DNA from: an uncultured Maricaulis sp.
Lineage (GTDB): Bacteria; Pseudomonadota; Alphaproteobacteria; Caulobacterales; Maricaulaceae
Direction of reading: 5' to 3'
DNA length: 64,000 nucleotides
NCBI RefSeq assembly: GCF_947259345.1
Contig: NZ_CAMYLS010000020.1
Location: forward strand, 1-64,000
Positions 1-64,000 of this stretch are shown here, piece by piece; within the stretch, counting starts at the first letter, position 1, and every line of letters begins with the position of its first letter. A model generated the notes under the pieces. It was not told the origin of the DNA. It worked only from the letters and a program-made list of their open reading frames with translations, and searched no databases. A program made the translations under genes and the position numbers.

Positions 1-145
1 ATTTAGGACGGCGAGGGGGCTGTCCGAGGTATCCAAAAGGAGCGCGGTGGCCCCGGCCAATACAGGAAATCAACGGACACACGCATCACCTTTGCCGCCG
101 CCGCGTGCGCATGGACTGCGACGCGGCCTGTGAGTCCGGCTGTCC

Positions 146-1396
146 TCAAACGCGCTCGCGCAGCCACAGGCTGGCAAGCACCTTGACCCCCTCTTTCACC
201 GGCTCGCCGGCATGGAGGCTGGCTTTGTGAAGCTCACCGAGAGGGTCAACATTGTCGAAGCTCAGCGCATCGCCACGCTGGCCTGTCCAGCGCACACTGA
301 GACGCGGAAAGACCGTGTCGCCACCGGTGAATTCCTCGTTGAGACGAACCAGCGAGGTCGCGACTCGTTGTCCCCGGCGGCGGATGTCTTCGGCCGCATA
401 TCCGTCGGAATCGAGGATGAAGTCATAATGAGCGCGATACTCCTCTCCGGGTCGATAGACGATGACGGCGAGGGCCTCGCCATGGCGCGGTGTCGTGCCG
501 GCCAGTGAGGCCATCTGGGTCTTGATCGCCCAGGTGACCATATCCATCGCCTGGTCGGGCATCGCCGCGGTAAGCGAGTTGCGATAGCTGGCATGCCCGA
601 GATTGCCGGATTCGGGATTGATGATCTGGGCCGGCTTCAGAAGCGGCGCGGCACCGACTGTGAGATAGTCGCAGGCACTGGGCGCGATGTTCCGTGTCCA
701 GCGTTCGATGCGGGGCGAGGCGTTCAGGCGGTCCGGCTCCGGGGGCGGTGCCGAAATGGCGTCATGGATCCGGGCCAAGGCGGCTGCGGCATCTGCTGGC
801 GGAGGCGACAAGGTGCTCGCCGGCGCGGGCGGCAATTGCGCACAGCGATTCATCAGGCCACCGGCCATGGGGTGACCGGATGCAGCCAGACCCGGTCCGA
901 GCGTATCCAGACAGGCAAAGCGCTGGCCCGCTTCAAGGGATTCACGCATGAGCGCCGCGATGGCGAGACCGGACCCGGCCCGGCCCGCTTTTTCCAGCCA
1001 GGCAAGCCCTGTCTCATTGTCTCCCGTCATCACAGCCAGCAGCCCGAGTTCAGTCAGTGCTACCCAGTCGCCGTCATTGGCGGCTTCCAGGCGCTGGGCA
1101 AGGGCGCCGCCCCAGTCGCCGGCGTCAGCGCCAAGGCCTGCAACACGGTAAAAGGCGCGATGCCGATTGCGCATGACGCTCGATGGCGCGTCCTCCAGGG
1201 CTTGTCGGGTGCGGGCCAGGAGCGTGTCCGGGGCTTCCGGCTGCCGGGCAAATTGAAGAAGGAGGCTCATGGCCGCTTCATCGCCCGTGAGGGTGGCTTT
1301 CTCGACCGCATCGATAGCGTGTTCATGGCGCCCGGCATGCCAGTCGCCCAGTGCCGTCTCTGCGATCTTGCTGGTCGTATTCTGGGACTGTGTCAT
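146..1396 (-). CDS. 2OG-Fe(II) oxygenase, prolyl 4-hydroxylase-like, with helical repeat N-terminus
   Basis: About 416 aa. The C-terminal ~120 residues look like a P4Hc-type double-stranded beta-helix dioxygenase. There is an H-x-D pair (EYRAHYDFILD), a GGDTVFPRL strand, and a distal His followed by a basic residue (SLHAGEPVKEGVKV), which fit the iron and 2-oxoglutarate ligands. The N-terminal half is Ala/Leu-rich with TPR/Sel1-like helical repeats, possibly for partner binding. The substrate is unknown; the family hydroxylates prolyl or other residues. The frame also opens 36 nt further upstream with a TTG, but the ATG at 1396 is preferred. The gene stands alone, divergent from the initiator tRNA. 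Confidence 0.75.
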   Translation of the reverse strand: MTQSQNTTSKIAETALGDWHAGRHEHAIDAVEKATLTGDEAAMSLLLQFARQPEAPDTLLARTRQALEDAPSSVMRNRHRAFYRVAGLGADAGDWGGALAQRLEAANDGDWVALTELGLLAVMTGDNETGLAWLEKAGRAGSGLAIAALMRESLEAGQRFACLDTLGPGLAASGHPMAGGLMNRCAQLPPAPASTLSPPPADAAAALARIHDAISAPPPEPDRLNASPRIERWTRNIAPSACDYLTVGAAPLLKPAQIINPESGNLGHASYRNSLTAAMPDQAMDMVTWAIKTQMASLAGTTPRHGEALAVIVYRPGEEYRAHYDFILDSDGYAAEDIRRRGQRVATSLVRLNEEFTGGDTVFPRLSVRWTGQRGDALSFDNVDPLGELHKASLHAGEPVKEGVKVLASLWLRERV

Positions 1397-1511
1397 GGCC
1401 CGAGTTAAACCCTGCTTTTGAATGCGCGCCAAGCGCAGCTATGCTGTTGACCGTACACGGATGTCAGCTTACACACGCGCTCCCGGCACACACCGCGCCG
1501 GAACACCCTGA

Positions 1512-1588
<77 letters not shown>

Positions 1589-1591
1589 AAG

Positions 1592-1623
1592 AAAACCCTG
1601 TGCTTTCGGCGCAGGGTTTTTTT
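1592..1623 (+). terminator. intrinsic terminator of the initiator tRNA
   Basis: A 12-bp stem (1592–1603 with 1609–1620, one G·U pair) and a TTTCG loop are followed by a run of seven T. It lies 3 nt after the tRNA CCA end. Confidence 0.9.
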
Positions 1624-1656
1624 GCGCCTCTCGAGCGCCAGGCGGAGGTCGTTGCG

Positions 1657-2301
1657 CTAAGTCTCCCCCGTCGTCAGTCCCATTCGCGTCGCGTGCCAGC
1701 TGGCCTCGGCGCGGGACGATATCCCCAGCTTGCGATAGATCGACTTGATATGGCTGGCGACGGTGCTTTCGGCCAGTTCCAGCGCCTTGGCGACATCGCT
1801 GTTGCGCAGGCCGCGGCCGATCAGGCCGAGCACTTCCTTTTCGCGATTGGTCAGGTCTTCTTCCGGGTCCGCGGCCGGGCCGGTGAAGCGGAAATGTTCC
1901 ATGATCCGGCGCGCGATCGAGGGAGAGAGGGCCGGTGTGCCGTCGGCCAGCTGGACCAGTTGCCGGGTCAGCATTTCGGCCGGATGTTCCTTGAGGAGAT
2001 AGCCCTGGGCGCCGGCTGACAGGGCGGCGACGATATGGGCGTCATCGCCCATCACCGTGGTGACGATCGGGATGGCGTCCGGATTGACCAGGCGCAGGCT
2101 GCGCAGGACTTCCAGGCCCGAGCCGTCAGGCAGGCCGAGATCAATGAGGGCGATGTCGCAATCCGTGCGAGCGGCTTCAGCCAGCCCGGTGCGCATGCTG
2201 TCGGCCTCGCTTATCGTGCAGTCAGGGAAGGCCGCGTGAGCGATCTCGCCCAGCCAGCGACGGGTCTCTGTGACATCTTCAACGATGAGGATACGGGTCA
2301 T
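1657..2301 (-). CDS. NarL/FixJ-family response regulator
   Basis: 214 aa. The N-terminal receiver domain has the acidic pair near residues 8–9 (VED), the phospho-acceptor Asp54 in ALIDLGLPDGSG, and the conserved Lys in GYLLKEHP. The C-terminal ~65 residues form a LuxR-type HTH (LTNREKEVLGLIGRGLRNSD). Its start overlaps the stop of the sensor kinase gene by 4 nt (ATGA), so the two are probably translationally coupled and form one two-component system. Targets are unknown; the inverted repeat at 4298–4313 upstream of the operon is a candidate autoregulatory site. Confidence 0.92.
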   Translation of the reverse strand: MTRILIVEDVTETRRWLGEIAHAAFPDCTISEADSMRTGLAEAARTDCDIALIDLGLPDGSGLEVLRSLRLVNPDAIPIVTTVMGDDAHIVAALSAGAQGYLLKEHPAEMLTRQLVQLADGTPALSPSIARRIMEHFRFTGPAADPEEDLTNREKEVLGLIGRGLRNSDVAKALELAESTVASHIKSIYRKLGISSRAEASWHATRMGLTTGET

Positions 2302-4196
2302 GAGGGCCCTTTCGAAGCGTCGGTTCCGGCAGCGGCCGCCGCCAGCGGAAAGGTCAGCCGGATGCGGGTGCCGGTCTCGTCCGAACTCATCTCGAGCCTT
2401 CCCTTCAGGCTCCGGGAGCGACTTTGCATATTGGCGAGCCCGTGCCCCTCGCGGCCGGTTTGGGCGACGATCCCCTTGCCGTCATCCATGATGACCAGCT
2501 CGGCCTGACCCGCTTCACGGGTCGCGCTGACCGTCAGGCAACGGGCTCCGGAATGCTTGATCGTATTGCTGACCGCCTCGCGGATAATGGAGCGCAGGGC
2601 GTGCGTGCCGCCGGTCGTGAGGTCAGGGGCCTGACCGATCTCCATTGACCAGTCGAGCTCGATCCCGACGGCGCTCAGCCGGTCGGCCGTCTCGACGCGC
2701 AATTCGGCCAGGGTCTCCTCGAGATCAAGACCGGGTGTTGCGGCATTATTGATGATGTCGCGCAGATCGGTGAGCGTCTCCCGGATCATCAGATCCTTGC
2801 GGTCACCATCGGCGGAGTGGAGCGCGCCGAGCAATTGCGCGCCAATATTGTCATGCATATCCCGGGCAATGCGTCCGCGTTCCTCGGCAACGCCCCGATC
2901 ATAGGCATCGCGGCTGGCTTCGGCATGGGCCATGAGATCAATCAAGCGGCGCGCCAGACGCAGTTGGGCCGGCCCGAACAGGCCGCGTCCGCCCCAGGGA
3001 TAGCGCAGGGTGAGGGAGGGAATACCGGTCAGGGCCGGCAGGCGCAGGGAGAGGCCTTCCTCGGCGATTTCCGGCCGCGCCAACGGGGTCGGATCGACCC
3101 GCGTCTCCAGGGTATTGAATGTCTCCCCGAGCAATCGTGACCAGCGCTCTGCGCGTTTGGCGCGAACCGGTTCCAGGGCGACGCCGACCACGGCTCCGAA
3201 CAATTCATCCTCGCGCAGTCGGCTGCGCGGCATGAAGCGGCGGGACAGGGCATCGCGCAGCGGCAGGTAGGTGAAGGCGACCAGAAGGAGGGAGAGGCCG
3301 AAAGCGGAGCCCGGCCCGATTGGCAGAAGGAAGATCAGGGCCGCGTCCAGGGCAAGGAGAAGGCCGGTGCCGGCGGCGTAGAACAGGATGCGGAACGCCC
3401 AGTCGCCGAGCTCGAAGAGCCGATAGCGGCGCAGGCCTGCGGCCACACCGAGATAGATCAGGCCAAAGAAACAGAAAGCATATTCCGCCCGGAGAAGGGG
3501 CGCAAAGCCGAGCGTATTGGGCACGGCATTAAGCGTGATGAAACCGCCGGCGCCGAACAGGACAGCGAGGCCAAACCAGACGGCGATGGCATGGGTGGTC
3601 GGGTCGCGTCTTGTGGTGAGGTATTGCAGACCGACTGCGACCACGATCCCGATCATCTCCAGTGTGGTGATCAGGTGCACGCTGGCCAGGGCGGGCGGGA
3701 GATGGCCCAGCAGGGCGAGCAGGGTCCACAGGGCGAACGCGCCGCCGATGACCAGGGCTGCGGTGCGGCCCAGGCGCAGATTGCCCGGATAGACCAGGAA
3801 GAGGGCGATAAAGATGATGCCAAAGGCCGAGGCCCCGCCGGCATTCAGCATCAGGATCGCGTAGAAGGTGCTGTCCGCCAGCGGCGCACCCTGGATGTCG
3901 AGCGCGGCGGCGGCGAAGGTGAAGGTCAGCGTGGCCAGGCCCGAGAAGGCAAACAGGCGCGTTGCCAAATCGCGCGGCCTCAGGGCCCAGACCCAGCCGG
4001 ACAGGACGAGTGATCCGAAACCGACCCCGACTTGCGGCCAGAAGCTGAAGGGCTGGGCGAAAAGCGGCCGGATCGGACCGCCGGGCTCGAGCGGGCGAAT
4101 GGCCAGCCATCCGAGCATTGCGAGCGCCGTCAGTCCGATCAACAGGATCAGAGAGAGGCGGAAAGTCGGAGCCGACAGCGCAAGCCCGGTTTTCAT
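2298..4196 (-). CDS. membrane sensor histidine kinase (HisKA_3, NarX/LiaS class)
   Basis: About 632 aa from the ATG at 4196, chosen because GGGGGG lies just upstream; a longer frame to 4241 lacks such a site. The first ~320 residues hold eight or nine hydrophobic segments. A DHp helix follows with the phospho-acceptor His near residue 448 (RGRIARDMHDNIGAQL), then an HATPase_c domain with N-box (REAVSNTIKHS) and G-boxes (MDDGKGI, GHGLANMQSRS). It should sense a membrane or envelope cue and phosphorylate the response regulator encoded just downstream. The signal is unknown. Confidence 0.9.
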   Translation of the reverse strand: MKTGLALSAPTFRLSLILLIGLTALAMLGWLAIRPLEPGGPIRPLFAQPFSFWPQVGVGFGSLVLSGWVWALRPRDLATRLFAFSGLATLTFTFAAAALDIQGAPLADSTFYAILMLNAGGASAFGIIFIALFLVYPGNLRLGRTAALVIGGAFALWTLLALLGHLPPALASVHLITTLEMIGIVVAVGLQYLTTRRDPTTHAIAVWFGLAVLFGAGGFITLNAVPNTLGFAPLLRAEYAFCFFGLIYLGVAAGLRRYRLFELGDWAFRILFYAAGTGLLLALDAALIFLLPIGPGSAFGLSLLLVAFTYLPLRDALSRRFMPRSRLREDELFGAVVGVALEPVRAKRAERWSRLLGETFNTLETRVDPTPLARPEIAEEGLSLRLPALTGIPSLTLRYPWGGRGLFGPAQLRLARRLIDLMAHAEASRDAYDRGVAEERGRIARDMHDNIGAQLLGALHSADGDRKDLMIRETLTDLRDIINNAATPGLDLEETLAELRVETADRLSAVGIELDWSMEIGQAPDLTTGGTHALRSIIREAVSNTIKHSGARCLTVSATREAGQAELVIMDDGKGIVAQTGREGHGLANMQSRSRSLKGRLEMSSDETGTRIRLTFPLAAAAAGTDASKGPS

Positions 4197-4297
4197 CTTT
4201 CCCCCCTCGATTCGTTGGCGCGCAGCTGTCGCCTGAGCCACCGGACCCTCATGGCCTGACCGGATCGAACCCTACGCGATAAGGTCGGCCGCACCGC

Positions 4298-4313
4298 TCC
4301 CCCGAACGGGGGA
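4298..4313. promoter_or_regulatory. 16-bp perfect inverted repeat upstream of the two-component operon
   Basis: TCCCCCG-AA-CGGGGGA, seven-base arms and a 2-nt spacer, about 100 bp upstream of the kinase start. Shape and place fit a dimeric regulator site. It lies in a 357-bp stretch without a gene (4197–4553). Confidence 0.4.
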
Positions 4314-4443
4314 TGGCTGGCCGTATTACAGCGCCATATCGTTTTGAAATCTACTGGGTATCAAGCGCAGTCGCCCACATTGAGAGACCCGGGCGGTGGT
4401 CCGCAGCGCGCTCGCGCGATGCGGGTAGAGGCGCCACAGTCAT

Positions 4444-4545
4444 CCGGTGGTCCGGGTTCACCATCCAGCCGGCCGTACAGGTAGTCCCTCGCAAGGCCGG
4501 TTCATGCCCGACCCGGTGCGCCCGGGTGGGTGGCCGGACCACCGG
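4444..4545. repeat. long-loop inverted repeat downstream of thrC
   Basis: CCGGTGGTCCGG at 4444–4455 is matched exactly by its reverse complement at 4534–4545, with a 78-nt loop. The 3' arm ends 8 nt before the last base of thrC. It might act in 3'-end formation of the threonine operon. No T-run follows, so I do not call it an intrinsic terminator. Confidence 0.45.
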
Positions 4546-4553
4546 GTGTCCAT

Positions 4554-5861
4554 TCAGTCGACGCGATCGTGCGCCTTGCCGCCGAGCAGGTTTGCCAGCG
4601 CGGCCTTGTCCGGCGCGATGTCGTGGCAGCGGACCGGGCGCTCCAGCACGGCGCGCAAGGTTGCCGGCAAATCGACGGGCTGACCGATGACGGCCTCGAC
4701 AATATCGGCGAACTTGCCCGGATGGGCCGTCGCGCCGACGATCCAACGGCGCGACTGGCGCGGGTCGGGGTCGAGCCGCTCGAACGCTTCCAGTGCTGTC
4801 GCGGTATGCGGACAGGCGATATAGCCGGTTTCGTCGAAAACCGTCTTCATGCGCGTCTTGATGTGTTTATCGTCAACCGAGACCACGCTTTCGATCTGGC
4901 TGTCTTCCAGGGCCGCCAGACGTTCGAAATTGCTCGGCGCGCCGACATCCATGGCATTGGCGAGCGTGGCGATGGAGGGGCGCCCTTCATAGCGTCCTGA
5001 CCGGAACCAGTCGGCCAGCGTGGTATTGGCATTGGTCGCCAACACGATCGGGCCGATCGGCAGGCCGCAGGTGCGGGCCAGCACGGCCGCGAAGGCATTG
5101 CCCAGATTGCCCGTCGGGATGATGAGGCCGGGGGGCTCGCCGGTTTCGGCATACACATCGAGGGCGGCACGGGCCCAATAGGTCATTTGCGGCAGGAAGC
5201 GGCCGATACTGATCGAATTGGCCGAGGTCAGGTTATGAGCGCGGCTGAGTTCCGGGTCGGCGAAGGCGGTTTTGACCAGCGCCTGGCAGGCATCGAAATC
5301 ACCTTCGATGCGGGCCGCTTCGACCGGGGCTTGCCAGCAGCATAGCTGGTGCTCCTGAAAGGCGGAGATCCGCCCGGCGGGAAACAGGATAACCGCGCGT
5401 GTTCCGGCGACACCTTCTGCCGCGCAGCCGACCGCGCCGCCGGTATCGCCCGAGGTCGCGACCAGCACAGTGGCTGGGCGGTCCGAGGTCTGACCCAGCG
5501 CCCCGAAAGCGCGAAAGAGGAAGCGGGCGCCGAAATCCTTGAAGGCGCCGGTCGGGCCGTGGAAGAGTTCGAGAATGTCGGGCGCGTCTTCGCGGGCGTC
5601 CGGGCGGACGCGCGGGCAGGGAAAGTTGAACGCGTCGGCGCAGATATCCGCCATGGCGGTTTGGACGGGCGTGTCGGCAAAGAAGGGGGCGAGGAGTTTG
5701 GCGGCCAGACCGGGCAGATCCGGCGTCTCGCTGAAATCCGCGACGCTGAAGCGCGGCAATTGCTCCGGCATGTAGAGCCCGCCATCCGGCGCGACACCGG
5801 CGCGCAGCGCGGCGTCCGCGAGAACCGTCGGCGCTTCGCTGCGTGTCGAGCGATATCTCAT
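4554..5861 (-). CDS. thrC: threonine synthase
   Basis: 435 aa, near the usual length. It converts O-phosphohomoserine to threonine with PLP. The N-terminus reads YRSTR with DGGLYMPE, typical of the family. The PLP-binding Lys is about residue 108 in HGPTGAFKDFGA, and the phosphate-cup region is VATSGDTGGAVG. It overlaps thrB by 4 nt and closes the thrA–thrB–thrC operon. Expression should follow the thr attenuator upstream of thrA. Confidence 0.95.
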   Translation of the reverse strand: MRYRSTRSEAPTVLADAALRAGVAPDGGLYMPEQLPRFSVADFSETPDLPGLAAKLLAPFFADTPVQTAMADICADAFNFPCPRVRPDAREDAPDILELFHGPTGAFKDFGARFLFRAFGALGQTSDRPATVLVATSGDTGGAVGCAAEGVAGTRAVILFPAGRISAFQEHQLCCWQAPVEAARIEGDFDACQALVKTAFADPELSRAHNLTSANSISIGRFLPQMTYWARAALDVYAETGEPPGLIIPTGNLGNAFAAVLARTCGLPIGPIVLATNANTTLADWFRSGRYEGRPSIATLANAMDVGAPSNFERLAALEDSQIESVVSVDDKHIKTRMKTVFDETGYIACPHTATALEAFERLDPDPRQSRRWIVGATAHPGKFADIVEAVIGQPVDLPATLRAVLERPVRCHDIAPDKAALANLLGGKAHDRVD

Positions 5862-6802
5862 TCCACCGACTCCACACGCAGCCCGGCGGAATCGATGGGC
5901 GCGTCATAGGCGTTGGCGTCGCACTTGGCGGCGCGGAAAGCCTCAGCCATGGCGCGCTCGACGGCGGGCAGGTCGCTTGCCAGCGCCCAGGCGAAGACCG
6001 AGGGGCCGGAACCCGAGAAGGAGCAGCCCAGTGCGCCGGCGGCGAGGGCAGCAGCCTGGACCGGCTCGAGCTCGGGCAGGAGCGGGCGCCGCTGCGGCTC
6101 GATGAAGACGTCGCGCAGGCCGGCGCGGACCAGGTCGAGATCATTGATCGCGCAGCCGGCGACGAAGCTGGCCATGTTGCGGGCATGCTCGACGGCAATA
6201 TTCTTGTCGATGGTCGGGGCGAGGAGTTCGCGGGCGCGTTGGGTCTCCACCTTGCGGTCGGGATGAAAGAGAATGCAGGCCACGCCGGCCGGCAGGGGCA
6301 GGCGCCGGATCAGTGGCGGGTCAATCCGGCCAGCGACGACAAGTCCGCCCATCAGGGCCGCCATCACATTGTCCCAGGGCGGTGGATCGGCAGAAACTCT
6401 CTCGCCTTCCATGGCCAGGGGCAGAAGCTCGGACAGGCTGAAGGGTGAGCCCAGCAGGGCGTTGACGGCACCCGCAGCAGCGACGGCGGACGCGGCGGAC
6501 CCGCCCATGCCTGCGCTCAGCGGCACGCCCTTGTGAATATCAATGGTCAGGCCGCAGGGCGCCCCTGCCGCCTGAAGCACGGCATCGGCCGCGGCCAGGG
6601 CGCAATTGCCCTCGACCTCGGACGGCAAGCTCTCGACCAGTCCGGAGACATGGCCCAGCTGGATGCCGGGCGCGTCCTCGCGGCGCGCCGTGACCGTATC
6701 GCGCACGGCGTCGAAGGCGAGGCCGAGCACGTCAAACCCGACGCCGACATTGCCGATACTGGCTGGCGCGCTTGCGCGTGCCAGCGATGGGGGTTTGCTC
6801 AT
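5858..6802 (-). CDS. thrB: homoserine kinase (GHMP family)
   Basis: 314 aa. It phosphorylates homoserine. The GHMP ATP-binding loop is at residues ~93–106 (VPLSAGMGGSAASA), preceded by the substrate-side GNVGVGFDVLGLAF motif, and a C-terminal GCSFSGSGPSVFAW motif is present. This is the GHMP-type ThrB of enterobacteria rather than the APH-type enzyme found in many other alphaproteobacteria. It overlaps both neighbours by 4 nt, so the operon is translationally coupled. Confidence 0.95.
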   Translation of the reverse strand: MSKPPSLARASAPASIGNVGVGFDVLGLAFDAVRDTVTARREDAPGIQLGHVSGLVESLPSEVEGNCALAAADAVLQAAGAPCGLTIDIHKGVPLSAGMGGSAASAVAAAGAVNALLGSPFSLSELLPLAMEGERVSADPPPWDNVMAALMGGLVVAGRIDPPLIRRLPLPAGVACILFHPDRKVETQRARELLAPTIDKNIAVEHARNMASFVAGCAINDLDLVRAGLRDVFIEPQRRPLLPELEPVQAAALAAGALGCSFSGSGPSVFAWALASDLPAVERAMAEAFRAAKCDANAYDAPIDSAGLRVESVE

Positions 6803-8601
6803 GCCACGGTCCTCGAGGACATACGGCGAATATGGCTAAGCGGATTCTCCGGCACGCGCGATGCGTCCGACGGCGGCAGGATGGTGTCGCGCTGGATATC
6901 CATGATGTCGGCGAACACCGCCTCCGCCGTCGGCCAGCGGCCGGCGCCCTTGCCGAACACGCTGACCCGGCCTGATGGCAGGTCGAACAGGGCACCATTG
7001 CCTTCATTCACCAGGCCCGCCAACGGATGATCCGGTGCCAGGGCCTGGATCTCGACCCGAGCCTCGACCCGCCCGTCCGCGGTTGTGCTGCATCGGGCCA
7101 CTTGTTTGAAGACGAGCCCCTGCTCGTTGACGGCGGCGATGCGTTCGGCAGACAGGTCGTTGAGGCTTTCGCGACTGATCTGGTCGGGATGAAGGGCGAC
7201 TCCGAAGGCGTGGCGTACCAGGATGGCCAGCTTGTCGGCGGCGTCATAGCCGTCCACATCGGCGCTGGGATCGGCCTCGGCAAAGCCCAGGCGCTGGGCT
7301 TCCGCGACCGCCTCGGCGAGGGGGACACCCCGGCCCAGCTGGCCGAGGACGAAATTGCAGGTCCCGTTCAGCACGCCCTCGACCGAAAGCAGGGTGTCAT
7401 TGGCGGCGAGCAGATCGACCAGTTCGAGGATGGGAACACCGCCGCCAATCGTGGCGGAATAGCGCAGCGAACGGCCATTCTCTTCGGCCAGCTCGTGCAG
7501 GCGTTCGAAATCGAGCGCCATCACGGCCTTGTTGGCGGTGACCAGATGGGCTCCTTCGCGCAGAACGCTTTGTGAGAGGGCGCGTGCCAGTCCCGTCCCG
7601 CCAATCGTTTCGACCACAATATCGGGATCATTGGCCAGCGCTTCGGCCGGGTCGGCGGTGAAGGCGAGGGCGACGGGTGCCCCGGCGCGGTGCTGGTCCG
7701 GATCGCGAACAAGAACGGGGTTGAGCGCGAAGCGGCCGGGATGCGCCAGAAGGTGCGCGCAGACACCGGCGCCGACCGCGCCATGGCCGAGGACTGCGAC
7801 CTTGAGCGGCCGCGCCTCCAGCCCATCGCCGGCGCGTTTGTCGACGGCGGCAATCCGGGTGGCATACGGGCGGCCGAGTGCGGCGACTTCGATGACCACA
7901 TTCTGTTCCTTGGCCCGCGTGATGGCCTTGTCCTGGACCAGACCGCGGCTGACCTTGGCCGCCTCGTCATAATCGAGCTGGTCGAGCCGTTTGGCATTGG
8001 CGACCTTGGCCGGATCATCGGTATAAACCCCATCGACATCCTTGATCAGGCGAACCCGGTCGGCGCCCAGCCAATGCGCGAACTCCACCGCTGTCAGATC
8101 CGTGCCGCCCCGACCCAGGGTAACCGGCCCGTCCGCGCCTTCGCCGAAGAAGCCCGGCGCGACAATCACATCAACCTTTTCGAAGCGCGCCAGGACCCGC
8201 GCCTTGTCCAGACCGGTCAGATTGGCGTCCAGCGCTTCACCCTCGGCCCGCAAGTCCATTTCATGCGGATCGACAACGGCGGACGGAATGCCAGAGCGCT
8301 CGAGCGCCAACCCCATCAGCGCCGCTGATTTCAGCTCGCCGCAGCGGACCAGGCGAGCCAGCAAGGCGTCGGAGCAACCCTGGCCGACATCATTGCCGAC
8401 GCCGAACAGGGCATCGGTCTCGCCATCCAGCGCCGAGACGACGGCGACGACTTTCTCGCCGGCGCGGACATGGCGATAAATCTCGTGGGCGGCGCGGGCA
8501 TAGTCGTCGGGCGTGAACAGGACGGAGCTTCCGAATTTGAGTACGCAAAGCTTGAGCGGTCGTTGGGGGCGTTCTGGCTGGGGTTGGTCTGGCAAGGCCA
8601 T
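6799..8601 (-). CDS. thrA: aspartokinase–homoserine dehydrogenase fusion without visible ACT domains
   Basis: 600 aa, against ~820 for E. coli ThrA. Residues ~17–250 are an amino-acid-kinase domain with KFGSSVL at the start (one residue shorter than the usual KFGGTSV) and the aspartokinase signature TLGRGGTDLT followed by IKDVDGVYTDDP. Residues ~266–600 are homoserine dehydrogenase, with Rossmann motif GHGAVGAG and the ANKAVMA and GKGAGRWPTAEAVFADI motifs. No ACT domains are seen between the two parts or at the C-terminus. The ATG has AAGGA nine bases upstream. The gene is directly behind a Thr/Ile attenuator. It probably catalyses the first and third steps from aspartate to threonine; kinase activity is inferred from motifs only. 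Confidence 0.88.
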   Translation of the reverse strand: MALPDQPQPERPQRPLKLCVLKFGSSVLFTPDDYARAAHEIYRHVRAGEKVVAVVSALDGETDALFGVGNDVGQGCSDALLARLVRCGELKSAALMGLALERSGIPSAVVDPHEMDLRAEGEALDANLTGLDKARVLARFEKVDVIVAPGFFGEGADGPVTLGRGGTDLTAVEFAHWLGADRVRLIKDVDGVYTDDPAKVANAKRLDQLDYDEAAKVSRGLVQDKAITRAKEQNVVIEVAALGRPYATRIAAVDKRAGDGLEARPLKVAVLGHGAVGAGVCAHLLAHPGRFALNPVLVRDPDQHRAGAPVALAFTADPAEALANDPDIVVETIGGTGLARALSQSVLREGAHLVTANKAVMALDFERLHELAEENGRSLRYSATIGGGVPILELVDLLAANDTLLSVEGVLNGTCNFVLGQLGRGVPLAEAVAEAQRLGFAEADPSADVDGYDAADKLAILVRHAFGVALHPDQISRESLNDLSAERIAAVNEQGLVFKQVARCSTTADGRVEARVEIQALAPDHPLAGLVNEGNGALFDLPSGRVSVFGKGAGRWPTAEAVFADIMDIQRDTILPPSDASRVPENPLSHIRRMSSRTVA

Positions 8602-8679
8602 GGGTCGGATCCTTCGGGTCGGGTCGATGTGAGATGTGTGGTCGGTTGGGTTGAGGGTTCGGGCTGGAATTCAGGCATG

Positions 8680-8711
8680 AAAAAACCCGCTCGCCGGTCG
8701 GGGAGCGGGTT
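8680..8711 (-). terminator. thr attenuator terminator hairpin
   Basis: On the minus strand a 9-bp stem AACCCGCTC/GAGCGGGTT is followed by six T. It lies between the leader peptide stop and thrA. Its 5' arm with adjoining loop bases (8700–8708) is perfectly complementary over 9 bp to 8753–8761 inside the leader coding sequence (GGGGAGCGG with CCGCTCCCC), which gives a mutually exclusive antiterminator. This is the classic layout of ribosome-mediated attenuation. Confidence 0.9.
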
Positions 8712-8738
8712 CGGTGTGTTGCGGTGTGTCTGGTACCG

Positions 8739-8888
8739 CTACGCCACGTTGGCCGCTCCCCTGATCCAGGAGGTCGTCGTGGTAATCATGGTGGTGGTAC
8801 CGAGGCCGCCGAGGATGACGCAGCCGGTCATGCCCGACCCTGAAAGGGTTGGCTGGCGGCGGCTGATCATGTCCATGGCGTGGGCCAT
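8739..8888 (-). CDS. thrL: thr operon leader peptide
   Basis: A 49-residue peptide beginning MAHAMDMISRR. Its control region is GTTTMITTTTSWI: seven of nine codons at 8772–8798 are Thr, with Ile and Met between. A GAAGGA Shine-Dalgarno lies nine bases before the ATG. Ribosome stalling at Thr (or Ile) codons would leave 8753–8761 free to pair with the terminator arm and let transcription continue into thrA. A weak promoter may lie upstream: TTGACG at 8980–8975 on the minus strand with a poor -10. The peptide is probably not functional beyond its translation. Confidence 0.88.
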   Translation of the reverse strand: MAHAMDMISRRQPTLSGSGMTGCVILGGLGTTTMITTTTSWIRGAANVA

Positions 8889-9146
8889 ATCGACAAGTCC
8901 TTCGGCAGGCGGGTGACAGCACAATTGCTGCACCTGCAAAACTCGATGACAAGAAGTGCGCAAAAATTTCGCGCCGTCAAACCCTTTTTGGCAGAAATTC
9001 TGTAATCGGGTGTTAAAGGTCACACGGGCGGGCATGATTTTGTCCACAGTCCGGCCGCTGGTCGCGGTGATCGTGCTGGGGCAATCTTGGCGGCTGTTGG
9101 CCCCGCCGCGCATCACGCAGGAGCGGGCCGAGGTCGGGAGCCTGTC

Positions 9147-9557
9147 ATGATCCGTATCATCCTGTCCGTTCTGGCGGGCGTTGTCGTGGGCGGCATTGTG
9201 ACCGGCCTGCTCGAAGCCGCCGGCCATGTGGCGTTCCCATTGCCGGACGGGTTGCTGCCGGACGATATGAGCGATGCTGACGCCATGCGGGCGGCGATGG
9301 CCGGGGTGCCGGACATCAATCGCCTGGCGGTTGTCGCGGCCTGGGCTGGCGGTGCTGTCGCGGCCGGCTGGGTGACCAGCGCCGTGGCCCGTTCCCATCA
9401 TCTGGCTCTTTCGATGATGGCGGGCGGCGGCCTGCTGTTTGCCGGATTGAGCAATCTCATTTTCGTCCCCAGCCCGCTCTGGATGTGGGCGGCAGGGCTG
9501 GCCGTCTTCCTGCCGATGGCCTGGCTGGGACACAGGCTGGCGCCGAAGCGGGGGTGA
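9147..9557 (+). CDS. small membrane protein of unknown function
   Basis: 136 aa with about four hydrophobic segments: residues 1–22, ~60–80, ~88–105 and ~110–128. The GGGAG six bases before the ATG at 9147 decides this start over a longer frame from 9087. The composition is Gly/Ala-rich, with short polar tips such as LPDGLLPDDMSDAD in the first loop. No family recognised. It is transcribed away from the thr leader region. Confidence 0.65.
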   Translation: MIRIILSVLAGVVVGGIVTGLLEAAGHVAFPLPDGLLPDDMSDADAMRAAMAGVPDINRLAVVAAWAGGAVAAGWVTSAVARSHHLALSMMAGGGLLFAGLSNLIFVPSPLWMWAAGLAVFLPMAWLGHRLAPKRG

Positions 9558-9646
9558 CCTCAGGTCGCGGGGAGCGTGTCTTGTTGGGCGCGCCTGGCTC
9601 CCCGCATTGAACGCTTCCCTCGACACAAAGAAGACGCCCCAATCCA

Positions 9647-9752
9647 CCGTCATCCTGACGAAAGTCAGGATCCAGTCTGCGTCGTACGCTGAAGCCCGGC
9701 TTGGCCAAATCGGGACTGCGAGTCTGGGTCCCGGCCTTCGCCGGGATGACGG
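9647..9752. repeat. double-hairpin intergenic repeat element
   Basis: Two stem-loops, TCCTGAC-GAAA-GTCAGGA (9653–9670) and TCCCGGC-CTTC-GCCGGGA (9729–9746), sit inside terminal inverted repeats (CCGTCATCC at 9647–9655 with GGATGACGG at 9744–9752). This matches the dispersed 'GTCATCC…GGATGAC' small repeats common between genes in alphaproteobacteria. It lies between the membrane protein and the pckA terminator. I see only one copy in this window. Confidence 0.7.
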
Positions 9753-9818
9753 TATCTAGCGGCGGGAATGAGGATGATCGGCAGCCTCGGGCTCGTGCAC
9801 CTTCCCGCGACCAGACAA

Positions 9819-9849
9819 GAAAAAGCCCCGACCATCCGGCCGGGGCTTT
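9819..9849 (-). terminator. intrinsic terminator of pckA
   Basis: Nine-base arms AAAGCCCCG (9822–9830) and CGGGGCTTT (9841–9849) are followed on the minus strand by a T-rich run, 24 nt after the pckA stop. Confidence 0.88.
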
Positions 9850-9872
9850 GTTCTGCTGCGATGAGCGCGGTA

Positions 9873-11486
9873 CTATTCAGCCGCAGTCAGCTCGCGCACT
9901 TTCGGAGCGGCCGCGCGCACATAGGGTGCGACATGGGCTTCGAAGGTCTTGAAGTTATCGTTGAACATGGCGACCAGCGAGGCGGCCCGGGCGTCATAGG
10001 CGGCCTTGTCGGACCAGGTCGAGCGCGGGTCGAGAATACCGGAATCCACACCGTCCACAGCGATCGGTACCATGAAGCCGAAATTCGGGTCCTCGCGGAA
10101 AGCCGCGCCATTGAGCGAGCCGTCCAGGGCGGCGTTGAGCAGGGCGCGGGTGGCCTTGATCGGCATGCGGTTGCCGGTGCCATAGGCGCCGCCGGTCCAG
10201 CCGGTATTGACCAGCCAGCAATCGACATCGTGCTCGGCGATCAGTTCGCGCAGCAGCGCCCCATACTCGGACGGATGACGCGGCATGAAAGGCGCACCGA
10301 AACAGGTCGAGAAGGTTGCGGACGGTTCTGTCACGCCTTTCTCGGTGCCGGCGACCTTGGCGGTATAGCCGGACAGGAAGTGGTACATCGCCTGGGCCGG
10401 GCTCAGCTTGGCGATCGGCGGCATGATGCCGAAAGCGTCGCAGGTGAGCATGACGACATTCTTGGGATGACCGCAGCGACCGGTCTCCGAGGCATTGGGA
10501 ATGGCCGAGAGCGGGTAGGCGCCACGGCTATTTTCCGCGAGGCTGTCATCATCAAGGTCCAGCACCCGGGTCTCCGGGTCCATGACGACGTTTTCCAGCA
10601 CCGTGCCCCACATCTTGGTGGTGGCATGGATCTCCGGCTCGGCCTCGGCAGACAGGCGGATCATCTTGGCGTAGCAACCGCCCTCGAAATTGAACAGGCC
10701 ATTCTCCGACCAGCCATGCTCGTCATCGCCCACGAGCGTGCGGCTGGCATCGGCCGAGAGCGTCGTCTTGCCCGTGCCTGACAGGCCAAAGAAGATCGCG
10801 GCATCACTGCCGTCTTCCTTGGCGTTGACCGAGCAATGCATCGGCATGATGCCCTTGGCCGGCAGCAGGTAGTTGAGAATGGTGAAGACCGATTTCTTGG
10901 TCTCGCCGGCATAGGATGTGCCACCGATCAGCACCATGCGGCGCTCGAAATCGACCCCGATCACGGTCTCGGAGCGGCAGCCATGGCGCGACGGGTCGGC
11001 CTTGAAGCTGGGCAGGTTGATGATGGTGAACTCGGCTTCAAAGCCGGCATATTCCTCGGCCGCCGGCACGCGCAGGAGATGGCGGATGAAAAGGGAGTGC
11101 CAGGCCAGCTCATTGACGACACGGACCGGCAGACGGTGATCGAGATCGGCACCGCCGAAGAGTTGCTGGACGAAGAGTTCCTTGCCTGACATGTGGGCCC
11201 GGAAGTCTTCCCACAGGGCATCGAAATGCTCCGGCGAGATGGCTGCGTTATTATCCCACCAGACTTGGCTCTCGGTGGCATCGTCGCGGACCGTGAACTT
11301 GTCCTTGGCGGAGCGGCCGGTATGGGCGCCCGTTTTGACGACGAGAGCACCACCTTCGGCGACTTCGGCTTCGCCGCGCTGAACGGCTTCCTGGTAGAGT
11401 CGCGCCTCATTCCAGTTGAGATTGATTGTTCCGGCCTGGACACCCAGTGCCGCGAGACCGCCATCAAGACCTTCGGACTTGGACAT
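9873..11486 (-). CDS. pckA: phosphoenolpyruvate carboxykinase (ATP)
   Basis: 537 aa, the normal length. It converts oxaloacetate to PEP for gluconeogenesis using ATP. The kinase-1a P-loop is at residues ~234–243 ([10 protein letters not shown]), followed by the metal-binding GDDEHGW. The substrate-side [12 protein letters not shown] is near residue 53. An AAGGA lies just upstream of the ATG. The 235-bp divergent gap to the DUF2891 gene holds no recognisable ChvI or LacI-type site. With pyc at the right end of the window it covers both directions of the PEP–pyruvate–oxaloacetate node. Confidence 0.97.
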
Positions 11487-11721
11487 GTTTTTCCTTACCC
11501 CCAGTGTACCCGCGACGCTTTTTCCCGCGTCGTCAGGCAGGACGCCTGTTCGCCCGCCGGACGCCTCGAAACGGGGCAGGGGCGGGCCTGTATCGTCGAC
11601 GGACGCAAGTCACTTGCCAGTCCCGCCAAACACTCATGGTATGGGGCCGGTAGCAGATCGACAAAGACCAGAAAAGCCAAAAAGGCACGGTTTGCAAACG
11701 CAATAAACGGAGGGGAAGTGC

Positions 11722-12828
11722 ATGTTATCGCGAACATTTTTTCTAGTAATTGCGAATTTTGCTTTTCTTTGCAGCAACATCGCCGAGGCCCAGTCGCAAA
11801 GGCCGGAGCCTGCGCGCGAGGCCCACTTTCTCCAGCTCGCCCTGGACTGTGTTGATCGCGAATACCCGAACAAGATTTCGCATGTGCTGCAGTCCGACTC
11901 AGACGCCCGCACGCCGCGTGAGCTGCATCCGGCCTTCTATGGCTGTTTCGACTGGCACTCGGCCGTACACGGACATTGGTTGATCGTACGCCTGCTCCGC
12001 GGTGGTCTCGATGCTGGCGCAGATGCCGCCGCGACAGCTGCGCTGGAGGCCCATCTCAACCCGGACGCGATCGCGGGCGAAGTGGCCTATTTCGAGGCGG
12101 AAGGCCGGGCGTCCTATGAGCGCCCCTACGGGCTTGCCTGGCTGCTTCAGTTATCCGCCGAGCTGCGCGAATGGGATGATCCGCGCGCCGAGCGCTGGGC
12201 GGCGGCGCTGGTGCCGCTGGAGGCCGTTGTTGCGGATCGCTACCGCACATGGCTGCCTAATCTGGCCTATCCGATCCGCATCGGGACCCACAACCAGTCC
12301 GCCTTCGGCTTTGCCCTCGCCCTCGACTGGGCCCGCACCGCCGGCGACACCGAGCTGGAAGCGCTCTTGGTCGAAACCAGTCTGCGCTTTCACCGCGACG
12401 ATCGGGACTGCCCGATCGGCTATGAGCCGTCGGGCGAGGATTTCCTGTCGCCCTGCCTGATGGAAGCCGACCTGATGCGCCGTGTGATGGACGCGGACGC
12501 CTATGCCGACTGGCTCTCCGCCTTTCTGCCGGACATTCCCACCGACGGCTCGGCGGACTGGCTGGAGCCGGGCGTCGTACTGGACGCCTCGGACGGCAAG
12601 CTGGTCCATCTTGATGGTGTGAACCTGTCGCGGGCCTGGAATCTCGAGGCGATCGCGTACGCCTTGCCGGCCGAAGACCCGCGTCGGGCCAGCCTGCTCG
12701 CGACGGCTGCTCAGCATGCGGCGAGTGGCATCGCCTCGGTCACGGGTGACGATTATGCCGGCGGGCACTGGCTGGCCAGCTTTGCCACCTATCTTACCAC
12801 CGGTCGGGCGCTCGATATTCCGGAATGA
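11722..12828 (+). CDS. exported DUF2891 family protein
   Basis: 368 aa. It begins with a Sec signal peptide (MLSRTFFLVIANFAFLCSN..AEAQS). The DUF2891 signature HPAFYGCFDWHSAVHGHW lies near residue 73, followed by long helical regions (LAWLLQLSAELREW, NQSAFGFALALDW) and a GGHWLASFATYL C-terminus, consistent with an alpha/alpha barrel. GGAGGGG lies seven bases before the ATG. A short palindrome GTTTGCAAAC (11690–11699) sits just ahead. Function unknown; the fold suggests a glycan-active or related periplasmic enzyme. Confidence 0.8.
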   Translation: MLSRTFFLVIANFAFLCSNIAEAQSQRPEPAREAHFLQLALDCVDREYPNKISHVLQSDSDARTPRELHPAFYGCFDWHSAVHGHWLIVRLLRGGLDAGADAAATAALEAHLNPDAIAGEVAYFEAEGRASYERPYGLAWLLQLSAELREWDDPRAERWAAALVPLEAVVADRYRTWLPNLAYPIRIGTHNQSAFGFALALDWARTAGDTELEALLVETSLRFHRDDRDCPIGYEPSGEDFLSPCLMEADLMRRVMDADAYADWLSAFLPDIPTDGSADWLEPGVVLDASDGKLVHLDGVNLSRAWNLEAIAYALPAEDPRRASLLATAAQHAASGIASVTGDDYAGGHWLASFATYLTTGRALDIPE

Positions 12829-12905
12829 CGGAAAGTTTAGGCGTGTGGAGTGCCCGTCATGATTAGTCTGAACCCTGGCTCGGGCTTTAGCGGGAGCAAG
12901 ACCTC

Positions 12906-13796
12906 GTGAAGCCGATTTTTTATGTTCGCGCCGTGTATGGCGCGATGATCCTGGCCGCTCTGCTGAGTGTGCAGGGCGTTGCAGGGGCGCAGTCGCATCC
13001 GCGGGTATCACCCGGTGGTGACCAGGTTGCGCATTTCCGCTTTGACCTGGAGGCGGGGACTTCGGACATCCTTGTGACCGACCTGGCAACAGGCGAGACA
13101 ACGCCTCAGCCAAGCGGTCAGGGCTGGTCGGTGAATCCGGTCTGGTCGTCTGAAGGGGACAGCATCGTTTTCATCGGCGGGCCGCGCGGGATGCGCGATG
13201 TCTGGGATGTGTACGAGGTTCGTCTGAGCGACGGTGCGGTCACGGCTTTGACCCGGACCCCCGAGCGCGAAATGCACAGCCAGGTCAGTCCGAATGGAGA
13301 CCAGATCGCTTTTGTGCGGATGACCCAGGGGCCTCATGTCTGGCTTCTCGATCGCGGCGCGACCGAGGCGCGACAGCTCACGACAGGTCCGGCCCGGGAC
13401 TTCCATCCCAAATGGATGCCGGACGGGTCGGGCCTGATCTTCGACCGGTCAGACGACGCGACACCTTCGCGGATCGTTCGGGTCTCCGTGACCGACGGGA
13501 CGGAAACCGTGTTGGGCGAAGCGCCTGCGACCGGCCGCCTCCGTCTCCCCAATGTCGGGCCGACAGGCCAAGTCTATGCCATCCAGTCAGTCGACACGGA
13601 TTACGCCCTGGTCCAGCTACACGATGACGGCGTCACTGACACGGTGCTTCATGCCAACCAGGGCGAAGTTTTCGGCGCTTTCGACATCCATCCCGATGGC
13701 CAGTCCGTCTTTTTGACAGTGACAGGGCTCGATGACCGCGAACGGCTCTATCGCGTTGAGTTGGAGTCCGGTTCCCGATCGCTGGTTTACGAATAG
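12906..13796 (+). CDS. exported WD40-like (PD40/TolB-type) beta-propeller protein
   Basis: 296 aa with a GTG start preceded by GGGAG. There is a signal peptide to about residue 29 (AGAQS). The rest is a run of PD40 blades with the repeated pattern 'S-P-x-G-D-x-I-A-F' (RVSPGGDQVAHF, VWSSEGDSIVFI, QVSPNGDQIAFV, KWMPDGSGLIFD, DIHPDGQSVFLT). It is a propeller alone, without a peptidase domain. A periplasmic binding or scaffolding role is likely; the ligand is unknown. Confidence 0.78.
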   Translation: MKPIFYVRAVYGAMILAALLSVQGVAGAQSHPRVSPGGDQVAHFRFDLEAGTSDILVTDLATGETTPQPSGQGWSVNPVWSSEGDSIVFIGGPRGMRDVWDVYEVRLSDGAVTALTRTPEREMHSQVSPNGDQIAFVRMTQGPHVWLLDRGATEARQLTTGPARDFHPKWMPDGSGLIFDRSDDATPSRIVRVSVTDGTETVLGEAPATGRLRLPNVGPTGQVYAIQSVDTDYALVQLHDDGVTDTVLHANQGEVFGAFDIHPDGQSVFLTVTGLDDRERLYRVELESGSRSLVYE

Positions 13797-13805
13797 CCGC
13801 GTGGG

Positions 13806-14699
13806 TCATTCAGGCAGCGGGATGTGCTCGCTTTCGCCTTCGGGCAGGCGGAAACGTCCGCTGGCCGGGAAGCCGGATCGAGCGGCTTCGGTCCAGTCTT
13901 TGCGGGCGGCGTCAATCGTTTCGCGGTCCGGGCCGACGAAATTCCAGTCGATGACGCGCGGGCCGAGCGAACGACCGCCACACAGCATGATACGGCTGTC
14001 CTGTTCGGCGAGCAGATCCGGCGTCTCATCCGGGGCCAGGACGGCCATCGCACCGGGTTCGATCATGTCATCGCCCAGTCTCACCCGGCCCTCGACGACA
14101 TAGAAAGCGCGTTCCTCGTGCGCGATGTCGAACGCGACTTCGCTGCCGGCGGGCATTTCGCCATGCAGGTAGAAAATCGGTGAGAAGACAGCGACCGGCG
14201 CTTCCCGGCCCCAGGCCGTTCCGAGAATCAGGCGGAAGCGGGCGCCGCCTTTCTCGAATTCGGGCAGGCTGTCGGCGGGATGATGGAAAAAGGCCGGCGT
14301 CATGTCCTGCTTGTCTTCCGGCAGCGCAACCCAGGTCTGGATGCCATACATCTTGTGTCCGGCCGCGCGTTCCGGGGCGGGGGTGCGCTCGGAATGGACC
14401 ACGCCGTGGCCGGCGGTCATCCAGTTCACATCGCCCGGCCGGATGACCAGGTCCTCGCCCAGACTGTCGCGATGCTGCAGCGCGCCGTCGAAGAGATAGG
14501 TTACGGTGGCCAGGCCGATATGCGGGTGTGGCCGTACATCAATGCCGTCACCGGGCGCGAACTCGGCCGGGCCCATCTGGTCGAAGAAGATGAAAGGTCC
14601 GACCATGCGCTGCTTCGCGTACGGCAAGACGCGCCGGACCTCGAATCCGCCGAGATCGCGCGTGCGACCAGAGAATTTGCGGGTGAGCGTATCGGGCAT
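13806..14699 (-). CDS. pirin family protein (bicupin)
   Basis: 297 aa from the ATG at 14699, which has GGAGGTCAG ahead of it. The N-terminal cupin carries the metal-binding residues of pirins: RPHPHIGLATVTYLF, then HRDSLG and the typical DVNWMTAGHGVVHSER. The C-terminal pirin_C half begins around residue 180. Bacterial pirins include quercetinases and regulators of pyruvate metabolism; which applies here is not shown. It ends 9 bp from the convergent beta-propeller gene. Confidence 0.9.
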   Translation of the reverse strand: MPDTLTRKFSGRTRDLGGFEVRRVLPYAKQRMVGPFIFFDQMGPAEFAPGDGIDVRPHPHIGLATVTYLFDGALQHRDSLGEDLVIRPGDVNWMTAGHGVVHSERTPAPERAAGHKMYGIQTWVALPEDKQDMTPAFFHHPADSLPEFEKGGARFRLILGTAWGREAPVAVFSPIFYLHGEMPAGSEVAFDIAHEERAFYVVEGRVRLGDDMIEPGAMAVLAPDETPDLLAEQDSRIMLCGGRSLGPRVIDWNFVGPDRETIDAARKDWTEAARSGFPASGRFRLPEGESEHIPLPE

Positions 14700-14803
14700 G
14701 ATCTGACCTCCGACTGATATTTGCATCGCGACCGCACACGGGCGTGGCTTGCGCGGCGCGCTGCGGTCTTCATAGTGTCGCCCGAATGTGTCGGGAGGAC
14801 TTC

Positions 14804-16207
14804 ATGAAATCAATTATCGCGCTTGGAATGACAGTCTTTCTGTCTGCGGAAACACTGGCGCAGGACACTGTCCTGCCTTCGGCGGAGCAGGTGGAGACCG
14901 CGCAGGCCTTGATCGACGCCGCGCTCGACAGTGATCTGGGGTATGAGATTGTCGAATCTCTGACCACGCAGGTCGGTCCTCGCCTTGCAGGGTCGGAAGC
15001 CGAAGCCCGGGGCCGGGACTGGGGTGTCGCGCTGGGGGAGGAGCTCGGTTTCGACCGCGTTTCCGTCGAAGGTTTCACCATGCCATTCTGGACTCGCGGT
15101 GAGCTCGAAATCGTCATGACCGCGCCGTATGAACAGGCGCTCTATGGCTCGGCTCTGGGCGGATCGGGGCGCTCGCCGCGCCTCGGCGCCGTGGATGCCG
15201 AGATTGTCTATTTCCGCAACATTGATGCCCTGACTGCCATCGAGGATGGCGCCCTGGACGGCAAGATCGCCTTTGTCGACGGCGAAGCCATGGTGCCGAG
15301 CCAGACTGGCGCAGGCTATGGTCCGGCCAATCAGCGTCGCCGCATTGGTTGGCAGCATGCCGAGCGCGGCGGGGCGGACGCCCTTGTGGTGCGATCCGTC
15401 GGCTCGGACAGTCATCGCATGCCGCACACCGGCATGATGAGCTCGAACAATGGCGAATGGGCCGAGATCCCGGTGATCGCGATTTCCAATCCGGATGCCG
15501 ATCATCTGCGACGCTTGCATAATTCCGGTCAGGCGATCGAGATGCGGATCCGCTCGACCGCCGGTTGGCGCGGCGAAGTCACCAGCGGCAATGTCGTGCT
15601 CGACCTGATCGGCCGGGAACTGCCGGACGAGATCGTCCTGATCGGCGGCCATCTGGACAGCTGGGATGAAGGCACCGGCGCCGTCGATGACGGGGCAGGC
15701 GTGGCCATCACCACGGCGGCTGCCGCCTTGATCGCGCAATTGCCCGAGCGTCCGCGCCGGACCATCCGGGTCGTCATGTTCGGGGCCGAGGAGGTCGGTC
15801 TTCTGGGCGCGCGCGCCTATGCCGAACAACATGCCGACGAGATCGCCAATCATGTCCTGGCGACCGAGTCCGATTTCGGGGCCCGCACGATCTGGCAGCT
15901 GGTTTCGAATGTCTCGGACGAGGCAAATCCGGCCATCGATGCCATCGGCGACGTGATTGCGCCCCTGGGCATCATCCGCGGTGGCTCCGACGTGCCGGGC
16001 GGTGGACCCGACATCATTCCGCTGGCCATGCAGGGTGTGCCGACCGTGCGCCTGAACCAGAACGGGTCCGATTATTTTGACCTGCACCACACGCCGGATG
16101 ACACGCTGGACAAGATCGATCCGGACGAGCTGGCCCAGAATGTCGCGGCCTATGCGGCACTGGTCTATCTTGCGGCCGAACTGGATGTCGATTTCCGCGG
16201 CGAGTAA
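14804..16207 (+). CDS. exported M28-family zinc peptidase
   Basis: 467 aa from the ATG at 14804 (GGGAGG upstream). The signal peptide is MKSIIALGMTVFLSAETLAQ. The C-terminal catalytic domain shows the M28 zinc ligands in order: GGHLDSWDEGTGAVDDGAG (His, Asp), FGAEEVGLLGA (Glu-Glu), ATESDFG (Asp) and LHHTPDDTLDKID (His). The first half carries a PA-like inserted domain. It resembles carboxypeptidase Q-type enzymes and should release amino acids from peptides in the periplasm or medium. Confidence 0.9.
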   Translation: MKSIIALGMTVFLSAETLAQDTVLPSAEQVETAQALIDAALDSDLGYEIVESLTTQVGPRLAGSEAEARGRDWGVALGEELGFDRVSVEGFTMPFWTRGELEIVMTAPYEQALYGSALGGSGRSPRLGAVDAEIVYFRNIDALTAIEDGALDGKIAFVDGEAMVPSQTGAGYGPANQRRRIGWQHAERGGADALVVRSVGSDSHRMPHTGMMSSNNGEWAEIPVIAISNPDADHLRRLHNSGQAIEMRIRSTAGWRGEVTSGNVVLDLIGRELPDEIVLIGGHLDSWDEGTGAVDDGAGVAITTAAAALIAQLPERPRRTIRVVMFGAEEVGLLGARAYAEQHADEIANHVLATESDFGARTIWQLVSNVSDEANPAIDAIGDVIAPLGIIRGGSDVPGGGPDIIPLAMQGVPTVRLNQNGSDYFDLHHTPDDTLDKIDPDELAQNVAAYAALVYLAAELDVDFRGE

Positions 16208-16240
16208 CGCCTGGCCACTTCGCAAAACCTGTTTGTATCG

Positions 16241-16270
16241 AGCGGGCTACCCAAGGTAGCCCGCTCGTTT
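16241..16270 (+). terminator. intrinsic terminator after the M28 peptidase
   Basis: Perfect 10-base arms AGCGGGCTAC/GTAGCCCGCT (16241–16250, 16256–16265) with a 5-nt loop and a CGTTTT tail. Confidence 0.85.
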
Positions 16271-16442
16271 TGTTCTGCCCATTTTTGGCCCTGATTGATC
16301 CAGATTTCTTCGCAATCCGTCCCGCTTTGGTCGCAATGAAGAATTACCCCTTAACCATTCCAACGCTGGGGGGCGTCGGATTCGAGGGACACACTTCAAC
16401 CCGGCCAATGATCCAGCGAGGGATCGGTCGACGGGGGATCCG

Positions 16443-18362
16443 ATGGCAACGACGACGGTCAAGCAGAAGCGAAAACCCTGGTTTTCCTACATACTCATCA
16501 TCATCGCCCTGGGAAGCGTGATCACCTTGTTCAATTCTGGCGCGCTCAATGCTGGCCGCGGCAGTTTTGGTCTGTTCGTCACCGACCTGTTCGACACGCT
16601 CATTTCCGGACGTGCCGACGCTGAGCCTGAACAGCCGGCCGCGGTGACGCTGGCCGATATCGGCGAGAGCGACGGCCTGTTCATTTCCGGATATCCCTCT
16701 TACGCCAGCATCAGCCTGCCGACGGTTCGCGATACACCTGTCAGCCAGGTGCGCCTCGTCCTGCAGGGCACGCAGGACCTGTCCGAAAGCGCCATTGCGG
16801 CCATGCGTGTCGTCGTGAATGGCGAGCGCGTCCTGGAACGCGTCCTGGTGCCGGGCACACGGGAATTTCGCTGGGTGGTCGCCCTGCCGGAAAGCGCGTT
16901 ACATGGCCAGGAGCTGAATGTCGGCATCCAGCTTCATGGCGATTTGCCTGACGCGCTTTGCCACAATGACCGTTCCATTGGTGCTGTCGTGACCCTGGAT
17001 TCGCGCTCGGGCATCGAAATGGATCTGCGCAGCGCCGTGTCGTCCCTGCGCGATGTGGTCAGCCTGCTGCCGGCCGAGGTCACCATTGCTGTCCCGGCCA
17101 CCAGCGAAGCGGACTTCGTGCCCCTGGCGATGCGTTTGGGCGCGCGCATGACGCAGCGCGGCTATCAGGTGAAGTTCATGGATCTGGAGTCGCTGGACCG
17201 CTATCGCCTTGCCACGCGTGGCCTGATCCTGCTGGGGTCTGATACCCAGCTGGCGGCCAGCGGTTTCGAGCGCTTCGGCAATGACGAGCATGGCGGTGCG
17301 GCGACGCTGTGGCGCCAGGGAGACTTCGTCCATCTCGGTCTGACCGAGGCGGAGCGCATGGATGTCGCAGATTTCATCACCTCCGACATGCTGCCGCTGG
17401 CGCGCACGGCTTTCGTGTCCCCATCTCAGTTCGTTGAATCCCATGACGACGCGCTGATGACCCGCTTTGGCGATATCGGGGTGGACACGTCCATCCAGCG
17501 CATCGCCGAGGCGCGCAGCTGGGATATCGGCTACGGCCTGGCGAGCTTGCCGGATGGCCGTGTGCCGGACCGTCTGCGCCTGGCCATCCGCCTGCCGGAA
17601 GGCCCCGGGGATTTCACCAATCTCGTCCATACCGAGCTCAATGGTGTGCTGATTGATAGCCGACATATGGAAACCGGTCGCCTCAACATGTTCACGCTGA
17701 ACCTGCCGCATGAGGTCCAGAATCTGCGCAATGACTTGCGCGTCTCGGTCCAGCGCCATCGCGAGGCGGGGGGCTGCACCATCACGGCGCGCCGCTACCC
17801 GGTTCAGCTGCTGCCGGAATCAGGATTTCTCTATGATGAGGTCTCCGAGCCGCTGGCTGGCCTGGCCGGGCTCCCGCATCTCTTCCGCGACCGGGTGGCC
17901 CTGCGTTTCCCGTCAGGCCTGGAAGGCCGGGAACGCCTGGCCGCGCTGGAATTGGGTTCCGAAGTTGTCGCCAGCTTTGTGCCGCTGACCGCGGTGATCG
18001 ATTTCGACTATGTCGACCCCACCGCCGGTCGGGCCAATGATGCAGTCGAGCCGTTTATTGCGATCAATCACGCACCATCCAATGTCATGCTGCCAATCGG
18101 CGTTGAGGGTGATCGCCTGGTCATGCGGGATACACGCCGCGTCAACAGCGCAGAAATCCGCGCGGTCGCCAATGTCGGGATTTTGCAGGCTGTGACCGCC
18201 ACCCTGGCGCGTCCTGGGCCGGGGCAGCCGGGTCGGGTTGTCGATATTCCCGGACTGGTCGCCCACGCGCTGGGCACGCCGCCCTCGCTGATGGCCTCGC
18301 CGATCGGCCAGGAACAGGTTTCGGTCGTGCATGATGAAGGCGCGGTCCTGACGCTGGACTAG
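16443..18362 (+). CDS. BcsB-like periplasmic protein of a polysaccharide synthase
   Basis: 639 aa. One N-terminal membrane segment (residues ~13–31) is followed by a large extracytoplasmic part. Two similar modules can be seen. Each has a carbohydrate-binding-like region (MRVVVNGERVLERVLVPG, then VHTELNGVLIDSRHMETG), and a flavodoxin-like stretch lies between them (VTIAVPATSEADF, GLILLGSD). The LCHNDRSIGAVVTLDSRS region resembles BcsB, the cellulose-synthase partner subunit. Unlike BcsB I see no clear C-terminal anchor. The convergent neighbour is a processive-type GT2, which supports a shared role. Remote homology only. Confidence 0.6.
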   Translation: MATTTVKQKRKPWFSYILIIIALGSVITLFNSGALNAGRGSFGLFVTDLFDTLISGRADAEPEQPAAVTLADIGESDGLFISGYPSYASISLPTVRDTPVSQVRLVLQGTQDLSESAIAAMRVVVNGERVLERVLVPGTREFRWVVALPESALHGQELNVGIQLHGDLPDALCHNDRSIGAVVTLDSRSGIEMDLRSAVSSLRDVVSLLPAEVTIAVPATSEADFVPLAMRLGARMTQRGYQVKFMDLESLDRYRLATRGLILLGSDTQLAASGFERFGNDEHGGAATLWRQGDFVHLGLTEAERMDVADFITSDMLPLARTAFVSPSQFVESHDDALMTRFGDIGVDTSIQRIAEARSWDIGYGLASLPDGRVPDRLRLAIRLPEGPGDFTNLVHTELNGVLIDSRHMETGRLNMFTLNLPHEVQNLRNDLRVSVQRHREAGGCTITARRYPVQLLPESGFLYDEVSEPLAGLAGLPHLFRDRVALRFPSGLEGRERLAALELGSEVVASFVPLTAVIDFDYVDPTAGRANDAVEPFIAINHAPSNVMLPIGVEGDRLVMRDTRRVNSAEIRAVANVGILQAVTATLARPGPGQPGRVVDIPGLVAHALGTPPSLMASPIGQEQVSVVHDEGAVLTLD

Positions 18363-18397
18363 CCGGTGAGCTGAGAACACCCGGCCACGGCCTTGGC

Positions 18398-20296
18398 CTA
18401 TTTTGCAATGACCGGCGGTTTTTCGACCCGTTCAATGCGCTCCCCGTCCGGAACCGCGAGCGGTTTGGGCGGGTCGAAGCGTCGCTCTTTCGCCGAGCCT
18501 GGGTAAACGAGGGTCAGCGTCGCGCCGAGGGTGTAGTAGGATCGCAGCAGGCGGAAGGCCATGTAGGCGGGCATGTAGAGGATCAGGTCCGGGCGACGCC
18601 AGAAGGCGACCACTGCACAGGCCATGATGAAAGGCATGCCGAACATGACGGCCAGCACCGTGGTCAGGTGCGGGTGATCGTAAATGCCCCCATACAGGAA
18701 GAAGAGTACCGCGCCATAAATCGCCAGCGGGGCCATCATCGCCCGGCGCGCCCCATTGATCAGGGTGAAGGGCAGGACCACGGCGCCGGTGATCAGATTG
18801 CCCTGGAAGAGCATGCCGCGATTATGCGCGGAGACATGATACAGGCTGCGGAACCAGCGGGTGCGCTGTTCGCGCAGGAAATCCATGCTGTCGGGCACTT
18901 CGGTGCGGAATTTGACGCGCGGATCGGACACGGCGCGATAGCCCAGATTGGTCATGCGCAGGACGATGTCGGTGTCCTCGCCATTCATCTCCTCGACGAT
19001 GCCACCCGCCTCCATCAGCACCTCGCGGCGATAGATGCAGAACATTCCGGGAATGCCCAAAATCCCGTTAAAGGCGCCCAAGGCGACCTGGAAGAAACCG
19101 TGCCGGTTAAGCACTTCGATCGTGCGGAATTTGTCGAGAAGACCGGTTTTCTTGAGAGGCAGGGGCAGCCCGCCGACCACGCCGACGGTCTTGCTCGCGA
19201 AATGGCGCATGGCCAAGCGCAGGGATTTCGGATCGATCTGGGTGTCGGCGTCAATGCGCACGACATAGTCTTCGCTGATCAGTTCGAGACCATGATTGAG
19301 CGCCTTGGCCTTGCCCGGGATGATGCTTTCAATGACCTCACCACGGGCGCAACGGCATTTGCCAATGGCCTGGCGGGCAATCTCGGCGGTGTCGTCGCTG
19401 GAGCAATTCTCCATCAACAGGATACGCACCGGGCCGTCATAATGGGCCGCGGCCTCGTCGATGGCGTCAATGGTCTGGGCGATAAGGTGGGATTCATTGT
19501 GGGCCGGGATCAGTACCGCGACCGGGGGCGAGTAGGCGCGTCGGCGTGACAGGGCGTTTCTTACCGTTCCCACCGCGGCCAGCTGGACGGTGAAGAATTG
19601 CTGCGCCAGGAAAACGCCGGGGCCCATACCGCCCAGCAGGGCGAGATTTCTCAACTGCTCGACTTCGGCATCATAAAGGGTGATCGCGACCACGGCGCCG
19701 ATAGCGGCGACCAGGGCGGCGATGCTGACCATCCAGTATTCATAATAGCGGCCACGTCGGCGCACCGGCGATCCGCAAGGGCCGGGCAGGCGGGCCTGGT
19801 TGAGCACGGTATGGGGAAAGATCGCCAGGCCGGAAAGGCCGACCAGGATTTGCTGGACATGGACCGGCCAGACGGCGTCGGCTTGCTGCCAGGACAGGAG
19901 CGCCGCGCCATCGACAATGGCCGCCACCATGGCGAGCTTGATCAGGAAGCTGAAGCCGAGTTTGAGCCGGGCCAGGATCGGACCATGCGCATAGGCCGCG
20001 TAGACAATGAAGAAGATGACCAGGAAGATGCGGATGGGGAGCACCGCATTGAAGCGATCTGCCGTGAAGAAGATGAGATCGGTCGGTACGCTGCCCGGCC
20101 ATTGTGCATTCGCCCAGGCCGCGGCCGAGAGCGCCAAAATGGTCAGGGCCAGAAAGCTGATCAGGAAGCCGTCCGTCACCGAGCGGTCGCGCTTGATGCT
20201 GATCCCCTTGGGGGCGCTGACGACGGACCGGAAGAAGTCGGCGGGCCGGGCCGTCTTGCTGGCGCCCGACCGGTTCTGGCGATCCTTGCCTGCCAT
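18398..20296 (-). CDS. membrane GT2 glycosyltransferase, processive (cellulose/PNAG synthase-like)
   Basis: 632 aa from the ATG at 20296 (AGGAG five bases upstream; a GTG two codons earlier is less likely). About five N-terminal hydrophobic segments precede a cytosolic GT-A domain with VLIPAHNES, the DxD motif (RIDADTQ), the general base in MNGEDTDIVLRM, and QRTRWFRS matching the Q-x-x-R-W signature of processive synthases. C-terminal membrane segments follow. No PilZ domain is seen. It probably polymerises and extrudes a beta-linked polysaccharide, with the convergent BcsB-like protein as periplasmic partner. Confidence 0.85.
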   Translation of the reverse strand: MAGKDRQNRSGASKTARPADFFRSVVSAPKGISIKRDRSVTDGFLISFLALTILALSAAAWANAQWPGSVPTDLIFFTADRFNAVLPIRIFLVIFFIVYAAYAHGPILARLKLGFSFLIKLAMVAAIVDGAALLSWQQADAVWPVHVQQILVGLSGLAIFPHTVLNQARLPGPCGSPVRRRGRYYEYWMVSIAALVAAIGAVVAITLYDAEVEQLRNLALLGGMGPGVFLAQQFFTVQLAAVGTVRNALSRRRAYSPPVAVLIPAHNESHLIAQTIDAIDEAAAHYDGPVRILLMENCSSDDTAEIARQAIGKCRCARGEVIESIIPGKAKALNHGLELISEDYVVRIDADTQIDPKSLRLAMRHFASKTVGVVGGLPLPLKKTGLLDKFRTIEVLNRHGFFQVALGAFNGILGIPGMFCIYRREVLMEAGGIVEEMNGEDTDIVLRMTNLGYRAVSDPRVKFRTEVPDSMDFLREQRTRWFRSLYHVSAHNRGMLFQGNLITGAVVLPFTLINGARRAMMAPLAIYGAVLFFLYGGIYDHPHLTTVLAVMFGMPFIMACAVVAFWRRPDLILYMPAYMAFRLLRSYYTLGATLTLVYPGSAKERRFDPPKPLAVPDGERIERVEKPPVIAK

Positions 20297-20382
20297 GTAC
20301 ACTCCTGTCCCGCGACCGGTTTGCCGGTATGACTGCCAACTGAATGATCGCGCCCAATTTCGGCCCGGAAACCACCCTAAGA

Positions 20383-20397
20383 CTTGAAAATATCAAG
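20383..20397. promoter_or_regulatory. inverted repeat between the GT2 and outer-membrane barrel genes
   Basis: CTTGA-AAATA-TCAAG, five-base arms with a 5-nt A/T spacer, in the 182-bp divergent intergenic region. A plausible shared operator, from symmetry only. Confidence 0.3.
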
Positions 20398-20478
20398 ATT
20401 AAGGCGCCGAGGCGATGGTGAAACTCCGGCCACGGCGATATGCTCCAAGCAACCATACGGCATCTCGGGGGATCTGCC

Positions 20479-21402
20479 ATGCCTCATCATTTGACCACCC
20501 TCCTGGCGGGCGTGAGCGCCCTGATCCTGCTACCGGCTGCGGCGACAGCCCAGCAGAGCCGGATCGAGTTCAGTTCCGACAATGCCGTTGAGCGATCCGA
20601 TCCGTTCATCGACCAGGACGTGCTGGAGCCGCAAGGCGCGTTTGACCTCGAGACCGGCTTCGACAGCAATAACTGGCTGCGTATTGTCAAACCGGTCGGT
20701 GAGGGACGGGTCTGGCGCTTCGAACAGCAGGCCCGCCTGCGTCGTTATGAAGACCGGGACGATCTCAATTCCATCCTCTTCACGCCACGTGTCCAGTACT
20801 GGGCGCCGGTAGGCGAGCATTGGCAGATGCGCGCGATCGCAGAGGCGTCGGTACTGAACCGCGACAGCGATCGTCACTACACCCGTTTTCAGGCGGAGGG
20901 GCAGATGCGCTACCGGCCGGCGGCCAATCGCGAAACCGTGCTGCGCCTGCGCGCCAATCAATATGATTTCGGTGATCAGGTGGTGGCGGGTCTGGACCAG
21001 CGCCAGTGGCGGGTCGGGATCGAGCAATATGGCTATGGCGAGAACCGGCGCTCCGGCTGGTACCTGGCCGGCTTCTTCACATCATCGAGTGCTGATGCAG
21101 ACCGCTTCAGTTTCTCGGAAACCGCCCTGCGCGCCCGCACCTGGCAGCCGCTGGGAGAAAATACGCGCGGTGAGCTCCGTCTGGAGGCCTCCCAGCGCAG
21201 TTATGACGGGCCTTTCTCGGCGGTCCAGATGTTTGATCGTGAGGATACGCGCTGGCGCGCCACCGGCCGTGTCGAGCATGGCCTGACGGATCAGGTCACG
21301 CTCTACGGCGAGGCGGGTTATGTCGACAATGAGTCCAATATCGACCTGCGCAGCTATTCCGGTGCCGTGTTCCAGATCGGCATACGCATCCGCAACCGCT
21401 GA
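20479..21402 (+). CDS. outer-membrane beta-barrel protein, possible polysaccharide export porin
   Basis: 307 aa from the ATG at 20479 (GGGGGA six bases upstream). A Sec signal ends near AAATAQQ. The rest is a series of alternating-residue strands rich in Tyr, Trp, Arg and Gln (RVWRFEQQARLRRYEDR, QWRVGIEQYGYGENR, WRATGRVEHGLTDQVTLYG) and ends in IRIRNR. The pattern fits a ~14-strand barrel. It is divergent from the GT2 gene, so it may be the outer-membrane exit or surface partner of that system. No family assigned. Confidence 0.65.
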   Translation: MPHHLTTLLAGVSALILLPAAATAQQSRIEFSSDNAVERSDPFIDQDVLEPQGAFDLETGFDSNNWLRIVKPVGEGRVWRFEQQARLRRYEDRDDLNSILFTPRVQYWAPVGEHWQMRAIAEASVLNRDSDRHYTRFQAEGQMRYRPAANRETVLRLRANQYDFGDQVVAGLDQRQWRVGIEQYGYGENRRSGWYLAGFFTSSSADADRFSFSETALRARTWQPLGENTRGELRLEASQRSYDGPFSAVQMFDREDTRWRATGRVEHGLTDQVTLYGEAGYVDNESNIDLRSYSGAVFQIGIRIRNR

Positions 21403-21411
21403 TCTGACCGT

Positions 21412-22083
21412 CTAGCTGCCGACAATGCCATAGGCACCACCACGCTCGATTGCGGCCTGGTAGGCCGGGCGGGCATGCATGCGGGCGACATAGGCCGTGA
21501 GGTTGGGATAGCGGCTGTCCAGCCCGCCGCGGGCCACGGCCGCTTCAAGCGGGAAGGTGAGCTGGATGTCCGCGCCGGTGAATGCATCGCCGGCAATCCA
21601 CTCACGGCGGTCCAGATGGGATTCGATGAAGGTGAACAGCGACGACAATTCCGGGTCGACAAACCCGTCGCGCAGGCGGTTGGCGACCTGTTTGATGATC
21701 GGTTTGGCAAAGAAGGGCGCCTTTGATTTCTCGATCTGTCCGGTCAAGAGCTTCACCAGGAGCGGCGTCATCAGAGAGCCTTCGGCGAAATGCATCCAGT
21801 AGACATACTCGCGATGGGCCGCTGTCCCGGCTTCGGGCTTCAGGCCCGGTGCATAGGTGTCGACCAGGTATTCGACAATGGCACCTGACTCCGCGATGAC
21901 GAGGTCGCCATCGGTAATGACCGGTGACTTGCCCAGCGGATGGATGTCCCGCAATTCCTTCGGCGCGCGCATCGTGGTCGTGTCGCGCTCATATTTGCGA
22001 ATCTCATACTCAAGCCCGATCTCCTCCAACAGCCAGAGAATGCGTTGGGAGCGGGAATTGTTGAGATGATGGACAGTGATCAT
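21412..22083 (-). CDS. glutathione S-transferase family protein
   Basis: 223 aa. The N-terminal thioredoxin-like domain begins ITVHHLNNSRSQRILWLLEE, with Ser10/Ser12 as candidate catalytic residues, and has the cis-Pro and GSH-binding pair in GKSPVITDGDLVIAESGAIVEYL. The C-terminal all-helical domain contains FTGADIQLTFPLE. This resembles the bacterial class with an S-x-S active site. It is separate from the other GST at 26340; substrate unknown. Confidence 0.9.
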   Translation of the reverse strand: MITVHHLNNSRSQRILWLLEEIGLEYEIRKYERDTTTMRAPKELRDIHPLGKSPVITDGDLVIAESGAIVEYLVDTYAPGLKPEAGTAAHREYVYWMHFAEGSLMTPLLVKLLTGQIEKSKAPFFAKPIIKQVANRLRDGFVDPELSSLFTFIESHLDRREWIAGDAFTGADIQLTFPLEAAVARGGLDSRYPNLTAYVARMHARPAYQAAIERGGAYGIVGS

Positions 22084-22160
22084 GGGCTCTACCTGACTGA
22101 CGGGACCTCGTCAGGAGATAGGGGCCTTTGCCGGAAAGGCAAAGCCGATTGCGACCAAAC

Positions 22161-22517
22161 TCAGTCCAGCTGGACGTCAATCACATCCGGCAGCGGCGCC
22201 GTCCAGCCGGGGGCGGGCTGATCGAGCGTGAGCCCGAGATGTCCCAGAATCCGTTCCAGCCCGTCAACAAGATCGGCCTCACCGTCGGCGAGGTCCAGCA
22301 ATGTGTAACGGGACAGGGCAATCACGTCGCCGACATGGGTGTGACCATTATCGGCCAGACGGAAAGCGAACTCGAGCAGATGGCGTTGGCGGGCACACAG
22401 GGAGACCACATCGCGGTCAAGCAGGGAGGCCTGCGGCGGCGGGGCGAGCGAACGTGGCGCTGTCGCGCCGGTTTCTTCATCCCGATCTTCGGCGAAAACC
22501 GCCATGGCGAGCCCCAT
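22161..22517 (-). CDS. small protein with RNA polymerase alpha-CTD-like helix-hairpin-helix fold
   Basis: Up to 118 aa; the true start could be the ATG at 22505. The C-terminal ~55 residues (HVGDVIALSRYTLLDLADG…VDGLERILGHLGLTL…GW) line up by eye with the alpha-CTD of RpoA: 'x-x-I-G-D-L … L-L … L-x-x-I-x-x-x-L-x-x-x-G-L-x-L' and the trailing W-x-x-P. It would be a free-standing DNA- or sigma-contacting module. The N-terminus is Pro/Ala-rich. A consensus DnaA box lies ~90 bp upstream. Confidence 0.6.
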   Translation of the reverse strand: MGLAMAVFAEDRDEETGATAPRSLAPPPQASLLDRDVVSLCARQRHLLEFAFRLADNGHTHVGDVIALSRYTLLDLADGEADLVDGLERILGHLGLTLDQPAPGWTAPLPDVIDVQLD

Positions 22518-22608
22518 CAGTTGCGTGTATCGTCGCGATCAACACAACATATTGTGGAGTGGGTCGCCGGGCGCATAAATGCATATTCTATGCAGGGCAG
22601 GCATTGCC

Positions 22609-22617
22609 TGTGGATAA
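22609..22617 (-). promoter_or_regulatory. DnaA-box consensus sequence
   Basis: TTATCCACA read on the minus strand, an exact match to the DnaA box. It lies in the 127-bp gap upstream of the alpha-CTD-like gene. It stands alone, so it may be a DnaA-controlled promoter element or chance. Confidence 0.35.
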
Positions 22618-22644
22618 CCGGGTGGGGCGGCGGCCGGGTGGACG

Positions 22645-23433
22645 TCAGATGTCGGACCAGATCACCGCCATGCCGAGCCGCCGGAAAATTTCGCTCCAAT
22701 AATCCTGGAGCGCACCATGCTGCTCCGCCTCCCAGCTGTCGCGGGGGATGAGCTGAATCTCCAGATATACCCCGCGCAGGCTGTCGCCATAGGTATCCCG
22801 AATGGCCCTCGCGACCGTATCGGCGGGTGGGATGCGGTCTTCCAGCGCGCCTCGCCGGCGGCCATAGACCGAGAAGATGTCGGAATTCTGCAGCATATCC
22901 GAGATCAGAACGATGCGGCGGCCTGGCACGGTGGTGTCGAAAGTCGGGTCCTGGGCGAGGCGGGCCAGGGCTTCGATGATCGGACTCGACGGCGCATCCT
23001 TGGGCAAGACCAGGTCGGCAAGGGCGCGGTCCAGTGGCTCGGCAAAGAGCGCTTCATAGCGCGCCTGGACGCGTTCAGGGTTGCGATAGAGCGGATTGAC
23101 CTGCTCGCCGGCGCCCGGATTGCACAGGGAGAAGCTGTTGGTATTGCGCAATTGCCCGCTCTCATTGAGCTCGTAGAGGGAGAGGCGCTCGCCGACGGCG
23201 AGGGAATCGCGCTGGGACAGGATCAGGTCTTCAATCCCTGCAGCCTGTTCCGGCGAGTAGAGATCGGTCTTGTCGATGACGACCGCCCGATGGGGCGGGA
23301 AGGAGTCGGCTAGGCACAGGGTCTGGCTGTCATACTCCTCCGGTGTCAGCGTGAGGTAGAGATAAGTGATGCCGCCGAGAACCGCGGCAATGATTGCCAG
23401 GTTCAGCAGGCCTATGGCGTCGCGTCCGGACAT
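22645..23433 (-). CDS. membrane-anchored protein with a von Willebrand A-like domain, function unknown
   Basis: 262 aa, with GGAGGGGGCA directly before the ATG. One N-terminal membrane helix (residues ~8–28) precedes an extracytoplasmic domain. HRAVVIDKTDLYS, GRRIVLISDMLQNSD and the overall alternation resemble a vWA/Rossmann-like fold. The first strand ends D-K-T-D rather than the MIDAS D-x-S-x-S. Two cysteines (CLAD, SLCNPG) could form a disulfide. It follows the polytopic protein at 23491–24396 by 57 bp on the same strand, so the two likely form an operon. I do not recognise a named family. Confidence 0.65.
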   Translation of the reverse strand: MSGRDAIGLLNLAIIAAVLGGITYLYLTLTPEEYDSQTLCLADSFPPHRAVVIDKTDLYSPEQAAGIEDLILSQRDSLAVGERLSLYELNESGQLRNTNSFSLCNPGAGEQVNPLYRNPERVQARYEALFAEPLDRALADLVLPKDAPSSPIIEALARLAQDPTFDTTVPGRRIVLISDMLQNSDIFSVYGRRRGALEDRIPPADTVARAIRDTYGDSLRGVYLEIQLIPRDSWEAEQHGALQDYWSEIFRRLGMAVIWSDI

Positions 23434-23490
23434 TGCCCCCTCCGTCGCTCCCCGTGAGCGCGCGGGCCAGCCCGGCCCGCGCGGATCACC

Positions 23491-24396
23491 TTAGCGGCGC
23501 CCGCTCGGACCGGCCAAGTCCTGACAGATATCATCGAGCAGATTTTTGGCTTCGACCAATTCTTCCAGTTCAGGCTGCGAGAGCTTTTTGGCGTCTTTCC
23601 AGCCCGCCTCCAATGCTTTTTCCAGGTCGCGTGAGGCCGTTTCCAGGCGACGGGTGACGCCGCCATAGCCCGGGATGGCATCATCGAAGGTGCGACCTTT
23701 GAAGGCCGCAATCGCGGCAAAAGTCGTGCCCAGAACGAAGAGCAGCAAGGCTTCCAGCGTCTGCAGGCCGAACGGATTGGTCCGGGCCTCGACGACTGGC
23801 GTGAGCACGGTTCCTGTCATCTCGGCACCGCCGAGGGCCAGGGTGGCCGCGTTCAGTTCGAGCAGGTCGCGGAAATGGGCCGCGGTCAGATTGAGCAGGA
23901 TGAGCAGGGCGATGCCAACGGCCACACCCGCCGCAGCCAGGCCGGAGATGATCGGGCGATTGCGATTGGACATGTGACGCAGACCGATGAAACCGACCAG
24001 GAAGAAGGCGGCGATGACATTGGTGAAGGAGACGGTGATCGCCTGCAGCCAGCCACCGAGCAGGCCAAGATCCGAGCCCTTGGAGAAGAAATAGGCATTC
24101 GCCAGACCCTCAAACAGGACCAGGGTCGCCAGCACGGAGAAGTGCAGGATGTGCGAGCTGGGATAGATGGCAGCGCGGTCAATGGGCTTGACGGCCGGTT
24201 TGTCGGTACCGGCTGTATCCTCGACGGCGCCACCCCAGGTGCGACGGAATTTCAGCAGGTCTTCGCGACGAGCACGCGCGATCGCCCGGGCGCGGCCCAA
24301 TTGGATCAAGGCGCCAGGCGCCCGGGTTTCGCGGAATTCGGCGAGATCGGGACGAAGTTCCAGATCAGCCTCAATAACGTTTTGATCTAAGGGCAT
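23491..24396 (-). CDS. polytopic membrane protein of unknown function
   Basis: 301 aa from the ATG at 24396, chosen for GGGGGAGG two bases upstream. A charged N-terminal cytosolic part (IQLGRARAIARARREDLLKFRRTW) is followed by about four membrane helices (HFSVLATLVLFEGLANAYFF, AAFFLVGFIGL, VAVGIALLILLNLT, ALLLFVLGTTFAAIAAF). The C-terminal ~60 residues are a probable coiled coil rich in Leu/Glu/Lys. It is the promoter-proximal gene of a pair with the vWA-like protein. Not recognised. Confidence 0.65.
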   Translation of the reverse strand: MPLDQNVIEADLELRPDLAEFRETRAPGALIQLGRARAIARARREDLLKFRRTWGGAVEDTAGTDKPAVKPIDRAAIYPSSHILHFSVLATLVLFEGLANAYFFSKGSDLGLLGGWLQAITVSFTNVIAAFFLVGFIGLRHMSNRNRPIISGLAAAGVAVGIALLILLNLTAAHFRDLLELNAATLALGGAEMTGTVLTPVVEARTNPFGLQTLEALLLFVLGTTFAAIAAFKGRTFDDAIPGYGGVTRRLETASRDLEKALEAGWKDAKKLSQPELEELVEAKNLLDDICQDLAGPSGRR

Positions 24397-24581
24397 GGCC
24401 TCCCCCTTTTGCGACCAAGCCGGATTGGCTCTGACACCATGGTTAATTTGCAATTGTGAAGCGAAATGGCTCGGATTGCGGCAATTTTGAGGGGAAACGC
24501 GCCTCATTCGTCGGGCAAGCTATTGAAGTCGGGTCCGGCGCGCCGCACCTTCTGACGCAAATCAGCATGAAGGGGGAGATC

Positions 24582-26330
24582 ATGTCCGGCATCAAGACAT
24601 CGCGCAGGGACCTGTTGAAGGGCGGCGCCGTCGCCGTTGTCACAGCCGGTGCAGCCGGCCCGGCGCTGGCCCGGCAGGAGGGTGCCGGTGCGGCAGGGGG
24701 CAGTACGCCCGCCGTGACCAGCGAGACGTTGCAATGTGCCGAATCCCTGTTTGATATCAGCTATACCGATGCCGAGCGGGAAATGGTCGTCGCCGAGATT
24801 GATGGCTGGATTGATCGCATGACGCGTCAGCGTGCGCACGCCAAGCCCAACACGCTGTCGCCCGCGACTGTCTTCGATCCGCGCTTGCGCTCGCGCACCT
24901 ATCGTGACCCGGAAAGCCGGGTCACGCCGTCCGCCGACGCGGCAGGCCCCTTGCCGTCAGATCCGGCCGAAATTGCCTTCGCACCGGTCTGGAAGCAGGG
25001 GCAGTGGCTGCGCAGCGGGGCCCTTACGTCGCGCCGACTGACCGATATCTATCTCGACCGGATTGCGGCGCATGGGGCGAGGCTGGAATGTTTCGTCACC
25101 GTCACGCCGGAAATTGCCCGTGCCCAGGCGGATGCGGCTGATCGCGAACTGGCTGCTGGTGAGGATCGGGGGCCACTGCACGGCATTCCCTATGGCATGA
25201 AGGACATCATCGATGTCGCAGGTGTCCGCGCGACCTGGGGGGCCACGCCCTTTCAGGACCGGGTGGCCGAGATTGACGCGACCGCGACGACCAAATTGCG
25301 CGAGGCCGGCGCTGTCCTGCTGGGCAAGACCACCAATGGCGCGATTGCCTACGGCGATCGCTGGTTTGGCGGGATTACCCGCAATCCGTGGAATCTGGAG
25401 GAGGGGTCTTCCGGCTCCAGCGCAGGCTCTGCCTCGGCGACCGCCGCGGGTCTGGTGGCCTTCGGGATCGGGACTGAAACCCTCGGGTCGATTGTTTCAC
25501 CGTCTAATCGTTGTGGCACAACCGGCCTGCGCCCAACCTTCGGGCGCGTGTCGCGCCATGGGGCGATGGCGCTTTGCTGGTCTCTCGACAAGATCGGCCC
25601 GATTTGCCGCTCTGTGGAAGATACCGGCTATGTCCTGGCCGCGTTGAACGGCTATGACGCCGCCGATGCCGGTTCGCTCGGGATGGGGTTGGAGATTGAT
25701 GCCGGACGCTCCGTCGCCGGGATGCGGGTCGGCTATAATCCGGCCTGGTTTGACGCCGGCACGGATGCCGACCGTGCTGCGCTCGAGGCGGCCCGGGACG
25801 CCGGCGTGGAGCTGGTCGAGATCGAGCTGCCGGCACTGCCCTATGATGGCCTGTTCGCCGTAGTGGAGGCGGAATCAGCGGCGGCCTTCGAGCATCTCAC
25901 CCTGTCCGGGGAGGATGACAGTCTGGTCTGGCAGGACCCGGCGGCCTGGCCGAATACCTGGCGCCGCGCCCGCTTCATCTCCGCGGTCGATCTGATCAAT
26001 GTCGACCGGTTTCGTCGCGAGGTCATGGAGATGATGGACGGGGTGATGGACGGTCTGGACGCGATGATTGGCCCGAATTTCGCCAATGCGCTCCTGGTGA
26101 TCACCAATTATACCGGCCATCCGCAACTGGCCTTCAAATCGGGCTATAATCAGGTCCCGACCCGGTCGATTTTCGGTGATCCGGTCAGCGAGAATGCCGC
26201 GACCCATCGCGTGCCCCAGACCACCAGTCTCTGGGCGCCGTTGTTCGAGGAGGGCAATCTGGTCGCGCTGGGGCGCGAGCTGGAACGCCGCCTCGCTGTC
26301 GCCGACGATCATCCGCCCGCCTTCCGCTAG
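24582..26330 (+). CDS. Tat-exported amidase (amidase signature family)
   Basis: 582 aa from the ATG at 24582 (GGGGGAG upstream). The Tat signal reads TSRRDLLKGGAVAVV, cleaved near ALA. The amidase-signature catalytic triad is visible: Lys in GIPYGMKDIIDVAG, the Gly/Ser-rich stretch SSGSSAGSASATAAG with the cis-Ser, and the nucleophile Ser in GTETLGSIVSPS. It hydrolyses an amide bond in the periplasm; substrate unknown. A GST gene follows after 9 bp, so they may be co-transcribed. Confidence 0.9.
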   Translation: MSGIKTSRRDLLKGGAVAVVTAGAAGPALARQEGAGAAGGSTPAVTSETLQCAESLFDISYTDAEREMVVAEIDGWIDRMTRQRAHAKPNTLSPATVFDPRLRSRTYRDPESRVTPSADAAGPLPSDPAEIAFAPVWKQGQWLRSGALTSRRLTDIYLDRIAAHGARLECFVTVTPEIARAQADAADRELAAGEDRGPLHGIPYGMKDIIDVAGVRATWGATPFQDRVAEIDATATTKLREAGAVLLGKTTNGAIAYGDRWFGGITRNPWNLEEGSSGSSAGSASATAAGLVAFGIGTETLGSIVSPSNRCGTTGLRPTFGRVSRHGAMALCWSLDKIGPICRSVEDTGYVLAALNGYDAADAGSLGMGLEIDAGRSVAGMRVGYNPAWFDAGTDADRAALEAARDAGVELVEIELPALPYDGLFAVVEAESAAAFEHLTLSGEDDSLVWQDPAAWPNTWRRARFISAVDLINVDRFRREVMEMMDGVMDGLDAMIGPNFANALLVITNYTGHPQLAFKSGYNQVPTRSIFGDPVSENAATHRVPQTTSLWAPLFEEGNLVALGRELERRLAVADDHPPAFR

Positions 26331-26339
26331 GAGTTTATC

Positions 26340-26969
26340 ATGAAATTCTATGATTACACCGCTGCCCCCAGCCCCCGCCGCGCCCGTATCCTGATGGCCG
26401 AGAAGGGGGTCGCCGTTCAGATGGAGCAGGTCGATCTCGGCGCCAAGGCGCAATTCGAGGAACCCTACCGCTCGATCAATCCGCGTTGCACCGTACCGGC
26501 TCTGGAGCTCGATGATGGTACCGTGCTCAGCGATAATGGCTCTATCGCTCGCTATTTTGAGGAGGTCTATCCCGATCCGCCGCTGTTGGGCCGCACGCCG
26601 ATCGAGAAAGCACTGGTGGCGGAGTGGACGGCCCGGGTCGAGGGCGAGGGCCTGACGGGTGTCGCCGAGGCGTTGCGAAACCAGTCCGAGTTCTTCAAGG
26701 ATTCGTCTGTTACAGGGCCGAATCGCTACGCCCAGGTGCCAGCACTCGTCGAGCGCGGCCGGGCGCGTGCGACCGCCTGCCTCAAGGACCTCGATGCGCG
26801 CCTGGGTGAGGCTGCCTATCTGGCTGGTGAGGCGTTCTCGGCTGCGGATATTGCCGCCTATGTCTTCGTGGACTTCACCCGCTGGATTAAGCTGCCTCTG
26901 CCCGATGGCCTCGATAATCTCGCACGGTGGCGTGAAGCGGTCGGTGCGCGTCCAAGCATAGAGGCCTGA
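26340..26969 (+). CDS. glutathione S-transferase family protein
   Basis: 209 aa, with TAGGAG just ahead of the ATG. The N-terminal thioredoxin-like domain begins KFYDYTAAPSPRRARILMAEKG, with the GSH-binding NPRCTVPALELDDGTVLSDNGSI segment. The helical domain contains EAFSAADIAAYVFVDF. The likely catalytic residue is one of the Ser/Ala positions near residue 10. Co-oriented with the amidase, which may link both to detoxification of an amide or conjugate; that is inference. Confidence 0.88.
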   Translation: MKFYDYTAAPSPRRARILMAEKGVAVQMEQVDLGAKAQFEEPYRSINPRCTVPALELDDGTVLSDNGSIARYFEEVYPDPPLLGRTPIEKALVAEWTARVEGEGLTGVAEALRNQSEFFKDSSVTGPNRYAQVPALVERGRARATACLKDLDARLGEAAYLAGEAFSAADIAAYVFVDFTRWIKLPLPDGLDNLARWREAVGARPSIEA

Positions 26970-27158
26970 ACCGCCCACGGCCGGGCCGGCGATGACCTTG
27001 CCGCGCGGATCAAGGGTCACGCCCTGCGCGGCATTCTCAACGGCGCTGAGCGGTTTGACGTGTTCCGGCAGATGAGCGGTCAAGCCGCAGGCTTTCTGGG
27101 GCGAGGCCTTGCGGACGAAATGGACCGGGGCCCTTGATGGCGGGCAGGTCGACCTGGC

Positions 27159-29213
27159 TCACTCGGATTCCCCATTCTCCGACGGGCCGGGGTCATATTC
27201 CTCGAACCAGCGCAGGATTTCCGCGACCTTGGTCAGCAGGCGGCTGGGCCGTGAGTTGGATATGCCGTGGAAGCTCTCCGGAATGATGACGAGGCGGGTC
27301 GGCACGCCGTTCAGGTGGAGTGCGGAGTAGTATTGCTCCGTCTCGGCGCGCGGGGTCCGGATATCGGCCCCGCCGACCATCATCAGGGTCGGGGTTGTGA
27401 CATTGCCCACCAGAGAGAGCGGCGACCGGCGCCAATACTCGTCAGGATCTTCCCACGGCGCACTGGCGAACCAGTAGCGGTAGAAGAATTGCGGCAGGTC
27501 GGAATAGAGCACAAAACTCGACCAGTTGATCACCGGCTTGACCGAGGCCGCCGCCGCGAAGCGGTCCGTATTGCCGACGATCCAGGCGGTCAGCAAGCCG
27601 CCACCCGAGCCGCCGGTCACGAAAAGCCGGTCGGGGTCGATGAAGCCGCGCTCCAGCATGTGATCGACCGCGCCCATCAAGTCATCATAATCCTCGCCCG
27701 GATAGGCATGGTGGATGAGATTGGCGAAGTCATAGCCATAGCTCGTTGAGCCGCGTGGATTGGTGTAGACGACAACATATCCCGCTGCCGCCATGAGCTG
27801 CAGCTCGGCCGAGAAGGTCGGGCCGTAGGCGGTGAAGGGGCCGCCATGGATTTCCAGGATCATCGGCCAGGTCTGCTCCGGGTCGAAATCGGGCGGGTAG
27901 AGCACCCAGCCGTGGATCTCGCGACCGTCGGCCGGTGAGGCCCAGCTGATCGCTTCGGCCGGCGACAGATCAACACCAGCCAGGACATCGCTATTGAGAT
28001 CGGTCAGCCGGACGGTTTCGCCGCCGGTTCCGGTGACCGCCAATTCGGCTGGCATTTGTGGTGAGCCCAGCGTGAAGGCGACCGCTCCGCTTTGAGAGAC
28101 AGAGTAGTCACCGCCCGTATAGGGGCGGCCGAAAGTGGCGCCGATCAGGCCGTCCGCAACAATGGTCAGCTCGCCATCGAGACTGACCTGTGCCACGCGC
28201 GTGGTCCCGCGATCATCGAACTGGACATAGATGCTGCGACTGTCAGAGGCCCATTGCGGATCGCCCACGGAACGATCGAGTGATGCGGTCAGTGAGCGGG
28301 TCTCGCCGGTCTCTGTTGCGCGCAGGTAGAGCTCGGTATTGTGATAGCCCATTTGTTCGTCATCGAAACCCAGATAGGCGATCCAGCGCCCGTCCGGCGA
28401 AGGGCGCGGAGATGTGTCGGGCCCGCGGCGATCGGTCAGTTGCGTGACCGCCCCGGTGGTGATGTCCAGGCGATGCAATTCGTTGTCGGGTGGAAGCTCG
28501 CCCAGCTGTTGGCGCCGGTCGGCGGAGAAGATGAGCGCCTCGCCGTCATGGCTGAATGCGAAATCTCCGGACCCGCCGAGTGCATCCTGGCTGAGCGCGG
28601 TGATGTCGCCGGTCTCAAGCTCGACCCGGTAGAAATATTGCGTGCCCGGAGGGATGGGGCCAGCCCCGTCGAGGCGGAAAAGGAGCCGGTTCTCAATCGC
28701 AGCGGCCGGCGCGCGCTCGGCGCCCTCCGGCGCGACGGGCAAGGCGGCGGCGGCCGGTCCGGGCTGGGTCCGGAAGACCGAATAGGCGAGGTAGCGACCA
28801 TCGCGAGACCAGGCGAGGCCACCCGGGGCGCCGGGAAGTTCGGTAACCCGCCGATCCACGCCTTGGCGGTCGCGAACGTGCAGGTCGACACCACTGTCTC
28901 CGGCACGTGTGTAAGCCAGGTAGTGGCTGTCCGGTGACCAGCGTGGCATGCCGGTCGCGGTCGCGTCTTCCATGAGAGCGTGGTGACCGTTGCCGTCGGG
29001 CAGAATGAACCAGATCGAAGATCGGGTTTGGTCGCTCGCAGCATCGTTTGTGCGTCGCACATAGGCGATCACAGACCCGTCCGGTGCGAATTGAGGCTCC
29101 GAAGCCGCTTCAAGTTGAAATACGGTTTCCGCTTGAAGAGGCGTATCGCTTTGGCTCCATGCTGCGCCTGCGAAGGCGAGCACGGCAAGAAATCCTGTTA
29201 TCGGTCTGATCAC
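27159..29213 (-). CDS. exported S9-family prolyl oligopeptidase (DPP IV/acylaminoacyl-peptidase type)
   Basis: About 684 aa from a GTG at 29213, chosen because CGGAGAG lies five bases upstream; a longer TTG frame to 29243 is less likely. A signal peptide (IRPITGFLAVLAFAGAAWSQ) is followed by a beta-propeller of PD40 blades to ~residue 400. The alpha/beta-hydrolase domain has nucleophile Ser in VTGGSGGGLLTAW, Asp in GGADIRTPRAETEQYY and His in PESFHGIS. It degrades short peptides in the periplasm. It is divergent from a TonB receptor across 278 bp. Confidence 0.92.
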   Translation of the reverse strand: MIRPITGFLAVLAFAGAAWSQSDTPLQAETVFQLEAASEPQFAPDGSVIAYVRRTNDAASDQTRSSIWFILPDGNGHHALMEDATATGMPRWSPDSHYLAYTRAGDSGVDLHVRDRQGVDRRVTELPGAPGGLAWSRDGRYLAYSVFRTQPGPAAAALPVAPEGAERAPAAAIENRLLFRLDGAGPIPPGTQYFYRVELETGDITALSQDALGGSGDFAFSHDGEALIFSADRRQQLGELPPDNELHRLDITTGAVTQLTDRRGPDTSPRPSPDGRWIAYLGFDDEQMGYHNTELYLRATETGETRSLTASLDRSVGDPQWASDSRSIYVQFDDRGTTRVAQVSLDGELTIVADGLIGATFGRPYTGGDYSVSQSGAVAFTLGSPQMPAELAVTGTGGETVRLTDLNSDVLAGVDLSPAEAISWASPADGREIHGWVLYPPDFDPEQTWPMILEIHGGPFTAYGPTFSAELQLMAAAGYVVVYTNPRGSTSYGYDFANLIHHAYPGEDYDDLMGAVDHMLERGFIDPDRLFVTGGSGGGLLTAWIVGNTDRFAAAASVKPVINWSSFVLYSDLPQFFYRYWFASAPWEDPDEYWRRSPLSLVGNVTTPTLMMVGGADIRTPRAETEQYYSALHLNGVPTRLVIIPESFHGISNSRPSRLLTKVAEILRWFEEYDPGPSENGESE

Positions 29214-29491
29214 AAACACTCTCCGTTCATCCTCTTGGCGCAACCCGGCGCGATCTAGTCTCGCATGTCACACCGGCAGGTCATAGTTGTGTCTCTGTAG
29301 CAACAGAACGGCAAAAAGCGCGGCTTTTCGAACCTTCGGTGCGGTTTTTCGTGTGGGCGATACAGCAAATGTGCTTCACCCAAAGGGGCAATTCGATCAG
29401 ATTGCCATTGCATGATGGGCGAGCGTCCCATTTGCCGCATCAAAAAGGGAATGGCGCAAAGATCGTCGTCCCAACGGGAGGAAGTTAGAGA

Positions 29492-32038
29492 ATGTCATCC
29501 GCCAAACGCACAATTTTATTCGCCGCTGCTTCAGCGATCGCCATTTCCGGGGCATCAGCCTTTGCCCAGGAAGCCCGGTCGGTGGACGTGATCACCGTGA
29601 CGGCTCAGAAACGCGAAGAGGGCATTCAGGACGTGCCGGTCGCCGTGACCGCTTACAGTGAAGAGCTGCTGTCCAATGCCGGCGTCAGCGACATCAAGGA
29701 CCTTGCCGTCATCGCGCCGGGCCTGAACGTGACGTCGACGACCAACGAATTTTCGACCACCGCCCGTATTCGCGGCATCGGCACCGTCGGTGACAATCCG
29801 GGTCTGGAATCGTCCGTCGGCATCGTCATCAATGGCGTGCCGCGGTCCCGCAACGGCATCGGCTTCGGTGATCTTGGCGAGCTGCAGGCGATTGAAGTCC
29901 TGCGTGGACCACAAGGCACCCTGTTCGGCGCCAATACGTCTGCCGGCATCATCAATGTGCGCACCAAGCAGCCCGAGTTCGAATTCGGCGCGCATGCCGA
30001 AGCCTCTGTCTCCGGCGGTGGCGCCGATGGCTGGGGGCTTTCCGGCGGCATGACCGGCGGCCTGTCCGACAGCGTCGCAGCCCGCGTTTATGTCGCTCAG
30101 CGCCAGCGTGACGGCTACCAGTCGGTGAACACGCATGGTGGGCCGCGTACAGAGACTGAAGACGCCAATCAGGACTTTTACACCCTGAATGGTCAGCTGC
30201 TGTTTGAAATCAGCGACAATGTGACCTTGCTCCTTGGTGCTGATTACACCCAGCGTGACGAGGATTGCTGTGGTGCGCCGAGCCTGGTGTCGGGTGCGAC
30301 ATCGCCGATCATCAATGCACTGGTTCCGGGCGCCCGCCCGCTGCCGGGCTCAGAGGATCCCTTCTCCCGCCAGATCGACTCCAACCGCCCGACGACCCAG
30401 GAAATCGAAGATTCGGGCTTCCAGGGCGAGCTGAACTGGGCGTTCGATAATTTCGATCTCACCATCATCGCGTCTGACCGCAATTTCCAGCTGGCCTCCG
30501 CCCAGGACACCGACTTCACCGGCGCGGACATTGTGTATCGCCTTGCAGACGACAATACGGTCGAGTTTGACACCACTACGTTTGAGGCGCGCCTCGCCGG
30601 TTCGACCGAGAGCCTCGACTGGATGGTCGGGACCTACTTTTCGGATGAAACGCTTATCCGCCGCGACAGTATTCGCACCGGCGCTCATTTCGAGCCTTTC
30701 CTGTCATTGCTGGCCTCCAGTGGCGCGTCCGCGACCACGGTCACCGATCTGGCCAATGGCCTGGCAGGCTTGTCTGCCTTCCTCGGCAATCCGGTTCCCG
30801 GTTTTGTCGGCCTGGCGCCGGGTCAGGGCATTCCGGCCGGTGCCTGGAACGTCAATGGCGACCAGTACAATCAGGGTTCGGAAAGCCTGTCCTTCTTCAC
30901 CCACAATACGTGGCACATGACGGACAGCACGGACCTGACCTTCGGTCTTCGTCATACTAGCACCGACAAGTCGGCGACCTTCGATTTCGGCGATAGCGTG
31001 AGCCCGGCCTGTGCGGTTTGGGAGCATGCCTTCGGGCCGGCGCTCGACTTCACCACGCCGGGTGCGCAGGCGCTTCTGGCGGCATTCTCCGGGGCCACGA
31101 GCCTGCCTGCGGCTTCGCTGGCGCAGCTGGGGACGTTCACCTGTCTGCCGCAAAGCCGTGATGTCTACTCGATGATCGACCACACGCAGTCGATCGAAGA
31201 GAATGAGATGTCGGGCCTGCTCTCGCTCTCGCATCGTTTCAACGACGACCTGCTCGTCTACGGGACGTATTCGCGCGGCTACAAGGCGGGTGGTTTCAAC
31301 CTCGACCGCTTCACGCAGGCCGGCTCTGATCCTGTCAACTTCACCAATGTGCTGAGCAATCCGGAGTCCTATCCGGCTTCGTTCGAACCGGAGACGGTCG
31401 ACAGCTTCGAGCTGGGTATCAAGACGGAGTGGGCGAATGATACCATCCTCGCCAACTTCTACCTGTTCCAGTCCGATTTCGGCACCTACCAGCTGAATAC
31501 TTTCAACGGTATTGCCTTCTTTGTTACGACCATTGACGGCGCGCAGACGCGCGGCGCGGAGGCTGAAATCCTGTGGCTTCCGGAAAGCATGCCGGGCCTG
31601 ACGGTTCAGGGTGGCGTGACCTATGCGGACGCAACCTATGACACGTTCGCACCGACCGGCACGCCGGATGTTGATCGTCTGTCGGGCCAGAACTTCTCCC
31701 TGGCGCCGGAATGGTACGCTTCGGGTGCCATCACCTATGAGGGCCAGTTCGAGAATGGCATGAACTGGTTGGCACACCTGGATGGCCGCTGGATGTCCGA
31801 ACAGAACACCGGTTCCGATCTGGACCCGGAAAAGGTTCAGGATGCCTACGCCCTGTTCAATGGTCGCGTCGGAATCAGCAGCGAGAGCGACTCCTGGTCG
31901 CTGGAGATGTGGGGCCGCAATCTTCTGGACGAGGAATATATCCAGGTCGGCTTTGATGGACCGTTCCAGTCCGGCTCGTTCAACGGCTTCCTCGGTACGC
32001 CGCGGACCTATGGTCTGACCTTGCGCCTGCGCAACTAG
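29492..32038 (+). CDS. TonB-dependent outer-membrane receptor
   Basis: 848 aa with GGGAGGAAG ahead of the ATG. A signal peptide ends near ASAFAQE. A TonB-box-like VDVITVTAQKREE precedes the plug (VPVAVTAYSEELL…IKDLAVIAPGLNV; VLRGPQGTLFGANTSAGIINV). The remainder is a 22-strand barrel with typical late motifs (YSRGYKAGGFNLD, FELGIKTEW, GLTLRLRN). This type in Caulobacter/Maricaulis relatives imports carbohydrates, peptides or siderophores. The divergent S9 peptidase hints at peptide-related uptake, but the ligand is not known. Confidence 0.95.
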   Translation: MSSAKRTILFAAASAIAISGASAFAQEARSVDVITVTAQKREEGIQDVPVAVTAYSEELLSNAGVSDIKDLAVIAPGLNVTSTTNEFSTTARIRGIGTVGDNPGLESSVGIVINGVPRSRNGIGFGDLGELQAIEVLRGPQGTLFGANTSAGIINVRTKQPEFEFGAHAEASVSGGGADGWGLSGGMTGGLSDSVAARVYVAQRQRDGYQSVNTHGGPRTETEDANQDFYTLNGQLLFEISDNVTLLLGADYTQRDEDCCGAPSLVSGATSPIINALVPGARPLPGSEDPFSRQIDSNRPTTQEIEDSGFQGELNWAFDNFDLTIIASDRNFQLASAQDTDFTGADIVYRLADDNTVEFDTTTFEARLAGSTESLDWMVGTYFSDETLIRRDSIRTGAHFEPFLSLLASSGASATTVTDLANGLAGLSAFLGNPVPGFVGLAPGQGIPAGAWNVNGDQYNQGSESLSFFTHNTWHMTDSTDLTFGLRHTSTDKSATFDFGDSVSPACAVWEHAFGPALDFTTPGAQALLAAFSGATSLPAASLAQLGTFTCLPQSRDVYSMIDHTQSIEENEMSGLLSLSHRFNDDLLVYGTYSRGYKAGGFNLDRFTQAGSDPVNFTNVLSNPESYPASFEPETVDSFELGIKTEWANDTILANFYLFQSDFGTYQLNTFNGIAFFVTTIDGAQTRGAEAEILWLPESMPGLTVQGGVTYADATYDTFAPTGTPDVDRLSGQNFSLAPEWYASGAITYEGQFENGMNWLAHLDGRWMSEQNTGSDLDPEKVQDAYALFNGRVGISSESDSWSLEMWGRNLLDEEYIQVGFDGPFQSGSFNGFLGTPRTYGLTLRLRN

Positions 32039-32061
32039 GCACTTCCTCACCGAATGCTCGA

Positions 32062-32090
32062 AGGGCCGGAGCGCAAGCTCCGGCCCTTTT
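32062..32090 (+). terminator. intrinsic terminator of the TonB receptor gene
   Basis: Perfect 11-base arms AGGGCCGGAGC/GCTCCGGCCCT (32062–32072, 32077–32087) with a GCAA loop and a T-run. Confidence 0.92.
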
Positions 32091-32212
32091 TGTATCACCA
32101 GGCGCTGCTTGCCCTATGGAGGTGCCTGACCTTTAATGTTATTTCCCGAGTGGACGTTGGCCTTCAATCCGCCTTTTTCCGGTGATGTCTGGCCACACTC
32201 TATGGATGAATC

Positions 32213-33262
32213 ATGTTCGACCTCGCCATGACACCCCGCATACGAAAAACGCTGCTGATGGTGGCCGGAATCGTCTTGTTCGCTGCCGTGATCCTGTTTT
32301 CTTTCGGGCCCTTCTCGGTTGGCGCCATCGAATCACGCCTGGCATCGGGCGCCCGTGACGCGCTAACGCTGCGCGGGCATGACTGGGCCAGCGTCCGGAT
32401 GGACGGTCAACGCGCCATCCTGACCGGTGCCGCGCCGGACGATGAAGCGCGAGCCGACGCCCTCGACACGGTGCTGTCGTCTACCTGGAGCGGCGGTGTG
32501 GTTGCGGGCGGTGTGACGCGTGTCATTGATGAGACCATCGAAGCCCGCCTCCAGTCCGGCTTTGTTTTCCGCGCGGATGTGGCGATGAATGGCCGCGTCC
32601 TTGTGCGTGGCGATGCGACGGACGCCGGCGCCCGCGACGCCATCGCCAGTTACGCGGCCGCGAATTTTCCGCAGGGCGCAGACACCGATCTAACACTTGT
32701 CCCCGGGGGCTCGGCCTCACCGGACTGGGAAGAGGCGGCCAAGCGTCTGCTCGGACAGCTCGCCCGGCTCGAGCGCGGCGCCGTTGTTTTGCGCGGTGAG
32801 CAGGGCGCCCTGGTCGGTGACGCGCCCAACCCGCAAGTCGCGCAATCGGTCAGCCAGGCGCTCGCCGCCATGCCGGTGCCGTTCAGGGCTGCCAGTGTGG
32901 TCACGCCATCCGGGGCGCCCGCCGTCGTCCGGGTCGAGGATGTGGCCGCCTGTTCGGCAGTCATTCTGGCCGCCCAGGGCACTGAGACCTTGCGTTTTGA
33001 ACGGGCCGGTTCCACGCCGAGCCCCTTCACCTCGGTGGCCCTGCGCCGGGTCGGGCGCATGTTCGCGACCTGTCCGGATGACGCGGCCATGACCGTGTCC
33101 ATTCGCCGCCAGTCGAATGATGCCGAGCTCGATTCGGCGCGGGTCGCGGAAGTGACCAATCTGGTTAGCGGTGTGGTCACCGAGAATACACGCATCTCCG
33201 TTGTGCTGGTGGATCGCCAGGACAGCGCCATATCATTCGCAATTGCGCCGCTTGAGGGCTGA
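32213..33262 (+). CDS. membrane-anchored periplasmic protein with BON-like repeats, function unknown
   Basis: 349 aa with one N-terminal membrane helix (residues ~15–36). Two segments look like BON/OsmY folds: 'DALTLRGHDWASVRMDGQRAILTGAAPDDEARADAL' style at ~45–85 and 'VAMNGRVLVRGDATDAGARDAI' style at ~118–145. The C-terminal ~80 residues resemble an OmpA-like stretch (FTSVALRRVGRMFATCPD; LDSARVAEVTNLV), without full peptidoglycan-binding motifs. It is 3 bp from the next gene. Likely envelope structure. Confidence 0.65.
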   Translation: MFDLAMTPRIRKTLLMVAGIVLFAAVILFSFGPFSVGAIESRLASGARDALTLRGHDWASVRMDGQRAILTGAAPDDEARADALDTVLSSTWSGGVVAGGVTRVIDETIEARLQSGFVFRADVAMNGRVLVRGDATDAGARDAIASYAAANFPQGADTDLTLVPGGSASPDWEEAAKRLLGQLARLERGAVVLRGEQGALVGDAPNPQVAQSVSQALAAMPVPFRAASVVTPSGAPAVVRVEDVAACSAVILAAQGTETLRFERAGSTPSPFTSVALRRVGRMFATCPDDAAMTVSIRRQSNDAELDSARVAEVTNLVSGVVTENTRISVVLVDRQDSAISFAIAPLEG

Positions 33263-33265
33263 AGC

Positions 33266-33832
33266 ATGTTTTACCTGATCTGGGAAATGGGGATTTTGCT
33301 GGTGCTGGCCGTCGGATTCGGCGTTTTCGTTGGTTACCAGCTCTGGTCCGGTGATGCTCGCAGCGCCGAAGCCGACGCCGCCATCGCCGAGAATGCCCGA
33401 CTGCGCCAGGAGAATGAAAATCTGGCACGTCGGCTGGGAGAGGCCGAAAGCGTCGTTCGCAACGCGAGTGCTGAAGCTGCCCCGGCACCAGAGCTGTCGA
33501 CTATTCCCGAGACGGCTCCGGTCGAGGCGCCTCCCGCAAAGTCCGCACCAGGCAAGCCCAAGCCCAAGGCGAAGCCGGCCTCAACGGCGAAGCCGAAAGG
33601 GAAGGCCGCTTCCAAGTCGGGCGCGAATGAGGCGTCTTCTGATGATTTGAGTGTGATCAAGGGATTGGGGCCGAAAGCGGCGACCGCCCTGAACGCGGAG
33701 GGTGTCACCTCGGTGAGCCAGATTGCGGCCTGGACGGATGAGGACATTGATCGCTGGGACGACAAGATAAATGGTCGCGGGCGCATTCGTCGCGATGACT
33801 GGGTCGGGCAGGCGAAGGCGCTGGCAGGCTGA
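33266..33832 (+). CDS. membrane-anchored helix-hairpin-helix protein
   Basis: 188 aa. A membrane helix (residues ~5–28) and a short coiled coil (NARLRQENENLARRLGEAES) lead to a Lys/Pro/Ala-rich linker of ~60 residues. The C-terminal HhH-type domain reads DLSVIKGLGPKAATALNAEG and ends in GRIRRDDWVGQAKAL. The same domain occurs at the end of alphaproteobacterial NuoE and ribosomal-L21-like proteins, often annotated 'helix-hairpin-helix'. Co-transcribed with the BON-like gene and the MmcQ/YjbR gene. Function unknown. Confidence 0.72.
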   Translation: MFYLIWEMGILLVLAVGFGVFVGYQLWSGDARSAEADAAIAENARLRQENENLARRLGEAESVVRNASAEAAPAPELSTIPETAPVEAPPAKSAPGKPKPKAKPASTAKPKGKAASKSGANEASSDDLSVIKGLGPKAATALNAEGVTSVSQIAAWTDEDIDRWDDKINGRGRIRRDDWVGQAKALAG

Positions 33833-33839
33833 TCCGGGT

Positions 33840-34208
33840 ATGGATCGGGACGAATTCAACCGTTTCTGCAACGGCCTGACCGCGACCTCACACGTCGTAC
33901 AATGGGGCGGCGCGGATGTCTGGAAAGTCGGCGGCAAGGTGTTCGCCGTCGCCGGTTGGTCCGATCGCGACCATGCGGGCATTTCCTTCAAGGTAACGCC
34001 GCTCTCCTTCGAAATTCTCAAGGAGCAGGACGGGCTTCGCCCGGCCCCTTACCTTGCATCGCGGGGCATGACCTGGATTCAGTCTCACGCCCCTGGCGCG
34101 CTCACGGAGGATGACCTGCAGGCCTATCTCGAGCGCTCGCATGCCATCATCGCCGCCGGTCTGTCCAAGAAGAAACAGCGCGAGCTGGGTTTGCTGCCGG
34201 AGGCTTGA
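33840..34208 (+). CDS. MmcQ/YjbR family DNA-binding-like protein
   Basis: 122 aa from the ATG at 33840, 8 nt after the preceding stop. The YjbR fold is recognisable in VVQWGGADVWKVGGKVFAVAG, FKVTPLSFEILKEQDG, APYLASRGMTWIQ and the C-terminal ERSHAIIAAGLSKKKQREL. The family is small, cytosolic and structurally like a CyaY-type fold, with no proven activity. Last gene of the 32.2–34.2 kb run. Confidence 0.88.
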   Translation: MDRDEFNRFCNGLTATSHVVQWGGADVWKVGGKVFAVAGWSDRDHAGISFKVTPLSFEILKEQDGLRPAPYLASRGMTWIQSHAPGALTEDDLQAYLERSHAIIAAGLSKKKQRELGLLPEA

Positions 34209-34214
34209 GCGGCG

Positions 34215-34691
34215 TCAGCGGCCTGCGGCATTGGCGAGGATTTCGCGCGCATCATAGACGCGAACATCCTGAGGGCGCGGGCCCGAGCGGACCAGGACTT
34301 CCAGCGAGACCGATTTCTCGCCGGCCGAGGCGTCGAAATTCAGACCGATACCGACCCCGCGGGACGAATATCCGCGCGAGCCCGTCGAAATCCCGATGCC
34401 GGTCGAGACACCCACCGGATTGCGATCATTGCCCTCGGCATTGCGGCTGGTGACAAGGAACCACTCGCCACCCTGTTCCAGCGTGACCTCGGCAGCCCGG
34501 CGCAACGCCATCAATTCCACCTCGTCAAACGCCATGTCCGAACCGGCTTCGAAGCGGATCCGGAAACGGTCCTGCTCGATACGCGTCTGTGACCAGCCGC
34601 GATCACTGCCATTGGCCGGGCCATACGTGGTTGGCGCGGACGCGCAGGCGGCGAGACTCAGCATGGCCAGGGTAACCAGGGTGCGCTTCAT
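34215..34691 (-). CDS. CC0125/CC1285-type lipoprotein
   Basis: 158 aa from the ATG at 34691. Lipoprotein signal with lipobox LAACAS. The mature part, GWSQTRIEQDRFRIRFEAGS, VELMALRRAAEVTLEQGGEWFLV and a Gly/Ser-rich region, matches the CC0125/CC1285 family known from Caulobacterales. Function unknown; located at the inner or outer membrane. Confidence 0.82.
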   Translation of the reverse strand: MKRTLVTLAMLSLAACASAPTTYGPANGSDRGWSQTRIEQDRFRIRFEAGSDMAFDEVELMALRRAAEVTLEQGGEWFLVTSRNAEGNDRNPVGVSTGIGISTGSRGYSSRGVGIGLNFDASAGEKSVSLEVLVRSGPRPQDVRVYDAREILANAAGR

Positions 34692-34832
34692 GTCGTAACC
34701 TCGCTGTTGAGACCTGCGCACTGTGCCATGCTTTGGCTGTCTCGCGCATGAATGACTTGAACGCGGCAGGCGGGTGTGCGTGTTTTGTGAGGTTGAACAC
34801 GCATCGCGAGCAGCTTGTTTTGAGGGGGTTTC

Positions 34833-36116
34833 ATGAAAATCAGACCTATGTTCTGCGCTGTCTTGGCGGCTATGGCCCTGAGCGCTACTGCCGAGGCACA
34901 GGGCGAGTTGTCCTATTCGCAGGCTTTGCGCGACGGCCGATATCTGGACGCGCTCGACCTTATCGAGGCACCGGCCAATTTCCCGCCGGAAGTCGCCAGC
35001 CAGATCGTCGCGCAGTTCGAGCGATCAGTCTATTCCATGACGGGGCGGCATTTTCTCGGATACGGCATGACGGAGGGCTGGGAGCCGGTGGAACCCGGCG
35101 AAGCGCTGGACCCGGTTCTGGCAAGTCTGTTTCCGGTCGATGCCGTGGACGCCATTGCCGAGGCCGCGACCGGGCGACAAGTCGTGATCATCAATGAAGC
35201 CCATAATGACGCCCGGCACCGTGCTTTCGCGACGCGTCTGTTGCGTCGGCTGGCCGATGATGGATTTACACACTTTGCCGCGGAAACCTTCGGTCGTCCC
35301 GAGCAGGTCGAAGAGGCGGTTTCACTGGGATATCCGACCCGGAATACGGGATTCTATTCAATGGAGCCGGTGTTCGGCGACCTGGTTCGCTCGGCGATGG
35401 CGATGGGTCTGGGCCTGGTGCGATACGAAGTCACCATGGAGCAACGCTGTAGCGGCGAGTGTGACCAGGCGGCCCAGATCCGGGCCCGGGAGCGCGCGCA
35501 GGCGACCAATCTTGCCGCTTTCCTGGATGCCAATCCGGACAGCCGGGTCGTGGTCTTTGTCGGTTATCAGCATCTTGACGAAACCGGCGACGAAAATGGC
35601 GACGGCGTCCTGGAAGGCTGGATGGCAGCCGAGCTCACGGCCCTGACCGGGATCGACCCGCTGACGGTCGATCAACAACAGGGCACGATCTATGGTAGCG
35701 GCTACAACCCGCCCGTCCCGGTCGGTCTGGCTGAACATTTTGACATCACACGTCCCACCACGTTCCGCGACACGAATGGCGGCTGGTTCAGCGACACATT
35801 CCAGCGCACGGTCGACATGCTGGTCGTGCACCCTTTCTTGCAACTTGGCCCGGGCGGCCGTCCGGACTGGATGGCAATGGATGGATACCGTTCGCCCCAC
35901 ATTGTCGCCGCCGAGAGCCTGCCGGTCACCGGTCCATTCCTTGTCCAGGCCTTCGTCGCGGACGAGGGGGATGGTGCCATTCCGATGGACCAGTACCTGG
36001 TACGGGAAGGCGAGACCGGTCCGGTCACATTGATGCTGCCGGCGGGTCGCTATCGTCTCATGCTCCAATCCGCCGGTGAGGCGGATCGGGAACTGGGCGA
36101 GATCGAAATGCCGTAG
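34833..36116 (+). CDS. exported TIKI/ChaN/EreA-like protein, copy 1
   Basis: 427 aa with a Sec signal (MKIRPMFCAVLAAMALSATAEAQG). Two short motifs stand out: INEAHNDARHRAF near residue 125 and FVGYQHLDETGDENG near residue 248. Paired 'x-x-x-H' motifs with an intervening acidic residue (HFAAETF) are the pattern of the TIKI superfamily (TraB, ChaN/PhuW, EreA). The Cys pair C-S-G-E-C may form a disulfide. The C-terminal ~150 residues are beta-rich. The gene downstream is a paralogue, so this is a tandem duplication. Catalytic activity is not established. Confidence 0.6.
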   Translation: MKIRPMFCAVLAAMALSATAEAQGELSYSQALRDGRYLDALDLIEAPANFPPEVASQIVAQFERSVYSMTGRHFLGYGMTEGWEPVEPGEALDPVLASLFPVDAVDAIAEAATGRQVVIINEAHNDARHRAFATRLLRRLADDGFTHFAAETFGRPEQVEEAVSLGYPTRNTGFYSMEPVFGDLVRSAMAMGLGLVRYEVTMEQRCSGECDQAAQIRARERAQATNLAAFLDANPDSRVVVFVGYQHLDETGDENGDGVLEGWMAAELTALTGIDPLTVDQQQGTIYGSGYNPPVPVGLAEHFDITRPTTFRDTNGGWFSDTFQRTVDMLVVHPFLQLGPGGRPDWMAMDGYRSPHIVAAESLPVTGPFLVQAFVADEGDGAIPMDQYLVREGETGPVTLMLPAGRYRLMLQSAGEADRELGEIEMP

Positions 36117-36118
36117 GC

Positions 36119-36160
36119 GGGCTCCATGGACAGGGTTCATGCAGAACCCTGTCACAGCCC
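36119..36160 (+). terminator. strong hairpin between the two TIKI-like paralogues
   Basis: A perfect 10-bp stem GACAGGGTTC/GAACCCTGTC (36129–36138, 36144–36153) with a 5-nt loop is enclosed by GGGCT/AGCCC. No T-run follows, so it could be a Rho-assisted terminator or an mRNA-stabilising element. Confidence 0.5.
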
Positions 36161-36243
36161 GTCTGACGCGTGGATGAACGCGCCTGAGTTGACCGCAATT
36201 ATAGATTGTTATTCTCTGGCCAAGAGTTGAGTTGGAGGAAGCT

Positions 36244-37524
36244 GTGGTTTCAGTCTTTGGCTTGGTTGTCCTGACGGCAGCGCTATTTGTTGAAGAGCGG
36301 ATTGCTGAAAACGAGACCAACCTTTTGGAGGTCTGGGACCAGGCCTACCGTGTCGGGCTCGGCGGAGGTCGTTACTTGGACGCGGTTGCCCTGATCGATG
36401 CATATCAGCCGACAGAGGACGAGGCCTGGGGGTGGCACCAGCTTCGCGGCACGTTTCGCGCCTATGTCGGCGATGCCGATGGCGCACTGGCTGATTTTGC
36501 GCAGTCTCCGGATTACGACGTTGTCGGGCAAAATGGGTCCGACCAGGCTGAGTTGGGGCGGCTGACACCTTCGCCCGCGACCGAAACGCTACGGGAACTG
36601 GCGCGCTCACATCGCATTGTGATGATCAATGAGGCGCACGGAAATTCGCGGCAGCGCGCTTTCATGAACGCTTTGCTCCGGGCCTTGCGTGACGATGGGT
36701 TTACGCATTTTGCGGCGGAGACGTTTCATAGCGAAACAGCGATCCAAATTACCGCGGACGGTTATCTGGCAAGGAATTCTGGGCACTATATCAATGATCC
36801 GGTTTTCGCTGATGCGGTGGAGTTCGCCCACGGCTCCGGAATGGAACTGGTCGCCTATGAAATCACGCGGGCGCAGGACTGTCGTCCGGAATGCGATGGT
36901 CGCGGCTACGCTCGCCACCGGGAGAGAATGCAAGCCGAGAACCTGGCTTCAGCGCTCGCGGATGACCCGGATGCGCGCGTTCTCGTGCATGTCGGCATGG
37001 GCCATCATTCGGAAAATACGGCGGGTCGGGAGACGGTGTTCATGGGGACGCACCTGGCCGAAATGCTGGGCGAAGATCCTTTGACGATTGACCAACTGCG
37101 CGGCGACCCGGTTGCTGGCTGGGCCTCGATGCAGCGGGTGTGGAACGCCATTTCCAATCGTTATCCACTGATCGAGCCGACAGTATTTCGCCGCGCCAAT
37201 GGCGCGTTGTTCGGTACGCCATTCCTGGATGTAATTGTTTTCCACCCCGATTATGATGACATTCAGAGCCGCCCACACTGGTTTGTCGACCTGCTTGGTC
37301 GCGAGGGCGTTCTGTACCTGTTGCCGGCCGAATCCGAGGCAGAGCTGCGCCTGTTGCAGGCCTTTCGGGTCGGGGATGGCCCGGACGCGATCCCGACGGA
37401 CCAGATACTGATCGAGCCGGGCGCACGGGCCGCAACGCTGATGTTGCCAGAGGGCGAGTTTCGCGTAGTGCTGCAGCGGCTGGGTGAGGACGATCGCGAC
37501 TTCCACGTGGTCACGATACCCTGA
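36244..37524 (+). CDS. exported TIKI/ChaN/EreA-like protein, copy 2
   Basis: 426 aa from a GTG at 36244, chosen because GGAGGAAG sits four bases upstream. The N-terminus (VSVFGLVVLTAALFVEE) is a weak signal or anchor, shorter than in copy 1. It shares with copy 1 MINEAHGNSRQRAF, LRDDGFTHFAAETF, the C-R-P-E-C Cys pair and VHVGMGHHSENT in place of GYQHLDET, and the same C-terminal layout ending in IP. By eye the central ~200 residues are clearly homologous and the flanks diverged. Confidence 0.6.
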   Translation: MVSVFGLVVLTAALFVEERIAENETNLLEVWDQAYRVGLGGGRYLDAVALIDAYQPTEDEAWGWHQLRGTFRAYVGDADGALADFAQSPDYDVVGQNGSDQAELGRLTPSPATETLRELARSHRIVMINEAHGNSRQRAFMNALLRALRDDGFTHFAAETFHSETAIQITADGYLARNSGHYINDPVFADAVEFAHGSGMELVAYEITRAQDCRPECDGRGYARHRERMQAENLASALADDPDARVLVHVGMGHHSENTAGRETVFMGTHLAEMLGEDPLTIDQLRGDPVAGWASMQRVWNAISNRYPLIEPTVFRRANGALFGTPFLDVIVFHPDYDDIQSRPHWFVDLLGREGVLYLLPAESEAELRLLQAFRVGDGPDAIPTDQILIEPGARAATLMLPEGEFRVVLQRLGEDDRDFHVVTIP

Positions 37525-37539
37525 AACGCCGACGCGTGC

Positions 37540-39699
37540 TCACTCGGCGGCTTCCGGCTCCATTCCCATTCGTTCCAGCAGGACCAGGGCGCTGTCGGCG
37601 ATGACGGTGCCGGGCGGGAAAACCGCAGCGGCGCCCATCTGGCGCAGGACCGGCTCGTCGTCCGGCGGGATGACGCCGCCGACGATGACCAGAATGTCCT
37701 CGCGGCCCTGTTCGGACAGGGCATTGCGCAGCTCCGGGACGAGGGTGAGGTGCCCGGCGGCGAGCGAGGAGGCGGCCGCCGCGTGGACCTTCTCCGAGAC
37801 GGCGAGGGCAGCGGCTTCTTCCGGTGTCTGGAAGAGCGGGCCGACGACAACCTCCCAGCCCAGATCGGCATAGGCGGAAGCGACGACCTTCTGACCGCGG
37901 TCATGGCCGTCCTGGCCCAGCTTGGCGATCAGGATTTTCGGTTTTTCGCCAAAGCGCGCTTCGAAGGCTTCGGCGAGGGAGCGGGCTTTCTTCACCCGGT
38001 CATCATCCCCGGCGACCTCGCCATAGACGCCCTTGACCGTCTTGATCTTGGCGACGTGGCGATTGAAGGCGGTTTCCATGGCGTCGGAGATTTCGCCAAC
38101 CGTGGCCTTGGCCCGGGCTGCATCGACCGAGAGAGCGAGCAGATTGCCGTCGCCGGAGCGCGCCGCTTCGGCGAGGGCGTCCAGCGCGGTTTTCAGCCCC
38201 TTCGGATCCCGCTCCGCGCGCAGCCGCTCCAGCTTCTCGATCTGCTGCTTGCGGACGAGATAATTGTCGACCTTGAGGACAGGCACATCCTCTTCTTCAT
38301 CGAGGCGGAATTTATTGACCCCGGTGATGGTCTGGCGGCCGCTGTCGATCATGGCCTGGGTGCGGGCGGCGGCTTCCTCGATGCGCAGCTTGGGAATGCC
38401 GGCCTCGATGGCCTTGGCCATCCCGCCAAGTTCGTCGACCTCGGCGATATGGTCCAGCGCCTTGGCGGCGAGGTCATGGGTGAGGCGTTCGATATAGTGG
38501 CTGCCGCCCCAGGGATCGATGGCGTCGCAAAGATGCGCCTCTCCGGCCAGCAGGAGCTGGGTGTTGCGGGCGATACGGGCCGAGAAATCGGTCGGCAGGG
38601 CGAGGGCTTCATCGAGGGAATTGGTGTGCAGGGACTGGGTGTGCCCGTCCACCGCCGCGATGGCCTCCAGGGCCGTGCGGCCGACATTGTTGAACACGTC
38701 CTGGGCGGCCAGCGACCAGCCGGAGGTCTGGCAATGGGTACGCAGGCAGATCGACTTGTCGGACTTCGGGTTGAAGCGCTCTTTCACGAGCTTGGCCCAC
38801 AGGAGGCGCGCGGCCCGCAGCTTGGCGATCTCCATGAAGACATTCATGCCGATGCCGAAGAAGAAGGAGAGCCGGGGCGCGAAGCTATCGACGTCGAGGC
38901 CGGCATCCATCCCGGTCTGGATGTATTCCAGCCCGTCAGCGATCGTATAGGCCAGCTCCAGATCCGCCGGAGCGCCCGCCTCCTGCATGTGATAGCCGGA
39001 GATCGAGATCGAATTGAAGCGCGGCATGTGCTGCGAGGTATACTCGAAAATGTCCGAAATGATCCGCATCGAGGGCGCCGGCGGATAGATATAGGTGTTG
39101 CGGACCATGAACTCCTTGAGGATGTCGTTCTGGATTGTCCCCGAGAGTCGTTCCGGCTGTACGCCCTGTTCTTCGGCCGCGACGATGTAGAGCGCCATGA
39201 TCGGCAGGACGGCGCCATTCATCGTCATTGAGACCGACATCTGGTCCAGCGGAATGCCGTCAAACAGGGTGCGGGTGTCGTAGATCGAGTCGATGGCCAC
39301 GCCGGCCATGCCGACATCCCCGGCGACACGCGGATGGTCACTGTCATAGCCCCGGTGCGTGGCCAGGTCGAAGGCAACCGAGAGGCCTTTCTGCCCGGCC
39401 GCCAGATTGCGGCGATAGAAGGCGTTGGAATCCTCGGCCGTGGAGAAACCGGCATACTGCCGGATCGTCCAGGGACGCTGGCCATACATGGTGGGGTAGG
39501 GGCCGCGCACAAAGGGCGGGGCGCCGGGCACGCTGCCCAGGAAATCGATGTCGTGGCTGTCCTCGGCCCGGTATTGCGACTGGACTGGGATGCCCTCGGC
39601 GGGCGTCCAGGGTTCGCGGGAGCCGGCGCCGGGGCTGCGGGCGTCGCCCAGCTCGATGGTGGTGAAATCCGGTGCTGTCGCGTCGGTCGGACGGGTCAT
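37540..39699 (-). CDS. scpA: methylmalonyl-CoA mutase, large (catalytic) subunit
   Basis: 719 aa from the ATG at 39699 (AAGGAGG upstream), standard length. The TIM-barrel N-terminal part includes [18 protein letters not shown] and [15 protein letters not shown]. The C-terminal B12-binding domain has the D-x-H-x-x-G cofactor motif in [10 protein letters not shown], with the Ser and Gly-Gly elements in [10 protein letters not shown] and VIVGGVIPP. It interconverts methylmalonyl-CoA and succinyl-CoA with adenosylcobalamin. It overlaps the small-subunit gene by 4 nt. No cobalamin riboswitch is seen upstream of the pair. Confidence 0.96.
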
Positions 39700-41138
39700 T
39701 GGGCGGCCTCCTTCGCGGACTCGAAGCCGGCGGCGAAACGCGTCGCGGTCAGCGCCTCCTCCGCCGCATCGAGGTCGGGCCACTCGCCCTCTGTTTCCAC
39801 CGGTCTCGGATCGGGATCCTTGTATTGCGTGACGCCGAGAATGGGCGTCTGGCCGCTTTCGATGCGGGTGAGATAGGCGGCGCGCGATGTGGCGATCTCG
39901 CCTTGCAGCCAGCCCGACGCAAAGGCCTCGACCAGTCCGCCTCGGTGCTCGATCTCCTGGAAGAGCGCCCAGGCCTTGTTGGCGAGCGCATCGGACAGGG
40001 TTTCGTGCAGATAGGAGCCAGCCGCGGGGTCGGTGACCTTTCCGAGATGGCTCTCCTCGGCCAGCAGGATGTGGAGATTGCGGGCGACGCGGCGCGCGAA
40101 GCGGGTCGGGCGACCAATGGCATCGGTCATGGGGCGGACCGTGATCGCATCGGCGCCGCCGGCGGCGGCGGCAAAGCCGGCGCAGGCATTGCGGATCAGA
40201 TTGGTCCAGGCATCGCTCGCTGACAGCATGCGCCCGGCCGTGGTGGCGTGCAGTGTCAGGCGACGGGCCTCTCCCGTAGCCCCGAAGCTCTCGGCGATGC
40301 GGGCAAAGATGCGACGGGCGGCGCGCAGCTTGGCGATGGTCAGATGGATATCGGCATCCGCTGCCATCCGGGCCTCAATTGCACGGGCGGCGGAATTGGC
40401 ATCCAGACCGGTTTCCATCATCAGCCGCATATAGGTCACGGCGGAGGCGGCCATGATCGCCAATTCCTGGGCCTCGCTGGCCCCGGCCTCGAACATGTGA
40501 GCGGATTCGCAGCGGAAGATTTTCAGATTGGGAAAGGCGGCCTGGGCCAGTTCGGTCAGTTCTGCAGCCTTCGGAAAGCATTGATCGTCCAGCGCGATGC
40601 CTTGGCGTGCCGCCCGCTCCACCGGGTGTAAACCAAGCCCGCCACTGACCGCTTCGCCGTCGATGCGGCGTCGGGCGAAGAGTGTGAGCAAGAGATGGGC
40701 GTGATGGCCCTGACCGCCGACACTGTCCAGATGGATCGGGGCCAGGGTGAGATCGACCCCCTTGAGCGCCGCGTCCAGCAGATCGATTTCATTGGCTTTG
40801 AGACCGTGCGCGCCGCTCGGGTCGAGTCGGAGCTCGATCTCGGAAACGCCACCCATCAGGTCATCAAGTGCGGCCACATTGGCCGTCTCGGGCGTGGCCT
40901 CGACGAGGGTCTGTCGGATGCCCCAGGGCAAGAAGAGGTCGCGCGGTGTCGAATCGACCGCATGCGCCGCGTCTGGCCGATTGAAGAAAACCGGACCGCG
41001 CTCGATGCCGTCGACCGTCGAGCGCCCCAGTGTCTCCGCGAAATCCGCGCCGCGCAGGGCCTTCTCGGCCAGAGAGGCCCAGCTGTCGGGCGATTGCGAC
41101 GGGAAATCCCCGGCGAGGCTGCGGATAGAGTCGGTCAT
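39696..41138 (-). CDS. mutA: methylmalonyl-CoA mutase, small subunit (no B12 domain)
   Basis: 480 aa. It shares the barrel fold of the large subunit ([64 protein letters not shown]) but the catalytic B12 motifs are missing, as expected for the non-catalytic partner. It lacks the C-terminal pseudo-B12-binding domain found in the ~610–640 aa subunits of other bacteria. It supports dimer formation with the downstream catalytic subunit and is first in the operon. Confidence 0.88.
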
Positions 41139-41295
41139 GCCCGAATGTCCTCGATCATCTCGTTATCGTTCTGCGGCGGAGAAAATGCGCGCACAGTCCG
41201 CGCGTCAAGTGGCCGCCTGAAGCGTGGACAGTGCACAGTGCAATCCTCACGCCCCCATCTTGCCACAGACTGGAGAGCCAGCGAGGAGATAACCC

Positions 41296-42027
41296 ATGTC
41301 CCAGACCAGTCCGACCCTTCAACTACCTCTCGTCCAACCGGCCCAGGCGCAAAAACATGTCACCGTGAATGAGGCGCTGCTGCGCCTGGATGCACTGGTC
41401 CGGACCGTTGTGGAAAGTCGTACACTGGCGGCGCAACCGGCCGAGCCGGGAGAGGGCGCCAGCTGGTTGATTCCGGCGGGCGCGAGCGGCGACGACTGGT
41501 CAGGTTTTGGTGCCGGCGATATCGCCGTGTTTCGCGATGGCAGCTGGCAGGCCTACAGCCCGCAGGACGGTTGGCAGGTCCATGTCCGGGATGAGGCCTG
41601 CGATGTGCACTGGGACGAGCTCGGATCGCGCTGGCGGGCGGCGCCGACCGAGCAGCGCCTTGCCGAGGGCGTGACCGGTGGCGCCATTCTGGCCTGGCTG
41701 GGCGATGAGGTGGTCGAAGGCCTGACCGGAAGCAGCGTTGACTCGACAATCGTCATACCCGCCCGGTCTGTGGTGTTCGGCGTCTCGGTTCGCACCCGCG
41801 AGGCGATCACGGGGGCCTCGTCCTTTGACTGCGGCATTGCCGGAGACGCCAGCAAGTTTGGCGGCTCGCTCGGCGTGGCCGCCGGGGCGAGCAATATCGG
41901 CGTCATCGGTCCGACGGCCATTTATGCGGATACCCCGATTGTCCTCACCGCCAATGGCGGTGACTTCACCGGGGGAAGCGTCGCCATCGCCATTCATGCC
42001 TGGTGCCCGGTCGCGCCGGACGCCTAG
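41296..42027 (+). CDS. DUF2793 family protein
   Basis: 243 aa. The DUF2793 region fills the first ~110 residues: TLQLPLVQPAQAQKHVTVNEAL, ASWLIPAGASGDDW, GDIAVFRDGSWQAYSPQDGW. The C-terminal half is beta-rich and Gly/Ser-rich. The family is often linked to phage tails and gene transfer agents in alphaproteobacteria, but no other phage-like gene is near. Its stop overlaps the convergent iminopeptidase stop by 4 nt. Confidence 0.85.
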   Translation: MSQTSPTLQLPLVQPAQAQKHVTVNEALLRLDALVRTVVESRTLAAQPAEPGEGASWLIPAGASGDDWSGFGAGDIAVFRDGSWQAYSPQDGWQVHVRDEACDVHWDELGSRWRAAPTEQRLAEGVTGGAILAWLGDEVVEGLTGSSVDSTIVIPARSVVFGVSVRTREAITGASSFDCGIAGDASKFGGSLGVAAGASNIGVIGPTAIYADTPIVLTANGGDFTGGSVAIAIHAWCPVAPDA

Positions 42028-43046
42028 CCCGGGATCGACGCTGTCACTGCAGCCATGAGCTGGTTGAGCTCTGCCTGGGTGGCCTCGGTCATGCCATGTC
42101 CATTGATCGGCACCAGGCGGAAATCGGCATGCGGGCACGCTAGTGCCAGATCGAAGGCGACACGGGCCGGGCAGATCATGTCGTAGCGTGAGTGGAGGAT
42201 GCCCATCGGGATGTCGGCGAGTCGGCTTGCCTGGTCAAAAATCTGGTTCGGCTCGAGAAAGCAGGCATGGCTGAAATAATGGGCCTCGATGAGCGAATGC
42301 GCCGCGACGAAGTCCCGGCCCCGCGCGCTCAGGCCGGCGCGTACGGTCTCGGCCGGATTGTCGAGATAGGACATCCGATCCTCATACTCGGTCCAGCGAT
42401 ACAGCGCTGAGCGGCGCAGGGTTTCCAGCGGGGTCGCCGGGTTTTCAAGATCGGCGAGATGCGGCATGCCAGCCGCGATCTCGGCCTTCATCGCGTCGAT
42501 ATTCCAGCGCGCGATCGCTGCATGGTCGTCTCGCAGGGCAGTCGGGACCGGGGCGATGAAATCGGCGAAGGCATCGGGGAAAAAGCGGCGCGCTCCGTCC
42601 GGCCCGTGCCACCAGCTCAATTCGTCCGGCCGCGCGGTGAAAACCGCTTCCACCACCAAGGCACTGACGGCCTCAGGATGGGTCTGGGCGTAGACAAGGG
42701 CGAGGGTGGAACCCCAGGACGGCCCGAACACCATCCAGCGCGCGATACCGAGATGGGCGCGCAAGGCCTCGATGTCGGTGACCAGGTCCTGGGTGGTATT
42801 GCCAACCAGCGAAAGGTGAGGTGTTGAGCGCCCTGCGCCGCGCTGATCGAACAGGACAAGATTGTACACCGCTGGATCGAACATGCGCCGGAATTTGGCG
42901 GAGACACCCGAGCCCGGTCCGCCATGCAGGAAAACCAGCGGAATACCGTCAGGATTGCCGCAGCATTCCCAATGCAATTCATGCCCGTCACCGACCGTAA
43001 GCCGGCCCTCTCGCCAAGCCGCCTGTTCGGCAAAGAAGGCGCTCAT
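42024..43046 (-). CDS. pip: proline iminopeptidase
   Basis: 340 aa from the ATG at 43046. The start overlaps the upstream gene's stop by 4 nt, and no strong Shine-Dalgarno is seen, so translational coupling is likely. Alpha/beta-hydrolase motifs match the S33 family: FLHGGPGSG oxyanion loop, LFDQRGAGRS, nucleophile Ser in FGPSWGSTLAL, Asp in HSRYDMICPA and His in NGHGMTEA. It removes N-terminal proline from peptides in the cytosol. Confidence 0.93.
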   Translation of the reverse strand: MSAFFAEQAAWREGRLTVGDGHELHWECCGNPDGIPLVFLHGGPGSGVSAKFRRMFDPAVYNLVLFDQRGAGRSTPHLSLVGNTTQDLVTDIEALRAHLGIARWMVFGPSWGSTLALVYAQTHPEAVSALVVEAVFTARPDELSWWHGPDGARRFFPDAFADFIAPVPTALRDDHAAIARWNIDAMKAEIAAGMPHLADLENPATPLETLRRSALYRWTEYEDRMSYLDNPAETVRAGLSARGRDFVAAHSLIEAHYFSHACFLEPNQIFDQASRLADIPMGILHSRYDMICPARVAFDLALACPHADFRLVPINGHGMTEATQAELNQLMAAVTASIPG

Positions 43047-43510
43047 CGGGCCGGTGCCGAGATCAGACTGCCGGTTTCTGCGGTGATTCCCGCCGGGCCT
43101 AGCGGCAGGTCTGCGGGTTCGGTTTCCGCGTGATGGACGAGTGACCGGCCCTGATAGCTGATCTGGATTGTCCAGGCGCAACGGCCTGTGGGGCTGGTAT
43201 CAATTGCGGTGTGCTCGGCGGAGAATTCATGAAGCAGGACGTCGGGGCCGTCGGCAAGCGGGCTGTATTCGAGCGTCAGGCCGGATGTCGCGTGGTGTTG
43301 CTCGATTCTGGCGCGGGCCTCACCCAGATCAAGCGGGCATGCCTGCCGGTCCGCCATGCGTTCGGTCATGTGAAGAATGCTGTAGACGACAGCATCGTCG
43401 GCGGGCGCGACTTCGGCGGTGGTCTGCGCGCCGACAATACCGGCCGCTGCGGACATGGCGACCGCAAGGGCGCCGCCGGCCCTGATCCAGTCCGATTGGA
43501 AAACTCGCAC
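43043..43510 (-). CDS. small exported protein of unknown function
   Basis: 155 aa from a GTG at 43510, preceded by GGGGGAC; a longer frame to 43696 runs through the tRNA-Thr gene and is not believed. Signal sequence IRAGGALAVAMSAAAGIVGAQ. The mature part has one Cys early (ACPLDLGEARARIEQHH) and one late (GRCAWTIQISYQG), possibly a disulfide. It is translationally coupled to pip. Not recognised. Confidence 0.62.
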   Translation of the reverse strand: MRVFQSDWIRAGGALAVAMSAAAGIVGAQTTAEVAPADDAVVYSILHMTERMADRQACPLDLGEARARIEQHHATSGLTLEYSPLADGPDVLLHEFSAEHTAIDTSPTGRCAWTIQISYQGRSLVHHAETEPADLPLGPAGITAETGSLISAPAR

Positions 43511-43651
43511 GTCGTCCCCCGTCTTCCCCAGTGCGCCGGCCCAGTGCGCCGGATGGTGCCAGCGCGACCTGTTGCTAAAGCCAATAACAGACCGGGCCGT
43601 GACCACAAGTCCTGTCCCCGAAGGGGTGTCGTTCAAGGCGCTGTCGGAAAA

Positions 43652-43726
43652 TGGTGCCGCTAGAGTGAATTGAACACTCGACCTCTCCCTTACCAAGGGA
43701 ACGCTCTACCCCTGAGCTATAGCGGC
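43652..43726 (-). tRNA. tRNA-Thr (GGT)
   Basis: On the minus strand: acceptor GCCGCTA/TAGCGGC, D-arm with AGCTC and GAGC, anticodon loop TTGGTAA giving GGT, T-loop TTCAATT, and an encoded ACCA end. Complete cloverleaf, 75 nt including CCA. Confidence 0.95.
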
Positions 43727-43830
43727 GCCGGGTCGCCTTTCGGCGAGCGAGAGCCGGGCATATAACGCAAGCCCGTCGCCACGCCAAGAGTGTCTTGACG
43801 TGATGTGCAGCGTTCGACATGACCAATTGC

Positions 43831-44040
43831 ATGAACACGCCCACAGATCCCCCCGCCAAGCCGCCACGCAAGAAACGCGTCCAACCCGCGCCGAACAGCC
43901 GGGAAGCGCGCCTGGCCGAGGCGCTGCGTGCCAATCTGCGCCGTCGCAAGGTGGCCGCCCGGAAGCCGGAGGACGCGGTGGCGGAAAATGACAGCGCGGC
44001 TGCACAAAACGCCTCAGAAAAGTCCACCGACCCGTCATAA
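43831..44040 (+). CDS. small basic protein upstream of murA
   Basis: About 69 aa from the ATG at 43831 (an ATG at 43819 is possible). Pro-rich N-terminus, then the amphipathic basic helix SREARLAEALRANLRRRKVA, and a Glu/Asp/Ser tail. Similar short proteins with 'R-x-x-R-L-x-x-A-L-R-x-N-L-x-R-R-K' are common in alphaproteobacteria and are often encoded near murA. No function known. Confidence 0.62.
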   Translation: MNTPTDPPAKPPRKKRVQPAPNSREARLAEALRANLRRRKVAARKPEDAVAENDSAAAQNASEKSTDPS

Positions 44041-44115
44041 TGCCGCCCGGATCGGATACTGGGATGGCGATCTGTTTTCGTCATGCCAAGCGCATCAGGG
44101 TTTTAAGGAGGTCTC

Positions 44116-45387
44116 ATGGACCGGATTGTCATTCAGGGCGGCGCGCGTCTTGAAGGTCGAATCGATATCAGCGGCGCCAAGAACTCGGCGCTGAAACTGA
44201 TGGCGGCCGCGCTGCTGACGGATGAACCGCTCGTCCTGACCCGGATGCCGCGGCTCGCCGACAGCCGCTTCCTCGGGCATCTGCTGGAAAAGCTGGGCGT
44301 CGAGATTTGCGAAGCGGAGCCGGCTCAGCTGCGTCTGCATGCGGCGTCCATCGGCGATACCTATGCCCCCTATGACCTGGTCCGGAAAATGCGCGCCAGC
44401 TTCAATGTGCTGGGGCCGCTGGTGGCGCGTGAGGGCCATGCCCGCGTCTCCTTGCCGGGCGGTTGTGCCATTGGCGCTCGACCCGTGGACCTGCATCTCA
44501 AGGCGCTCAAGGCGCTGGGGGCGGAGATCGAGATTGCCGAGGGCTATGTCACCGCGAAGGCGCCATCCGGTGGTCTGGTCGGCGCGGAAATTGATTTGCC
44601 CTTTGCCTCGGTCGGCGCAACCGAACATGCCATGCTCGCGGCCGCCCTGGCGCGTGGCGAGACTGTCATCGAGAATGCCGCGCGTGAGCCGGAGATCGTT
44701 GACCTAGCCGATTGCCTGACGGCGATGGGCGCTACTATCGAAGGCGCGGGGACCTCGACCATTCGCATCCAGGGTCAAGCGCGCCTGTCCGGTGTAACCC
44801 ACAAGGTCGTGGCCGACCGGATCGAGACAGCCACCTACGCGTTGGCGGTCGCCGCGGCCGGCGGCGATACGGTGCTGGAAGGCGCGGTGCTCGCCCACAA
44901 CAAGGCGCTTTGGTCGTCCATGCACGAGGCGGGCGTGACGGTCGAGGCGGTGGATGATGGCGTGCGCGTCGCCCGCAATGGCAGCCGACTGGACAGCGTC
45001 GATATCGAAACCCAGCCCTTCCCGGGCTTTCCGACCGACGCCCAGGCGCAATTCATGGCGCTGATGGCGCTGGCCAACGGGTCCTCGGTCATTCGCGAGA
45101 CGATCTTCGAAAACCGTTTCATGCATGCGCCGGAACTCGCGCGCCTGGGCGCCGACATTACGGTGCATGGCAATGAAGCGGTCGTGCGCGGGGTCGAGCG
45201 CCTGCGTGGTGCGCCGGTCATGGCGACGGATTTGCGGGCTTCAGTCAGCCTAGTCATTGCCGGTCTTGCCGCCGAGGGCGAAACCGTGGTCAACCGGGTC
45301 TATCATCTCGATCGGGGCTTTGAACGGCTTGAGGCAAAGCTTTCGGGCTGTGGCGCCCGCATCGAACGCTTGCCCGACGGGGCCTGA
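44116..45387 (+). CDS. murA: UDP-N-acetylglucosamine 1-carboxyvinyltransferase
   Basis: 423 aa, normal length. First committed step of peptidoglycan synthesis: transfer of enolpyruvate from PEP to UDP-GlcNAc. Lys22-Asn23 in SGAKNSALK and the catalytic, fosfomycin-reactive Cys117 in [13 protein letters not shown] are both present. TAAGGAGG lies seven bases before the ATG. It heads a six-gene same-strand block with 4-nt overlaps further on. Confidence 0.97.
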
Positions 45388-45400
45388 GACAGGACGACGG

Positions 45401-45868
45401 ATGATGGTTTCTCCCTTGCGACTGACTGCGCTGGACGCGCAGGACTTGCAGGCGGTCTCTGCCGCGCTCCAGGATGCGGTCGCCCTGTTGGGAGATTTCG
45501 CCTATTCGCGCCGCGAGCGTGCTTTCACGATGGCCTTCAACCGGTTTTGCTGGGAAGCGGGGCGGCGTGACCGCCGGGTGCGGAGCGGGGTCCAGATCGG
45601 TCAGGTTACAGCGGCGCGCTCGGCCAATATCCGCCAGGGCGCCGGGGATGCTGTGGTCAATCTCCTCTCCATGCACTTCGAACCGGGCGAAATGCCGTCC
45701 GGACAGGTGATTTGCACATTTTCCGGTGGCGGCGAGCTGCGCCTTGATGTCGAATGCCTGGATGTGGTCCTGGTCGACCTGTCCCGCCCCTGGCGGGCAT
45801 CGGCCCGACCGGAACATGCCCTCGACACGGATGTCGATGCAGCCGACGGAGAGACACCCGCGCCATGA
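45401..45868 (+). CDS. DUF2948 family protein
   Basis: 155 aa. Begins LRLTALDAQDLQAVSAALQDA and continues LGDFAYSRRERAFTMAFNRF, ending in a beta-rich ICTFSGGGELRLDVECLDV; this is the DUF2948 pattern. AGGA lies six bases upstream. In many alphaproteobacteria the family sits between murA and hisD; here it is followed directly by UPF0262. Unknown function. Confidence 0.9.
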   Translation: MMVSPLRLTALDAQDLQAVSAALQDAVALLGDFAYSRRERAFTMAFNRFCWEAGRRDRRVRSGVQIGQVTAARSANIRQGAGDAVVNLLSMHFEPGEMPSGQVICTFSGGGELRLDVECLDVVLVDLSRPWRASARPEHALDTDVDAADGETPAP

Positions 45869-46347
45869 GCGAATCCGGAGACAGGATTGTCAGTATCGAC
45901 CTCGACGGTGCCAGCATGGGGCCGGGCGACGTCAATGCGGATCACGAGCGCCGCGTCGCGATCGCGGATCTGCTGGAGGGCAATCGTTTCCGGCCGGATG
46001 GCGAGGCTGATGGCCCCTATGCGCTGCGACTGGCGATCGAGCATGACCGACTGGTCTTTGATGTCCGCCAGGAAGACGACACGCCTGTGCGCGGCTTTGT
46101 CTTTGCGCTGGGGCCGCTGCGCCGGATCATCAAGGATTATTTCCTGATCTGCGAAAGCTATTACGAGGCTGTTCGCGATGCGCCGCTGGAGCGGATCGAG
46201 GCCATCGATATGGCGCGGCGCGGCGTGCACAATGAGGGGTCGACCCTGCTGCGTGAGCGCCTGACCGGCAAGATTGATGTCGATTTCGACACGGCGAGGC
46301 GTCTTTTCACGCTGATCTGTGCCCTGCACCGGCGGGCCGCATCATGA
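45865..46347 (+). CDS. UPF0262 family protein
   Basis: 160 aa from the ATG at 45865, overlapping the DUF2948 stop by 4 nt. Conserved family segments: RIVSIDLDGASMGP, EHDRLVFDVRQED, FVFALGPLRRIIKDYFLICESYYEA and the C-terminal FDTARRLFTLICALHRR. No known activity; specific to alphaproteobacteria and tied to this locus. Confidence 0.92.
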   Translation: MSESGDRIVSIDLDGASMGPGDVNADHERRVAIADLLEGNRFRPDGEADGPYALRLAIEHDRLVFDVRQEDDTPVRGFVFALGPLRRIIKDYFLICESYYEAVRDAPLERIEAIDMARRGVHNEGSTLLRERLTGKIDVDFDTARRLFTLICALHRRAAS

Positions 46348-46778
46348 GCCTGCCTTCGGTGCTCTTTGTCTGCGGCCGCAATGCAATTCGCTCGCCCATG
46401 GGCGAGGCGCTCTGGCGCCTGCGTTTCGGGAGCGACGCGACCGCGCGCTCCTGCGGTGTGATACCGGCGGCTTTCGTCGACCCTTTCATGGTCTCGGTCA
46501 TGCTGGAAAAGAAGGTCGATCTGGAAGATTTCTCTCCCATTGCCCTGAATGGTGTCGGTGAGCCTCCGGCCGACCTGATTGTGTCGCTTTCCACCGCCGC
46601 TGACCGCATGGCCAAGGAGTATGCCGCGCGGACCGGGGCCGAGTTCCAGGCCTGGCCGATTCCCGATCCCAGCGAGACTGGCGGCAATCGCGACATGAAG
46701 ATTGCGGCCTATCGTGAAACCCGTGATGCCATCGCTGCGCGGGTCGCGCAGTGGGAACCCACCCCAAAAAGCGCCTGA
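46344..46778 (+). CDS. low-molecular-weight phosphotyrosine phosphatase / ArsC-like protein
   Basis: 144 aa, overlapping UPF0262 by 4 nt. The phosphatase P-loop C-x5-R is VCGRNAIRSPMGEALW, and the general acid loop is probably IPDPSETGGN. Short for the family but complete. It could act on phosphotyrosine or reduce arsenate; with no arsenic genes nearby, phosphatase is more likely. Confidence 0.87.
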   Translation: MSLPSVLFVCGRNAIRSPMGEALWRLRFGSDATARSCGVIPAAFVDPFMVSVMLEKKVDLEDFSPIALNGVGEPPADLIVSLSTAADRMAKEYAARTGAEFQAWPIPDPSETGGNRDMKIAAYRETRDAIAARVAQWEPTPKSA

Positions 46779-46898
46779 CGTCTCGACTTTTGCTGGCGAG
46801 AGGGAGTATACAGCGCGCTCCGGTGCGCCGCTCGCTCGGCGAGTCGGACGTTACACCCCAATTTTTGTGCCTGCACAGGGCCGGAAACGAGGAGCCGC

Positions 46899-47117
46899 AT
46901 GGCGAAAGAAGAGTTGTTGGAGTTCCCGGGCGAAGTCACGGAACTGCTTCCGAATGCGACCTTCCGGGTCAAACTCGAGAATGAACATGAAATCATTGCC
47001 CATACGGCGGGCAAGATGCGCAAGAACCGTATCCGCGTTCTCGCCGGCGACAAGGTGCTGGTCGAGATGACGCCCTATGATCTGACCAAGGGCCGGATCA
47101 CCTATCGCTTCAAGTAA
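46899..47117 (+). CDS. infA: translation initiation factor IF-1
   Basis: 72 aa, exact expected length. S1/OB fold with [43 protein letters not shown] and the ending [14 protein letters not shown] is well placed. A 120-bp gap upstream probably holds its own promoter. Confidence 0.98.
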
Positions 47118-47142
47118 GTATGAGGGCCGGCGTGGTGACGCG

Positions 47143-47769
47143 ATGACGCTTGCCGACACGGCACATCCCCGCCCGCGCCTCATCCTGGCCAGTGCCTCGC
47201 CCCGACGCTTCGACTTGTTGAGCGGGGCGGGACTGACCCCTGACGCGGTCGAACCCACTCACATCGACGAGCACGAAATCCCCGGCGAGCTGCCCGGGCC
47301 TCTGGCCCTGCGCCTGGCGCAGGAAAAGGCCATGGCTCATCCCGGTGCCGAGGATGCCTATGTGCTGGCCGCCGACACGGTGGTCGGCGTTGGACGTCGC
47401 ATCTTGCCCAAGACCGAGGATGAGGCCGAGGCACGGCACTGTCTGGCCTTGCTGTCAGGACGCAATCACCGGGTTTTCACCGGGATCGCGGCGCGGGCAC
47501 CTGATGGCCGTTTCGCGGCGCGGGTGGTCGAGACACGGGTCAAGTTCAAGCGCTTGTCCGAGCCGGAAATCGCGGCTTATCTCGCCTCCGGCGAATGGCA
47601 GGGCAAGGCCGGCGGTTACGCCATCCAGGGCCGGGCCGGCTGTTTCGTCATCAATCTGATCGGCTCCTTCACCGGTGTGGTGGGGTTGCCGCTTTACGAA
47701 ACCGCCAACATGCTGACAGGGCTGGGCTATCCGGTCACCGCACGCATGGGCGAGGCAGAGACGTCATGA
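47143..47769 (+). CDS. maf: Maf-family nucleoside triphosphate pyrophosphatase
   Basis: 208 aa. LILASASPRRFDLLSGAG at the N-terminus, ADTVV with the following Gly-Arg, and LPLYETANML at the C-terminus are Maf signatures. Hydrolyses modified or canonical NTPs; linked to septum inhibition. Overlaps the RNase E/G gene by 4 nt. Confidence 0.95.
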   Translation: MTLADTAHPRPRLILASASPRRFDLLSGAGLTPDAVEPTHIDEHEIPGELPGPLALRLAQEKAMAHPGAEDAYVLAADTVVGVGRRILPKTEDEAEARHCLALLSGRNHRVFTGIAARAPDGRFAARVVETRVKFKRLSEPEIAAYLASGEWQGKAGGYAIQGRAGCFVINLIGSFTGVVGLPLYETANMLTGLGYPVTARMGEAETS

Positions 47770-48839
47770 ATCGTCAGGTCCTGATCGAGGAAAATATCGG
47801 TGAGACCCGCGCGGCGGTGGCCGAAAACGGCCGCATTGTCGAGCTGCACCTTGAACGCTGGTCGGAAGCCGGGCAGCGCGCGATCGAGGGCGAGGTTTTC
47901 CGCGGCCGGGTCAAACGCGTCGAGCCGGCGCTCAATGCCGCCTTTGTCGATCTGGGCGTCGGCGAAGAGGGCTTCCTGCCCTTTGGCAAGTCCGGTCGTC
48001 CCAAGGGCCTGCACGAAGGCGCCGCGATCGGTGTCCGGGTGGCGCGTGAGGCCTATGCCGAGAAGGGCCCCAATCTGGGGCTGGTCGAGGTCGAGCCCGG
48101 TGACGCGCCTGAATGCCTTGAGCCGGCCGAGATCATTGCCCAGCGCTTGGTCCGCGTGTTCGGCGATGCCGAAGCGGTGTGGGCGGACGAGACCGATCAT
48201 GATCTCGCTGCGGCCTTTGATGAAGCTCTGGTGCCACAGGTCGCGATCCCGGGCGGTGGTTCGCTCTATATCGAGACCACGCGGGCGATGACGACGTTTG
48301 ATGTCGATGCTGATGGCCGCAAGGGCCAGGGCAATGCCGCCCAGCTCGCCGTCCAGCTGAATAATTCAGCCGCCAAGGAAGCGGCCCGCCAGGCCCGTAT
48401 GCGCGGGATTGGCGGCCTGCTGGCGATCGATTTCGTGCACATGCGTGGCCAGCCGGACCGCAAGGCGGTCGAACAAACCCTGCGCGGCGCTTTCCGCCGT
48501 GATCGCGCCAAGGTCGATGTCGCCCCGCTCTCGCAATTTTGCATTGGCGAGGTTGCCCGTCAGCGCCGCGGGCGCACCCTGTCGGAAATCATGCTGGAAG
48601 CCGATGGCCGTCTCACCATCGAGACGGCTGCGCTGGCCGCCCTGCGACGCCTGGAAGGCGAGGCCCGTCATGACCGGTCGCGCAAGCTGCGCTTGGCCGT
48701 CCCGAGCGAGGTGTTTGCCTGGCTCGACGGCGATGCCATCGCCTGGCGCGCCGCTCTGGCGGACCGGATCGGTCCGCGTTTCGAACTGGTTGAACAGGCT
48801 GATCTTGAGCGCGATGAGTGCCGCGTATCGCGCGCCTGA
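47766..48839 (+). CDS. short ribonuclease E/G-family endoribonuclease
   Basis: 357 aa from the ATG at 47766, overlapping maf. S1-like domain RVKRVEPALNAAFVDLGVGEEGFLP, then the catalytic region with LLAIDFVHM, ALFDEA-like acidic residues, and SQFCIGEVARQRRGRTLSE. It lacks the Zn-link C-P-x-C motif and the scaffold C-terminus of RNase E. This short form next to yacG is typical of alphaproteobacteria; a full-length RNase E should be elsewhere. Confidence 0.88.
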   Translation: MNRQVLIEENIGETRAAVAENGRIVELHLERWSEAGQRAIEGEVFRGRVKRVEPALNAAFVDLGVGEEGFLPFGKSGRPKGLHEGAAIGVRVAREAYAEKGPNLGLVEVEPGDAPECLEPAEIIAQRLVRVFGDAEAVWADETDHDLAAAFDEALVPQVAIPGGGSLYIETTRAMTTFDVDADGRKGQGNAAQLAVQLNNSAAKEAARQARMRGIGGLLAIDFVHMRGQPDRKAVEQTLRGAFRRDRAKVDVAPLSQFCIGEVARQRRGRTLSEIMLEADGRLTIETAALAALRRLEGEARHDRSRKLRLAVPSEVFAWLDGDAIAWRAALADRIGPRFELVEQADLERDECRVSRA

Positions 48840-48879
48840 TCCGCGTCCTGCCAATCCGCTCCCGCAAAGGAGACACAAG

Positions 48880-49047
48880 ATGAAATGTCCGATTTGCCGC
48901 CAGCCGGCTGACCCCGCGTTCAAACCCTTCTGTTCCAAGCGCTGCGCGGATGTCGATCTGGGCAAATGGGTCAGCGGTGCCTACGCCATTCCCGGCGAGC
49001 CCGCCGACGTCGCCGAGGACAATCCCGCCAGCGAAGAAGATCAGTAG
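48880..49047 (+). CDS. yacG: DNA gyrase inhibitor YacG (zinc-binding)
   Basis: 55 aa with AAAGGAGA before the ATG. The four-Cys zinc motif is complete: CPICRQPAD and FCSKRCADVDLGKWV. Binds GyrB in E. coli and limits gyrase. Final protein gene of the murA block. Confidence 0.95.
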   Translation: MKCPICRQPADPAFKPFCSKRCADVDLGKWVSGAYAIPGEPADVAEDNPASEEDQ

Positions 49048-49183
49048 GGGCACGCGCGGGGCCATGGTGCGATGGTGACTGCCACCGGTTGTGATTTTGC
49101 TGAAAAGGGCGATGGACACGCATCCATGCCCGACCTATAAACCGCGCTCTCGATTGACTGCCGCGGCAGTTGTTCGACACGGT

Positions 49184-49258
49184 GCCCGGGTAGCTCAGGG
49201 GTAGAGCAGCGGATTGAAAATCCGCGTGTCGGTGGTTCAATTCCGCCCCCGGGCACCA
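49184..49258 (+). tRNA. tRNA-Phe (GAA)
   Basis: Acceptor GCCCGGG/CCCGGGC, anticodon arm GCGGA-TTGAAAA-TCCGC, T-loop TTCAATT and encoded ACCA. A T-run follows directly. Confidence 0.96.
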
Positions 49259-49291
49259 TTTTTTCTGTCATTCCACTCGCGACCTTGGCAG

Positions 49292-50710
49292 TCAGGCAGC
49301 TGATCGGGCTGCTCTCGTGATGTCGTCCAGTGTCACGGGCAAGAGCGGGCATGGTAGCGGGCGATCGGTCCCGATGACCGCGCCAGTGAATATTTCGTAG
49401 CCAGCATCAAGCCCGAAATTCAGCTCGCCCAGTGTATCGACCTGGGTGAGGGCGCCCCGTTTGGATTTTCGGCTTATCGAGACAGCCTGTTCGGCGAGTT
49501 TCCGCGCAATGTGATCAGGCAGGCCGGCCCGGGCCCATTCCCGCTCAAGCGAGGTCGAGTAGATTGCGATCGAGCAATTGTCGAAACGGTCAAGCTGGAT
49601 TGTACCGGGCGGAATCTTGGCCAGGAGGTTGGACCCGAAAATGCGCATGGACCTGAATAATTCTTCCATCTGACCGATTGGCGCGCCGTCCGGAATATTG
49701 TCGATCCTTAGGTAAAAATACTTGCGGGCCCGCTGTGGTACCTTCTGAAGGATAGAGAAATAGCGGATGCGGTCCTGGGTGCCGATGACTGTTTCATACT
49801 GCACCGGTATGACCACCGCACACTTCCGTCCGGCCGCAGATTGCTTGAGAAACCCACGTTGTGCAGTGACCGCAACAGCATGATCCATACTGTGCAGGAT
49901 GGCTCGATCGCGATTGCCGAGCAAAGTCTGCAAGCCGTAAAGCGTGTCACCCTTATGGATCCGGCGTGGCAGGCAGAAGCTTGCCGTGAGGTGATTGAAC
50001 TTCACGTCCCAGCAGGGCTTGAAGATGATGTCATCCCAGATCGGCTCGGGCACCTCAAACGCCAGGCTGTCGAAGGTTTTGATTTCACCGGTCGCGTCGA
50101 TAATGGCGCCGACTGTCACATGACTGGACTGGGCAATGGACCCCTCTTTGCTCGCGGCCGCTGCTGGTCTTTCCTCCAGCCGACGGTCACGCGCGATGAC
50201 TTCATTGGGGGATGAGGTCCCGGACCTGAATGCTTGCCAGCCGGATTTTTCGCCCTCCGTCTGTGCAGGCTCTGCAGTGTCGACGGCCGATTCCCGTGAC
50301 GGCTCGGTCGAATCCTGCAGGTCACTTCGCTTAAGAAAATCGCTAAGTTCAGTCGCATCAAGCCTTGTCGTTTTGGCGAGAATGTCGAGATTTCGCAGAA
50401 TGCGATCACCAAGGAAAAAGCGGTTCACGCTCTCCGCCAGGGACGCGGTTTGGGCCACCGCGGCGTCTCCAGTCAGATCCGCATAGACAAGTATAAACCC
50501 CCCACGGCACCGCAGGAGGACGTCACCCGGCCCCAGCCGCTTTTCCAGGTGGTTGGCAGCTGCGCTGTAGATTTTCTTGCGGATGCTGATCCACCGCTCG
50601 CCCACCTCGTCCTTGACCATGTCAAGGTTGATCCATTGGAAATGGCCGATATCCACGCCGCCCTTCTCAGCGAGGGCGCGCTTGATTTTCTGGAGAACAT
50701 CTTCGTTCAT
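49292..50710 (-). CDS. protein with degenerate GGDEF- and EAL-like regions, function uncertain
   Basis: 472 aa from the ATG at 50710. The N-terminal ~110 residues include LGPGDVLLRCRGGFILVYAD, which resembles a worn GGDEF strand-hairpin. The C-terminal ~250 residues resemble an EAL barrel without its motif: IQLDRFDNCSIAIYS, SKRGALTQVDTLGELNFGLD and GYEIFTGAVIGTDRPLP correspond to the usual 'K-x-D', 'G-V-E-T' and 'Q-G-Y-x-F-x-x-P' places. No active-site residues for making or breaking c-di-GMP are seen. Possibly a c-di-GMP-related scaffold. Remote resemblance only. Confidence 0.5.
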   Translation of the reverse strand: MNEDVLQKIKRALAEKGGVDIGHFQWINLDMVKDEVGERWISIRKKIYSAAANHLEKRLGPGDVLLRCRGGFILVYADLTGDAAVAQTASLAESVNRFFLGDRILRNLDILAKTTRLDATELSDFLKRSDLQDSTEPSRESAVDTAEPAQTEGEKSGWQAFRSGTSSPNEVIARDRRLEERPAAAASKEGSIAQSSHVTVGAIIDATGEIKTFDSLAFEVPEPIWDDIIFKPCWDVKFNHLTASFCLPRRIHKGDTLYGLQTLLGNRDRAILHSMDHAVAVTAQRGFLKQSAAGRKCAVVIPVQYETVIGTQDRIRYFSILQKVPQRARKYFYLRIDNIPDGAPIGQMEELFRSMRIFGSNLLAKIPPGTIQLDRFDNCSIAIYSTSLEREWARAGLPDHIARKLAEQAVSISRKSKRGALTQVDTLGELNFGLDAGYEIFTGAVIGTDRPLPCPLLPVTLDDITRAARSAA

Positions 50711-50838
50711 CGTGCCAACCTGCAAAACACGCGGAGCATGCCAATCTATTGCGCGATCGATTAAAGGCAGATTGTTGTGTTCGGGCGAGAGCGGCCCTTT
50801 GTTGTTCTGGATGCATCATATAGTTGAAATTTTTGGGT

Positions 50839-50855
50839 GATATTCTCCGAATATC
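50839..50855. promoter_or_regulatory. 17-bp perfect inverted repeat upstream of the GGDEF/EAL-like gene
   Basis: GATATTC-TCC-GAATATC, seven-base arms and 3-nt spacer, in the AT-richer 182-bp gap between the old yellow enzyme 3' end and the GGDEF/EAL-like start. Candidate repressor site. Confidence 0.42.
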
Positions 50856-50892
50856 TTATGCAATGTGTGGTTGGACGCGGCGCGCTCCTCGA

Positions 50893-51993
50893 TCACACCA
50901 ATTCCTTCAGTTTCTCTGCGCTGAAATCTTCCAGCTCGTCGAAGCGGCCATCGCGGACCTTGGCGGCCCATTCCGGGTCGGAGATGAGGGCGCGGCCGAC
51001 GGCGACGAGATCGAACTCGTTGCGTTCAAGGCGTTCGATCAGTCCGTCGAGTGACGAGGCGGGTGAATTCTCGCCCATGAAGGCGCCGATGAAGTCCGAG
51101 TTCAGACCGACCGAGCCGACCGTGATGGCCGGCTTGCCGGTGAGTTTCTGGGTCCAGCCGGCGAGGTTGAGGTCGGAGCCCTCGAATTCCGGGATCCAGA
51201 AACGGCGGGTCGAGGCGTGGAAGATGTCGACGCCGGCGTCCGAAAGCGGGCCGAGGAATTCGCCCAGTGCGTCCGGCGTTTCCGCGAGGCGGGCATTATA
51301 GTCCTGCTGCTTCCACTGCGAGTAGCGCAGGATGAGCGGCAGGTCGGCGGGGATTTCCGCGCGGACGGCCTTGACGATTTCCTGGACGATGGTGGTGCGC
51401 TCGACCAGCCCGCCGCCGAAACGGTCATCGCGCTGGTTCATGCCTTCCCAGAAGAATTGATCGAGCAGATAGCCGTGGGCACCGTGCAGCTCGATGGCGT
51501 CAAAGCCGATTTCGGCCGCCGCCTTGGCGGCCTTGGCGAAAGCGGAGATCGTGTCGGCAATATCCTCGGCGCTCATGGCTTCGCCGACCTGTTTGCCACC
51601 GGGGACGATGCCGGACGGGCTATCAGACTTGGCCTCCGGGTGCGGGCCAGTGCCCGGCTTGCGCGCCAGGCCGACATGCCAGAGCTGCGGGGCGATCTTG
51701 CCGCCGGCGGCGTGGACAGCCTCCACGACGCGCGCCCAACCGGCCAGTGAGTCCGGCTGATGAAAATTCGGTATGGCCGGATCGAAGCTGGCGCCCGGAC
51801 GATCAACCGTCGTGCCTTCCGTGATGATGAGCCCGACCGCGTTCTCGGCCCGGCGGCGATAATAATCGACGACCGGCTGACCGGGCACGCCGGCCGGGCT
51901 TTTCGACCGCGTCATCGGCGCCATGACGATCCGGTTGGGCAGGGTGAGCGAGCCCAGGGAGAAGGGGCGGAAAAGAGCGTCAGTGGCAGACAT
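50893..51993 (-). CDS. old yellow enzyme-family alkene reductase
   Basis: 366 aa. FMN-dependent TIM barrel: LPNRIVMAPMTRSKSP, PQLWHVGLAR, FDAIELHGAHGYLLDQFFWEG with the His pair that binds the substrate oxygen, and GSVGL near the end. NemA/XenA-like; reduces activated C=C bonds or nitro groups with NAD(P)H. AGGA precedes the ATG. Divergent from the ATP-grasp gene. Confidence 0.93.
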   Translation of the reverse strand: MSATDALFRPFSLGSLTLPNRIVMAPMTRSKSPAGVPGQPVVDYYRRRAENAVGLIITEGTTVDRPGASFDPAIPNFHQPDSLAGWARVVEAVHAAGGKIAPQLWHVGLARKPGTGPHPEAKSDSPSGIVPGGKQVGEAMSAEDIADTISAFAKAAKAAAEIGFDAIELHGAHGYLLDQFFWEGMNQRDDRFGGGLVERTTIVQEIVKAVRAEIPADLPLILRYSQWKQQDYNARLAETPDALGEFLGPLSDAGVDIFHASTRRFWIPEFEGSDLNLAGWTQKLTGKPAITVGSVGLNSDFIGAFMGENSPASSLDGLIERLERNEFDLVAVGRALISDPEWAAKVRDGRFDELEDFSAEKLKELV

Positions 51994-52166
51994 GCGGTGA
52001 TCCTCGCGATATGAACTGCGCCATCAGTTAGGGAAGTTCGCGACAAAATCGACCCTTCGGTATGTATTTCATCCATGCATTTTGCGGCGGTGCAGCGTGA
52101 TCCGGCACGCAGGCGAGGCCGAATGCACAGGCTAGGCGCAGTCCGGTCGGCTCGGTACAAAGCTGC

Positions 52167-53171
52167 ATGGCGTCACCCTCCCCACCCGATTCCCGGCCTT
52201 TCAATGCCCGTCTGGTGGCGCAAGTCTGCGAAGAGCGGGGCTGGGAGTTTGTCGATCTGGATGATGGCGCGGGCTATCTCTTTGCCGTCGAGCATGACGG
52301 GCGCCGTGTCCTGTCGGGCAGTGGCGCCATCTGTGCCTATCCGACCAATCCGGCCAGTGGCTACACGATCGCCCGCGACAAGGCCTTCACCCACGCCGCG
52401 CTGGAAGCGGTTGGGCTGGCCAGCATTCCCACCGACCTGGTCTTCCTGGAGAGTGCGCGGCGTCACCTTCGGGCGCCAGGTCGGGAGGGCGAGGACCTGC
52501 TGGCGCGTGCGGATCGGCTGGATTTCCCGCTCTTCGTCAAACCCAATCGTGGCGCGCATGGGGATTTTGCTGAGAGGGTCGCCGATCATGTCGCGCTGGC
52601 CGACTATCTCGAGCGCGCCGCGCGGCGGCACGACCAGATTGTCGTGCAGCCGGTTGTCGATGCGCCGGAATACCGGGTCCTGGTCGTCGGTGGCCAGGCG
52701 CGCTTCCAGTACCGAAAGGCCGAGGGCGGGCTGGCCGGAGCGGCGGGTGAGACCTGGCAGGCCGTGTTCGAGCGGTTGAATGCGGACCTGGCGCGCGAGG
52801 CGCTGAGCCCGGTGCCTCGGAGCCATTTTGACGGCGCACTCGAACGCGCCGGCCTGCGCGCGCAGGCGATATCGGACGAGGGCGCGTGGCTCGAACTGCC
52901 CGGTCGGCGCAATCTGGCGACGGGCGGTCATCCTGTTGATTTCACCGAGCAGGTGGAGGCCGATCTGGCCCGCCTCGCCATCGCCGCGACCGAAGCGCTC
53001 GGTCTGGACGTTGCCGGAGTCGATCTTTTCCGGCCTGAAGGCGGTGCGCCGCTCATGCTCGAGGTCAATGCCAATCCAAGCTTTGCGTCGCTGGAGGCGC
53101 TCGGCGAGGCGGCGCTCGCCCGGCAGATCTGGGCCGACATCTTTGCCCGTGCCCTGAGCGTTGCGCCATGA
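52167..53171 (+). CDS. ATP-grasp ligase, RimK/cyanophycin-synthetase-like
   Basis: 334 aa. ATP-grasp order is visible: ARDKAFTHAALEAVGL, FPLFVKPNRGAHGDF, IVVQPVVDAPEYRVLVVGG and the metal-binding LEVNANPSF. This is closest by eye to RimK and the N-terminal half of cyanophycin synthetase. It should activate a carboxylate as an acyl phosphate and join it to an amine. Overlaps the FolC-like gene by 4 nt, so the two act together. Substrates unknown. Confidence 0.8.
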   Translation: MASPSPPDSRPFNARLVAQVCEERGWEFVDLDDGAGYLFAVEHDGRRVLSGSGAICAYPTNPASGYTIARDKAFTHAALEAVGLASIPTDLVFLESARRHLRAPGREGEDLLARADRLDFPLFVKPNRGAHGDFAERVADHVALADYLERAARRHDQIVVQPVVDAPEYRVLVVGGQARFQYRKAEGGLAGAAGETWQAVFERLNADLAREALSPVPRSHFDGALERAGLRAQAISDEGAWLELPGRRNLATGGHPVDFTEQVEADLARLAIAATEALGLDVAGVDLFRPEGGAPLMLEVNANPSFASLEALGEAALARQIWADIFARALSVAP

Positions 53172-54484
53172 AGCGAACCACGCTGGACCTGCCGCGTTTC
53201 GGGGCCGGTACCGGTCTGACCCGCACGGCGCGTCTGGCCGGACGCCTGGGTCTGGATCTGCCCGCCTTGGGCCGGCGCTCGGTCGTGATCACCGGCAGCA
53301 ATGGCAAGGGCAGCACGGCCAGCCTGCTAACGGCGCTGTTGTGTGAGGCCGGCGAGAGTGTCGGGACATTTACCTCCCCGCACCTCTTTGCTTTCAATGA
53401 GCGTTTCTGCCTCAACGGTGTTCCGGTCGAGGATGCGCCATTGGTGGCGGCCGAGGCCCGTGTGGCTGCCGCGATAGAGGCCGATCGTGCTGATCACCCC
53501 GAGGAGCAGTTCGGCGAGTTCGAAGCCTGGTTTGTGACCGCGCTTTGTCTCTTCGACGGAGCAGGCTGCACCCGGCTCGTGATCGAGGCGGGAATTGGCG
53601 GGCGTTATGATCCCTGTCGGCTCTTGCAGGCGCCGGTGACAGCGATCGTCAGCCTTGATCTTGAACACACAGCCCTGCTGGGCGAAACGCGGGCGGCGAT
53701 TGCGCTGGACAAGCTGGACGCGGCGCCGCCCGGCGCGCAGGTCTTCCTGGGCCAAGGCTTCGGTGATGTGCGTGCTGAGCTGGAGGGCGCCTGTGCGTCG
53801 GACGGGCGCACGCTGGTCGAGGCCCTGGCCGACTATGCGCCAATGCGGCGCGACGACTCTCTGTCCGGCCATCGGATATCAACGCATCATGCGCGCCTGG
53901 GTGCCCTCGATCTGAGCCTGACACTGCACGGGCCCCGCCAAGCCGATAATGCGCTGCTGGCTTTGGAACTGGCCCGGGCCGTGCGGCCCGATATCGCGGA
54001 CGAAGCCTGGCCAGGCCTCGCCACCTTTGCCCTAGCCCGGGCGCGGTGTGCGGGACGGCTGGAAGTCCTGCCCGGTGAGCCACCGATTCTGATCGATGTT
54101 GGCCACACCCCGGCCGCTGTCGAGGCGGCGATTGCGGCCGCCGGTGAGATGCTTGATCTCCACAAGGCCCTGCTTTTGCTGGGCATGTCGGCGAGCAAGG
54201 ATGTTGACGGCATGCTGTCGCGCATTCTGCCGCTTTTTGCACGCGTCATTGTCGGGGCTGGCCATAACGGCGTCGCGCCGCACGCGCTGGCCGAGCGTGT
54301 CAGCGTCCTGCGGCCGGAAATCGAGATTCTGGCGGTTTGCGAGGATGCGGGGGCAACGCTGAACGCTGCGCGCCGCCTTTGCCGGGCCGATGATGTCCTC
54401 GTCGGACTGGGTGGATTGTTTTGGGCTGGAGCCCTGCGCGCGCAGGCGCTCGGCCGTGCAGGGGACGGGCCTGACTTCCGCTGA
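53168..54484 (+). CDS. FolC/Mur-ligase-like amide ligase paired with the ATP-grasp enzyme
   Basis: 438 aa. P-loop ITGSNGKGSTASLL, TFTSPHLFAFNERFCLNG, EAGIGGRYDPCRL and IALDKLD with the candidate carbamylated Lys follow folylpolyglutamate synthase order. The C-terminal signature reads IDVGHTPAA where FolC normally has D-G-A-H-N-P, so it may not be a true FolC. No accD or trp genes, the usual folC neighbours, are near. Together with the upstream ATP-grasp gene it makes a split version of the ATP-grasp + Mur ligase arrangement found fused in cyanophycin synthetase. Confidence 0.75.
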   Translation: MKRTTLDLPRFGAGTGLTRTARLAGRLGLDLPALGRRSVVITGSNGKGSTASLLTALLCEAGESVGTFTSPHLFAFNERFCLNGVPVEDAPLVAAEARVAAAIEADRADHPEEQFGEFEAWFVTALCLFDGAGCTRLVIEAGIGGRYDPCRLLQAPVTAIVSLDLEHTALLGETRAAIALDKLDAAPPGAQVFLGQGFGDVRAELEGACASDGRTLVEALADYAPMRRDDSLSGHRISTHHARLGALDLSLTLHGPRQADNALLALELARAVRPDIADEAWPGLATFALARARCAGRLEVLPGEPPILIDVGHTPAAVEAAIAAAGEMLDLHKALLLLGMSASKDVDGMLSRILPLFARVIVGAGHNGVAPHALAERVSVLRPEIEILAVCEDAGATLNAARRLCRADDVLVGLGGLFWAGALRAQALGRAGDGPDFR

Positions 54485-54565
54485 CCGGGCGACACGCGCC
54501 ACTTGCGCCAAAAAGAAAACGGTGTTCACTTTTCGGGTCGGCCGAAGATGCGGTACGGAGGAAGC

Positions 54566-56059
54566 ATGTCCGATCACGATCTTGATGTCCTGATAGTCGG
54601 GGCTGGCCTGTCCGGTATTGGCGCGGCCTATCACCTGCAGACGCGCTGTCCCGGCCGCAGCTATGCCATTCTCGAGGCACGTGATGCGATCGGCGGGACC
54701 TGGGACTTGTTTCGCTATCCCGGTATCCGATCGGATAGCGACATGTACACATTCGGCTATGCCTTCCGTCCCTGGACCGGCGGCAAAGCCTTCGCGGATG
54801 GGCCGTCGATCCGCCAATATGTGCGCGATACGGCCAGCGAGAACGGGATCGACCGCCATATCCATTTTGGTCACACGGTGGTCTCGGCCAATTGGGACAG
54901 CGCCACGGCGCGTTGGCAGGTCACGGCGAAGGATGCAAACGGGGCAGAGCAGGTTTTCACCGCGCGCTTCGTCATGCTGTGTTCCGGCTATTACCGCTAT
55001 TCGCAAGGCTATCTGCCGGAATTCGCCGGCTATGAGGACTTCAAGGGCGCGATCGCGCATCCCCAGCACTGGGACAGCGAACTGGATTATGCCGGCAAGA
55101 AAGTGGTGATCATCGGCTCCGGCGCGACCGCGGTGACCCTGGTTCCCGCCATGGCCGAGACCGCGGGCCACGTGACGATGCTGCAGCGCTCACCGACCTA
55201 TATCGCCGCGCGCCCCTCCCGCGATGCGATCGCGGAGACCCTGCGCAAGGCCTTGCCCGCGAAGCTCGCCTACCTTCTGGCGCGGATCAAGAATATCGGC
55301 CTGGCCATCTATGTTTACCAGCTCTCCCAGCGCTGGCCGGGCTTTGTGAAGAAGGCGGTGATCAAGGCGGTGAAGGACGAGCTGGGCGAGGGCTTCGACG
55401 TCGAGAAGCATTTCACGCCCAGTTACAACCCCTGGGACCAGCGTTTCTGCCTGGCGCCGGATGGCGACTTTTTCCAGGCGCTGAAATCGGGCAAGGCGGA
55501 CATCGTCACTGACCAGATCGAGCGCTTCACCGAGACCGGCATCCAGCTGGCCTCAGGCGAGCATATCGAGGCGGACATCATCGTCCCGGCGACCGGTCTG
55601 GAAATGCAGCTGGCCGGTGCAGCGCAAATCTCGCTCGATGGTGAGGGGGTCGACCCGGCTGACCTCTATACCTATCGCGGCATGATGCTGGGCGAGGTGC
55701 CCAATCTGGCGCTGGCGTTCGGCTATACCAATGCGTCCTGGACGCTGAAAGTGGATCTGACCTGCGAACGCGTTTGCCGCATGCTCAACCATATGAAAAA
55801 GACCGGCACCGATATCGCGGTGCCGCAAGTGCCGGATGATATCACGCCGGAACCCTTGTTGAATTTCTCGTCCGGCTACGTCCAGCGCGCCATCGCGCAC
55901 CTGCCCAAACAGGGCGATCGCGCGCCCTGGAAGACCTATCAGAACTATGTCCAGGACATGCTCACCATCCGCTTCGGAAAGCTCGAGGATGGTTACATGA
56001 ACTTCTCGCGGGCACCGGATCCGGTTTCCGATGAAGCCATGAAGGCGGCGGCGGAATGA
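54566..56059 (+). CDS. FAD-dependent Baeyer–Villiger-type monooxygenase
   Basis: 497 aa from the ATG at 54566 (GGAGGAA upstream). First Rossmann motif VGAGLSGIG, second VIIGSGATAVTL, and between them FKGAIAHPQHWD in the position of the BVMO fingerprint F-x-G-x-x-x-H-x-x-x-W. EthA-like. Inserts oxygen next to a ketone using NADPH. First gene of a three-gene operon with SDR and hydrolase. Confidence 0.9.
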   Translation: MSDHDLDVLIVGAGLSGIGAAYHLQTRCPGRSYAILEARDAIGGTWDLFRYPGIRSDSDMYTFGYAFRPWTGGKAFADGPSIRQYVRDTASENGIDRHIHFGHTVVSANWDSATARWQVTAKDANGAEQVFTARFVMLCSGYYRYSQGYLPEFAGYEDFKGAIAHPQHWDSELDYAGKKVVIIGSGATAVTLVPAMAETAGHVTMLQRSPTYIAARPSRDAIAETLRKALPAKLAYLLARIKNIGLAIYVYQLSQRWPGFVKKAVIKAVKDELGEGFDVEKHFTPSYNPWDQRFCLAPDGDFFQALKSGKADIVTDQIERFTETGIQLASGEHIEADIIVPATGLEMQLAGAAQISLDGEGVDPADLYTYRGMMLGEVPNLALAFGYTNASWTLKVDLTCERVCRMLNHMKKTGTDIAVPQVPDDITPEPLLNFSSGYVQRAIAHLPKQGDRAPWKTYQNYVQDMLTIRFGKLEDGYMNFSRAPDPVSDEAMKAAAE

Positions 56060-56910
56060 GCGGGCGTTTTGGGTATGCCGGGCGCACGGCCCTGGTCACC
56101 GGTGCAGCGAGCGGGATTGGCGCGGCGCTGGCGGCGGAACTTGCGGCACGCGGGGCGCATCTCATCCTTGCCGATATCAATGCCGAAGGCCTGGAGGCGG
56201 TGGCCGAGCCCCTGCGCCAGTCGGGTCATGCTGTCGCAACGCATGTCGTGGATATGGCGGATGCGGCGGCCATCACGGGGCTCGCCAAAGCCGTCGAAGC
56301 GGCCGGTGAACCCATCCATCTCCTGATCAATAATGCCGGTATTGCACTGGGCGGGCTGTTCGAGGAGGTCGACATGGCCGATTTCGAACGCCTTCTCGAC
56401 ATCAATCTCTACGGCGTCATCCGAATGACCCGCGCTTTCCTGCCTCGCCTGCGGGCGGTTGACGAGGCGCATATCGTCAATGTTTCCAGTATTTTCGGGA
56501 TTGTCGCGCCGGCGGGACAGGCGGCCTATTCGACGGCCAAGTTCGGAGTGAAGGGGTTTTCCAATGCCTTGCGCCACGAGCTCGCCGGGTCTTCGATCAG
56601 CGTGACCACGGTCCATCCCGGCGGTGTCTCCACCAATATCGCCGCCAGTGCCAAACCCCCGCCGGGTGCGAGCGAGGCCGAGATTGCCGCCGCCAAGAAG
56701 CAGACCCAGCGCTTGCTGGTCATGCCACCGGCCGAGGCTGCTCGCATCATTCTGGACGGGGTGGCGCGCAGGAAACCGCGCATCTTCGTTGGTCGGGACG
56801 CCCATACCATGATGTGGCTCGAGCGCCTGTTTCCGACCCGCTACTGGTCTCTCATGCAATCCATGGTCGGCGCGCGCCGGTCCGGTTCCAAGGCGCCGTC
56901 AAAGGGGTAG
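56056..56910 (+). CDS. short-chain dehydrogenase/reductase
   Basis: 284 aa, 4-nt overlap with the monooxygenase. TGAASGIG cofactor motif, LINNAG, and the catalytic Ser (VSSIFG), Tyr and Lys (AYSTAKFG). LADIN after beta-2 indicates NAD(H) preference. In this operon it may oxidise an alcohol to the ketone for the BVMO. Confidence 0.92.
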   Translation: MSGRFGYAGRTALVTGAASGIGAALAAELAARGAHLILADINAEGLEAVAEPLRQSGHAVATHVVDMADAAAITGLAKAVEAAGEPIHLLINNAGIALGGLFEEVDMADFERLLDINLYGVIRMTRAFLPRLRAVDEAHIVNVSSIFGIVAPAGQAAYSTAKFGVKGFSNALRHELAGSSISVTTVHPGGVSTNIAASAKPPPGASEAEIAAAKKQTQRLLVMPPAEAARIILDGVARRKPRIFVGRDAHTMMWLERLFPTRYWSLMQSMVGARRSGSKAPSKG

Positions 56911-56913
56911 TTC

Positions 56914-57876
56914 ATGCTCACCATCATCCTGTCCATCATTGGCGGCATTATGTTGCTTCTTCTTGTCGGTCTTCTCGTGGCCTGGCGCTTTTCGCACGCG
57001 GTCGCGGCCAAGGCGTCCGCCGCGATCCCGCCGAAAGGGCATTTCACCGAGGTCGACGGCGGACGGCTGCACTGGGTCGAAAAGGGTGAGGGCAAGCCGG
57101 TCGTGATGATCCACGGCCTTGCCGGAAATCTGCATAATTTCTCCTATGCGATGATGGATCGACTGGCCGAGGCCGGTTACCGCGCCATTGCTATCGACCG
57201 CCCCGGATGTGGCTGGTCCGAGCGTGACAGTGATGAGCAGGCGCGCATTCCCGAACAGGCCCGGATGATCGCTGAAATGCTGGCCAAGGAGGGTATCGAA
57301 AAGCCGCTCCTGGTTGGCCATTCTCTGGGCGGCGCGGTGTCGCTGGCTCTGGCGCTGAACCATGCCGATCAGGTTGGCGGGCTGGCCCTGGTCTCGGCCC
57401 TCATCACGGCACCGCAAACCCCGTCCGAGGCCTTTGCCGGCATCAATGTCGCCAATCCGGGCACGCGCCGCTTCATCGCCGAGACGCTGGCCATCCCGAT
57501 GTCGATCCGAAATGGCGCCAAGACGCTGGCCATTGTCTTCGGACCGGATGCCGCGCCGGAGGATTTCCGCTTCAGGGGCGGTGGCCTGCTGTCGCTGCGT
57601 CCGAACGCATTCTACGCGGCCGCAACCGACATGCATGCTGTGGGTATCGACATGGGTGGCATCACTGCGCGCCTGGCAGACATCTCGGTACCGGTCGGCC
57701 TGTTCTACGGCATGGAGGACCGCATCCTCTCGGCGCCGGAGCAGATCGCGGCCCTGACCGCGGCGCTGCCCGACGCGGATGTCGAGACGATGGGCGCGCG
57801 CGGTCACATGCCGCTGGTCATTGAGCCGGAGCGCCTGCAGATCTTCATCGAGCGCATGGCCGGACGCGTCAGCTAG
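56914..57876 (+). CDS. alpha/beta hydrolase
   Basis: 320 aa. An N-terminal membrane helix (residues ~4–24) is followed by an alpha/beta-hydrolase domain: MIHGLAGNLHNF oxyanion region, nucleophile Ser in LVGHSLGGAVS, Asp in YGMEDRILSAPEQ, His in ARGHMPLVIEP. Starts 3 nt after the SDR. It may cleave the ester or lactone made by the BVMO at the membrane. Confidence 0.9.
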   Translation: MLTIILSIIGGIMLLLLVGLLVAWRFSHAVAAKASAAIPPKGHFTEVDGGRLHWVEKGEGKPVVMIHGLAGNLHNFSYAMMDRLAEAGYRAIAIDRPGCGWSERDSDEQARIPEQARMIAEMLAKEGIEKPLLVGHSLGGAVSLALALNHADQVGGLALVSALITAPQTPSEAFAGINVANPGTRRFIAETLAIPMSIRNGAKTLAIVFGPDAAPEDFRFRGGGLLSLRPNAFYAAATDMHAVGIDMGGITARLADISVPVGLFYGMEDRILSAPEQIAALTAALPDADVETMGARGHMPLVIEPERLQIFIERMAGRVS

Positions 57877-57888
57877 GCCCCTCGACCC

Positions 57889-60800
57889 TCACTCCACCAC
57901 AGCCAACAAATCCTTGGCATCAACCTGGGTGCCCGCACCGACAGGCAGCCTTTTCACTGTGCCGGCTTGCGGCGCGGTGATCGAGGTTTCCATCTTCATC
58001 GCTTCCAGGGTCATCAGGAGTTCGCCCGCCTTGACGGCCTCGCCTTCCTTCGCGGCGATCGTGGCAATCAGGCCGGGCATGGGGGCGGGGATATGCGCCG
58101 CATTGGCCATGTCGGCCTTTTCGTTTGCGACCACGGTTGAGGCGACCGACTTGTCATCGACGCGGACCACACGCGGCTGACCATTGAGCTCAAAGAAGAC
58201 TTCCCGCTCGCCATGGTCATTCGGCTCGCCGGTCGCCATCAGGCGGATATTGAGCGCCTTGCCCGGATCGATATCGACCGAGATCTCCTCGCCCGGCTCC
58301 ATGCCATAGAAGAAGACCGGCGTGGGCAGTCGGTCGACCCGTCCGAATTCGCGGCGGTGGTCCTCGTAATTGGCGAAGACCTTGGGATACATGATGGCCG
58401 AGCAGAGGTCATTGTCATTCACCTCGCGCTCGCCATGCCCCTTGATGGTTTGGCGCACAGCGTCGAAATCGACCGGGTCCAGATGTTTGCCGGGACGTTC
58501 CGTACTGGGTTTTTCACCCTTGAGCGCCTTGGCCTGCAGGGCCGGGGGCCAGCCGCCCGGCGGTTGACCCAGATCGCCGCGCAGGAGGCCGATCACGCTG
58601 TCCGGGAAATTGATCTCGGTCGCCGGATCCAGCACATCCTCGGGCGTCAGGCCGGAGGAGACCATGTAGAGCGCCATGTCACCGACGACCTTGGAGGAGG
58701 GCGTTACCTTGACGATATCGCCGAACATCATGTTCACGGCGGCATACATCTTGGCGACGTCATGCCAGCGCTCGGCCAGCCCCATTGAGCGCGCCTGTTC
58801 CTTGAGATTCGTGAACTGACCGCCCGGCATTTCGTGCAGATAGACCTCGGATGCGCCGGCCCGCAGGTCGGGCTCGAAGGCGGCGTATTGTGTGCGCACA
58901 TCCTCCCAATAGTCCGAGAAGCGGCGGATCACCGCCGGGTCGATCCCGCTGTCGCGCGGCGTGTCGCCCAGGGCGGTGACGATGGAGCCGAGATTGGGCT
59001 GGGAAGTGAGGCCGGAGAAGCTGTCCATCGCCGCATCGACCGCATCAGCCCCCGCCTCACAGGCGGCAAGGACGGTCGCCGCGGCAATGCCGGACGTGTC
59101 ATGCGTGTGATAATGGATCGGCAGGCCGGTCTCGTCTTTCAGCGCTTTCACGAGCGTGCGGATCTGGGCTGGACGGCACAGGCCGGCCATGTCCTTGATG
59201 CCGATGATGTGGGCGCCGGCGGATTTCAGTTCGCGGGCCAGGCCGAGATAATAGTCGAGCTGGTATTTCGGCCGGTCGGCATGACCCAGATCGCCAGTAT
59301 AGCAGATCGCCGCCTCGCACAGCCGGTCGGTCTTGAGCACCGACTCCATCGCCACTTTCATGTTCTCCGCCCAGTTGAGACTGTCGAAGACACGGAAGAC
59401 ATCGATCCCGGTCTCGGCCGCCTGGCGGACAAAGAGGTCGACCGCATTGTCCGGGTAGTTGGTGTAGCCCACCGCGTTGGAAGCGCGCAGCAGCATCTGG
59501 AGCATGACATTGGGCATGCGCTGGCGCAGATCGGCGAGACGGTCCCAGCTGTCCTCTTTCAGGAAGCGCAGGGCGACGTCGAAGGTCGCGCCGCCCCAGC
59601 ACTCGACCGAGAAGAGCCGGGAGAGATGTTCGGCATAGGCTTCCGACACGGTGACCATGTCGTGCGAGCGCATGCGGGTTGCCAGCAGGGACTGGTGACC
59701 ATCGCGCATCGTGGTGTCGGTGATCAGCACGCGCTCCTGGGCCAGCATCCAGTCGCGAAAGCCTTCGGGGCCGAGCCGATCGAGCAATTGCTTGGTGCCG
59801 TCCGGCGCCTTGCCGGTGCTCGCCGGGGGTACCGGGATGGCGGCATGGTCCGGCGGGGATGGGCGTCCGGCGACTTCGGGATTCCCGTTGACCGAGACGT
59901 CGGCGATGAAGCCGAGCAGGCGCGTGGCCCGGTCGCGGCGCTTGGGAAAGTCAAACAGGGCTGGCGTCGTGTCGATGAAGCGGGTGGTGATGTCGCCGGA
60001 GACGAAGTCCGGGTGATTGATGACGTTTTCCAGGAAGGCGATATTGGTCGAGACGCCGCGGATGCGAAACTCGCGCAAGGCCCGGTCCATCCGACGCACG
60101 GCTTCTTCCGGCGTGGCGGCCCAGGCTGTGACCTTCTCCAGCAGACTGTCGAAATAGCGGGTGATCACGGCACCGGAATAGGCGGTGCCGCCATCCAGCC
60201 GGATGCCGAAACCGGTGGCGCCGCGATAGGCGGTGATGCGGCCATAATCCGGGGTGAAGTTGTTCTGCGGGTCTTCCGTGGTGACGCGGCATTGCAGGGC
60301 GTGACCATGCAGGGTGATCTTTGATTGTTCGGGAACGCCGGTTTCGCTCTCCACCCCGATATGGCCACCACGGGCGATCTGTATCTGGGCCCTCACAATG
60401 TCGATGCCGGTGACTTCCTCGGTCACGGTATGCTCGACCTGGACGCGCGGATTGACCTCGATGAAGTAGAATTTCCCGGTCTCGGCATCGAGCAGGAATT
60501 CCACTGTCCCGGCGCCGCAATAGCCGGCATGGCGCACCAGGCGCAGGGCGGCGTCGCAGATGGCGGAGCGGGTGTCTTCGGCCATGTCTGGCGCCGGCGC
60601 GCGTTCGACAACTTTCTGATTGCGCCTCTGGACCGTGCAGTCGCGCTCGTAGAGGTGGACGAGATTGCCATGACTGTCGCCGAGGATCTGGACCTCGATA
60701 TGACGCGCCTTGCGGATCAATTTCTCCAGATAGACCTCGCCATTGCCGAAGGCGGCTTCGGCCTCGCGCCGTCCGGCCCTGGCCTGGTCGTGCAGCTGGT

Positions 60801-61329
60801 CAGCATCCTCGATCACCCGCATGCCGCGTCCGCCGCCGCCCCAGCTGGCCTTCAGCATGAGCGGATAGCCGACCTCGCCAGCCAACTTCGCCCAGTCGTC
60901 TTCGCCGTCGGGCAGGGGGCCGGTCGCCGGCACGACCGGGACATCGGCCTCGACCGCCATATTGCGGGCGGCGACCTTGTTGCCCAGGGATTTCATGACC
61001 TCGGGGGAGGGACCGACAAAGGTCAGCCCGGCCGCGGCACAGGCTTCGGCGAAGTCGGGATTTTCCGACAGGAAGCCATAGCCGGGATGGATCAGCGTCG
61101 CGCCGCACTTTTTGGCGATCGCGATGATCCCGTCGATATCGAGATAGGCTTTCACCGGACCGAGGCCGGCCCCCACCCGATAGCTCTCATCCGCCTTGAA
61201 CCGGTGCAGCGCCAGCTTGTCCTCTTCCGCATAGACCGCGACCGTGCGCAGGCCGAGCTCGGTGGCGGCCCGCATGATGCGGATGGCGATTTCACTGCGA
61301 TTGGCGACGAGGATTTTTTCGGTGGGCAC
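57889..61329 (-). CDS. pyc: pyruvate carboxylase
   Basis: 1146 aa, normal single-chain form. GTG start with GGGAG upstream. Domains in order: biotin carboxylase with ATP-binding KASWGGGGRGMRVI and HIEVQILGD; carboxyltransferase starting at TDTTMRDGHQSLLATRMRS; PC tetramerisation region; biotinyl domain with the biotin Lys in LEAMKMETSI. Makes oxaloacetate from pyruvate and bicarbonate. A LacI-type palindrome lies 49 bp upstream of the start. Convergent with the hydrolase gene. Confidence 0.98.
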   Translation of the reverse strand: MPTEKILVANRSEIAIRIMRAATELGLRTVAVYAEEDKLALHRFKADESYRVGAGLGPVKAYLDIDGIIAIAKKCGATLIHPGYGFLSENPDFAEACAAAGLTFVGPSPEVMKSLGNKVAARNMAVEADVPVVPATGPLPDGEDDWAKLAGEVGYPLMLKASWGGGGRGMRVIEDADQLHDQARAGRREAEAAFGNGEVYLEKLIRKARHIEVQILGDSHGNLVHLYERDCTVQRRNQKVVERAPAPDMAEDTRSAICDAALRLVRHAGYCGAGTVEFLLDAETGKFYFIEVNPRVQVEHTVTEEVTGIDIVRAQIQIARGGHIGVESETGVPEQSKITLHGHALQCRVTTEDPQNNFTPDYGRITAYRGATGFGIRLDGGTAYSGAVITRYFDSLLEKVTAWAATPEEAVRRMDRALREFRIRGVSTNIAFLENVINHPDFVSGDITTRFIDTTPALFDFPKRRDRATRLLGFIADVSVNGNPEVAGRPSPPDHAAIPVPPASTGKAPDGTKQLLDRLGPEGFRDWMLAQERVLITDTTMRDGHQSLLATRMRSHDMVTVSEAYAEHLSRLFSVECWGGATFDVALRFLKEDSWDRLADLRQRMPNVMLQMLLRASNAVGYTNYPDNAVDLFVRQAAETGIDVFRVFDSLNWAENMKVAMESVLKTDRLCEAAICYTGDLGHADRPKYQLDYYLGLARELKSAGAHIIGIKDMAGLCRPAQIRTLVKALKDETGLPIHYHTHDTSGIAAATVLAACEAGADAVDAAMDSFSGLTSQPNLGSIVTALGDTPRDSGIDPAVIRRFSDYWEDVRTQYAAFEPDLRAGASEVYLHEMPGGQFTNLKEQARSMGLAERWHDVAKMYAAVNMMFGDIVKVTPSSKVVGDMALYMVSSGLTPEDVLDPATEINFPDSVIGLLRGDLGQPPGGWPPALQAKALKGEKPSTERPGKHLDPVDFDAVRQTIKGHGEREVNDNDLCSAIMYPKVFANYEDHRREFGRVDRLPTPVFFYGMEPGEEISVDIDPGKALNIRLMATGEPNDHGEREVFFELNGQPRVVRVDDKSVASTVVANEKADMANAAHIPAPMPGLIATIAAKEGEAVKAGELLMTLEAMKMETSITAPQAGTVKRLPVGAGTQVDAKDLLAVVE

Positions 61330-61377
61330 GCGGCGTCTCCCGTTCAGGTCAGGGGTGGCGCGCGCCGGTCAGCGCGC

Positions 61378-61391
61378 TGGTAACGTTACCA
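61378..61391. promoter_or_regulatory. 14-bp LacI/GalR-type palindromic operator upstream of pyc
   Basis: TGGTAACGTTACCA, a perfect palindrome with central CG, the form of LacI/GalR-family operators. It sits in the pyc promoter region. It is also ~150 bp upstream of the divergent lipoprotein gene. No copy is seen at pckA. Confidence 0.62.
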
Positions 61392-61543
61392 TTCAATCCG
61401 TTTCGCGCGGGTGATGGAAGCGAAATGTTGCACTGCGAAAGGAGAGGGTGACGGGTTTTCAGGTCCGCGGCAAGAGTCCCCGGTTTCGGGGATGGTGGGT
61501 CGGCGTGGCCGCCTCCATCCTTGCTGCAGGATCGGAGGTGTTC

Positions 61544-62038
61544 ATGCGGTACTGGCTTGGTCTGGCCCTGATTTGTGTGGCGCTGGCCGCCTGCGTGCCG
61601 CGTCAGGACAAGGATGACCGCTTGCTGGCCGACGGTCTCTGGGGCTGGGATGCCGGGCGTGCCTGCGATGGCCTTGCTGATACTGTCCGGATCGAGGGCA
61701 GTCGCCTGACCTCGCTGCGGGATGGCAATCCCGATGCCGAAGGCGAAGGGCTCGTGCGGTCGCTGACCCGGACGAGGGCGGGCGAGGCCGGCGGGCTCGA
61801 CCGGATCACAGGCCTGGTCTGGACCTATCGCCGATCCGACCCGCAGGCCGAGGGTGGCATGGTCCGCCTGCGCGACACCTACCGGGCACGTTTCGAGGCC
61901 GGCAGCCGGCGTTTTCTGCATCTTGAGCTGATTGCGCGCGAGGTCGATGGGGTGCCGGTCCTGGCCACCCCGCGCCTGTATGGGCGTTTGGCGCCATGCG
62001 CGAGCGATCGCGCGAACCAGATCGCCGTCAATCAGTAA
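61544..62038 (+). CDS. putative lipoprotein
   Basis: 164 aa from the ATG at 61544 (GGAGG upstream). Signal MRYWLGLALICVALAAC with lipobox LAAC. Mature part includes GLWGWDAGRACDGLADTVRIEGSRL and YRARFEAGSRRFLHLEL, a beta-rich lipocalin-like pattern. Two further Cys (ACDGL, APCASD) may form a disulfide. No family recognised. Confidence 0.7.
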   Translation: MRYWLGLALICVALAACVPRQDKDDRLLADGLWGWDAGRACDGLADTVRIEGSRLTSLRDGNPDAEGEGLVRSLTRTRAGEAGGLDRITGLVWTYRRSDPQAEGGMVRLRDTYRARFEAGSRRFLHLELIAREVDGVPVLATPRLYGRLAPCASDRANQIAVNQ

Positions 62039-62108
62039 CGTAAAGCGGTTATAATTCCTCATCATTTTCATGCTGACCTGTTTTCACTTGCGCTTCGCGC
62101 CTGAATAG

Positions 62109-62124
62109 GTAATGTATTCATTAC
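62109..62124. promoter_or_regulatory. inverted repeat at the ArsR-type regulator promoter
   Basis: GTAATG-TATT-CATTAC, six-base arms, 15 nt upstream of the regulator ATG at 62139. ArsR-family repressors commonly bind AT-rich repeats like this over their own promoter, so autorepression is likely. Confidence 0.55.
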
Positions 62125-62138
62125 ATGAGGTGGTCAAG

Positions 62139-62528
62139 ATGATGTCTCCGGAATCCATGGATGCGGTCTTTCAGGCCCTCGCCAGCGCGACGCGGCGGGA
62201 GATGCTGGACATCGTCCGCAATGATCCGGGGCTCTCGGTCGGCGCGGTTGCGCAGCGCTTTGATGTCAGCCGGGTCGCGGTCATGCGCCATCTCTCCGTA
62301 TTGGAGGAGGCGGGCCTGATCATTTCCGACAAGCGCGGCCGGACCCGCCACCTCTACATGAATGCCGTGCCGATCCAGATGATCCATGATCGCTGGTCGA
62401 GTGAATACTCGGGCCTGTGGGCCGGCCGCATGCTGGATATCAAACATCTCGCCGAACAGAGACGGGCTCGTGAGGGCCGCGATGATGAGGCGGAGACCGA
62501 CGCTCAAAAGACTGGGGAGCCATCATGA
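62139..62528 (+). CDS. ArsR-family transcriptional regulator
   Basis: About 129 aa from the ATG at 62139 (GAGGTGG upstream). Winged HTH: VFQALASATRREMLDIVRND, LSVGAVAQRFDVSRVAVMRHLSVLEEAGL and the wing KRGRTRHLYMN. No metal-binding Cys cluster, so it is likely of the SdpR/AHSA1-linked type that pairs with SRPBCC proteins. Overlaps the SRPBCC gene by 4 nt. Confidence 0.92.
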   Translation: MMSPESMDAVFQALASATRREMLDIVRNDPGLSVGAVAQRFDVSRVAVMRHLSVLEEAGLIISDKRGRTRHLYMNAVPIQMIHDRWSSEYSGLWAGRMLDIKHLAEQRRAREGRDDEAETDAQKTGEPS

Positions 62529-63118
62529 CAGACGCGATTGCCAAACACCTGCCCGGCGAGGTGAGGACCTCGATGTACCGGGTCATCATCAAGGCCAGTA
62601 TCGACCAGGTCTGGTCGGAGCTGATCCGCACCGACCGGCCCATGCCCTTCTTCTTCAACGGTCAGTACGACACGCCCGGTCTGGGCGAGGGCGCGGCCTT
62701 TGCCATGCGGACGCCGGATGGCAAGCACACCCTGGTGATGGGCAAGGTGATCGAGTTCGAACCGCCGCACCGCTATGCCCACACCTTCCGCTTCACGACG
62801 TCCGACGATCCGGTCTCGATCGTGCGCTATGTCCTGAAGCCGGTGGATGACGGTGTGGAGTTCACCTTGATCAATGAACACGCCGCCTCCGATCCGGTCT
62901 CCAAGTCCGAGAAGCAGATGGCGCAGGGCGCGAAATTCATCTGCGAGAATCTCAAGGCGCTGGTCGAGACCGGCAAGGCCACGATGGGCGGGCGCATGAT
63001 GCTCTTCATGTTCTCGCTGATGGCGCCGATGACGCCCAAGGCAGCGCTGTCGAGCAACTGGCCGCTGGAGCGGGCGCCGGACCTGTCCGAAGTCTCTCAA
63101 GCCGCTGAGGAGGCCTGA
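62525..63118 (+). CDS. SRPBCC/AHSA1-family protein
   Basis: 197 aa. Helix-grip START-like fold: MYRVIIKASIDQVWSELIRTD, GKVIEFEPPHRYAHTFRF and the C-terminal long helix. Binds a hydrophobic ligand in this family. The ArsR–SRPBCC pairing is common and may form a ligand-response unit. Confidence 0.9.
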   Translation: MTDAIAKHLPGEVRTSMYRVIIKASIDQVWSELIRTDRPMPFFFNGQYDTPGLGEGAAFAMRTPDGKHTLVMGKVIEFEPPHRYAHTFRFTTSDDPVSIVRYVLKPVDDGVEFTLINEHAASDPVSKSEKQMAQGAKFICENLKALVETGKATMGGRMMLFMFSLMAPMTPKAALSSNWPLERAPDLSEVSQAAEEA

Positions 63119-63120
63119 TC

Positions 63121-63690
63121 ATGGCTGCATCCCCGGAAGACATGGCGCGGTCCATGATCGCCAACATGCCGGAGAAGACCGGCAAGCCGCTTGGCGACTG
63201 GGTCGCCATCGTCAAGGCGAGCGGGCTGGAAAAGCATGGCGAGATGGTCAGGTTGCTCAAGACCGAGCACGGCATGACGCACGGATTCGCCAATCTGGTG
63301 GCGCACGAGGCGAGGGGCGGGGTCGTCTCCGCCCCGGCCGCCGGCACGGATCTCCTCGACGCGCAATATGCTGGCGCGAAGGCGGGCTTGCGTCCAATTT
63401 ATGAGGCGCTGACAGGGGCCGCGACCGGATTTGGCGATGATGTCGAGCTGGCGCCCAAGAAGGCCTATGTCTCGCTACGCCGGGCCAAGCAGTTTGGTCT
63501 CATTCAGCCGTCCACCAAGACGCGGGTGGATCTGGGTCTCAATCTGAAGGGCGTCGCGCCAGCCGGGCGGCTGGAAGCGTCCGGCTCTTTCAACGCCATG
63601 TGCACACATCGGGTCCGGCTCGAAGGCGTGGATGTCGTGGATGCCGAGGTCATCGCCTGGCTCAAACGGGCCTATGACGCCGCTGGCTGA
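63121..63690 (+). CDS. DUF4287/DUF5655 domain protein
   Basis: 189 aa, 2 nt after the SRPBCC gene. N-terminal DUF4287 (NMPEKTGKPLGDWVAIVKASG, HGMTHGFANLVAHEA) and C-terminal DUF5655 (AYVSLRRAKQFGLIQPSTKTRVDLG). Third gene of the ArsR operon. Function unknown. Confidence 0.9.
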   Translation: MAASPEDMARSMIANMPEKTGKPLGDWVAIVKASGLEKHGEMVRLLKTEHGMTHGFANLVAHEARGGVVSAPAAGTDLLDAQYAGAKAGLRPIYEALTGAATGFGDDVELAPKKAYVSLRRAKQFGLIQPSTKTRVDLGLNLKGVAPAGRLEASGSFNAMCTHRVRLEGVDVVDAEVIAWLKRAYDAAG

Positions 63691-63693
63691 GCT

Positions 63694-63731
63694 GAAGCCC
63701 GTATAAGCGCTGGACAGGATTGCCGGGCTTC
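63694..63731 (+). terminator. inverted repeat after the ArsR operon
   Basis: GAAGCCCG (63694–63701) and CGGGCTTC (63724–63731) with a 22-nt loop, starting 4 nt after the DUF4287 stop. Weak T-content follows; possible operon end. Confidence 0.4.
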
Positions 63732-63769
63732 GGCATGGTGTCGGTGAAATTTTGTTGGAGAGCGGCGTT

Positions 63770-63910
63770 ATGCGCCTGGGTTTGAGCAAAATCGTGCAGA
63801 ATGAGCGCGCCGGCCTGCAAGCCGTTCGCGCGGCCATGGCTGCTCGCTTTCCGCTTATTTCGATTATTATCGTCATAGCGCCGTCTGGAGCGATGACAGC
63901 CACGACCTGA
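63770..63910 (+). CDS. branched-chain amino acid operon leader peptide
   Basis: 46 aa beginning MRLGLSKIVQN. Control region FPLISIIIVIAPSGAMTATT: five Ile, one Val and one Leu in eleven codons, then Thr codons. GGAG lies nine bases before the ATG. Directly followed by a strong terminator and then a start codon at 63996. This is the layout of an ilv attenuator; the Ile/Val codons would sense charged tRNA supply. Confidence 0.82.
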   Translation: MRLGLSKIVQNERAGLQAVRAAMAARFPLISIIIVIAPSGAMTATT

Positions 63911-63937
63911 CCCCTTTACTAGGTATCGTGCAGTTTC

Positions 63938-63970
63938 ACCCCGCTTCTGACGTCAGGAGCGGGGTTTTTT
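63938..63970 (+). terminator. attenuator terminator of the ilv-type leader
   Basis: Stem ACCCCGCT/AGCGGGGT (63938–63945, 63958–63965) extended by further pairs inside (CTGAC/GTCAG) and followed by six T. CCTGAC at 63906–63911, at the leader stop, can pair with GTCAGG at 63952–63957 as a possible antiterminator contact. Confidence 0.85.
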
Positions 63971-63995
63971 CTGTGCGGTCTGCCGGAGACCCGCC

Positions 63996-64000
63996 ATGTC
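63996..64000 (+). CDS. start of the attenuator-controlled structural gene, cut by the window edge
   Basis: ATG with CGGAG six bases upstream, 26 nt after the attenuator T-run. From the leader composition it is probably an acetolactate synthase gene (ilvB/ilvI), but no coding sequence is visible to prove this. Confidence 0.5.

Follow-up and report, generated by a model that had tools for sequence, protein, structure and literature searches.

The threonine operon of this uncultured Maricaulis sp. is very probably controlled by a ribosome-mediated transcription attenuator, which precedes genes for a fused aspartate kinase-homoserine dehydrogenase (AK-HSD), homoserine kinase (thrB) and threonine synthase (thrC). 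The genes lie in the window, by which we mean the whole stretch of DNA analysed, 64,000 nucleotides long, which is contig C20 of a genome totalling 3.25 Mb; their order on the minus strand is AK-HSD, thrB, thrC, all downstream of the leader. The parts of the attenuator and their mutually exclusive pairing are seen directly in the sequence and its folding (Table 1), and from these we infer leader translation, ribosome stalling, termination and readthrough. A first-pass annotation of the same DNA had called an intact threonine attenuator with the leader, both structures and the thr genes in the right order, and our analysis bears this out for order and strand alike.

Table 1. Coordinates of the attenuator, its upstream signals and the operon in the window
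Feature	Position	Strand	Remarks
-35-like hexamer TTTGAC	8976..8981	-	in all 18 (of 19) Maricaulis rows that extend there; no -10 assigned
AAGGA, likely ribosome-binding site of the leader	8898..8902	-	AAGGA or GAGGA at equal spacing in L006-L010
Leader peptide ORF, 49 codons	8739..8888	-	ATG at 8888, TAG at 8741-8739; 52 genomes, this one included, have a Thr-rich ORF at the corresponding position
Sensor, nine codons TTTMITTTT	8772..8798	-	seven Thr (ACC/ACG)
Region 2, GGGGAGCGG, 5′ arm of the antiterminator, within the leader ORF	8753..8761	-	11 nt before the stop codon
Region 3, CCGCTCCCC, common to antiterminator and terminator	8700..8708	-	CCCGCTCC invariant in the 40 rows of alignment A1
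Intrinsic terminator (regions 3:4) with six T	8680..8711	-	folding, covariation, conservation
AK-HSD fusion, thrA-like	6799..8601	-	600 aa; no ACT domain found
thrB, homoserine kinase	5858..6802	-	second operon gene
thrC, threonine synthase	4554..5861	-	sole genome match at E 0.001

In the mechanism that we propose, which is like that of the E. coli thr attenuator, a ribosome would translate the leader ORF close behind RNA polymerase. With charged tRNA-Thr in good supply, it would reach the stop codon at 8741 and cover region 2 (8753-8761); region 3 would then pair with region 4, and transcription would stop at about 8680. If charged tRNA-Thr were scarce, the ribosome would stall in the Thr run (8798-8772) and leave region 2 free to pair with region 3, in which case the terminator could not form and the thr genes would be transcribed.

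The coding content of the leader fits such a sensor. The seven Thr in nine codons reported by the first-pass annotation are read directly at 8798-8772, although the portion it quoted is only the middle of the leader, whose full length is 49 codons. Within the 64 kb this is the sole site, on either strand, with at least six Thr in 12 codons (six overlapping windows). Among the 52 leaders that we identified in related genomes, this one included, the Thr-richest 12-codon windows consist of Thr at 341 of 624 residues, the best 12 codons of a leader holding between 4 and 11 Thr and only two leaders falling to 4. Signals further upstream are less uniform: several of 30 leaders inspected have no such ribosome-binding site before the likely start, and a scan for sigma-70 promoters called none.

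It is possible, though doubtful, that this attenuator responds to Thr and Ile jointly, as in the case of the E. coli thr operon. Of the 624 residues in the Thr-richest windows, 78 are Ile, more than for any other residue apart from Thr (Met has 50 and Ser 38), runs such as TITTTIITTT occur in some genera, and E. coli aspartokinase I is described as repressed by Thr plus Ile in the part of PMC10464499 consulted. However, a single transition separates codons for Ile and Met from those for Thr, and the excess of the two residues may therefore be mutational; the Thr run of the window's leader contains one Ile, with a second just after it, and the positions of Ile vary among leaders. The earlier label 'Thr/Ile' depends on that one Ile within the run, so that sensing of Ile is not established.

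Outside the Thr run the leader peptide is poorly conserved. Purifying selection on the whole peptide was not seen in a comparison of six close genomes, in which 19 variable codons had nonsynonymous changes and 6 had synonymous changes only. This poor conservation argues against a further role for the product of the leader, namely an additional function in trans for the terminated RNA or the peptide, comparable to that of rnTrpL/peTrpL in Sinorhizobium; there is an alphaproteobacterial precedent in the parts of PMC7298713 and PMC10117765 consulted, but we regard such a function as very improbable here.

The terminator of the attenuator was described by the first-pass annotation as perfect and followed by six T, and both direct reading and folding agree. 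Its stem, AACCCGCTC/GAGCGGGTT, joins 8711-8703 with 8692-8684 and runs into the six T (8685-8680), and the segment 8680-8712 folds at -19.6 kcal/mol (z -4.6), a value matched by none of 200 shuffles. A simple terminator scan with a loop rule of 3-8 bases did not list the hairpin at 8680-8711, and listed instead a 7-pair hairpin at 8974-8958. A strict hairpin finder called a terminator in 49 of the 52 leaders; those of L007, L008 and L107 were missed by it and recognised by eye and by folding. The mean folding z of the 52 terminators is -4.1. In the alignment of 40 rows, 93.0% of terminator cells are paired and none of 500 shuffles reached the covariation score, although two of the five measures lie within the range of the shuffles (87 and 402 of the 500 shuffles reach them), and 20 of the 40 rows lack pairing at 109-123. 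Two-sided changes number 14 cells, 13 of which fall at one pair of the upper stem.

The competing structure is formed by the leader itself. It had been claimed that a 9-bp leader segment complements the 5′ arm and loop of the terminator, and the match is exact: 8753-8761 is a complete 9-nt complement of 8700-8708. The segment 8700-8762 folds as an antiterminator at -30.6 kcal/mol (z -4.0), again as well as none of 200 shuffles. Support from covariation is confined to the upper stem of the terminator, almost all of it at one pair, and does not extend to the antiterminator, for which alignment A1 is uninformative, giving values not above those of shuffles (195 of 500 reach the percentage paired). 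This result may be due partly to shifts of register between genera, because the partner of region 3 slips by one or two bases from genus to genus, and sliding the antiterminator by -1 pairs more cells (76.4 versus 73.3%). The invariance of the shared arm, CCCGCTCC, may reflect its service in both helices; according to the part of PMC1262725 consulted, shared patterns of this type persist over large distances in the attenuators of proteobacteria.

The switch was examined by folding all 52 leaders with region 2 either free or masked, the latter standing for a ribosome that has reached the stop codon. In the minimum structures obtained with a free region 2, region 3 pairs with region 2 in 38 leaders and with region 4 in 13, and is only partly paired with region 2 in the remaining one. 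Once region 2 is masked, the 3:4 pairing forms in 50 of the 52, the exceptions (L100 and L104) being rows in which the search motif fell inside the arm. In 51 of the 52 leaders the end of region 2 is 7-13 nt upstream of the stop codon. In the window's leader the distance from the final Thr of the run to region 2 is 10 nt; in 25 of the 52 a Thr codon lies no more than 1 nt from region 2, and a ribosome stalled at that codon would therefore cover region 2.

Not every leader conforms equally well. The 2:3 duplex is no better than with a shuffled region 2 in 10 of the 52 leaders, nine of them from one genus. At six loci of genus g7 (L098, L100-L104) two copies of the terminator arm AACCCGC precede the 3′ arm, the second copy being inside the hairpin, so that the two structures may not exclude each other there and the layout of the switch may differ; leaders with the doubled arm could form two alternative terminators.

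A different reading of the same structures is that the leader acts mainly on translation, through the ribosome-binding site of AK-HSD or through re-initiation, and that termination is a side effect. In its favour, the leader stop codon is just 137 nt upstream of the AK-HSD start. On the other hand, the alternative pairing that was found involves the terminator arm, and all 52 leaders have a T-tract after the hairpin (L128 according to one of two inspections only). We consider control mainly at translation very unlikely.

Conservation among relatives also supports the attenuator. The family survey covered 137 genomes, 92 of which have an AK-HSD match at E 1e-70; in 53 of these 92 the protein is at least 44% identical. 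The leader, its Thr codons and a hairpin with T-tract are kept at the same position in 52 of the 53 genomes, which span eight genera. The exception, G020, has a 44% AK-HSD and no recognisable leader, and its contig ends 310 nt downstream. At 49 of the 52 loci thrB and thrC follow on the same strand, the other three (L081, L106 and L107) stopping soon after the AK-HSD gene. Among the 39 genomes with a more distant AK-HSD, 18 were examined: none has a leader with at least five Thr in 12 codons, none has a called terminator, and none has thrB or thrC within the retrieved sequence, which in three cases is truncated by the end of a contig.

For a search by model, 51 of the 52 leaders passed the pattern (L128 failed) and 40 entered alignment A1, which left 12 held out: L128, L008 (a near copy of L007) and ten g7 loci of other spacing (L098-L105, L107 and L108). 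A covariance model trained on the 40 recovered all 12, one of which is nearly identical to a sequence used in training. Its best match lies directly before the AK-HSD gene in 52 of the 137 genomes (E 3.6e-6 or better), 12 of these being outside the training set; 12 more family genomes have weaker matches only, at E 2.0e-5 or worse.

These surveys bear on the alternative that the terminator merely ends an upstream transcript and the Thr-rich frame before it is incidental. In favour of this, a second terminator with a GAGCGGG arm lies at 63957, so that such an arm is no special property of the site, and the complete leader shows no protein-like constraint in its evolution, as noted above. Against this stand the joint recurrence of Thr-rich frame, stop position, region 2 and terminator in 52 genomes, the lack of the combination in all 18 examined genomes with a distant AK-HSD, and the recovery of every held-out leader. 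An incidental frame is accordingly an explanation to which we give almost no credence.

AK-HSD exists in two forms: one is encoded in an operon preceded by the attenuator, and the other, more distant in sequence (L109-L126), has no thrB or thrC next to it. Outside the family, none of 384 other genomes of the class has a match at E 1e-85, while G044 and G052, of the same order and another family, carry distant versions. G123 has a second copy of AK-HSD, partial and 42% identical, and the source genome contains further AK-like stretches (L004 and L005). Upstream of the genome's second homoserine dehydrogenase gene (375 nt) and of lysC (437 nt) there are no Thr-rich ORFs.

The enzyme encoded by the first gene is of interest in relation to this control. 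The ACT domain is a characteristic feature of regulated enzymes, for example AK-I and AK-III, according to the part of PMC10464499 consulted, and a title in the reference list of that paper states that a homoserine dehydrogenase was no longer inhibited by threonine after deletion at its C-terminus. Pfam detected no ACT domain in the AK-HSD of the window, nor in any of the 11 other attenuator-bearing AK-HSDs searched (L024 and ten more), though a diverged domain can escape Pfam; in the same genome an ACT domain was likewise not found in the second homoserine dehydrogenase and is present in LysC. With no such domain found in AK-HSD, we infer that threonine control may rest largely on the leader RNA. 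Going further, we tentatively raise the possibility that in the Maricaulis family threonine control of the homoserine branch has shifted from protein to RNA, the attenuator being the main threonine sensor of the branch, a reading based on the compact AK-HSD without a detected ACT domain and on the similar state of the other homoserine dehydrogenase. With 52 natural versions of the switch next to a compact enzyme in which no feedback domain is recognised, the group would lend itself well to testing whether RNA can replace allosteric feedback.

Other attenuators were found alongside the one described. A second one in the window, at 63851-63969 on the plus strand (32.7 bits with the covariance model), has an Ile-rich leader ORF containing LISIIIVIA (63770-63910, plus strand), a terminator at 63938-63970 and an ATG near 63997. 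A matching leader in relatives L167 and L172 precedes the gene for threonine ammonia-lyase (ilvA), and judging from this similarity the second attenuator probably belongs to an ilvA gene beyond the end of the window. Twenty further model matches within the family were sorted by eye into 15 branched-chain leaders, 3 of ilvA type and 2 that are neither (L182 and L184). The leaders rich in Leu, Val and Ile, which occur elsewhere in this genome and in relatives, have a similar GGAGCG/CGCTCC switch (L177, at G000:C1:136127-136250 minus, and L166, L168-L171, L174-L176, L178-L181, L183 and L185), and the genes downstream of those tested are ilvC, ilvD or acetolactate synthase genes, about 1 kb away in L177 and L178. 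In L178, L179 and L180 (genera g14, g15 and g5) the branched-chain leader lies about 0.5 kb upstream of the thr attenuator on the opposite strand, such that two attenuators diverge from one region.

Beyond the family, the model matched 17 other genomes of the class; of eight sequences read, six have Thr-rich leaders and two do not (L150 and L155). The six, from three other families of alphaproteobacteria, are additional Thr-rich leaders indicated by the scan and precede thrS-type genes (L147, L149, L153, L156 and L160) or asd (L151). Identification as thrS-type is by TIGR00418 for L153 and by similarity to L153 for the others, for L147 from residue 255 on only. Like the Maricaulis attenuator, these leaders are followed by a hairpin, but the genes are different and the model scores are 27-39 bits; a terminator with T-tract was called at two of the five thrS-type loci (L149 and L156). 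The leader of L151 contains Lys codons as well and is followed by a terminator-like hairpin. Threonine attenuation of thrS within the order of Maricaulis was considered and rejected, as a Thr-rich leader with a terminator was found at none of 30 loci (from 60 matched genomes); one thrS locus, L193, has five Thr in 12 codons and no called terminator.

The closest known counterpart is the thrL leader of gammaproteobacteria, represented in Rfam by RF00506 (Thr_leader). The two systems share a Thr-rich leader peptide, a terminator before the thr genes (thrABC in gammaproteobacteria) and an alternative antiterminator, and the Rfam model aligns weakly over its full length at the present site. Membership in RF00506 was nonetheless rejected, because the score is 17.8 bits against a gathering threshold of 55. 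At its cut-off the model matched none of 61 genomes and 1 of 14 control genomes, and at gathering it matched none of ten relatives' loci; at a loose threshold there were matches in 60 of the 61 genomes, none above the cut-off, but 9 of the 14 controls matched as well, which makes loose matches uninformative. There are also structural differences. The thrL leader has 21 codons, and an attenuator of the E. coli four-region type has a 1:2 protector or pause hairpin, whereas the Maricaulis leader has 49 codons and no clear protector hairpin: in folding against shuffles of five leaders, L085 gave z -2.05 and the other four gave -0.26 to 0.52. In further contrast to the thrL system, no ACT domain was found in the Maricaulis AK-HSD.

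Threonine attenuation had been characterised in the first-pass annotation as best known from gammaproteobacteria, and amino-acid attenuator motifs, threonine included, may have originated there with very few transfers (PMC3766115, in the part consulted). Threonine leaders in alphaproteobacteria are not wholly unprecedented, however. The part of PMC10117765 consulted reports a small ORF of Sinorhizobium, SEP5, which has six Thr codons, lies in the 5′-UTR of an aspartate dehydrogenase gene and gave detectable translation, and suggests that it is a leader peptide, so that a threonine leader is not unheard of in this class. SEP5 resembles the Maricaulis leader in being an alphaproteobacterial small ORF with Thr codons upstream of an aspartate-pathway gene, and differs in having both Thr and Lys codons, in the gene that follows, and in that no terminator switch is described in that part of the paper; the asd leader of L151 also resembles what was suggested for SEP5. 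The literature searched contained no title on thr-operon attenuation in Maricaulis or its family (the main survey, Vitreschak 2004, is outside that literature and may mention one), and most likely we are dealing with a well-known kind of switch whose thr-gene version in alphaproteobacteria is undescribed in the literature searched.

Finally, we note the parallel with the ilv attenuators of alphaproteobacteria, which share class and layout with the Maricaulis attenuator, and in the ilv and ilvA leaders a similar GGAGCG/CGCTCC switch, but have a run of Leu, Val and Ile codons and serve ilvC, ilvD, acetolactate synthase and ilvA operons. We suggest that the Maricaulis leaders add the thr operon of one alphaproteobacterial family to the range of a textbook switch, in versions that Rfam misses.
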